Made by a program: the position numbers and the translations under genes. Below the pieces are notes generated by a model that saw only the letters and a program-made list of their open reading frames with translations, was not told the DNA's origin and searched no databases. From a virus, in the IMG/VR virus record IMGVR_UViG_3300044635_001017, positions 1 through 29,353 of that record: DNA of 29,353 bases, one strand, 5' to 3'. Positions 1 to 29,353 of the stretch are shown here, one piece after another. Positions within the stretch are counted from its first letter, which is position 1, and each line of letters opens with the position of its first letter.

Positions 1-349
1 CGAGCATCAGCATATCCATGGCCCATGTGAATGGGCGCACGGGTTGGTCAACAACAGTGAAGGCGCAGTTTTGCAGGGAGGGTAGGCCCAAATCCTTCAC
101 TGTGCGGGTGCCAAGTTGCCAAAGAAATCGCCCTGCAACAGTGCCCTTTAGCGAGTGCATATAGCCCCGCATACGCTCTTTTTCTTCTAGCGTAAAGCCG
201 ACATTAAGTTGCTTATCAGAAGCAGTGAGGACACGATTAATAGTGTCATCCCATTCTTCAGTCGCAGAGGTGGGATCGGCGTCATTTAGGCGCCTAGCAT
301 AAGTGCGCTTGTAAGTTAAATAGCCAACAGTAGACCAAGGTGTCGTCAT
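1..349 (-). CDS. nrdJ: Adenosylcobalamin-dependent ribonucleoside-triphosphate reductase, N-terminal part (class II RNR)
   Basis: Partial gene: it starts at 349 and runs off the left edge, so only about 116 residues are visible. My translation begins MTTPWSTVGYLTYKRTYARR and later reads GRFLWQLGTRTVKDLGLPS followed by LQNCAF and a VRPFTWAMDMLMLG stretch. The R-x-LW-x-x-G block, the NCAF cysteine and the following acidic/hydrophobic helix match the N-terminal region of monomeric class II reductases such as Lactobacillus RTPR, where this Cys is half of the redox pair. These enzymes reduce NTPs to dNTPs with coenzyme B12 as radical source and need no oxygen. The ribosome site is AAGGAGAATAA before ATG, inside the end of mazG. 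The B12-binding and radical parts lie outside the window, so class II rather than class I rests on the N-terminal pattern. Confidence 0.8.
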   Translation of the reverse strand, partial: MTTPWSTVGYLTYKRTYARRLNDADPTSATEEWDDTINRVLTASDKQLNVGFTLEEKERMRGYMHSLKGTVAGRFLWQLGTRTVKDLGLPSLQNCAFTVVDQPVRPFTWAMDMLML

Positions 350-358
350 TTATTCTCC

Positions 359-673
359 TTATCGGTTATCACCACTACCAGAAATAACACCGCGCTTCTT
401 GCGGCTTTCCAGCTTATCTAGGTTTGTCTGGGCAACATCGCTGAGTGTCCATCCCCAGTAGTGTGCCATGCAGGATACAAACCAAAGAATGTCACCAAGT
501 TCCTTTTTAATATGCTCTACAGGTAATTCCTCCTCATCGCGGTAGGCTTTAGCAAATAGAGAAGAAAGCTCCCCAACTTCACCTTGAATACCTGTGAGTA
601 GGTAGTAATCATCTTGTGCGCTAGGTAATGCATAATCCCACGCTAAGTTTTGGTAGTTATTAAAATCACTCAT
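359..673 (-). CDS. mazG: MazG-like nucleotide pyrophosphohydrolase
   Basis: A 104-aa all-helical MazG-type protein. The family hydrolyses nucleoside triphosphates (often non-canonical or dNTPs) to monophosphate and PPi with Mg2+. The metal-binding pattern is visible: GEVGEL (E32, E35) then KKELGD (E58, D61), the E-x2-E ... E-x2-D signature. A hydrophobic helix ILWFVSCMAHYWGW follows. The single-domain length is usual for phage versions. The start ATG overlaps the stop of the upstream 44-aa gene, and its own stop sits next to the ribosome site of the reductase gene. It therefore forms a dNTP-pool module with the reductase. The substrate (dUTP, dCTP, ppGpp or damaged nucleotides) cannot be read from sequence. 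Confidence 0.85.
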   Translation of the reverse strand: MSDFNNYQNLAWDYALPSAQDDYYLLTGIQGEVGELSSLFAKAYRDEEELPVEHIKKELGDILWFVSCMAHYWGWTLSDVAQTNLDKLESRKKRGVISGSGDNR

Positions 674-800
674 CTTTCAATACTTCTTCATCAGCTAGAA
701 ACACACGTAGGATAAGGAGGGTAATTACCACATGAAAACCATCCCCAGGAAATTCAATGCCAAGGCCAACACCTCGGACAAGTTCAAGCCCTAGTGCCAT
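666..800 (-). CDS. 44-aa hypothetical protein
   Basis: A very short gene: ATG at 800 preceded by GGAGGGTAGCA, stop TGA overlapping the mazG start (GATGAGTGA). It encodes MALGLELVRGVGLGIEFPGD followed by a hydrophobic VVITLLILRVFLA segment and an acidic tail. The hydrophobic stretch could be a weak membrane segment or an amphipathic strand. It is tightly packed between the preceding ORF, which it overlaps by 17 nt, and mazG, consistent with translational coupling. I recognise no family. The ribosome site and gap-free packing support it. Confidence 0.55.
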   Translation of the reverse strand: MALGLELVRGVGLGIEFPGDGFHVVITLLILRVFLADEEVLKDE

Positions 801-1017
801 TGCTACCCTCCCTCACTGCAATTGTCAGGCCCATGAGTTCTACTCTCATCATGTTGCGCCAGATTTCCTTGGTTTCTTCGTCAAGGGATTTCCAGATGCG
901 CGGGCCCCACTTGCCGCTTTTCGTGTAGGTTTCAACATCTTTGATGAAGAAGTAGAAGGAGGCTTCTGCCTCTTCTTCGGGGGTGGGGCTTGCATCAATG
1001 AAGCCGTCTTCGTCCAT
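784..1017 (-). CDS. 77-aa hypothetical protein overlapping the HNH gene out of frame
   Basis: Reads MDEDGFIDASPTPEEEAEAS, then a well-mixed KDVETYTKSGKWGPR and EETKEIWRNMMRVELMG. It looks like real protein and is more balanced than the Pro/Lys/Ser-rich product of the HNH frame on the same DNA. The start at 1017 has AAGGAGAACGT directly upstream. A second in-frame ATG at 1143 with AAGGAGAAATCATT would give 119 aa. Both starts lie inside the HNH gene in another frame. Either the HNH reading frame runs on over this gene as a long overlap, or an old frameshift changed the HNH tail. No function recognised. Confidence 0.6.
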   Translation of the reverse strand: MDEDGFIDASPTPEEEAEASFYFFIKDVETYTKSGKWGPRIWKSLDEETKEIWRNMMRVELMGLTIAVREGSNGTRA

Positions 1018-1475
1018 ACGTTCTCCTTCTGGTGGTTGCCAACTTTCGCACTCACAGACATATCTTCCTTCGGAATGACTGCTACTTCTGTCAAATCCGT
1101 GAGGGGCTCTTGAATCTTCCTTACACGAGATTTCTTCTCGCATAATGATTTCTCCTTGTGACAGGGGGTACACAATGTTTGCAGGTTTTCTACAGAGCAA
1201 AACAACCTACTAATAAATTCATCCCAGGTGGTGAAGCCCACGGCAGGGTCCACTACAGGGGCAATGTGGTCAATTTGAACATCCTTACTAGTAAATTCCA
1301 AGGAACACGAGGCACAGCGATAGTGCGCCGCTTCCCTACCACTCTTGCCTTTCTTCTTCCCTACAAAAGAGTTTTTAAGGCAGGCCCACTTTGGCGGGTA
1401 TCTACGCATCCCACTCCGTAGGGTTGAAGTGATAAAAGCGTTGTAACGCCCTTCTGTCCATCCTTCAACTGGCAT
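849..1475 (-). CDS. HNH endonuclease
   Basis: A 208-aa protein. The N-terminal half is a clear HNH nuclease with a zinc ribbon: HYRCASCSLEF, DVQIDHIAPV (the catalytic D-H), then SVENLQTLCTPCHKEKS (N, and the second C-x2-C with final H). This matches free-standing phage HNH enzymes that nick or cut DNA and often spread by homing. The start chosen is ATG at 1475, overlapping the upstream TGA (TGATG); an in-frame GTG lies at 1478. From about residue 125 the product becomes low-complexity Lys/Pro/Ser and overlaps the next gene in another frame, so the functional protein may be only the first 130 or so residues. The target site is unknown. Confidence 0.8.
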   Translation of the reverse strand: MPVEGWTEGRYNAFITSTLRSGMRRYPPKWACLKNSFVGKKKGKSGREAAHYRCASCSLEFTSKDVQIDHIAPVVDPAVGFTTWDEFISRLFCSVENLQTLCTPCHKEKSLCEKKSRVRKIQEPLTDLTEVAVIPKEDMSVSAKVGNHQKENVWTKTASLMQAPPPKKRQKPPSTSSSKMLKPTRKAASGARASGNPLTKKPRKSGAT

Positions 1476-1672
1476 CACACAGATTTCCTGCTAACCTCAT
1501 TAGCACGGCACTCTAGTGCAAGGCGCCGGTCTAGGTAGAGGTTGCTTTCCTTGCACTCATTCACAATGAGTTGCTGCCGCTGGATGCCACCGAGGAAATG
1601 CCCCACAAAGAATGAGGCAATGCTGCACACTACAAAGGTGGTAATGACAACGACAGTTTCAAACTTATTCAT
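1475..1672 (-). CDS. 65-aa single-pass membrane protein
   Basis: Begins MNKFETVVVITTFVVCSIAS and continues FFVGHFLGG, a good transmembrane segment at residues 6-29. A short soluble part with two Cys and many charges follows (QRQQLIVNECKESNLYLDRR). The topology is probably N-in with the C-terminal part in the periplasm, as in small phage membrane or spanin-like proteins, but there is no proline-rich or long coiled-coil region to support Rz. The ribosome site is AGGAGAACCAC before ATG. Its stop overlaps the HNH start. Function not recognised. Confidence 0.65.
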   Translation of the reverse strand: MNKFETVVVITTFVVCSIASFFVGHFLGGIQRQQLIVNECKESNLYLDRRLALECRANEVSRKSV

Positions 1673-1729
1673 GTGGTTCTCCTAAGGTTCCACAGCTATT
1701 AATGAGGGTAACACTAATTGGTGCTGTCT

Positions 1730-1972
1730 TCATTTCTTATACACCTTCTCTTTAATGTCTGTTAAAGCCCCGATGAGGTAGTCCAAATCTTCTTCTCTGA
1801 CATACCAACCCGACCGATCCGGTTGGGCAGTTTCACCGGGGCCGAAGAATAGCTGAGCATATCCCATATCGTCCTGAACTAGCGTGCAGGTTAGGACGGC
1901 ATCACTAGGTGTTTGTAAGCTGTATATGCCATCGCTATCTTTTACCCATTCAAAAGTGGTTTTTGTCGTCAT
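1730..1972 (-). CDS. 80-aa hypothetical protein, member of the small beta/helix paralog family
   Basis: The product has a beta-rich N-terminal part (TFEWVKDSDGIYSLQTP, AVLTCTLVQ, YAQLFFGPG) and ends in a helix WYVREEDLDYLIGALTDIKE plus KVYKK. That C-terminal block is shared with the protein at 2273-2488 (WYV...LDELVDALTHLREEVYGK), so the two are paralogs. They resemble in layout the three small proteins at 11646-12343. An ATG at 1978 also opens the frame, but AAGGA is only 2 nt from it and 8 nt from the ATG at 1972, so I chose 1972. No known domain recognised. The fold, strands followed by one C-terminal helix, is an inference. Confidence 0.7.
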   Translation of the reverse strand: MTTKTTFEWVKDSDGIYSLQTPSDAVLTCTLVQDDMGYAQLFFGPGETAQPDRSGWYVREEDLDYLIGALTDIKEKVYKK

Positions 1973-2117
1973 AAACATATTCCTTAATGGATTCCAAGCT
2001 CTCTCTATCTTTAGCCCTGTTAAGGGCCTTTCGCTTAATGGCCCTTCCCCTTTCTAGAAGGTCACTCTTCTTCAACGGAATAGCCCCGCCATGCGTCTTC
2101 TTCTTCGTCTTGCCCAT
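1950..2117 (-). CDS. 55-aa lysine/arginine-rich protein in an overlapping frame
   Basis: A small ORF hidden between two others: MGKTKKKTHGGAIPLKKSDL, then LERGRAIKRKALNRAKDRES and a SIKEYVYDD end. It is strongly basic and helical. It overlaps the upstream gene by 56 nt and the downstream gene by 23 nt, each in another frame. GGGGAAG lies just upstream, and an adjacent in-frame ATG at 2120 is an alternative start. Without it there would be an 89-nt gap in an otherwise gapless operon. It could bind nucleic acid, but that rests only on its charge. The hairpin AAGGGCC/GGCCCTT seen in this stretch is then part of coding DNA. Confidence 0.55.
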   Translation of the reverse strand: MGKTKKKTHGGAIPLKKSDLLERGRAIKRKALNRAKDRESLESIKEYVYDDKNHF

Positions 2118-2295
2118 CATCTTCCCCGTCTGGAAACACCTTGTTAAACTTTTTCACTAATGCATCAGGGAAACATTTTATCATATCTTCCAAGGTAATG
2201 TCAAACATTACACAAAATCCATCAATGCTGTCAATGTTCTCTTCAGCCCACTCCCTAACGGCAAGCAGCTTCTCATGGTAGGTTTCGTTTGCCAT
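2062..2295 (-). CDS. 77-aa acidic hypothetical protein
   Basis: Reads MANETYHEKLLAVREWAEEN, a central helical part (FCVMFDITLEDMIKCFPDAL), then a very acidic tail GEDDGQDEEEDAWRGYSVEEE. The ATG at 2295 has AGGAAG upstream and overlaps the previous gene by 23 nt. Acidic tails of this kind are common in phage SSB-like, DNA-mimic or interaction proteins, but no motif identifies this one. The tail-encoding DNA also encodes the lysine-rich start of the overlapping 55-aa protein in the +1 frame, which is why one product is acidic and the other basic. Confidence 0.7.
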   Translation of the reverse strand: MANETYHEKLLAVREWAEENIDSIDGFCVMFDITLEDMIKCFPDALVKKFNKVFPDGEDDGQDEEEDAWRGYSVEEE

Positions 2296-2488
2296 ATACT
2301 TCCTCTCTTAAATGGGTGAGGGCATCTACTAATTCATCAAGGCATGTTTTGGTCACGTACCAATGGCCTTCAGTAGTTATGTGGGCTACTTTACCATTAA
2401 ATTTTATATGCAATTGTGCAGAGGCGGATGTGATGTATATCCACTCCCGAGGACTCATCTTCCTCCAAGTTCCTGTTTCAGTAGCCAT
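2273..2488 (-). CDS. 71-aa hypothetical protein, paralog of the 1730-1972 product
   Basis: Short beta strands (REWIYITSASAQLHIKF, KVAHITTEG) are followed by WYVTKTCLDELVDALTHLRE and EVYGKRNLP. The C-terminal 30 residues align with the product at 1730-1972 at the Trp-Tyr-Val, Leu-Asp, Ala-Leu-Thr and Glu-x-Val-Tyr positions. GAGGAAATT precedes ATG at 2488. The gene overlaps the next one by 23 nt. Duplicated small proteins in a phage early operon are often host-takeover or anti-defence factors, but nothing here shows that directly. Confidence 0.7.
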   Translation of the reverse strand: MATETGTWRKMSPREWIYITSASAQLHIKFNGKVAHITTEGHWYVTKTCLDELVDALTHLREEVYGKRNLP

Positions 2489-2502
2489 AATTTCCTCGCT
2501 TT

Positions 2503-3267
2503 TTACCGCCCATGCTTTTTACGTAGGAAGTCAATACTAATAAAACTTTCATCGAAATGACCATCTTGCACTTCGTGGAGCATAACTAACCCTCGCCAAT
2601 ACCTGTTGCTTGTTACGTCCATATAACTTTCATCGTGCAAATAAAACGAACCGGCGATAATACAGGTAATTGAACTACCATCGGCTCTCCGCCCGTAAGC
2701 TACCTGACGGCCTTGTTGATGGCCTACAACACAGCTTTGATGGCACTTAGATACCAAGGTAGCTGCGCTACCTGCTGGCCGACCCATAAGGCCCACTGGC
2801 ATGTAATGGTTAAACACCACACCTTCAATGGTGACAGGAGTGAGGAAAGGGTAGGTTTCCCAATGATCTTCATACCGTAGGTCTTTGGTTGAGACGGTGC
2901 CCTCTAGGATGGGTAGGTTGTTAATGGCTCTGTCAATGCGATTCTCGTGATTACCAAGTAACATCACCTTGCGAGGTTTGTACACCTTCTCCTTGCTCTT
3001 CTTCTGCTGCGCTTGCAGTTCTAGCAAAGGGCCTAGCAGCTTTGCCATGCCCTCATGCGCTGCTTCAATGTCATCTTTATAGCGAAGCCCCTCGAAGTGT
3101 TTGCTACCTGCCTTGTCATGAGTGGATAGGGAGGGCATATCAGCAAAATCCCCTAAATTCACTATGACATCAGGCTTCTTATCTACAATGTATTTCCCTG
3201 CCCACTCAAGGTGGTCAAGGGGCACTCCCTTTCTAACCTGTGCGTCAGGTATGACTAATAGCTTCAT
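2503..3267 (-). CDS. Calcineurin-like metallophosphoesterase
   Basis: A 254-aa protein with the metallophosphoesterase core: PDAQ near the N-terminus (D8, with Gln where many members have His), VNLGDFAD (G39-D40), LLGNHENR (N106-H107), then FNHYMP (H154) and VVGHQQG (H183). These residues bind two metal ions and activate water for phosphoester hydrolysis. Phage members near DNA polymerase genes are thought to act on nucleic acids or nucleotides, but the substrate is not defined by sequence. The length is usual for a single-domain enzyme. The start overlaps the preceding stop as ATGA with only a weak ribosome site, suggesting coupled translation. It lies in the replication operon downstream of exonuclease and polymerase. 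Confidence 0.85.
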   Translation of the reverse strand: MKLLVIPDAQVRKGVPLDHLEWAGKYIVDKKPDVIVNLGDFADMPSLSTHDKAGSKHFEGLRYKDDIEAAHEGMAKLLGPLLELQAQQKKSKEKVYKPRKVMLLGNHENRIDRAINNLPILEGTVSTKDLRYEDHWETYPFLTPVTIEGVVFNHYMPVGLMGRPAGSAATLVSKCHQSCVVGHQQGRQVAYGRRADGSSITCIIAGSFYLHDESYMDVTSNRYWRGLVMLHEVQDGHFDESFISIDFLRKKHGR

Positions 3268-3527
3268 AGGTTAAGTTCTTGACCAATGGCAGAGATTTCT
3301 TCCAATGCTTTCTCACTCTTCAGCCGCTGCTTTAGTGGGGTGGCATTGTACCAGTCATGCACCCTCTCTATGCTACGCAGTAGCTTATCTACCTTTTTCT
3401 TTTCTTCTTCTTTGTCCATTGAGAAGATGGGAATATTGCAAGGATTCTCCTGCACATTACGGTAGGTATTTAACAGTGACTCGGCAACAACTTTATCTAC
3501 TGCATCATCATCTATTTCAATAAGCAT
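3264..3527 (-). CDS. 87-aa hypothetical helical protein
   Basis: An acidic, mostly helical protein: MLIEIDDDAVDKVVAESLLN, a KEEEKKKVDKLLRSIERVHDWY middle with coiled-coil character, and a C-terminal KALEEISAIGQELNL helix. AAGGAGTATTAAT before ATG is a strong ribosome site. The stop overlaps the start of the phosphoesterase gene (ATGA), so the two are probably made together. No catalytic motif or known family is seen. Confidence 0.75.
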   Translation of the reverse strand: MLIEIDDDAVDKVVAESLLNTYRNVQENPCNIPIFSMDKEEEKKKVDKLLRSIERVHDWYNATPLKQRLKSEKALEEISAIGQELNL

Positions 3528-3566
3528 ATTAATACTCCTTAATGTTAGCTCGAACGTTAGGCGCTT

Positions 3567-3776
3567 TCAGGTGCGCCGCGTGTAGATCGCCGCGACGATG
3601 GCAGACACTCCGCCCATTGCAGCGGCTTGCCACCACTCAATCAGGCCCGGGTGCATCGTGCGCAGCGTCACCCACACGCAAACCACGGCGGCGGTGTATT
3701 GCACAGCCACAAGCGCTCGCAACGCCCAATCGCTACGGCTACGCGCGCCTAACACCTCGCTCAAGTCAGTCTTCAT
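3567..3776 (-). CDS. 69-aa two-helix membrane protein (holin-like, GC-rich)
   Basis: After a short charged start (MKTDLSEVLGARSRSDWALR) come two hydrophobic segments, ALVAVQYTAAVVCVWVTL and WWQAAAMGGVSAIVAAIY, and a basic end TRRT. Two membrane spans with a charged tail fit a small holin or other membrane effector; no lysis enzyme is adjacent, so the role is open. The frame also opens at a GTG at 3782, and neither start has a convincing ribosome site. Codon use is visibly richer in G+C at third positions than in the surrounding replication genes, as for the gene at 3990-4328. This suggests recent acquisition. Confidence 0.65.
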   Translation of the reverse strand: MKTDLSEVLGARSRSDWALRALVAVQYTAAVVCVWVTLRTMHPGLIEWWQAAAMGGVSAIVAAIYTRRT

Positions 3777-3793
3777 TTCCACACTCGCTCTTG

Positions 3794-3937
3794 TCAGTAA
3801 GTTTCTCCTTCTTCTTCTAAGGAGGTTGTGTAGTCTTCACTTTCACAAATACTCTTGTACAGTTGTGCTAGGGCAAACTCCCCCTCGGCATAGTAGTAGC
3901 GATAGGATTCTTCTGGTGTCATATTTCGGGGTGTCAT
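3794..3937 (-). CDS. 47-aa acidic hypothetical protein
   Basis: A short gene with a near-ideal ribosome site, AAGGAGATCAA before ATG at 3937. It encodes MTPRNMTPEESYRYYYAEGE, then FALAQLYKSICESED and an acidic end EEEGETY. It is aromatic-rich and acidic, with no membrane segment or known motif. It sits between two GC-rich genes but has the AT-richer codon use of the core operon, so it is probably an original resident. Confidence 0.65.
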   Translation of the reverse strand: MTPRNMTPEESYRYYYAEGEFALAQLYKSICESEDYTTSLEEEGETY

Positions 3938-3989
3938 TTGATCTCCTTATTAAAATGAAATCACCTTGCGAGGTTTGGCTATAGCTCAG

Positions 3990-4328
3990 TTAGGCCCCGA
4001 ACTTCAGGCCGTGCTGGCGCTGCCAGACTTCCATATCTTCGGTGTGCCAGCCATGCAGCTCAATGCGCTTGCCGGCGATGGTGCCGCTCGCCAGCAGCCG
4101 CGGGGTCGGCAGGCGCGGCAGCGCGGCATGCATGGCCCGCAGGCGCTCAATTTCTCGCTCGGCCTTGATGAGTTCGTCGCGCTCGTTGCAGTCGCTGCCG
4201 CAAGTGGGGCACGCTTCGGCGTTGCGCTCAGCCTTAAACAGCAGCACAGAAAGCTCGTGGCTAAGCCCTGCGGCATCTGCGCAGGCGCGTAGCTCTTGCA
4301 ACTCCTGGTCTGTAAGTGGTGTGGTCAT
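3990..4328 (-). CDS. 112-aa hypothetical protein with Cys pair and coiled coil (GC-rich)
   Basis: Starts MTTPLTDQELQELRACADAA and contains EACPTCGSDCNERDEL (a C-x2-C plus a third Cys, possibly a metal site or redox pair). A charged helix IKAEREIERLRAMHAALPR follows, then a C-terminal GTIAGKRIELHGWHTEDME region. AGGAGATTGT before ATG is a good ribosome site, and ATG overlaps the exonuclease stop as ATGA. G+C-rich third codon positions set it apart from its neighbours. It resembles accessory phage/prophage proteins of proteobacteria in style, but I cannot name a family. Confidence 0.7.
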   Translation of the reverse strand: MTTPLTDQELQELRACADAAGLSHELSVLLFKAERNAEACPTCGSDCNERDELIKAEREIERLRAMHAALPRLPTPRLLASGTIAGKRIELHGWHTEDMEVWQRQHGLKFGA

Positions 4329-5146
4329 ACAATCTCCTGCACTCGTGGAACATCTACAATTTTAACTAAGAACACCGGGCCTGTCGAGTAGTTAAACACC
4401 CGCATATCAGGCCAACACTCCTTCTTGAAGCCGCAATAGGAGCACGTTGTACACAACTTCATATTCTTACTAGTATTACTCTGTGGCACCAGCCCTAAGC
4501 GAGGTAGCGTATTCTCTGTCAACTCTACAGCTTCCGTGGCAGCATGCGCCTGCTCTGCGAAGTGCACCTTATCCACTTCAATGGGGAAGTAGGCAATGTG
4601 CCCTAGCTCCTTCTGTATTGTAAGAAAACCAGCAGCACTACTATCAGTAGCAACAGCATAGCCACTTAGCTGATGCTTGTACCCAAATGGATCATCCTTC
4701 AACCCCTCTTCAAACTTGCGAATGCCGTTCTTTGTTGTACTCTTTACATCAACACAAACACCGTCAATGAAAGCATCAAGGCGGCCAGAAATAGTCCAGC
4801 CATTGCCGACATTATAAATGACCCTCTCTTGCTCTCTTTGTACATCATGGCCGCTCGCTTTAGTGAGAGATAGAACAAGAGACTCCAACATATCGCCATA
4901 TAGAAACTTAATTCGGAGATTCCCATCAACCTCCTCCTTATTAGTGGGGGTGTTTACCTCATACCAGAGTTGTCGGAGACAGGGCTTGCCAATTTCAGAA
5001 AAGGATAGGTGCTTCTCCTTCCGCACCCAAGGCTCACCCCACCACTTGCTGTAGTCGGTAGAGAATGAGAAGGTGTCACCAAAAGGGGCCGAAGCCCCGG
5101 AAGCCACCTTGTAGATGTCATCTACGAGAGTCTCGATGGATTTCAC
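4325..5146 (-). CDS. Cas4/RecB-like PD-(D/E)XK exonuclease with Fe-S cluster
   Basis: A 273-aa nuclease of the Cas4/AddB-type family. Visible elements are SEIGKPCLRQLWYE (C56), the active site GRLDAFIDGVCVDVKS (D124, D133, K135), KHQLSGYA (the QxxxY helix, Q159-Y163), and LCTTCSYCGFKKECWP, in which C235-x2-C238-x5-C244 plus C56 give the four Cys ligands of a 4Fe-4S cluster. Family members are ssDNA-directed exonucleases used in end resection and recombination. Placed between SSB and phosphoesterase downstream of the polymerase, it likely replaces the T7-type exonuclease in DNA degradation, recombination or concatemer processing. The start is GTG at 5146 (AAGGGTGATGA upstream), overlapping the SSB stop as GTGA. 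Confidence 0.85.
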   Translation of the reverse strand: MKSIETLVDDIYKVASGASAPFGDTFSFSTDYSKWWGEPWVRKEKHLSFSEIGKPCLRQLWYEVNTPTNKEEVDGNLRIKFLYGDMLESLVLSLTKASGHDVQREQERVIYNVGNGWTISGRLDAFIDGVCVDVKSTTKNGIRKFEEGLKDDPFGYKHQLSGYAVATDSSAAGFLTIQKELGHIAYFPIEVDKVHFAEQAHAATEAVELTENTLPRLGLVPQSNTSKNMKLCTTCSYCGFKKECWPDMRVFNYSTGPVFLVKIVDVPRVQEIV

Positions 5147-5667
5147 TCATCACCCTTCTCGGCAGCGCGGCGTTCCGCATCACCCGCACTATATTCTTCA
5201 AACTCACGGGCAATTAAAAGGACACTCTCAATAAGCTCACTACTGGTCATCTTGATAATGGTATCCCCATCTGTGCTATCCGTAAATAGCTTTACAGCGT
5301 TGGTGAGGCTATTCTGCCGAATGATGGCACGGTCGCCATGCAGTAGGGGAATGGGGAAGGGACGGCTAGGGGGGCCATAGCTCCGACCTGCCGCCGCTGG
5401 TGCAGAAGGTCCGTCATTGGTCGGGGAGGGCGCTGCGGCTGGTACTCCAGGCGCTCCCTTGGCGATGACACGCACAGTGCCCTTCTCCACATCCTTACCA
5501 TAGCTGCCCTCAGTGAACGTAAACTCAATGGTGTCACCCACCTTAAAGGCGGGTTTGTTGAAGCCAAGGTTGAACCTTTCACCATTTGCCATGAAGGTGT
5601 AGGACAGCTTTTCGCCAAACTTCGTGTTAACCTTGCGGTCGTTGATAGCGGTAACAGTGTAGCTCAT
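5143..5667 (-). CDS. ssb: Probable single-stranded DNA-binding protein (OB-fold)
   Basis: A 174-aa protein in three parts. Residues 1-70 are beta-rich (YTVTAINDRKVNTKFGEKLS, RFNLGFNKPAFKVGDTIEFTF), as expected of an OB fold. About 72-105 is a flexible Pro/Ala/Gly linker. The C-terminal part has DRAIIRQNSLTNAVKLF and ends in an acidic EYSAGDAERRAAEKGDE tail. The IIRQNxLTNAV block occurs in phage SSB-type proteins beside polymerases and nucleases, and an acidic tail is typical for recruiting replication partners. The gene lies directly between DNA polymerase and the Cas4-like exonuclease. The ribosome site is GGAATAACCT. SSB is inferred from layout and position, not from a diagnostic motif. Confidence 0.65.
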   Translation of the reverse strand: MSYTVTAINDRKVNTKFGEKLSYTFMANGERFNLGFNKPAFKVGDTIEFTFTEGSYGKDVEKGTVRVIAKGAPGVPAAAPSPTNDGPSAPAAAGRSYGPPSRPFPIPLLHGDRAIIRQNSLTNAVKLFTDSTDGDTIIKMTSSELIESVLLIAREFEEYSAGDAERRAAEKGDE

Positions 5668-5670
5668 AGG

Positions 5671-7593
5671 TTATTCCATTTCTTCCATATCTTGCCAGTT
5701 CAAACCCATTGAAACACCAATACGCATGGTGTCAAATGGGAACGTAGGGTCTAAGAAACCCTTTACATACTTAGGTGAATTCTCCATAACATCTTTAACA
5801 ACAGAGATAACATTATACACCTCTCTCTCCTTGCAGTCAACAAGGATGGAGTCATGCACTGTGTTAATTAAGAGACACTTGCCATGCAAACCCTCCGCCT
5901 CTAGACGTCGTTGCAAGATGCCCAGGATGAGGGGCACCATGTCACCTGTTGCACCGCCTTGCACTGGGTAGTTCTTTAGTTCTGTAGGTGATAGGGCATG
6001 CCCTCCTTTCCAATCTACATAGTAGCTATTAAAAACATATCTACGACCATAGGGAGTAGTATATGTATATCTATATTGTACTCCTGTTTCTTCTTCTTTA
6101 TACACTACTTCCTTCTCTTTATCTGCTGTTCTTAGCATTGCATCATGCCACTCTTTGACACCCTTATAGCGAGTGTAAAACACCTTGATGAACTTTTTAG
6201 CTTCATCAAATGGAATTTTACCCTGCTCTGCAATGGCCTTGGGGCCTGCCCCATAGATGAGTTGGAAGGAACGGGGCTTGAATGCTTTACGTTCAGCTTT
6301 GGTAGGTGCCCTACCATACATTTCCTTGTACAGCTCAATGTGCATGTCAACGCCATGTTGAATGTCATGAATGAGTTGTTTGTCACCTGACAAGTAGGCA
6401 AGCCACACCACTTCTAGCTGGCTGTAGTCAAATTCAATAAGGCGGCCAGTAGAGCCCCACCTACTAATAAAGCTGCGCTTTACATCCCCTGCATCAGTTT
6501 GATTTTGCAGGTTTGGGCTAGTGCAACTTAGCCGCCCGGTAGATGTTGCACAATGGTTTAGCTGCGGATAGATGTACCCCTCAGGAAAGCGTAGGTCTAG
6601 CAATCCTTGGTAATAGGTATCCTTAACCTTTGCAAGGAAACGCAAATCCTTAATGAGTTGGGCTACAGCCGCAGCCTTGCCAGTCTTGTCTGCCTCAATG
6701 ATGGCATCCAGGGTGTCATCCCCGGTTGGATAGTAGCCACTAGAACCCCTCACCAAGGCCCCTAGAAGCCCCGTAGAGGCGTCAACGCGACCGGGTAGGT
6801 AGGTAGATACCTCCCGGGTCTTAAAACGCGGTTTCCCATTTTTGTAAAAGCCATCTAGCTCCTTCACCTTCTCCTTAACTTCACCCCCAAAAAAGTAGAG
6901 GGAAAGCTGCTTAGGTGAGGCAGGGTCTAAAGCAGGAGCTAATGAATTGAGTGTTGCTAGAGAGTTGATATAGCCTTCTTCGTATATCTTCCGCTGCCTC
7001 TCTACAAATCCCCAATCCACTGCCATACCTGCCAGAGCCATATTAGTAGTGGCCCGTAGAGCGTCCATTTGCATTAGGAGTAGGTCTAGCTGCCCTTGTT
7101 CCTTAGCTACTTCCCACTGCTTGTAGAAGATGGCTTCCGTATTTAGAATGTCACCACTTAAGTAGGGCTCCAACTCTTCTTTGGGAATGTCTGTAGTGTC
7201 AATGCCCGCCTTCCAATATGCTTTAATCTTGTCATCCTTGAGGGCATGCTTGCCTACATACTTCTCTGTCAATTCGTCTAGAGAGGCATACTTGTGCTGC
7301 TGCCCTGTAAGGATGTATTCTGCAAGTTGAGTATCCCAAATGCGAGGCAGTGGCTCATCAGGGTAATTGCGCCATACGTAAGAGAGGTCAAACTTAATGT
7401 TGTGCCCTACCCACATGAAAGTGCCTGCGTCCGGTGCGCCGGTCGGTTTGTAGGCATGCTCAATGCGCAGCTTACCCCCTTCTACCTTATACCCATACAT
7501 TACAATGGAGTTACCACGCCACATGGGGTGGGCCTTGTTGCTGCCAACAGGGCAGCGAATTGTGGTTTCAGCATCAAAGAACAAGGGTGTCAC
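5671..7593 (-). CDS. Family A DNA polymerase with 3'-5' exonuclease
   Basis: A 640-aa T7-like replicative polymerase. The exonuclease domain shows FFDAET (D7, E9), VGHNIKFDLSY (D69) and YLSGD (Y144, D148). Polymerase motif A is EFDYSQLEVVW (D389-E394), motif B is R435-x3-K439-x3-F443-x3-YG, and motif C is TVHDSILVD (H580-D581). Phe443 occupies the position that in T7 is Tyr526 (dideoxynucleotide discrimination). The usual Gly after it is Gln444, an uncommon variant. Length is that of polymerases without a 5' nuclease. The start is GTG at 7593 with AGGAAACTAAT upstream and a GTGA overlap with the preceding stop. It works with the helicase, primase and SSB of the same operon. No thioredoxin-binding insertion was identified by eye. 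Confidence 0.95.
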   Translation of the reverse strand: MTPLFFDAETTIRCPVGSNKAHPMWRGNSIVMYGYKVEGGKLRIEHAYKPTGAPDAGTFMWVGHNIKFDLSYVWRNYPDEPLPRIWDTQLAEYILTGQQHKYASLDELTEKYVGKHALKDDKIKAYWKAGIDTTDIPKEELEPYLSGDILNTEAIFYKQWEVAKEQGQLDLLLMQMDALRATTNMALAGMAVDWGFVERQRKIYEEGYINSLATLNSLAPALDPASPKQLSLYFFGGEVKEKVKELDGFYKNGKPRFKTREVSTYLPGRVDASTGLLGALVRGSSGYYPTGDDTLDAIIEADKTGKAAAVAQLIKDLRFLAKVKDTYYQGLLDLRFPEGYIYPQLNHCATSTGRLSCTSPNLQNQTDAGDVKRSFISRWGSTGRLIEFDYSQLEVVWLAYLSGDKQLIHDIQHGVDMHIELYKEMYGRAPTKAERKAFKPRSFQLIYGAGPKAIAEQGKIPFDEAKKFIKVFYTRYKGVKEWHDAMLRTADKEKEVVYKEEETGVQYRYTYTTPYGRRYVFNSYYVDWKGGHALSPTELKNYPVQGGATGDMVPLILGILQRRLEAEGLHGKCLLINTVHDSILVDCKEREVYNVISVVKDVMENSPKYVKGFLDPTFPFDTMRIGVSMGLNWQDMEEME

Positions 7594-7796
7594 ATTAGTT
7601 TCCTATACTTATAAAATGTGTTACTGGCAAATACAGCGGGGGAGTGCGCTGCACCTGCCCAACTCTTAACATTAAAACAAAAAGCTGATTGTGGATCATT
7701 GCGAGTAATAATCCAAGTTTTAGGTGATTCTCTGTTGTCTATGTATAGACCTGGATCCCTCAATGCCTCGACAGCACTAACCCATTTCTCTTCCAT
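7590..7796 (-). CDS. 68-aa hypothetical protein
   Basis: Encodes MEEKWVSAVEALRDPGLYID, then ESPKTWIITRNDPQSAFCFN and a SNTFYKYRKLM end. GGAGGGTACA before ATG at 7796 is a clear ribosome site; the frame also opens at an upstream TTG (7808), which I reject. The stop overlaps the polymerase GTG start, so it may help couple polymerase translation. Small and soluble, with no recognised domain. Confidence 0.7.
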   Translation of the reverse strand: MEEKWVSAVEALRDPGLYIDNRESPKTWIITRNDPQSAFCFNVKSWAGAAHSPAVFASNTFYKYRKLM

Positions 7797-7823
7797 TGTA
7801 CCCTCCAATGCTCACTTTGTTCG

Positions 7824-8036
7824 TCAATGCTCTGCGGGCAGCAAATCCCGTAGCTCACTGCGGTGCTCGGATCGCAACTTAGCAAGACGGCCGTTACATT
7901 TATGTCCTACCATGTAACCGGCGTGCGTTACTACAACGCATTGACTATGGTCAGCCCAATTTATTTCTAGCCAGAAGATATTGGGCTGTGTCTCGTTAGA
8001 TACGACTGACATACTAGTAATGCCGTGTTCGATCAC
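7824..8036 (-). CDS. 70-aa hypothetical protein
   Basis: A GTG start at 8036 with GGAGAGTAAA upstream, overlapping the helicase stop as GTGA. The product has strands INWADHSQCVVVTHAGYMVG and a basic helical end NGRLAKLRSEHRSELRDLL. Several His and Cys residues (H, C, C and H in the middle part) are not spaced like a known zinc finger. No family recognised; its position suggests a replication accessory role, but nothing more can be said. Confidence 0.7.
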   Translation of the reverse strand: MIEHGITSMSVVSNETQPNIFWLEINWADHSQCVVVTHAGYMVGHKCNGRLAKLRSEHRSELRDLLPAEH

Positions 8037-10285
8037 TTTACTCTCCAGTGCGAAATATATCGAGCCTTGCTCGGCTCAATGGTTACTTGAAACTTCCCAT
8101 GCCTATGTGCTTCCAGGGAATCAGGCCCGCCATGCAGCTTATTCTTTGCGATGGAAATGTAGCGATCAAGGGTGCCATCGCGCGGGTCACCAATAATGAT
8201 GATGCCGTCTGCTTCTCCGGGCTTGTCTGTCTTACTTCCGCGAAGGTGGTCCATTGTCACCCATTTCTCACCTTCAGCACTACCGTCTAATTGACTCACC
8301 GCAATGACTGGGCAATGAGTTTTAGCCAACTCTCTAGCCCATTTGTATAGAGCACCAATGCGCAAGTCATCGCGGTCGTTCTTAAACCCTTGCACCTTAT
8401 CTAGCTGATCGAAGATGATGAGGCCGGGCTTAAACTCCTTGCACATTCTTTCTACGGTGTGGGGGGTTACCTTAGTCTCATCATCAGTGATGAGGAAACG
8501 ATTACCGCCCGAAGCCAGAAACGCAGTTTCGTACTTACTAATAGAGGCAAACAAGTCACCTGTAGTCACTTGATGGTGAGCCTGCACTACTCTACTCATC
8601 ACCTTAGCACTACCTTCTTCGTTGTTAATCCACAAAATGTGTTCATCTTCTGCCATTTGTGGCATCATGTAAGAAGCTTCAGAAGCTATCATGGTGGTGT
8701 TGTGAGTAACTGTGTAATCCCCCAGTAAGAACAGGTGGTCTTGATCCACGCAAAATCCATAATAATCACCTTCTCCAATAGGTTGCACATCAATGCCAAA
8801 ATGTAGCCCCTTGCGCTTAGGTACTACTTTCGAGCGACAAAACTTTTTGCGCTCTACTTTTACGGGGATTCTATGCACATCACCATAAATAGACACTCGC
8901 CAATAACTTACTCCGTTAACAATTTTCTCACGCATAGTGGCGTGAAAGCCCAACCCACGCGCAAGATGAAGAATTTGTGTAGCTAATCCTTTTCGTACTT
9001 GTGTTATCTCATAACCATATCGCCCGCGACTACCATCTGTGTCCAGTAACCCTGCCAGTAAGCAAAGTCTGTTTTCCTTGCAATCCACCATATATTCATG
9101 GGGGATATGCTTGTTATTTAGCAGATTTAGTCCCGCCAAAGAATCACGGACGTAGTTCTTTTTACCTCTACCATTGTTAATAATAGCCGAGAGTGCTTTT
9201 CCTTGGTTTGTCCTAACTTCCTCACGATAGGACACACCTACGGTAGATACATACATACGTAACCACCTCAATACTTCACAGTCTGCGTTAGTAAGATTGC
9301 TGTTTTCTGAGGTTCCATCACCTAACCACAAACCCACAAAATATGGGTGCAAAGAATGCCGTGCTTCTGGATACTCTACAGCAGCCTTCCAGCCTTTGCA
9401 CCGTGCTTTTGTGCTTTTGGGAAGTGCAAGGTAGTCTCGTACACTGATGTTTAGTACATCGCCATTCTTATGCTTACCCTCGGTTTTGGAGCGCTTCAAA
9501 GAAAGAATATGGTCTTCGTTCACCACGTAACTTTCTCCAAACCCGTAACTGACACGGTAGAGCATGCTACTACCCTTAGTCACACCTGATACTAAGCGCG
9601 GTGCGTTACCTGGGCCAGCAACTACATCACCATTTTGCACATCCTGTACATTTTTAATAGTACCATTATGCATAAGAACGGGAGTGTCTTTACCTAGGCA
9701 TTTACCCGCCTCGGGACGAGCGGCAAGGATGATGAAATCACCCTTCCTTAGCGGCCCAAGTGATACATTAAGCTCTGTAAGGCGCCACTGTAGTCCCTTA
9801 CTTGCAACCACGCTGCTAATGTAGCTAAGAGAAGGGGGAACAAATAGCTTAGTCCTATCGAGTGTTGCCCCAATTTCCTTATCACGCTCATCCATAAAGT
9901 TACGAACATTGTCCAGGCTAGTGCCAGTGCGTCCCACACTGACGCCCAAAACTTCGTCATAGATGAGTGTTGCATAGTGCTTCTCAATGAGGGCTTTTTC
10001 AATGGCTTCTAGGGGTGCCGTAGTGGTTGGTTTCTTCAGTAGGTCAAAGGCAGCTTCATATGCAGCAGGGTCTTTAAGTTTCTTGCCTCGGCAAATGTAG
10101 AAGAATGTGCGTAGAGTGTCAATGTCCAAGGCAGTGTGTGCGGGGTAGTTATCCCAATAGTCACCCACTACAGAGAAAATGTCACTTGTAATGGAAGAGA
10201 CATTGCTCTTCTTAATAAGGGGGGCAAAGCGTGCCCACTTATCCTTATCTGCTGCTAGTCGAAGAATGTCAATGTCATAGCTCAT
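8033..10285 (-). CDS. dnaB: DnaB-like replicative helicase interrupted by an intein
   Basis: A 750-aa precursor: exteins of 195 and 221 residues (416 aa after splicing) around a 334-aa intein. The N-extein is a helical domain (1-150) followed by the RecA-like core start KGDFIILAARPEAGK. The C-extein begins TT, restoring the Walker A motif ARPEAGKTT. It then carries HILWINNEEGS, the Walker B strand PGLIIFDQLD, and the VIAVSQLDGSAEG and HLRGSKTDKPGEAD loops typical of hexameric DnaB/gp4 helicases that unwind forks 5'-3' using ATP. Primase is a separate gene here. GGGAGTTTAG before ATG is the ribosome site. Because the intein splits the P-loop, ATP hydrolysis should depend on splicing. Confidence 0.92.
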   Translation of the reverse strand: MSYDIDILRLAADKDKWARFAPLIKKSNVSSITSDIFSVVGDYWDNYPAHTALDIDTLRTFFYICRGKKLKDPAAYEAAFDLLKKPTTTAPLEAIEKALIEKHYATLIYDEVLGVSVGRTGTSLDNVRNFMDERDKEIGATLDRTKLFVPPSLSYISSVVASKGLQWRLTELNVSLGPLRKGDFIILAARPEAGKCLGKDTPVLMHNGTIKNVQDVQNGDVVAGPGNAPRLVSGVTKGSSMLYRVSYGFGESYVVNEDHILSLKRSKTEGKHKNGDVLNISVRDYLALPKSTKARCKGWKAAVEYPEARHSLHPYFVGLWLGDGTSENSNLTNADCEVLRWLRMYVSTVGVSYREEVRTNQGKALSAIINNGRGKKNYVRDSLAGLNLLNNKHIPHEYMVDCKENRLCLLAGLLDTDGSRGRYGYEITQVRKGLATQILHLARGLGFHATMREKIVNGVSYWRVSIYGDVHRIPVKVERKKFCRSKVVPKRKGLHFGIDVQPIGEGDYYGFCVDQDHLFLLGDYTVTHNTTMIASEASYMMPQMAEDEHILWINNEEGSAKVMSRVVQAHHQVTTGDLFASISKYETAFLASGGNRFLITDDETKVTPHTVERMCKEFKPGLIIFDQLDKVQGFKNDRDDLRIGALYKWARELAKTHCPVIAVSQLDGSAEGEKWVTMDHLRGSKTDKPGEADGIIIIGDPRDGTLDRYISIAKNKLHGGPDSLEAHRHGKFQVTIEPSKARYISHWRVK
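8699..9700 (-). mobile_element. Intein in DnaB-like helicase with LAGLIDADG homing endonuclease
   Basis: Residues 196-529 of the helicase ORF. Splicing block A is CLGKDTPVLMHNG with Cys1. Block B is ESYVVNEDHILSL with its His. LAGLIDADG blocks are FVGLWLGDGTSE (about 317-327) and LLAGLLDTDGSRG (about 409-421). Blocks F and G read YGFCVDQDHLFLLGDYTVTHN with the terminal His-Asn, and the next extein residue is Thr. All catalytic splicing residues and both endonuclease acidic motifs are present, so it appears active for splicing and possibly homing. The insertion is between Lys and Thr of Walker A, a known intein hot spot in P-loop ATPases. Confidence 0.93.
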
Positions 10286-10481
10286 CTAAACTCCCTAGTT
10301 TTGTCCACAAACCTGGGCCACACTGCTTGAAGGTATCTTCACTATAGTAGATAAGGTTGCCCGCGCCATTTCCCACCAAACAAACAACGTGCCACTTACT
10401 ACCATCACTGCCCCTAGGTGCAGTGAGGAGGTAAACGATGCCATTTTTATGTTTGATGATATCTCCCGGCTTAAAGTCCAT
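10275..10481 (-). CDS. 68-aa protein, tandem paralog 3 (SH3-like 'GDI' family)
   Basis: Begins MDFKPGDIIKHKNGIVYLLT and ends LWTKLGSLDEL. The GDI start, central beta strands and W-[TK]-K-[LV]-G end are shared with the next two genes upstream, showing tandem duplication. The compact all-beta pattern resembles SH3/KOW-like small barrels, but that is only inference. GGGGAATTTC before ATG is a good ribosome site. The end overlaps the helicase start by 11 nt, and the start overlaps the preceding paralog. Confidence 0.75.
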   Translation of the reverse strand: MDFKPGDIIKHKNGIVYLLTAPRGSDGSKWHVVCLVGNGAGNLIYYSEDTFKQCGPGLWTKLGSLDEL

Positions 10482-10665
10482 GAAATTCCCCTACTTTTGT
10501 CCAGCACGATTGATCCGATGGCACGCATAAGATGCCATCGCCGCCAGCATCACTATGGCTAAGCCTTAGCCAATAAACAATGCCCATGTATTTGGTCACT
10601 AGGTAGTAGGAGTCAGACCGACCAGGAAGCCCCACAATGTCACCGGGTTCAAACTTAGATGCCAT
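10471..10665 (-). CDS. 64-aa protein, tandem paralog 2 (SH3-like 'GDI' family)
   Basis: Encodes MASKFEPGDIVGLPGRSDSY, then YLVTKYMGIVYWLRLSH and the shared end CWTKVGEFHGL. Although the frame is open further upstream, ATG at 10665 matches the start position of the two paralogs, so the longer form is rejected. The start overlaps the upstream paralog's stop by 11 nt. A GTGGGG sequence lies upstream as a possible weak ribosome site. Function unknown; repeated copies suggest dosage or diversification against a host target. Confidence 0.72.
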   Translation of the reverse strand: MASKFEPGDIVGLPGRSDSYYLVTKYMGIVYWLRLSHSDAGGDGILCVPSDQSCWTKVGEFHGL

Positions 10666-10867
10666 CAAAGTGCCCCACTTTCTTCCATCCAGTAGTAATG
10701 TGGGTGTAAACACTACCCACCTTATCCACATCGACGCCCTTTTTAATACATAGCAGCTTATAAACCCTAGGCTCAGTGCCTGCCATTACCACAGTCATGA
10801 AGAGGCCACCATCACTAGCCTCGTAAATATCGCCTACGGTAATTTCATCAGTTCTTCCAGTGTCCAC
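10655..10867 (-). CDS. 70-aa protein, tandem paralog 1 (SH3-like 'GDI' family)
   Basis: Starts at GTG 10867 (AAGGA 9 nt upstream), inside the end of the primase gene in another frame. It contains EITVGDIYEASDGGLFMTVV and the family end WKKVGHFDGI. The GDI motif near the N-terminus and the W-x-K-V-G-x-F-x-G C-terminus align with the two following genes. There is no ATG in a suitable place, so the GTG start is the best supported. Function unknown. Confidence 0.68.
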   Translation of the reverse strand: MDTGRTDEITVGDIYEASDGGLFMTVVMAGTEPRVYKLLCIKKGVDVDKVGSVYTHITTGWKKVGHFDGI

Positions 10868-11649
10868 GTCTTAGCTTCCTTTTCAAACATTGTTGACACA
10901 TTAGAGTAGAGGGAACTAAGCTCCCTCACCATGTTTATAGCGCCCTTGTGTCCAGCAGCATCATTGTCTAGCCAAATGGTAACTCTCTTGTAATCATGGG
11001 GCATATTAGTAGGGGTTTTGGTGCCCATCACTGCTAAAGCACTCTTACCCACTACATGCAGCTTGTAACAAGATAGGAGGTCTTCGGTAATGTATAAAGT
11101 GTCCCCGTCCTTAGGATGTTCCCGGCAAAGATAGCAATAACCAGAGAACTTTGAAGTTACTTCCGTGGTATATTTCGGCTTACCTGTATAGTTTCGACGT
11201 TGCACGCCTACAACGTCCCCCAATGCGTCGTCATAAATGGGTAAATATATGCCTTTGGCATCCCACTTAATAGTGTAATAGCGGCAAGTTTCAGAGTCAA
11301 ACCCATGCTCTAGTAGCCAAAGAGGCACGCTGCCCTCACATGCTGCCAAGGCCCACTCACCCTGTAACTTACGCGACGGGACCACTCCCAAGGGTGCGGT
11401 CACTTCCCCTCTCAGCATGGAGGCACGCTCTTTAGGTCTATACATGCCATGCACGCCACAATTGTGGCACATGAACACATAGGCACCATCGGTGTATTTA
11501 ATATAGAGCCTAGCCCTATGGTCCGTCATGCCTGTATCTTCACACCTATGGTGAGAGACATTCACTTGCTCTTCGTCAGCCATGCTCTCCCACTCAGGGT
11601 GAGAGAGGGCCAGGGTTTCCATAGCCTTATGGCCGAATAGAGAAGTCAT
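10834..11649 (-). CDS. DNA primase, zinc-ribbon plus TOPRIM
   Basis: A 271-aa protein. The N-terminal zinc-binding part has SHHRCEDTG (C36) and FMCHNCGVHG (C61, C64), with nearby His as a possible fourth ligand. A linker leads to a TOPRIM-type core: DTLYITEDLLSCYK (catalytic Glu in ITED, E189) and VTIWLDNDAAGHKGA (D228-x-D230). This is the architecture of the primase half of T7 gp4, here as a separate protein just upstream of the helicase, so the two probably form the primosome. The start chosen is ATG 11649, overlapping the previous stop as ATGA with AAGGACTGGTAAA upstream; 31 open codons before it are rejected. The short length suggests a minimal primase. Confidence 0.85.
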   Translation of the reverse strand: MTSLFGHKAMETLALSHPEWESMADEEQVNVSHHRCEDTGMTDHRARLYIKYTDGAYVFMCHNCGVHGMYRPKERASMLRGEVTAPLGVVPSRKLQGEWALAACEGSVPLWLLEHGFDSETCRYYTIKWDAKGIYLPIYDDALGDVVGVQRRNYTGKPKYTTEVTSKFSGYCYLCREHPKDGDTLYITEDLLSCYKLHVVGKSALAVMGTKTPTNMPHDYKRVTIWLDNDAAGHKGAINMVRELSSLYSNVSTMFEKEAKTWTLEELMKLP

Positions 11650-11876
11650 TTTACCAGTCCTTTTTCTTTCGCATATGCAAGTATTGCCGCATGCACATCG
11701 TTGATAGACATTACGACAACCTCGCCAGGGGTTACGGCCCACCCACCCACTTTAATGTGCTGCCCGCGCCCGTCATCTGCGAGGCGATAGTAGCCTCTAT
11801 CGCCAGCTTCTGTATCGTAGAAGCGTATGTTATACTCTTCTGAAATAGTAACACTGCCTCTCTCATATTGGTCCAT
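11646..11876 (-). CDS. 76-aa protein, small beta/helix paralog family
   Basis: Reads MDQYERGSVTISEEYNIRFY, a central RGYYRLADDGRG, then EVVVMSINDVHAAILAYAKE. The IR-[IF]-Y strand and the C-terminal V-[VI]-[ML]-[ST]...D-[LV]-h-x-A-I-x-[AS]-YA-x-x-K helix are shared with the genes at 11879 and 12107. AGAGGTAGAT before ATG is the ribosome site. It runs into the primase start (ATGA). No known domain recognised. Confidence 0.75.
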   Translation of the reverse strand: MDQYERGSVTISEEYNIRFYDTEAGDRGYYRLADDGRGQHIKVGGWAVTPGEVVVMSINDVHAAILAYAKEKGLVK

Positions 11877-11878
11877 AT

Positions 11879-12094
11879 CTACCTCTTACTAGTAGCATAA
11901 GCAGTGATGGCTTTGTGTAAGTCTTGTGTTGTGAGAATTACAGGCTCATCATCGGCTACGTCGTTACCCCCTTGCTCGGCGTAGGTACAAAACCCGCCAG
12001 GATTAATGTGGAAGTAACCACTAGGGCCACCCACATAAATACGAATGATTTTGTCAGCAATGGTTATCTGGCCCATTAGATATCTGTCACTCAT
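11879..12094 (-). CDS. 71-aa protein, small beta/helix paralog family
   Basis: Reads MSDRYLMGQITIADKIIRIY, then SGYFHINPGGFC and the family end EPVILTTQDLHKAITAYATS-KR. It is the closest relative of the next gene upstream; the two share a 17-bp identical stretch over their last codons (11885-11901 and 12125-12141), pointing to a fairly recent duplication. GAGGTATAC before ATG. Likely a small strand-rich protein with one C-terminal helix; role unknown. Confidence 0.75.
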   Translation of the reverse strand: MSDRYLMGQITIADKIIRIYVGGPSGYFHINPGGFCTYAEQGGNDVADDEPVILTTQDLHKAITAYATSKR

Positions 12095-12106
12095 GTATAC
12101 CTCGCT

Positions 12107-12343
12107 TTAGTGTAGTGTTCGACCCTTACTAGTAGCATAAGAGAAAATTGCTTGGTATAAGTCATGTGATGACATCACCACTGGTTCCATCGGCGTTATT
12201 TCGCGGGCCGGATCGCCGGGTACGCACTTGGTTAGTGCAATACCTGCAGCGCCCAAAGTAATGTAGTGATCCCGCGTATAGATGCGAATTAGTTCTTCTT
12301 CCCCTACTGTGCAAGTCACATCACACGCTGAATACTCTTTCAT
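12107..12343 (-). CDS. 78-aa protein, small beta/helix paralog family
   Basis: Encodes MKEYSACDVTCTVGEEELIR, IYTRDHYITLGAAGIAL, and the family end EPVVMSSHDLYQAIFSYATS plus KGRTLH. GGAGCATAC before ATG is a good ribosome site. Its start overlaps the deaminase stop by 4 nt. Together with the next two genes it forms a three-copy tandem array between deaminase and primase. Function unknown. Confidence 0.75.
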   Translation of the reverse strand: MKEYSACDVTCTVGEEELIRIYTRDHYITLGAAGIALTKCVPGDPAREITPMEPVVMSSHDLYQAIFSYATSKGRTLH

Positions 12344-12639
12344 GTATGCTCCAATCTCTTGATGTTTGCCTTCTTAATAACTTCCATGCAAGAGGGGCAG
12401 GGCTTTGCCAGCATTGGTCTACCATCAGCAGACCAGCGTGAGACGAATAGGGAGTGGGCTTTAGACCAATCACATTTCAGCAATGCCGCCACTTCAGCAT
12501 GCAAGAATATTCGGGCAGGGGTGCCTACCTTCTTAGATGCCCATGCTTGAAGGGGGTGAGTTTTGACATAGGAGTTCTGCCCCACGGCCAACACCCTCCC
12601 CCTCTTATCCTTAACCACCGCTGTAATCACCGGGCGCAT
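12340..12639 (-). CDS. Compact cytidine/deoxycytidylate deaminase-fold protein
   Basis: A 99-aa protein with the zinc-dependent deaminase signature: LHAEVAALL (H47-A-E49) and KPCPSCMEVIK (P80-C81-x2-C84), plus the following NIKRLEHT strand that matches the 'I...V.YT' end of the core fold. The family deaminates cytosine-containing nucleosides, nucleotides or bases. A dCMP deaminase would feed dUMP and dTMP synthesis, matching the reductase and MazG genes of this phage, but the protein lacks the extra zinc and allosteric parts of classical dCMP deaminases. It is shorter than most, close to the minimal fold. The ATG at 12639 lies inside the upstream gene and has only a weak ribosome site. Confidence 0.78.
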   Translation of the reverse strand: MRPVITAVVKDKRGRVLAVGQNSYVKTHPLQAWASKKVGTPARIFLHAEVAALLKCDWSKAHSLFVSRWSADGRPMLAKPCPSCMEVIKKANIKRLEHT

Positions 12640-12838
12640 CGCGTGCCATAGCCTTTAGGGCTGCTATTAGTTGGTAATGATTGATTGTGATAACGATGTC
12701 ACAATCCCCGGGTTGGAGCCCAGTCGTGACAGGCGCCCCAGTTTCGCTAGAATAAATATACCTACGAAAACCATCATCACTACTATACTCAATGAATAGT
12801 GCGTTATCTTCAGTGAGTGCAATTTTATAGCAGGGCAT
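12611..12838 (-). CDS. 75-aa hypothetical protein, distant member of the small beta/helix family
   Basis: Encodes MPCYKIALTEDNALFIEYSS, DGFRRYIYSSETGAP, then DCDIVITINHYQLIAALKAM and a short tail. The strand-then-helix end (IVITINHYQLIAALKAMA) lines up with the PVVMSS-DLYQAIFSYA block of the three downstream genes, though similarity is weaker. The start is ATG 12838 behind TAGGCGCTCT; the frame is open upstream to 12958 but that part overlaps the 33-aa membrane gene. It overlaps the deaminase gene by 29 nt. Confidence 0.65.
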   Translation of the reverse strand: MPCYKIALTEDNALFIEYSSDDGFRRYIYSSETGAPVTTGLQPGDCDIVITINHYQLIAALKAMARDAPGDYSGG

Positions 12839-12862
12839 AGAGCGCCTATTAAGAAGAGGGCA

Positions 12863-12877
12863 GGGGCACAAGGCCCC
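12863..12877. other. GC-rich hairpin in a short intergenic gap
   Basis: GGGGC-ACAAG-GCCCC, a perfect 5-bp stem in the 44-nt gap between the 33-aa and 75-aa genes. In the direction of transcription (minus) it is followed by TGCCCTCTTCTT, which is pyrimidine-rich but not a true U-run. It could be a weak attenuator or an mRNA-stabilising or processing hairpin inside the operon. Confidence 0.4.
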
Positions 12878-12882
12878 CGTGG

Positions 12883-12984
12883 TTACCAATGCACGATGAT
12901 TGCAATGAGGAGTGCCGTGATTGTGGCGGCTAGGCAAACCTCCACAAACAAAGACCATTTACGTGGCAGGAATAGGCGCCACAT
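12883..12984 (-). CDS. 33-aa single-pass membrane miniprotein
   Basis: ATG at 12984 overlaps the CobS-like stop (TGATG), with GAGGAAGTGTG upstream. It encodes MWRLFLPRKWSLFVEVCLAA and TITALLIAIIVHW: a short basic start and one transmembrane helix of about 20 residues, N-in by the positive-inside rule. Such small membrane proteins are common in phage early operons as inhibitors or modulators of host envelope proteins, but this one has no recognised family. Support comes from the ribosome site, overlap coupling and the clean hydrophobic pattern. Confidence 0.55.
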   Translation of the reverse strand: MWRLFLPRKWSLFVEVCLAATITALLIAIIVHW

Positions 12985-14042
12985 CACACTTCCTCGCCAA
13001 ACACCTTGCGGTAGATTTCCGAGACAGCTTTCTTGTCATCATCATGCAGCTTTTGCATGTAGGCTACCCGGAAGGCATGACCTTGCGAGTAACGCCCCAT
13101 CTTGCGACCCCAATTGATGAGGGTACGAGGGCTCATGGTGAGGCCCAGTTTACCGCTGTCATACGCACTGCGCACTAGACCCGCCATCTTCACCATATCC
13201 TGAGCCAGTGCCTTCGGCACGCTGGTGCGGCTAGTGATGATGGATACTTCGTGAGTGGCACTCAGGTAGTCCAGCCGGATCGTATTAGTAAAGCGGTCAA
13301 TGGTGGCAGTGTTTTGCACGCCTACACCATTGAATGCACCCGTGGTGTCACCCTGGCCCACCGTGTTACCGGCAAAGACAAGGCGGAAATTATCATGGGG
13401 GACGCATGTGCGGTCAGCACTGGTGCCCGGCTTCTCTTTCAGGTAGAGATAACCACCATCTTCCAGCAGGTTTTGCATGCCCATTGCAATTTCTGCGGGC
13501 ATCAGTTCCCACTCGTCAACAAGGCATACAGCACCATACTTGACAGCTTCAGTGATGGCACCATCGCGCCACACAGTGGCCCCGCCTTCGACAACAAGCG
13601 TGCCAAAGAGTGAGGCACTCTCCACATCACCGGACATATTGATGCGGATGAAGGGCCTATTCAACATGGCGCATACATACTTCACCATCGAACTTTTCCC
13701 GCTGCCCGTAGGGCCTGTGAGAAGAGTCTTGTCGTTATCCTCAATGCCAGCAACAAGTAGTGCCGCCTCCTCATTTTGCACTACATAATCAGGATCAACA
13801 GTGGGCACAAGGCGGGCAATTTCGGGATTGCTATTAGTAGGTAGCACAGTGACAGCGAAATCACCGAATGATGGCACGTAACCAAACACATCAGAAAACT
13901 TGGTAGCACCCTTCGGAATGCTAACCTTCGGCACTTCCGGTGCAGTCTTCTCTACCTTTTTCTTGGTGGCAGGTACCTCAGCAGCACCCTTGTCAGTAAT
14001 CTCGCGGAGCTTTGCGAGGAGTTCAGCAGCGACTTCAGCCAT
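12984..14042 (-). CDS. cobS-like: CobS-like AAA+ ATPase (MoxR type)
   Basis: A 352-aa AAA+ ATPase. After a Lys/Pro/Ala-rich N-terminal 45 residues and an FGYVPSFGD start come Walker A GPTGSGKSS (110-118), Walker B AVCLVDEWEL (D176-E177), sensor-1 LVFAGNT (N226) and an arginine-containing ATIDRF loop. This is the pattern of CobS, the ATPase of the aerobic cobalt chelatase, and of related MoxR ATPases. It lies directly beside a VWA protein of the CobT type, and such pairs work as an ATP-driven machine on a third partner. No CobN-like subunit is seen in this window, so cobalt insertion is not proved; a chaperone or remodelling role is equally possible. The ribosome site is AAGGA, 10 nt before ATG. 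Confidence 0.85.
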   Translation of the reverse strand: MAEVAAELLAKLREITDKGAAEVPATKKKVEKTAPEVPKVSIPKGATKFSDVFGYVPSFGDFAVTVLPTNSNPEIARLVPTVDPDYVVQNEEAALLVAGIEDNDKTLLTGPTGSGKSSMVKYVCAMLNRPFIRINMSGDVESASLFGTLVVEGGATVWRDGAITEAVKYGAVCLVDEWELMPAEIAMGMQNLLEDGGYLYLKEKPGTSADRTCVPHDNFRLVFAGNTVGQGDTTGAFNGVGVQNTATIDRFTNTIRLDYLSATHEVSIITSRTSVPKALAQDMVKMAGLVRSAYDSGKLGLTMSPRTLINWGRKMGRYSQGHAFRVAYMQKLHDDDKKAVSEIYRKVFGEEV

Positions 14043-14044
14043 GA

Positions 14045-15742
14045 TTAAATTTCCTTATCAAGAATAGAAAGAATAGAACTAGATAGGTCTTCGACCCTAT
14101 TAAGAACAACATTCTTGGTGTAATATTTCTTGACATTGCTGTCTAGGATGCCCACACCATAGATGGATGCAGCTTTACCTTTCTCAATGGATTCCACTAC
14201 ATGCTTAGTGTAGCCCGTAACATCACCAGCCCAATCCCGGCCAGCGGGGCTACCATCAGAAAGAACAATGAGGATGCGTCGCTTTTCCTTTCGTTGCATC
14301 AAATTGTTGAATGTCCAGGCGATGGCATCACCATCGCTATTGTTATAGAGAGCTTCAGATGCCTCTGCAAACCTATTAATCAGACTACCTTGATTGACAT
14401 TCTCCCCCCAGTCAGAGAACACATTGATAACTGGACTCTCTTGGGCATCTGAGCCATTGCTAAACCCAAAAATGGAATAGGCAATATGCAAAGGCATAAG
14501 GGCAAGGCCGACGGCAGCAGCAGCAGCACATGCCATTTCAAACTTGTGCCCCGACATAGAACCGGAACAATCTACTAGCAGACTTACAGCCGTGTCCAGG
14601 GTGTCTGTCGTGACATGGCGACGAAACACGCGGGATTCTGCCTCACTGCCTCGCGCAGACACCAATCTGTGAAGAGAGCCAGTGTGTAGCTTACCAGATT
14701 TTGTGCCATATTCATACCTGCCTTTTGACCTCACTTGCAGCTTATGCCGCAGCTTTGCGGAGAGGGGCTTAGTGTGCCCATCAATGATGGAAGAAACTTC
14801 ATTCTTCTTAAAATAGCGCCCATAACGGCCTTCGGCGCGACCAAATCTTTTGATGATGTAGTCACGACTAGACGGAATAATCCAGTCATTCCTACTAGAC
14901 ACCTCATGCAGTAGATGCTGACCAGTGCGAGATGGTTCAAAGTGAGAACCTCCCGTCAATTCTTTTTGGTATACATCAATGAGACGATCAATGTCGTCAC
15001 CAGGACCGGGTTCACTGCTACCTTTTCCCTTCTCTTTACCCTTGCCATCGCCTTTCTCCCCACCTTCCTTTACCTTCCCTTGCATTTCCTCCGGTTTCAT
15101 ATTAAAAATGTCGCGTACAATGTCCTCTGCTAGGGATAGCAGAGCAGTGGTGCCGCCATCTTTACGGGTGCGCAGACTAGCTAGTCGATCCCCGTAGGTT
15201 CCGGCCATCAGCTTTTCATAGCGCACTTTACTATCACCATCCATAGCAGCATGGATGGGTGTGTGGATGTCAGTGAGCCAGGACGACGCCCACTCTCGAT
15301 AATGACCCTCCCACGCGAAGACAGCAGAGAGCAGTTGACCCGCCTCCTTTGCAGCAGCGTCAGCTTTTGCAATGCGGGCAGCATATACAGGCACCCATTC
15401 GTTAGTTAGCTTGGCATCGCCCACCCATTCCCTGTCGTTCAAGTAATCAATGCGATTGTCTTCCAAGATGTTGCAAATAAATTGCAACAGAGACGACGTT
15501 TTCTTTTCGTTGAAGAATGAAAAGTCGGTGTAGGTGACATGCGAAGTTTCATGCTTGACGAAATACCGCAAGTCAACCAAATCGGAGGGGGTGGCAGAGC
15601 TACTAATACGGGGCAGCCACATGGTGCGGCCATCGGTGCGGGGCACACTGTGTGGCTTATCCCACATTACCCGTACATTTGCTTTTTCAGCACATGCGGC
15701 AATGTAGGTTTCAACGTGGCTAGTTTCTAGCAGAGTAGTCAT
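14045..15742 (-). CDS. cobT-like: CobT-like protein: HEXXH metallopeptidase-like region plus VWA domain
   Basis: A 565-aa protein. Near the N-terminus YFVKHETSHVTYTDF holds HEXXH (H64-H68), followed by FICNILEDNRID with E94 as a candidate third zinc ligand. A Lys/Gly/Glu-rich flexible stretch lies at about 220-250. The C-terminal part is a VWA domain with an intact MIDAS motif, LLVDCSGSMSG (D391, S393, S395), and later VLSDGSPAGRDW. CobT of cobalt chelatase has an acidic linker and a C-terminal VWA domain; the HEXXH part resembles the putative peptidase domain of other VWA proteins. With the neighbouring AAA+ ATPase it forms a MoxR/VWA pair. The start overlaps the preceding stop (TAATG). Confidence 0.83.
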   Translation of the reverse strand: MTTLLETSHVETYIAACAEKANVRVMWDKPHSVPRTDGRTMWLPRISSSATPSDLVDLRYFVKHETSHVTYTDFSFFNEKKTSSLLQFICNILEDNRIDYLNDREWVGDAKLTNEWVPVYAARIAKADAAAKEAGQLLSAVFAWEGHYREWASSWLTDIHTPIHAAMDGDSKVRYEKLMAGTYGDRLASLRTRKDGGTTALLSLAEDIVRDIFNMKPEEMQGKVKEGGEKGDGKGKEKGKGSSEPGPGDDIDRLIDVYQKELTGGSHFEPSRTGQHLLHEVSSRNDWIIPSSRDYIIKRFGRAEGRYGRYFKKNEVSSIIDGHTKPLSAKLRHKLQVRSKGRYEYGTKSGKLHTGSLHRLVSARGSEAESRVFRRHVTTDTLDTAVSLLVDCSGSMSGHKFEMACAAAAAVGLALMPLHIAYSIFGFSNGSDAQESPVINVFSDWGENVNQGSLINRFAEASEALYNNSDGDAIAWTFNNLMQRKEKRRILIVLSDGSPAGRDWAGDVTGYTKHVVESIEKGKAASIYGVGILDSNVKKYYTKNVVLNRVEDLSSSILSILDKEI

Positions 15743-15879
15743 TACGGGCCTTCATAAGTGAATGCGACTAGGTTGACAAGTGCCCAAAAATATATTTCTG
15801 ATTTGCGAGATGGGTCTTCGATAAAGAAAGCCCACACGGCCGCACCTAGAAATGCGCATAAATTTAGCGTTTTTAGCAT
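15742..15879 (-). CDS. 45-aa membrane miniprotein (two hydrophobic segments)
   Basis: AAGGAGTGTAACT before ATG at 15879 is a strong ribosome site; the TAA overlaps the VWA-protein start by one base. It encodes MLKTLNLCAFLGAAVWAFFI, a polar EDPSRKSEIY turn, then FWALVNLVAFTYEGP, which looks like a helical membrane hairpin. Its coupling to the VWA gene could mean joint function or just compact packing. No family recognised. Confidence 0.6.
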   Translation of the reverse strand: MLKTLNLCAFLGAAVWAFFIEDPSRKSEIYFWALVNLVAFTYEGP

Positions 15880-15881
15880 AG

Positions 15882-16124
15882 TTACACTCCTTGGTCTTCA
15901 GCTAGAGTATAAAGCATTGCAAGGCACATTAGATACTCATCATCTGTAATGTAGTAACTCCAAAAAGCCCCAAAGGCCCTGCAAGATCCGATGTCAAAGT
16001 GGCATTCGACGAGACTGGTGAGAGGATAAGGGCCGCGCCAGGGCGTGTCTACAGCAAAATACTGCTGCTCTGGATTAAGAGCACCCTCAAGTGTGCGGTA
16101 GATATACTCTTGAATCGGATTCAT
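15882..16124 (-). CDS. 80-aa hypothetical protein
   Basis: Encodes MNPIQEYIYRTLEGALNPEQ, a middle with several aromatic residues and Cys (LVECHFDIGSCRAFGAFWS), and an acidic helical end DDEYLMCLAMLYTLAEDQGV. GGAG lies 9 nt before ATG 16124 and 3 nt before an in-frame ATG at 16130; I prefer the former by spacing. An in-frame GTG at 16148 has no ribosome site. Function not recognised. Confidence 0.68.
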   Translation of the reverse strand: MNPIQEYIYRTLEGALNPEQQYFAVDTPWRGPYPLTSLVECHFDIGSCRAFGAFWSYYITDDEYLMCLAMLYTLAEDQGV

Positions 16125-16151
16125 TCCCATGATCTCCAAGTTGTTCACGCT

Positions 16152-16373
16152 TCACACCAGCGTCGTGCGGCGCGCTGCCGACTTAGGGAAGAACACCAGC
16201 GAGAACACCGGGAAGTCAATGCGCTCGTCGGGCGTCACGCGTTCTCCGTTCACCAGCACGCCGCCCTGTTGCATGTGGCGCCGCAGTTCACCGTTGCTCA
16301 TCGGCTTGCAGGGCTGCTCAATGCTCATGGGTAGCGCTGGGCGCAAGTTGTTTAGCCATTGCAATGCGTTCAT
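16152..16373 (-). CDS. S4-like small RNA-binding-type protein (GC-rich)
   Basis: A 73-aa protein: MNALQWLNNLRPALPMSIEQ, then PMSNGELRRHMQQGGVLVNG and ERVTPDERIDFPVFSLVFFP with a KSAARRTTLV end. The N-x-E-L-R-R ... GGV-x-VNGE-x-V-x-x-[DE] pattern is that of the S4 RNA-binding fold found in ribosomal S4, tyrosyl-tRNA synthetases and pseudouridine synthases. It may bind RNA (host ribosome or tRNA, or phage mRNA). GAGGAAAC before ATG at 16373 decides the start; an upstream in-frame ATG at 16451 with AAGGG would add 26 residues and is possible. Third-position G+C is higher than in its neighbours, suggesting later acquisition. Confidence 0.68.
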   Translation of the reverse strand: MNALQWLNNLRPALPMSIEQPCKPMSNGELRRHMQQGGVLVNGERVTPDERIDFPVFSLVFFPKSAARRTTLV

Positions 16374-16413
16374 GTTTCCTCGCTTCGGTTGCAGTGATGC
16401 CCTAACCTGTCGC

Positions 16414-16608
16414 TCAAGCTGACTCACGCCGGGTGCGTTCTTTTCTCGCATTAATCACACCCTTGCACATCAGCGCATTGTCAAAAATTAGTGTATCCAC
16501 ATCCTCTAGATACAGCTCTCTATAATGGATAAACACCATGGGATCAGCAGCTTCTAAGCTGTCTGGTTCGGAGTCATCCATCAAGTCCCATGCATTAGGG
16601 TCCGTCAT
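16414..16608 (-). CDS. 64-aa acidic/basic hypothetical protein
   Basis: Starts MTDPNAWDLMDDSEPDSLEA, followed by PMVFIHYRELYLEDVDTLIF and a basic end NARKERTRRESA. The ATG overlaps the preceding stop as ATGA, so I prefer 16608 to the open frame up to 16641. An acidic start and arginine-rich tail give a strongly bipolar charge. No family recognised. Confidence 0.68.
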   Translation of the reverse strand: MTDPNAWDLMDDSEPDSLEAADPMVFIHYRELYLEDVDTLIFDNALMCKGVINARKERTRRESA

Positions 16609-16760
16609 GCTTGCATCCGTTCTAGTTTCCAAAACTCCCATTCGCCATGCATTTGGTATGTGTCGGCCTCTTTAAACGCCTCGGCCACTGTCTCGGCCTT
16701 CAGCAGAAATTTCTCGACCTCACCACGATAGAGCAAAAACAAAACAAAACAGTGTTTCAT
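16605..16760 (-). CDS. 51-aa hypothetical protein
   Basis: MKHCFVLFLLYRGEVEKFLL, then KAETVAEAFKEADTYQMHGE and WEFWKLERMQA. The strand-helix-strand look (beta strand, 'KAETVAEAFKEA' helix, 'WEFWKLER' strand) is like many small phage proteins of the type that compute an input through a T-x-x-E-A helix, but I cannot name it. GAGGAAAGC before ATG decides the start; the frame upstream to 16817 has no ribosome site and overlaps the next gene. Confidence 0.65.
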   Translation of the reverse strand: MKHCFVLFLLYRGEVEKFLLKAETVAEAFKEADTYQMHGEWEFWKLERMQA

Positions 16761-16785
16761 GCTTTCCTCTTCAATTTTCCGCGAG

Positions 16786-17307
16786 TCAGAAGGGGGCATC
16801 AGCCCGCTGCTTTTCAAGGTTCACCCCCTCGGCAAACACTAGCAGTCGGCCGGCGATGGTTTCCAATTGTGTCACGGTGAAAGGTTCCCGCCCCTCACTT
16901 TCAAACTTCTTAATGAGGGCATCGACTTGAGCCAGCACCTTTTCGTAATCGGTCTTACTCTCTTGCAAATCATTCTTGCCACGAGGCACGGGCTTGCCAT
17001 CCTCAAACACAATGGAGCCGCTGTCATCCCTGCGCCATAGGTCAACACCCCTAATGATGGCTTTCTTGATGATGCTCTTCGCACTGGTGAGGGAGTTCTT
17101 TTGATCCTTCGTCAAAGGGCCGATGGTTTCAAGATCTGCAATGAGGGCTTTGTGCGACTCATCCAATGCTTCAGCATCGGGGCTGGCCCTGGCGTAGGCC
17201 ACGGCAGGGACATAGTTCCCCCAAGTGCCAGCGCCAGCAGCGCGGCCGTTTTCCTTGGCTTGAGCACCCAAGGTAAGGGCATCAAAAAGGTCGCGGGTCA
17301 AAGACAT
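16786..17307 (-). CDS. 173-aa hypothetical early protein
   Basis: Begins MSLTRDLFDALTLGAQAKEN, has a Gly/Ala-rich GRAAGAGTWGNYVP region, a long helical part (LTKDQKNSLTSAKSIIKKAI), a FEDGKPVPRGKND loop and a C-terminal helical region ending NLEKQRADAPF. AGGTG with 6-nt spacing supports ATG 17307 over the GTG at 17316. It is the first gene after the terminator-like hairpin at 17321-17343, so its expression may depend on readthrough. Soluble, rich in charged helices, no catalytic motif seen. Confidence 0.75.
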   Translation of the reverse strand: MSLTRDLFDALTLGAQAKENGRAAGAGTWGNYVPAVAYARASPDAEALDESHKALIADLETIGPLTKDQKNSLTSAKSIIKKAIIRGVDLWRRDDSGSIVFEDGKPVPRGKNDLQESKTDYEKVLAQVDALIKKFESEGREPFTVTQLETIAGRLLVFAEGVNLEKQRADAPF

Positions 17308-17320
17308 ATTAATCACCTAT

Positions 17321-17343
17321 CAAAAAGAGTGGCAGTGTGCCAC
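17321..17343 (-). terminator. Rho-independent terminator or attenuator inside the leftward operon
   Basis: On the minus strand GTGGCA-CAC-TGCCAC (perfect 6-bp stem) is followed at once by TCTTTTTG. This is the form of an intrinsic terminator for leftward transcription. It lies between the small leader genes (17396-18013) and the rest of the operon, so it would cut off downstream genes unless polymerase is modified. The boxA-like sites upstream fit that idea. The stem is short, so partial termination is likely. Confidence 0.62.
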
Positions 17344-17395
17344 GGTGGAAGAAACCTATAACAAGGGGCACGCATCGCATGCCCTATGCAATAGA

Positions 17396-17572
17396 TTACT
17401 TTGCACACGCTTCAAAGAATAGCCCAACGTTAAACCGAGGATTGTCTTTTTGCAGTGCCTCCGCTAGTGTGGTTACTCCACGTTCCCATTGGCGGCGGGA
17501 TTCTTCCCATTCTACCGGAGGGCGAACCTTTGCCATGGCAAGGGCCAGGGCCGAGTAATCTTTCCGTGTCAT
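17396..17572 (-). CDS. 58-aa hypothetical protein
   Basis: ATG at 17572 behind GGGGGTAAT, overlapping the preceding stop as ATGA. It encodes MTRKDYSALALAMAKVRPPV, EWEESRRQWERGVTTLAEAL and QKDNPRFNVGLFFEACAK. I recognise the general pattern 'MTRKDY...LA.AL..DNPRF....F..AC' as a small protein recurring in phages and prophages of proteobacteria; its function is not known. It is all-helical. The protein is too short for many gene finders but well supported by ribosome site and coupling. Confidence 0.72.
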   Translation of the reverse strand: MTRKDYSALALAMAKVRPPVEWEESRRQWERGVTTLAEALQKDNPRFNVGLFFEACAK

Positions 17573-17673
17573 ATTACCCCCAAAAACAGAAGGATAACAA
17601 AAACAACAAACAAGGCGAGAATTATGTCATCGACAATGTTCCCACTGTCAACTAAGGAAAACCATTTGTTCAT
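17569..17673 (-). CDS. 34-aa single-pass membrane miniprotein
   Basis: GGGGAAGTA before ATG at 17673; TAATG overlap with the gene upstream and ATGA overlap with the gene downstream. It encodes MNKWFSLVDSGNIVDDIILA and LFVVFVILLFLGVI: an amphipathic start, two Asp residues and a strongly hydrophobic C-terminal helix. This is a C-tail-anchored miniprotein with the cytoplasmic part at the N-terminus by charge. No family recognised. Confidence 0.6.
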   Translation of the reverse strand: MNKWFSLVDSGNIVDDIILALFVVFVILLFLGVI

Positions 17674-17840
17674 TACTTCCCCTTGACGATGCGAACGGTG
17701 CCGATGGGCACGGATGGGCGCTTGGCCGGCTTGAACACCACCGGGATAGCGAACCCGACGGGACGACGGTAGCCCTTGAAGGTGCGGCGCGAAGCATTGC
17801 CCGGATTGTAGTCCAGGGTTTGAAAGCCAGATTGAATCAC
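17673..17840 (-). CDS. 55-aa basic hypothetical protein (GC-rich)
   Basis: GTG start at 17840 overlapping the previous stop as GTGA, with GGAG 8 nt upstream; I prefer this to the longer open frame from 17945, which lies inside the previous gene. The product is MIQSGFQTLDYNPGNASRRT, FKGYRRPVGFAIPVVFKPAK and RPSVPIGTVRIVKGK. It is strongly basic, with Arg/Lys clusters, and G+C-rich at third positions. A small basic protein at the head of a boxA-containing operon could act on RNA or RNA polymerase, but this is position-based speculation. Confidence 0.62.
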   Translation of the reverse strand: MIQSGFQTLDYNPGNASRRTFKGYRRPVGFAIPVVFKPAKRPSVPIGTVRIVKGK

Positions 17841-18013
17841 TCGAATTTCTCCATGAGCTGCTCTAACCGACGAACCTCGTATTGCCATCTTTGCCATAGC
17901 AGTTTGTTGCGCTCGGAATCTTTGCCGGATGAGTCTTCCTGCCATGCTTGGTATGCTCTGTAGATCTTTTTATTTTGTTTTTTTAGGCGCTGATGCTGGC
18001 TGTATTGAACCAT
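17837..18013 (-). CDS. 58-aa helical protein, first gene of the leftward operon
   Basis: GGGGATATC before ATG at 18013 is a clear ribosome site. It encodes MVQYSQHQRLKKQNKKIYRA, YQAWQEDSSGKDSERNKLLW and QRWQYEVRRLEQLMEKFE. It is highly charged, Gln/Lys/Arg-rich and probably coiled-coil. It is the most promoter-proximal gene seen in the left arm, a position typical for early host-takeover or regulatory proteins. The frame extends to 18070, but those codons lack a ribosome site. No family recognised. Confidence 0.68.
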   Translation of the reverse strand: MVQYSQHQRLKKQNKKIYRAYQAWQEDSSGKDSERNKLLWQRWQYEVRRLEQLMEKFE

Positions 18014-18186
18014 GATATCCCCTATGTAACAAAGCACAAAACATGCTCTGTTTATAAGGGACATTTCCAATAAGGGATTCGGTATACCTTATTCCTTATT
18101 AGTTATGTCCTTCATAACGGCAGGTTTCTTCACTCAAACCCGCAAAACATTCCCTGACATAGCAGCTGGCTACGCCTTGCCTTACC

Positions 18187-18202
18187 TCAGGGTTTACCCT
18201 GA
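18187..18202. promoter_or_regulatory. Palindrome TCAGGGT-TT-ACCCTGA
   Basis: A 16-bp perfect palindrome. It is either the hairpin following the second boxA in leftward RNA or a DNA operator. Its core GGGTTTACCC is repeated at 19229-19238 at the other end of the control region, which favours a binding-site role. Confidence 0.5.
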
Positions 18203-18220
18203 ACTGGTGCAACGGGGCCT

Positions 18221-18234
18221 AAATTGTTAAAGAG
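18221..18234 (-). promoter_or_regulatory. boxA-like antitermination sequence, copy 2
   Basis: Minus strand reads CTCTTTAACAATTTA, which agrees over this length with the Escherichia coli rrn boxA region as I remember it (TGCTCTTTAACAATTTA). BoxA RNA binds NusB-S10 and makes elongating polymerase resistant to termination. It is followed after about 20 nt by the 18187-18202 hairpin, giving a nut-like order boxA-hairpin. Confidence 0.6.
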
Positions 18235-18367
18235 ACATAGCTTCGTCCGGGTTAGTGGGCTGAACCCATCCTAAGGCACGCCTAGCATCAGCACTCGCCT
18301 ACGTTGAAGCTCTGGCCTGCTAGAGGGTGCCTCCCCTGCTATGTCCTGCACTCTAATCGGTTTGGAT

Positions 18368-18387
18368 ACCCGAGTAAAGCGCGGGGT
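18368..18387 (-). promoter_or_regulatory. Hairpin following boxA copy 1
   Basis: On the minus strand ACCCCG ... CGGGT can pair around a loop CGCTTTACT, directly after the first boxA. Position resembles boxB in lambda-type nut sites, but sequence and loop size differ, so an N-type protein is not implied. Confidence 0.4.
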
Positions 18388-18390
18388 TAC

Positions 18391-18402
18391 TTGTTAAAGA
18401 GC
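18391..18402 (-). promoter_or_regulatory. boxA-like antitermination sequence, copy 1
   Basis: Minus strand reads GCTCTTTAACAA, the boxA core. The direct repeat TTGTTAAAGAG (plus strand) occurs only here and at 18224-18234 as far as I could see. Two copies in the same orientation, both upstream of the leftward operon, argue against chance. Confidence 0.6.
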
Positions 18403-18435
18403 GTGGTATCGGCAGGCTTGGTTTGCCGGGGGCCT

Positions 18436-18577
18436 TTTGAACCTTTCGGTCCCAGTGCCCACTGAGTGCTGCCAGGGACTTGGCGCTTGCACCTTTCGGT
18501 GTTCCCCTTTTGCTCTTGTTCGCACCTACCCTAAGCGGGTTGCCTGCTATCGCTACCACTAGCCGCATCGCTGCGGC
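18436..18577 (-). other. Three GNRA-tetraloop hairpins in the leftward leader
   Basis: On the minus strand: GCCGCA-GCGA-TGCGGC (18562-18577, perfect 6-bp stem), CACC-GAAA-GGTG (about 18490-18501) and GGACC-GAAA-GGTTC (about 18439-18452). All three loops are GNRA on this strand only; on the plus strand they would be TCGC or TTTC. GNRA loops are a mark of folded, selected RNA, so the leader is probably transcribed leftward and structured. Confidence 0.5.
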
Positions 18578-18750
18578 ATGGGATGTATTGGGAACCTGCC
18601 CCGGCCCCTTGCGGTTGAAAGTTTTTCAATGCAGCGTGCTAAGAATTTGAATGGCTTGCAGCCTGCCTAAAGTGTTATGACGGACCTTTGCTGCCCATAG
18701 GTGGAAACCCTAAGGACACTCTCTTGCAAGGAACATACCAGGAAAACGCA

Positions 18751-18826
18751 TACCCCTACCCCTAGCAGTAAGTACCCCTACCCCGTATGGTATGCCTTCA
18801 CCTAGAACATTGCATACCCTACCCCC
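18751..18826. repeat. C-rich iterons with G-quadruplex potential on the minus strand
   Basis: TACCCCTACCCC occurs at 18751-18762 and 18773-18784, and a variant TACCCTACCCCC at 18815-18826; starts are 22 and 42 bp apart, close to whole helical turns. Two copies are preceded by GCA. On the minus strand the first two copies give four GGGG runs with TA, 12-nt and TA loops. ACCCCTA (18851) and inverted AGGGGTAGG (18870-18878) lie just beyond. Iterons next to an AT-rich block suggest an origin. Confidence 0.6.
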
Positions 18827-18933
18827 TATTTTCTATGGGTACCCTAGAACACCCCTATCTTTTTTTGCCAGGGGTAGGACAAGGAAAACGGGAAAAACGC
18901 CTTAAACGGGCTGCTAGGCCCCTTCCTGAGCAC

Positions 18934-19048
18934 GCACCATACTGGTGCCACGGCCCCTAGTGCGTTGTTGAGAAGCATTCTCATTCACTTGGCACGTAGA
19001 TTGCTATGGGTGTCGCGGCTTGCCGCTCCTGATGCTGGCGCTTGCGCC
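18934..19048. other. Cluster of perfect hairpins
   Basis: GCACCA-TAC-TGGTGC (18934-18948), GAGAA-GCA-TTCTC (18970-18982) and GGCGC-TT-GCGCC (19037-19048) follow one another without coding potential. None has a T-run, so they are not typical terminators. They may be protein-binding sites or RNA structure in front of the AT-rich block. Confidence 0.45.
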
Positions 19049-19059
19049 GCTGCTATGTT

Positions 19060-19228
19060 GTTTATCAATAGATAAGTAATAGTTATACATACATATAGCT
19101 GCCCATATATATTATTAGTTAGTACTTACTAACATAGTATTACTATGTATACATTAGTATATATAACTATATTACTATATATATATATATTACTATTACT
19201 ATATATTACTATATATAGCAGCTTATAA
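19060..19228. other. AT-rich block with nested palindromes, candidate replication origin
   Basis: Nearly pure A+T with repeated TATTACTATA units. It contains the perfect palindromes GTTAGTA-CT-TACTAAC (19118-19133) and CATAGTA-T-TACTATG (19133-19147). Inverted AGCTGC (about 19098-19103) and GCAGCT (about 19218-19223) frame much of it. Such a block melts easily and, beside iterons between divergent arms, fits a DNA unwinding element. Promoters could also hide here; many -10-like words occur but no convincing -35. Confidence 0.55.
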
Positions 19229-19265
19229 GGGTTTACCCTTGTTCATATGCGCCCTGACCGGGCGC
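19227..19265. promoter_or_regulatory. Operator-like palindrome plus GC-rich hairpin
   Basis: AAGGGT-TT-ACCCTT (19227-19240) shares its GGGTTTACCC core with the palindrome at 18187-18202. It is followed by GCGCCC-TGACC-GGGCGC (19249-19265), a strong 6-bp stem without a T-run. The repeated core is a candidate binding site for a phage or host regulator. Confidence 0.45.
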
Positions 19266-19296
19266 TAATACAGCTAAACAAGAATAATTGCAGCTG

Positions 19297-19358
19297 GCGC
19301 CGCAGGCATTCTGGCAGCTAGGGGCACTGACTCCCGTCAGCCTAGCGCCGCAGGCATT
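19297..19358 (+). repeat. 14-bp direct repeat GCGCCGCAGGCATT, two copies
   Basis: Copies at 19297-19310 and 19345-19358, each followed a few bases later by TGGCAG. Between them lies a CTGAC-TCCC-GTCAG hairpin (19327-19340). G+C-rich compared with the AT-rich block next to it. Role unknown. Confidence 0.6.
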
Positions 19359-19574
19359 TCCATTTGGCAGCCCTGGCCGGCAGGCCCTGCCCACCCCGGG
19401 GGTGTGGGGTGTGAGTTTTATGTTGCACAACCCCGCAACAATTTCTCACAAAAATTCTAGCTTCCAGTACTTTACCTACCCTACATGACCTTAACAGGTC
19501 TTTGAACTCCCACCCACCCGACCCTCGGAGGAGGGGCTCAATGGCTCTAGAACCTCTTTAAAGGGCCCTAGGAG

Positions 19575-19646
19575 GCGTTTAAATGGGCAGGGAGCTACCA
19601 GGGTAGCTTGAAGGGGCCTGACCCGCCTTAAAACGCGTTTAAATGG
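19575..19646 (+). repeat. 12-bp direct repeat GCGTTTAAATGG, exactly 60 bp apart, around a palindrome
   Basis: Copies at 19575-19586 and 19635-19646. Between them is the palindrome AGCTACC-AG-GGTAGCT (19593-19608). Another TTTAAA lies at about 19557. The unit sits 80-150 bp before the first rightward gene, so it may be part of the late promoter or operator region. CCTAC-C-GTAGG (19659-19669) follows. Confidence 0.5.
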
Positions 19647-19722
19647 CTTTGCCAAAAACCTACCGTAGGGAACTTTTTATTAGCATATGTACTCTTACAA
19701 CTAGAAAATTACAGGAAGACCA

Positions 19723-20076
19723 ATGGACTCTGGAATTTACATGTTCACTTGCAAAACTACTGGCAAAAAATACGTTGGCAGCAGTTTAAATTTAAAAGAG
19801 CGTATTGCGCGGCACCGCCGCTACTCGTTTAGAGAAGAAGCTTTTGACGTAGAAATTCTGGAAAGATGTGCTGATAGTTACTTGCAAGAAAGAGAAAACT
19901 ATTACATGTCTCAACATGGCACTCTTGACCCAACTAAAGGGTACAACAAAGCCCAGTCTACACGTAAACCTAAAGCAGTGCTTAGTGAAGCACAGCTTCT
20001 TGCAAAATATAACAGGATGATGTCTTTTCGTCACGCTGAAAAAACTGACGAATATGGCTTCGACTTAGCATTCTAA
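19723..20076 (+). CDS. GIY-YIG endonuclease
   Basis: A 117-aa protein with the GIY-YIG fold signature: GIYMFTCKTTGKKYVGSS (GIY at 4-6, YVG at 17-19), the catalytic Arg in LKERIARHRR, Glu in QERENYYMS, and Asn in KGYNKAQS. A lysine-rich tail may bind DNA. Free-standing enzymes of this type cut or nick DNA at defined sites and often spread by homing. AGGAAG before ATG is a good ribosome site. Being the first gene of the rightward arm, beside the control region, it probably inserted there without harming late genes. No DNA-binding repeat module is visible, so target choice is unknown. Confidence 0.85.
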   Translation: MDSGIYMFTCKTTGKKYVGSSLNLKERIARHRRYSFREEAFDVEILERCADSYLQERENYYMSQHGTLDPTKGYNKAQSTRKPKAVLSEAQLLAKYNRMMSFRHAEKTDEYGFDLAF

Positions 20077-20107
20077 GCCCCGTTGTGGGGATACAACAAA
20101 GGAACTT

Positions 20108-21766
20108 ATGTCTAAAGTGCCCCTGTCAGACGTTAATAGCCGCTACGGCAGCGTAGGGGCCCTTAATGCCAACTTCGACTCCATTCAGCAAGGATTTGAA
20201 AATACCCTGAGCCGAGACGGCACAGGGCCCAATGCCATGGAATCCGATTTGGATATGAATGGCAATGACATTCTTAATGCTGCCAGCGTTTCGGTAACTT
20301 CTCTAACCATCAACGGACAACTTGTTGTCCCTTCCGGCACCGTTGTTGCCCCCCTACCAGGGCAAGCTGGTCAAGCAGGTAAATACCTTTACACCAACGG
20401 TAGTGCCGCATCGTGGCGCCCGCTGGAATACACTCCTACGGGAGTAGGGGCTGTTACCCGCACTGTGCAAGAGAGGTTTCAAGAGGTTGCCAACGTCAAC
20501 GACTACGGGGCAAGCCCCTTGGGATTGACCTCAGCATCCACGGCCATTCAAGCTGTCCTGAATAGCGGTGCCCGCTTCATTGAAGCGCGCGGAGTTTATT
20601 TGTTGAACACTGGGTTAACACTACCCGCTGGTGTAGTGTTTGATTGTCGTAATGCAGTGTTTCTAGCCGGCACCAATGGCATGACAATGCTTACAGCAAC
20701 TAATGGCATTGCCTCTCAAGTATTAGGTGGATTGTGGAGAGGTAATAGCCGCACTAGTGTTGTAGCAATGGACCTTACCAATATGCGCCAAGGGGCTGCC
20801 TTGTCATACCCACAGTGGGAAGATGTTGCAACAGGAGTCATTGTTCGGGCTGGCTGTACAGGATTAGTTGTAGATGCCCCCACCAGTGTACGTGTACCCG
20901 CCCCTGTAAGGGTGCTGGCCTCTTCACACTCCCTTGCTATTCGTAACCCCTCGTTTGACAACAGTAGTGGGGTAAGTGGAAACAACACCGGCAATGGCAT
21001 TGAGGTGGTAGCCTCGGAGGGAGTAAGTGTTGTAGGCGGCGCCATTCAAGGGTTTGCATCAGGGGTGTTGGATAATGCTGTTAAAACCAGTATAGAGAAT
21101 GTACGCTTTGCTTTGTGCACTACAGCAGATGTTAACACAGTGGGTGCCCGTGCCGGGCACTATAGAGGCAATACCCATTATGGGGCAACGGGGCCCACAG
21201 CTTACCGACTTCGCAGTGCTGACGCCATCATTGTAGACAATCCCACCATGGGTACTAGTGCCCGGACAGGGATGTTTGATGCAGACAACACAAACACTAA
21301 TTGCCTTACTTTTCTTTTTGGAAATAGCGGCTCCTTAAACACTCCTTTAGGCAACACAACTGGCATTATTCGTTCGGGCACATCAATACCCTTCACCATT
21401 GTGGACGCGTCGTCAACGGTGCTTTGGAGCAGCAATTGGCAAAACAATTACATCGTAAATGGAGATTGGGTACACATAACTGGTTCTGGGGCCATTGATT
21501 TTTACCCTACTTCAGGGGGGCCATCGTATGTAGAAATAATGTTGCCAATACCTCGTAAAAATGCTACCCCGTTTAACCCACTGGTAATGGGTCAAGGAGC
21601 TATGGTCAATACAAGCGCATCCGGCGGCACTAGTAGAATGTACACAATAATTGGCAACAATCCAAATACAGTTATATTTTATGATGCTATCACGGGGCTT
21701 ACATTTAATCCCCTGAACATTATTTTTAATCGTATTTTCTTTTCTATAAGTTATCCTTGGCGTTAA
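20108..21766 (+). CDS. Tailspike/tail fibre protein with beta-helix domain
   Basis: A 552-aa protein. The N-terminal 60 residues (MSKVPLSDVNSRYGSVGALN, then FENTLSRDGTGPNAMESDLD and MNGNDILNA) form a virion-anchoring module common to many podovirus spikes. Then comes RTVQERFQEVANVNDYGASP and ARFIEARGVYLLNTGLTLPA, the start typical of pectate-lyase-like right-handed beta-helices. Repeated short V/I-x-N/D-x rungs follow. The C-terminal 100 residues look like a separate trimer-forming or receptor-binding cap ending FFSISYPWR. The role is host binding, possibly with polysaccharide depolymerase activity; catalytic acids cannot be assigned by eye. AAAGGAACTT before ATG. It is unusual in lying upstream of the terminase genes. 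Confidence 0.88.
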   Translation: MSKVPLSDVNSRYGSVGALNANFDSIQQGFENTLSRDGTGPNAMESDLDMNGNDILNAASVSVTSLTINGQLVVPSGTVVAPLPGQAGQAGKYLYTNGSAASWRPLEYTPTGVGAVTRTVQERFQEVANVNDYGASPLGLTSASTAIQAVLNSGARFIEARGVYLLNTGLTLPAGVVFDCRNAVFLAGTNGMTMLTATNGIASQVLGGLWRGNSRTSVVAMDLTNMRQGAALSYPQWEDVATGVIVRAGCTGLVVDAPTSVRVPAPVRVLASSHSLAIRNPSFDNSSGVSGNNTGNGIEVVASEGVSVVGGAIQGFASGVLDNAVKTSIENVRFALCTTADVNTVGARAGHYRGNTHYGATGPTAYRLRSADAIIVDNPTMGTSARTGMFDADNTNTNCLTFLFGNSGSLNTPLGNTTGIIRSGTSIPFTIVDASSTVLWSSNWQNNYIVNGDWVHITGSGAIDFYPTSGGPSYVEIMLPIPRKNATPFNPLVMGQGAMVNTSASGGTSRMYTIIGNNPNTVIFYDAITGLTFNPLNIIFNRIFFSISYPWR

Positions 21767-21767
21767 T

Positions 21768-21971
21768 ATGGACGCTATTCAATTTGGAAAAATGCAGGCA
21801 GAAGTAGAGCAGCTACAAAAGGATGTAGCTGACCTTAAAGCTGATGTTAAAACCCTGTTGGAACTTGCTAACAAGGGTAAAGGGGGCTTTTGGGCAGGGA
21901 TGACATTGGCCTCTATGCTGGGCGCTGTAGCCTCATGGTTTGTCTCTCACTGGCCCATTTTTAGGGGTTGA
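21768..21971 (+). CDS. Holin-like membrane protein with coiled coil
   Basis: A 67-aa protein: a heptad-like helix EVEQLQKDVADLKADVKTLLE (21 residues at about 12-32), a KGKGG break, then one membrane span FWAGMTLASMLGAVASWFVS and a short HWPIFRG end. This layout is like XhlA-type and other class III-like phage membrane proteins associated with lysis. No endolysin is next to it in the window, so the role stays tentative. ATG follows the spike stop by one base, with no obvious ribosome site. Confidence 0.6.
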   Translation: MDAIQFGKMQAEVEQLQKDVADLKADVKTLLELANKGKGGFWAGMTLASMLGAVASWFVSHWPIFRG

Positions 21972-21972
21972 C

Positions 21973-22203
21973 ATGCAGCATGTAAAGGTGGAGTGGGAAG
22001 ATGCCATCCTTCTAACTTCCGAGGCTTGGAACATAGGAGAAGATAGTTACGAGTATAACCCTTGGATTTGTGTTACCACTGGTATTCTTCTATATGATGG
22101 CCCTGAAGGCATCATCCTCACTGATAGTGTAAGTGAAAATGCCACTGGGCATGTGCAGCAAATTCCACGAGGCATGATTAGGGACATTACCCATTATGAC
22201 TGA
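21973..22203 (+). CDS. 76-aa hypothetical protein
   Basis: AGGGGTTGAC before ATG at 21973 decides the start; the open frame upstream lies inside the holin-like gene. It encodes MQHVKVEWEDAILLTSEAWN, then YEYNPWICVTTGILLYDGPE and GHVQQIPRGMIRDITHYD. The pattern of strands with a 'TTGILLYDGPEGIILTDS' hairpin is compatible with a small beta protein. It recurs in style next to small terminase genes, but no function is recognised. It overlaps the next gene by 8 nt. Confidence 0.7.
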   Translation: MQHVKVEWEDAILLTSEAWNIGEDSYEYNPWICVTTGILLYDGPEGIILTDSVSENATGHVQQIPRGMIRDITHYD

Positions 22204-22669
22204 CATTAGGGAAAGAGTGGTGGACAGCACGGGTAGGAATGTTGTGCTGGGTTTGTTTAAGGAGTTTGCTCGCCCTGACGTTAAGTTTAAACCCATTTAC
22301 ACCCTTAAGCAAGTGAAGAGTATGTTTCTAGATGCCCGTGACCCTAGTGAATATGCCGCTGCTATGTCCATTGTAGGAGATTGGGATCATTGGCTACAAC
22401 TACGCAACCATGCGCAACTTAAAGGGGTTGTGGACCATTGGCACCAAGAGTTGCAAGTGAAGCTAAGGTCAGAAGCCATTACCGACATGGTGAAGCATAG
22501 CAAGGCCCCCGGCGGCACAGCCGCTGCTAAATGGCTTGCAGATAAAGGGTATGACTCCCCTACTAATAAGAAGAGTGTAGGTAGGCCAAAGAAAGAAGAA
22601 GAGGAAAAGGACAACAGCAAGGTGGAAGAGAAGTTGGCCGCTGTCATTCAACTTGTAGGGAGTAAATAA
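22196..22669 (+). CDS. terS: Terminase small subunit
   Basis: A 157-aa protein: MTDIRERVVDSTGRNVVLGL, a helical middle (IYTLKQVKSMFLDARDPSEY, VGDWDHWLQLRN), and a C-terminal VGRPKKEEEEKDNSKVEEK region with an AT-hook-like GRPKK. Size, helical make-up, position two genes before the large terminase module and this charged tail match phage small terminases, which recognise packaging DNA and regulate the motor. A weak GGGACATT ribosome site; overlaps the previous gene. The identification rests on context and general similarity more than a diagnostic motif. Confidence 0.65.
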   Translation: MTDIRERVVDSTGRNVVLGLFKEFARPDVKFKPIYTLKQVKSMFLDARDPSEYAAAMSIVGDWDHWLQLRNHAQLKGVVDHWHQELQVKLRSEAITDMVKHSKAPGGTAAAKWLADKGYDSPTNKKSVGRPKKEEEEKDNSKVEEKLAAVIQLVGSK

Positions 22670-22938
22670 TGCCCTTCATGAAAAATGGAAAACGCGACTA
22701 TGACAAGCAGCGTGAGCGGTATGATGGCACTGAAGAACAGAAGAAGAAACGTGCAGCCCGTAATAAAGCCCGCGCTACGCTAGAGCGCGAAGGTAAAGTA
22801 CGAAAAGGTGATGGGAAACACGTCGATCATAAGAGGCCCTTGAGTAAGGGTGGTAGCAACAAGCGCAGCAATTTACGTGTGGTTGATGGCAAAAAGAATA
22901 TGAGTTTTGCGCGTAAGCGTGACGGCAGCATTAAATAA
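22669..22938 (+). CDS. Small HNH endonuclease family protein
   Basis: An 89-aa very basic protein. The core is KHVDHKRPLSKGGSNKRSNL followed by RVVDGKKNMSF: the DH, the Gly-Gly-x-x-x-x-x-N-L-R and the second N of a minimal HNH motif, without the zinc-binding Cys pairs seen in the HNH gene at 849-1475. Such small HNH proteins next to terminases are known to take part in packaging-linked cleavage in several phages; here it lies between the small and large terminase genes. The ribosome site is GGGAG, and ATG overlaps the previous TAA (TAATG). Confidence 0.82.
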   Translation: MPFMKNGKRDYDKQRERYDGTEEQKKKRAARNKARATLEREGKVRKGDGKHVDHKRPLSKGGSNKRSNLRVVDGKKNMSFARKRDGSIK

Positions 22939-22952
22939 TTTGGAGATAGAAC

Positions 22953-24407
22953 ATGCTTAATGAAGTCGCTTCGGCGCAAAAGGTTTACAACGTAGCCGCT
23001 CCTTTTCTGCGAGTAGGCTTTGCTGAAGTAGGTAATGGCCTTGTGGGCGGTGCCGCTGATGCACTAACGCTAGTTCAAACTGGCCTTGGTATGACTGTGG
23101 GCCAATCGGGAGGCAACCTTAACATTGCAACAGGTGTAACGCCAAACGCGGAAACCGTTGTTCGGTCAAAGGAGGCTTTTACAGGCTCTCTTCTTGCCCG
23201 CGTCAAAACCATTCTATCGCAGCGCATTGTTAACCAACTATTTCGATATGAGTTAGCCGACTTAATTGGCGAAAATCTTTCGTTTGTTGTCAATGGTGCC
23301 ACCTCGGTGACAGTGACTTTTATTGGCAGTAATCCTTTTACCGAAGCCAACATTGGGCAATCTGTTCGTTTGGGCGCAGTTGTTGGCGTAGACGGTGTTC
23401 CAGGGCGCTACCCCATTGCCTCTGTTTCTGGCAAGGACGTGGAGTTCACTGTAGTGGGTTGGCCCGCCAGCGGTAGCGGTACTCTCACTTTGTACGGTTG
23501 GAATTACATTGCAGTTGAATATAGTGGTATTACAGCCACAACTGCGTCATTTGATACCCAGCGTCGTGGGTGGTCAGCGGGTGCAGGTAGTGTCACTACT
23601 AACACTACCGCTACAGGTCATGTTACACAGCTTGTGCATGATTCAAACACGACGGGATTGGCTGATAGTTTGGTGGCGTCCACGACAGTGTTCCAATGGA
23701 CACAGCGTGGTTCCCGCATTGAAAACATCCCAGATCCAGAAGTACCCCTATACCTATTCATTACAGCGCAAAATGGTGCCGTCGCTCCCGCCAGTACCAC
23801 TACATGGACCATTGGATTTTTGCAAATAGAAAATCAAAGCAATGCTAAAATTCGCATTGCTTCGGCCGATCCTGCCACATCACATGCCCTGCCCGTACAG
23901 ATGCAAGGCGGCACTATAGCTGTATCTAGCGTTACTGGTGGCAGCATTGCGGAAGATGCTGCTGCTACGCTTAACCCTGTAGTAGTTGGCGGTGTTGTAC
24001 GCACTGCTAACGCTCCTACAACTCTAATTGCGGGTGACTCTTCTCGTCTAACTCTAAGTAGCGGCGCACAACTCATTGTAAAGCCGTATGCCCCAGCACA
24101 AGTGGAGTGGGCTGCTTCACTTTCTCTCACTACAACAACTCCTGCCCCATTGGTCGCAGCAGCGGCAGCAGGTATCCGTAACCACATTACAAGTTTTTGG
24201 GCCATTAACACAAGTGCAACCATTGTAGAACTCATTCTACTAGATGGTGTTACAGAAAGGGCCCGTTATCCACTGCCGCCTAACGTTCCTATTCCTGTAC
24301 AATTTCCAACAGGTATCCTCACCACCGCAGCCACTGCTCTAAATGCCAACCTAAGCGCTGCTGCTACAGCAGTGCGCATTGTAGCCACTGGGTATACCTC
24401 GGCTTAA
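22953..24407 (+). CDS. 484-aa putative virion structural protein
   Basis: GGAGATAGAAC before ATG. Opens MLNEVASAQKVYNVAAPFLR and is rich in Thr, Ser, Ala, Gly and short beta strands (SFVVNGATSVTVTFIGS; GTLTLYGWNYIAVEYSG). The C-terminal third (VVRTANAPTTLIAGDSS, RNHITSFWAINTSATIVELI, LLDGVTERARYPLPPNVPIP) has the repeated pattern of phage surface or decoration proteins. No enzyme motif. Sandwiched between terminase genes, it is probably a head- or tail-decorating protein. Composition and codon use match the rest of the late arm. Confidence 0.65.
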   Translation: MLNEVASAQKVYNVAAPFLRVGFAEVGNGLVGGAADALTLVQTGLGMTVGQSGGNLNIATGVTPNAETVVRSKEAFTGSLLARVKTILSQRIVNQLFRYELADLIGENLSFVVNGATSVTVTFIGSNPFTEANIGQSVRLGAVVGVDGVPGRYPIASVSGKDVEFTVVGWPASGSGTLTLYGWNYIAVEYSGITATTASFDTQRRGWSAGAGSVTTNTTATGHVTQLVHDSNTTGLADSLVASTTVFQWTQRGSRIENIPDPEVPLYLFITAQNGAVAPASTTTWTIGFLQIENQSNAKIRIASADPATSHALPVQMQGGTIAVSSVTGGSIAEDAAATLNPVVVGGVVRTANAPTTLIAGDSSRLTLSSGAQLIVKPYAPAQVEWAASLSLTTTTPAPLVAAAAAGIRNHITSFWAINTSATIVELILLDGVTERARYPLPPNVPIPVQFPTGILTTAATALNANLSAAATAVRIVATGYTSA

Positions 24408-24410
24408 AAT

Positions 24411-24578
24411 ATGCAAGTTGAACTCACTTCAAAAGAATTGCACGATGGTTTGCAATGTTTGCTAGTAATAGCAACTGTTGTAGACGGGAACAATGTACGC
24501 AGTGGCCCACATTACGTACAACTACCTGAAGATGCTGGTGACGAAGATATTAAAGAGTATATTGCCTCTCTATACTAA
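24411..24578 (+). CDS. 55-aa hypothetical protein before the large terminase
   Basis: A short gene filling the gap between the 484-aa protein and the large terminase: MQVELTSKELHDGLQCLLVI, ATVVDGNNVRSGPHYVQLPE, DAGDEDIKEYIASLY. There is no clear ribosome site; the ATG follows the preceding stop by 3 nt, so reinitiation is likely. Acidic C-terminal half. The TerL TTG start comes 3 bases after its stop. No family recognised; support is the exact fit in the gap and balanced composition. Confidence 0.6.
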   Translation: MQVELTSKELHDGLQCLLVIATVVDGNNVRSGPHYVQLPEDAGDEDIKEYIASLY

Positions 24579-24580
24579 TT

Positions 24581-27097
24581 TTGGCTAAACTTACAAAAGA
24601 ACAACGAGATGAGCTAAGGGCTGCTTGTGAAGCAGACTTAGAGACTTTTGTGCGCGCCATTGCCCCTCACCGTGTATTGGGGGCTGTACACAGTGAGTTA
24701 TTTCGCTGGTGGCAACGGGAGGATGCCAAGGATAATCAGTTAGTGCTGTTACCCCGCGATCATGGAAAAAGCGCCATGATGGCCTATCGCGTAGCATGGT
24801 GGATTACCAAGCATCCTGACGCCACTGTTCTTTATGTGTCAGCTACAGCCAACCTTGCCGAGAAGCAACTTAAAGCCATTAAGGATATTCTTACTAGCGA
24901 CATCTATCGCTACCTTTGGCCTGAAATGATTAATGAGAATGAGGGTAAGCGAGAAAAGTGGTCTATGGACGCCATTGCTGTAGACCACCCAAAGCGTAAG
25001 GCAGAGGGTGTTCGTGATGACACTGTTAAAGCTGCCGGCATCACTGCTAACGTCACTGGCCTCCATTGCACTATTGCTGTGCTTGATGACGTTGTGGTGC
25101 CTGACAATGCTTATACAGAAACTGGACGAGAGCAAGTAAGGGCATTCTACTCACAACTATCTTCCATTGAATCTACAGGGGCTAAGGAATGGTGCGTAGG
25201 TACGCGCTATCATCCTGGCGACCTGTACAAAGATATGATGGAAATGGTGGAAATCTACTACAACAGGGAAACGGAAGAAGATGTTGAGTTGCCCGTGTAC
25301 GAGGTGTTTGAACGAGTGGTTGAGACTAATGGCGAGTTTCTATGGCCTAAGCAGCGCCGAAGCGATGGCAAAACATTTGGCTTTGACGAAAAAGAGTTAG
25401 CCCGTAAGAAAGCCAAATACCTAGATGTAACTCAGTTCTATTGTTTTACACCCGACACATTAGCATATACCGACCAAGGCCACAAACTTATTAGTAGTGT
25501 TGAAGTGGGCGACAGCTTTGGTGGCAATAAAGTAGCTAATAAATTTATTCGGGATATTGCGGAAGACATTGCCGAAGTAAGTGTTTATGGTGTGCCCCAC
25601 GCTATCAATGTTACCTATGGGCACAAATTTCCAATTAGGTCCAAGACAGTTAAAAAGGATTACGGCACTTCTAATAAACAAATCGGGGACTGGTTAAATA
25701 AACAAAAAACAGAACGGTGGTATTTAGCCCATTCGTTTGAAACTAAAGTTATAGACACACCATTTGAAGAAGATGTTTGGTGGCTTATTGGGCACTGGTT
25801 AGCTGAGGGATATGTCTGGAAGAAATATGTAGCTTTGTGCACAAGAAATCCACAAGAGAAGGGTATCCACGATAAGATTAACTCCATCTTACACAAATAT
25901 GGAATACACTCAATACAGACAGTAACTAAAGCTAATACTCGTATTTTTTTACTAGATTGGCCTGAACTACTTGCCTATTTGCGCAACTTTGGCTATTACA
26001 GTTATGGCAAACACCTAAATGATGAAGCTAAATATGCATCTAAGGAAAAGCAAGAACAACTTATTCAAGGTTATTTGTTAGGTGACGGGTTTACACTGAC
26101 TAACCAAGTTGGGTTTGGTATTACTTCAGTTAATTTACGCCTACTGGAAGAAATTAAAGATGTACTTCTTCGTCTAGGGCACATTCCTTACATTGTGCAA
26201 CTGTACGGAGAAGGTAGAGAAGCATTTGGGTATAAATGTAGGGAGTGTTTTAGCATTAGGTGGTATGGTACAACTAAGTCGCGTAACTTTATTGAAAATG
26301 GAACCTATTACCAACTCATTCAAAAAGTAATTCCCACTTGGTACAATGGGCCAGTACACACCCTAGAGGTGGAAAACACTCATCAATATAATGTGTATGG
26401 ACTTACTTGTCAAAACAGTCAATATTACAACAATCCTAACGCTGTAGAATTGTCCATCATTGACAAGAGTAGGTTTAACTATTACGAAAAGAGTAAGGTA
26501 GAAAACATTAGCGGCACTTGGCACATTGGCAATAAAGACCTTACCATTTATGCCGCTATGGATTTTGCCTATTCTATTAGTAATAGTGCTGACTACACGG
26601 CAATAGTGGTAGTGGGAGTAGACGAAGATTACAACTATTATGTTCTAGACATTGACAGGTTTAAGACTAATAAAATTAGCGTAATGTATGAGCATGCAGA
26701 AAAAGTCTACCGCAAGTGGCGTTTCCGCAAGTTGCGGGCTGAAGCTGTAGCTGCGCAACGCCTCATTGTACAGCAGTTCAAAGATTTTATGCGTAGCCAA
26801 TCTGTAGTGTTTTCCATTGACGAGTATTTTCCTCCTAAAACAATGAACAAGGCAGAACGCATTGCAAGCGTGCTAGAGCCACGTTATCAGAATGGGCAAA
26901 TGTTTCACTACCAAGGTGGCAACTGTCAAATTCTTGAAGAGGAATTGCTGATGAATAACCCGGAGCATGATGACGTAAAGGATGCTCTAGCCTCTTGTGT
27001 AGAAATTGCTAAACCCAGCATTTCTAGCACCAGTTGGTCACGTAAAGGAAACGTAGTGAACTTCAACAACAAGTGGGGTGGAGTGGCAATGCGATGA
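24581..27097 (+). CDS. terL: Terminase large subunit interrupted by an intein
   Basis: An 838-aa precursor: 287 + 226 extein residues (513 aa mature) around a 325-aa intein. The ATPase shows the terminase-style Walker A LLPRDHGKSAM and Walker B TIAVLDDVV (D169-D170), then CVGTRYHPGDLY (coupling/motif III region). After the intein the nuclease domain starts YAAMDFAYSISNSADYTAIV (first catalytic Asp) and ends with HDDVKDALA (another Asp). It powers DNA translocation into the capsid and cuts concatemers. The start is TTG 24581; no in-frame ATG occurs before residue 66, which is inside the ATPase domain. There is no ribosome site, so coupling to the 55-aa gene is likely. The end overlaps the portal start as ATGA. 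Confidence 0.92.
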   Translation: MAKLTKEQRDELRAACEADLETFVRAIAPHRVLGAVHSELFRWWQREDAKDNQLVLLPRDHGKSAMMAYRVAWWITKHPDATVLYVSATANLAEKQLKAIKDILTSDIYRYLWPEMINENEGKREKWSMDAIAVDHPKRKAEGVRDDTVKAAGITANVTGLHCTIAVLDDVVVPDNAYTETGREQVRAFYSQLSSIESTGAKEWCVGTRYHPGDLYKDMMEMVEIYYNRETEEDVELPVYEVFERVVETNGEFLWPKQRRSDGKTFGFDEKELARKKAKYLDVTQFYCFTPDTLAYTDQGHKLISSVEVGDSFGGNKVANKFIRDIAEDIAEVSVYGVPHAINVTYGHKFPIRSKTVKKDYGTSNKQIGDWLNKQKTERWYLAHSFETKVIDTPFEEDVWWLIGHWLAEGYVWKKYVALCTRNPQEKGIHDKINSILHKYGIHSIQTVTKANTRIFLLDWPELLAYLRNFGYYSYGKHLNDEAKYASKEKQEQLIQGYLLGDGFTLTNQVGFGITSVNLRLLEEIKDVLLRLGHIPYIVQLYGEGREAFGYKCRECFSIRWYGTTKSRNFIENGTYYQLIQKVIPTWYNGPVHTLEVENTHQYNVYGLTCQNSQYYNNPNAVELSIIDKSRFNYYEKSKVENISGTWHIGNKDLTIYAAMDFAYSISNSADYTAIVVVGVDEDYNYYVLDIDRFKTNKISVMYEHAEKVYRKWRFRKLRAEAVAAQRLIVQQFKDFMRSQSVVFSIDEYFPPKTMNKAERIASVLEPRYQNGQMFHYQGGNCQILEEELLMNNPEHDDVKDALASCVEIAKPSISSTSWSRKGNVVNFNNKWGGVAMR
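25442..26416 (+). mobile_element. Intein in terminase large subunit with LAGLIDADG endonuclease, ending Gln-Asn
   Basis: Residues 288-612 of the TerL ORF. Block A is CFTPDTLAYTDQGHKLISSV with Cys1. Block B is PHAINVTYGHKFPI (T-x-x-H). LAGLIDADG-type blocks are WLIGHWLAEGYV and GYLLGDGFTLT. Blocks F/G are HTLEVENTHQYNVYGLTCQN, followed by extein Ser. The extein rejoins as QFY-SQYYNNP, a conserved terminase stretch. The penultimate residue is Gln instead of the usual His. The insert is visibly AT-richer than the flanking terminase sequence, supporting a foreign source. Confidence 0.9.
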
Positions 27098-28857
27098 GTG
27101 TAATTTCCACCTATTACAACAACGACACCCTAGCTTGCCGCATTGTGGATATGTGGCAACGATGGGATGACGCGCGCTCAGTGTGGCGAGAGGATAAGCA
27201 AGAGTTGCGCCAATATCTTTTTGCTACGTCTACTCGCACCACTACTAATAATAAGTTGCCTTGGAAAAACTCTACGGTAACACCTAAACTCACCCAAATT
27301 CGTGACAACCTGCATGCCAATTACATGGCTGCTTTGTTTCCGAATGACGAATGGTTTTTTTGGGAATCCACTGACAAGAATGAAAACTTAGCAAAGAAGC
27401 GTAGAGCTATTGTTAGCTACATTAAACAGAAGTTGAAGGCGTCTAACTTTCAACTATTAGTTAGTCAACTGGTGTATGACTACATTGATTATGGTAATGT
27501 GTTTGCCACTTACGACTATGTACGTGACATTGTAAACATTGCTGACAACCCCGTAGAGCGTTACAAGGGCCCCCGCGCTTACCGCATTCATCCCAATGAC
27601 ATTGTGTTTAACCCTGCGGCTGAGTCATTTGAAAAGAGCCCTGCGGTTAGGCGTGTTCTACAATCCATTGGCGACTTCATGGTGGATGCTGAAACAAAAC
27701 CAGCATTAGGCTATGACAAAAGCATTGTTGCAAAAGCTATGCAGTTTCGTAGTGACTACCGTGAAAACGCAGAGTTTAAAAAGGAAATTAACCTAACCAT
27801 TGATGGCTTTGGCTCACTGTCTGAGTATATGGATAGTGACATGGTGGAGTTGCTAGAGTTTTGGGGAGACATTTACGACAAGGAAAACAAGAAGCTGCTG
27901 CGCAATCAGCGCATTACAGTGATTGACAGAAAATGGATATTGGCAAAAAAGACCAACGACAATTGGCTTGGTGGCAAGCCTATGCACCATTGTGGATGGC
28001 GTCTTCGTCCTGATAACCTATGGGCACAAGGGCCCCTAGACCAGCTAGTAGGAATGCAATATCGCATTGACCATTTGGAAAACCTCAAGGCTGACGTATT
28101 TGACCTCATTGCCCACCCTGTTATGAAAATAACGGGTACCACAGTAGAAGAGTTTGAATATGAGCCGGGAGCCACTGCTTTTTGTGGTGATGAGGGTGAT
28201 GTAGAGTTTCTGCGCCCTGACGCTACAGCATTAAATGCAGATATGCAAATTGCTGACCTAATGAACCGCATGGAAGAGTTGGCAGGTGCCCCTAAGCAAG
28301 CCATGGGCATTCGCACTCCTGGCGAAAAAACCAAATATGAAGTGCAGCAACTTGAAAATGCTGCCGGGCGTATTTTTCAAAGCAAGGTGAGTTGGCTAGA
28401 AAGAAACATTCTAGAGCCCGTTCTAAATGGTATGCTGGCTGAAGCCGTGCGTAATTTTGAAAATGTAGAAAGGGTGCGTGTTGTAGACGAAGAGTATGGT
28501 ACTGAAATGTTTGAAACCATCACCAAAGCTGACCTTATGGCAACAGGTAAGTTGTATCCAGTTGGCGCACGACATTTTGCAGAGCAAGCTAAGTTTGTTC
28601 AAGAACTAAGTCAAACCATTGCTGCCATTCAAGCGGCCCCCACTGTTGCCGCTCACATTAGTGGCAAGGCCATTGCCAAAGCTCTGGAAGAGAATTTGGG
28701 TTGGCACAAATATGGCATTGTGCGTGACAACGCAATGATTGTGGAGCAAGCTGAAACTCAACGTCTAATTCAACAAGTGCAAGAAGACTTAGTTGTGGAG
28801 AACACCGTAAATGAACAGCAACCTTCTGCGATGCCGCCCGGCGGACAGCAGCCCTGA
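27094..28857 (+). CDS. Portal (head-tail connector) protein
   Basis: A 587-aa protein opening MSVISTYYNNDTLACRIVDM, with LRQYLFATSTRTT, NLHANYMAALFPNDEWFFWE, and later HRIDHLENLKADVFD-type sequence (seen here as YRIDHLENLKADVFDLIAHP). The N-terminal 'W..R..W..Y..' helices, the NYM-x-x-LFPN segment and the long C-terminal helical region are those of podovirus-type head-tail connectors. It forms the dodecameric ring at the capsid vertex through which terminase pumps DNA. The start at 27094 is chosen by ATGA overlap with terL; an upstream in-frame codon is rejected. The gene sits in the canonical terL-portal-scaffold order. The C-terminal QQ/P-rich end overlaps the next gene. Confidence 0.85.
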   Translation: MSVISTYYNNDTLACRIVDMWQRWDDARSVWREDKQELRQYLFATSTRTTTNNKLPWKNSTVTPKLTQIRDNLHANYMAALFPNDEWFFWESTDKNENLAKKRRAIVSYIKQKLKASNFQLLVSQLVYDYIDYGNVFATYDYVRDIVNIADNPVERYKGPRAYRIHPNDIVFNPAAESFEKSPAVRRVLQSIGDFMVDAETKPALGYDKSIVAKAMQFRSDYRENAEFKKEINLTIDGFGSLSEYMDSDMVELLEFWGDIYDKENKKLLRNQRITVIDRKWILAKKTNDNWLGGKPMHHCGWRLRPDNLWAQGPLDQLVGMQYRIDHLENLKADVFDLIAHPVMKITGTTVEEFEYEPGATAFCGDEGDVEFLRPDATALNADMQIADLMNRMEELAGAPKQAMGIRTPGEKTKYEVQQLENAAGRIFQSKVSWLERNILEPVLNGMLAEAVRNFENVERVRVVDEEYGTEMFETITKADLMATGKLYPVGARHFAEQAKFVQELSQTIAAIQAAPTVAAHISGKAIAKALEENLGWHKYGIVRDNAMIVEQAETQRLIQQVQEDLVVENTVNEQQPSAMPPGGQQP

Positions 28858-29065
28858 AGAGTTTAAGAAAGCCTGGGATAACTCAGGCTACACATTAGAA
28901 GCCCTTTATAAGCTCCTAGAGGAGCAAATGGCTACTAATAATAGGGTGAGTAAGGATGACTTTGATTGTCCTAATCACTACGCAAAACTAGCCTATCAAG
29001 CTGGTTATTCTAACGCACTAGAAATGGTTAAAGACTTGTTGCCAGCTAGTGCTAAACCTAACTAA
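28811..29065 (+). CDS. 84-aa hypothetical protein between portal and scaffold
   Basis: Encodes MNSNLLRCRPADSSPEEFKK, AWDNSGYTLEALYKLLEEQM and a conserved-looking DDFDCPNHYAKLAYQAGYSN ALEMVKDLL part. Starts at 28811 inside the portal gene (47-nt overlap, other frame), with GGAG about 10 nt upstream; an internal ATG at 28928 behind GAGGAG would give a shorter form but cut the SGYTLEALYKLL helix. Small helical proteins at this place are common in podoviruses; function unknown. Confidence 0.72.
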   Translation: MNSNLLRCRPADSSPEEFKKAWDNSGYTLEALYKLLEEQMATNNRVSKDDFDCPNHYAKLAYQAGYSNALEMVKDLLPASAKPN

Positions 29066-29074
29066 GGAACATCA

Positions 29075-29353
29075 GTGACCACTGACACTATTTTCTCCGG
29101 TGAAGCCCAACCTAACCAAGGTAGCCAAACCACCCCGGCCAAGACAGAGGATACGGGACTGCTAACCGCCCTAGTTGGCGAGAAGCAAAAGTACAAGAGC
29201 GTCGAAGAGTTGGCAAAAGGTTATGCTAATGCTGACAGCCACATTAAGCGATTGGAAGAAGAAAACCGAAAGCTACGTGAGGCTCAAGTGGCTGCTGCCA
29301 CGCTTGACGATGTTCTAGAGAAGTTGCAAGCCAAGCAAGAGGTAAAGACCGAA
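29075..29353 (+). CDS. Scaffolding protein, N-terminal part
   Basis: Starts at GTG 29075 behind AAGGAACATCA and runs off the right edge (93 codons visible). The product starts MTTDTIFSGEAQPNQGSQTT and then has a LVGEKQKYKSVEELAKGYAN ADSHIKRLEEENRKLREAQ coiled-coil region. The 'LVGE..K(Y/F)KSVEELAKGY..AD.HI..LE.EN..LR' pattern and the place right after the portal are typical of capsid scaffolding proteins that shape the procapsid and are then lost. The major capsid gene should lie just beyond the window. Confidence 0.78.
   Translation, partial: MTTDTIFSGEAQPNQGSQTTPAKTEDTGLLTALVGEKQKYKSVEELAKGYANADSHIKRLEEENRKLREAQVAAATLDDVLEKLQAKQEVKTE

Follow-up and report, generated by a model that had tools for sequence, protein, structure and literature searches.

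The window analysed here is a 29,353-nucleotide stretch of viral DNA (IMG/VR record IMGVR_UViG_3300044635_001017) in which the gene for the terminase large subunit (TerL) carries an in-frame insert that ends in Gln-Asn. As a penultimate His is typical of class 1 inteins, though optional, the locus raises the question of whether the insert is a working intein, and of what the Gln means for its splicing. We propose that it is very likely a working class 1 LAGLIDADG intein, from a lineage that homes into the bond QFY/S of T7-type TerLs (the slash marks splice junctions throughout), and that it dispenses with the penultimate His. The insert, its boundaries, its conserved residues and its lineage are read directly from the sequence, and from these we infer the splicing reaction, its rate and the compensation for the missing His.

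The TerL insert, its limits and its fold

The TerL reading frame opens with a TTG start and runs for 838 codons (24581-27097, + strand) with no internal stop. It matches PHROG 38 (E 4e-81) and the T7-type TerL model NF033889 (E 4.5e-33, which is under the curated cut-off of that model), and the host protein displays both the ATPase and the RNase H-like nuclease domain (PHROG 38, Terminase_6C). Removal of 325 residues yields a protein that aligns without gaps across the junction TQFY/[AS]QYYNNP with intein-free IMG/VR relatives, which places both junctions beyond doubt; an alternative splice junction is ruled out by the same alleles. These relatives include L005-L013 and L015-L017, which are 63-78% identical to the window TerL, and L014, which is 95.5% identical over 379 residues. 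The insert thus delimited reads CFTPDT...NVYGLTCQN and is followed by Ser (AGT), with CAA as the Gln codon, so that the original prediction of a 325-residue TerL intein ending C-Q-N before an extein Ser is borne out. The same insert recurs in three further IMG/VR contigs (L001-L003), whose DNA agrees with the window at 99.8-99.95% of positions over 4-6 kb, while a fourth (L004; 95.6% identical) holds only the first part and stops inside the intein; a sequencing error can therefore be rejected, the contigs bearing different IMG dataset numbers although the samples are possibly not independent.

Table 1. Coordinates in the window of the TerL gene parts, the splicing and endonuclease elements and the helicase intein
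Feature	Position	Strand	Basis
TerL N-extein, 287 aa, ATPase domain, C-terminal TQFY	24581..25441	+	PHROG 38, NF033889; gapless against intein-free TerLs
TerL intein, 325 aa (975 nt), class 1, Hint plus LAGLIDADG homing endonuclease	25442..26416	+	exact insert against intein-free alleles; model; Pfam LAGLIDADG_3
Cys1, block A nucleophile	25442..25444	+	C in 43/43 related inteins
Block B T58-Y-G-H61-K62 (TxxH; Lys62 = B:11)	25613..25627	+	H61 43/43, T58 42/43
LAGLIDADG endonuclease region, WWLIGHWLAEG (E122) to LIQGYLLGDG (D215), Lys190 between	25778..26089	+	E/D122, K190 and D215 conserved 43/43
Blocks F and G: T307 (F:4), H314 (F:13), C323 (G:5), Q324 (G:6), N325 (G:7)	26360..26416	+	alignment A4; model against Mtu RecA
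+1 Ser (AGT), C-extein nucleophile	26417..26419	+	Ala in 78/80 sampled intein-free alleles
TerL C-extein, 226 aa, RNase H-like nuclease domain	26417..27097	+	Terminase_6C; gapless against intein-free TerLs
Helicase intein, 334 aa, P-loop GK/T, THN/T, separate element	8699..9700	-	absent from L012 and L017 record helicases

A PDB sequence search with the single intein recovered nothing useful, whereas a profile search and a structural model did find matches. The AlphaFold2 prediction for the insert plus five TerL residues on either side (mean pLDDT 91.2, pTM 0.90) has the TliVMA intein (7qsu) as its top PDB match (Z 25.9 over 302 residues), and also matches the splicing domain of the Mtu RecA intein (2imz; Z 14.5), with model residues 6-330 laid on RecA 1-440, so that the Hint horseshoe is shared from end to end and Cys1 and Asn325 are paired with RecA Cys1 and Asn440. 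The Mtu RecA intein has Asp at F:4 (D422) and a penultimate His (H439), unlike the window intein. Between the splicing blocks, Pfam LAGLIDADG_3 detects an endonuclease with two LAGLIDADG motifs bearing catalytic acids (LIGHWLAEG and LIQGYLLGDG), and model residues 110-285 match I-DmoI and I-Tsp061I with Glu122 and Asp215 in place. Together, the end-to-end fold match and the match to these endonucleases indicate, at the level of the model, that the insert is a complete class 1 intein whose homing endonuclease looks intact.

Insertion site, distribution and a second intein

To place the insertion in the terminase fold we used the model of an intein-free homologue (L007; pLDDT 86.4), which matches the phage PhiV-1 TerL and T4 gp17 and in which the insertion point falls at Tyr280/Ala281, within helix 276-284. 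Matches to the isolated ATPase domains of T4 gp17 and P74-26 stop at L007 residues 288-290 in most rows, and those to isolated nuclease domains start at about 287-294; the modelled site is thus the last helix of the ATPase domain, at its boundary with the nuclease. The residues around it (T277, Q278, Y280, Q282, Y283, Y284, N285, P287 and N288) show no variation among 34 TerLs, which partly reflects how these were chosen, with a pattern demanding several flanking residues. Judging from the model, an unspliced precursor would break this conserved helix and would be unlikely to package DNA. In the 80 empty sites sampled the +1 residue is Ala in 78 and Ser in two; both intein-bearing lineages have Ser, as the splicing chemistry requires Ser, Thr or Cys, and they encode it with different codon families (AGT in the window, TCA in L031).

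The second of these lineages emerged from a search of IMG/VR. A scan with the intein alone returned only copies of the window allele, and a profile built from six inteins was required to reach its relatives. Among them is L031 (IMGVR_UViG_3300031485_000012; L031/L228), a divergent phage in which the same TerL bond is interrupted by an intein 57% identical to that of the window and with the same endonuclease. The two form one clade with 100/100 support and share T307, H314, K62, C323, N325 and the +1 Ser, but the L031 intein ends C-K-N/S, its penultimate Lys (AAA) being one base away from the Gln codon of the window. The 57% identity of the inteins exceeds that of their exteins (44% and 48%), and the window intein is AT-richer than its exteins (GC 0.384 against 0.45), both of which are consistent with horizontal homing between phage lineages. 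Comparison of the two inteins yields a purifying pattern (pN 0.32, pS 0.85, with synonymous sites saturated), and the TerL exteins are strongly constrained relative to L014 (dN 0.02-0.04, dS 0.3-1.2). Scanning by motif recovered inteins at precisely this bond only in copies of the window allele and in L031, set beside at least 120 TerL stretches with an empty site, and none was found in the bacterial and archaeal genome contigs scanned. The intein is accordingly missing from nearly all the relatives sampled.

The close relative L014 shows two further peculiarities at this locus. At the junction it differs from the window by four adjacent silent bases (TAT/AGT in the window against TAC/TCG), corresponding to window positions 25441 and 26417-26419, with no others between -69 and +32; these differences could reflect homing resistance, past loss of an intein or an independent Ala-to-Ser change. 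Over L014:1-3399 the DNA identity to the window is 93% upstream of the insertion point and 85% downstream, a drop that hints at a recombination boundary close to where the intein sits.

A TerL of another family (L034:3001-4080) holds an intein at F/SAEYQ, one residue off the site in the window, again with Ser at +1 and in an apparently corresponding FxxEY/QYY motif (here the slash separates two motif forms). That intein is at most 27% identical and ends in a canonical HN/S, and its position one residue away suggests that the motif is a recurrent intein target, seemingly struck more than once. The mycobacteriophage TerL inteins, which have been shown to splice and two of which cut intein-free alleles, lie elsewhere in the ATPase domain (PMC5050341); they interrupt the P-loop and other motifs in TerLs of the Terminase_1 and Terminase_6 types. 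Likewise, the crAss-like TerL inteins (L023, L024 and L037; PMC7886860) resemble the present one in being LAGLIDADG elements of TerL, a few with a penultimate Lys, but they occupy the site YI[AG]G/CDP, mostly end in HN/C and are longer (about 371-411 residues). As far as the available text of the cited phage-intein literature goes, neither the present TerL insertion site nor the L031 intein found in this analysis has been described earlier; what is new is, modestly, the Gln itself and the use of this last ATPase helix as a target.

The window does contain a second intein, in the helicase gene, as had been predicted. It is only 19% identical to the TerL intein, its best phage matches are mostly the helicase inteins of other phages, and the L012 and L017 records lack it, as they lack the TerL intein; the two are thus separate mobile elements of separate origin. 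The helicase intein is canonical and about 35-43% identical to helicase inteins of Salmonella, Klebsiella and Vibrio phages. The accompanying claim that two inteins in one phage are unusual does not hold, given that crAss-like genomes carry up to three (PMC7886860) and that several per phage are reported for mycobacteriophage subcluster C1 (PMC5050341). The crAss-like TerL reading frame of L037 itself apparently has two, the second ending SQKN/C with a penultimate Lys. Elsewhere in this T7-like phage contig a gene for a MoxR-type AAA ATPase adjoins one for a CobT-like VWA-domain protein (12984-15742, - strand), forming a chelatase-like pair.

The penultimate position among related phage inteins

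With its N-terminal Cys1, block B TxxH and Asn325 followed by Ser, the insert has the hallmarks of class 1, and Gln324 does not exclude this class, since about 5% of functional inteins lack the penultimate His (PMC4031507). We then compared the residues at this position across 43 related phage inteins (alignment A4). While Cys1, the B:10 His and the terminal Asn are present in all 43, G:6 is His in 29, Lys in 13 and Gln only in the window intein, leaving the penultimate His missing in 14, and the tree requires at least six changes involving a non-His label. F:4 is similarly labile (Asn 28, Asp 8, Ser 5, Thr 2), and F:13 is His in 21 of the 43. Most relatives that carry Lys at G:6 have a residue other than His at F:13, so a His there is no general rule for the members without a penultimate His. 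A basic residue at B:11, which is Lys in both the window and L031 inteins, accompanies non-His G:6 in 9 of 14 cases against 5 of 29 otherwise (Fisher p 0.004, ignoring shared ancestry); as other columns associate more strongly, this is only a hint.

The Lys of the same-bond ortholog and the counts among the wider relatives show loss of the penultimate His to be recurrent in phages, as is already known from mycobacteriophages. The class 1 inteins of the latter often have Gly, Lys or Ser at G:6, a block F His being able to substitute, although the available text of PMC5050341 mentions no Gln there. Related endonuclease-bearing inteins of mycobacteriophage DNA methylases (Doug gp68 and relatives) and of the Lactococcus phage 949 NrdD, about 22-25% identical, also have a penultimate Lys, but they differ in F:13 (Glu or Ala), in +1 Cys and in host gene. 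A literature search for an intein with a penultimate Gln found none in open-access papers, though one might exist elsewhere. In light of the several related phage inteins without this His, and of other residues that probably do its job, we regard Gln324 as a real but fairly ordinary variation.

Proposed splicing and competing explanations

In the reaction that we posit, Cys1 would attack the carbonyl of Tyr-1 with the aid of Thr58 and His61, the acyl group would pass to Ser+1, and Asn325 would cyclise with His314 (F:13), and possibly Lys62 (B:11), replacing the His at G:6; a final acyl shift would then leave Tyr-Ser in the spliced TerL, at a place mostly taken by Tyr-Ala in intein-free alleles. 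Asn cyclisation is helped by His residues at both G:6 and F:13, and in the Ssp DnaE intein an Arg at B:11 was proposed to assist it (PMC4031507); by analogy, compensation for the penultimate His would probably come from His314 and perhaps from Lys62. Reversion to His at G:6 aids some inteins and harms others (same source), and in the mycobacteriophage RDF intein, which has a penultimate Gly, a Gly-to-His change slowed splicing (PMC5050341). It is on these precedents that we expect normal class 1 splicing; the slow splicing or altered mechanism inferred earlier from the missing His finds no support in them, nor in the presence of His314, and Gln324 is most probably a tolerated residue, not a regulatory one.

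Other readings of the same features can be weighed against this. The deviation of F:4 from Asp, together with a Cys close to the C-terminus (G:5), might be taken to place the insert in class 3 or class 2, or among the bacterial intein-like domains, instead of class 1. This is extremely improbable, as Cys1 speaks against both classes, and class 3, which is defined by a position 1 without a nucleophile and a WCT triplet (Trp B:12, Cys F:4, Thr G:5), is rejected by the Thr at F:4 and the Cys at G:5 as well; the terminal Asn with Ser next to it, like the precise placement of the insert in a conserved motif, points to an intein and not to a bacterial intein-like domain. With F:4 Thr added to G:6 Gln, two assisting positions depart from the consensus, though Asp at F:4 occurs in only 8 of the 43 relatives, and one could envisage a decaying intein with impaired splicing, the phage persisting by low-level splicing or the allele failing. 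We find such decay very unlikely in view of the open frame with every nucleophile intact, the purifying pattern against L031, the strong constraint on the exteins and the occurrence of the same allele in several contigs.

A regulatory role, as envisaged in the original prediction, would mean that selection favored Gln324 for making splicing slow or conditional, thereby delaying active TerL and placing packaging after replication. The penultimate residue can indeed affect how much precursor of a phage intein accumulates (PMC5050341), and an unspliced insert at the ATPase/nuclease boundary would probably block function. However, in the phage case tested there the non-His residue gave faster splicing; the ortholog has Lys, so that Gln itself is not conserved; and since the intein is missing from nearly all relatives, the group needs no such timer. 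No evidence for timing of packaging relative to replication was found in this analysis, nor any link of either intein to it, and we give such selection scant likelihood. A broader variant, in which Gln or Lys in place of His, Thr at F:4 and a basic B:11 would form a distinct arrangement for Asn cyclisation specific to this TerL lineage, with a rate possibly tuned to late packaging, also seems unlikely.

The reading that we favor, a working class 1 intein that tolerates Gln324, extends the range of penultimate residues in natural phage inteins to include Gln, and provides another site of insertion in TerL, where its ATPase domain ends. As the penultimate His is missing in a third of the related phage inteins (14 of 43), its absence alone is not to be read as regulation. 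The window and L031 inteins, with Gln and Lys, respectively, at the same site and with the same F:4 and F:13, constitute a natural experiment on how an intein copes with the lack of this His.
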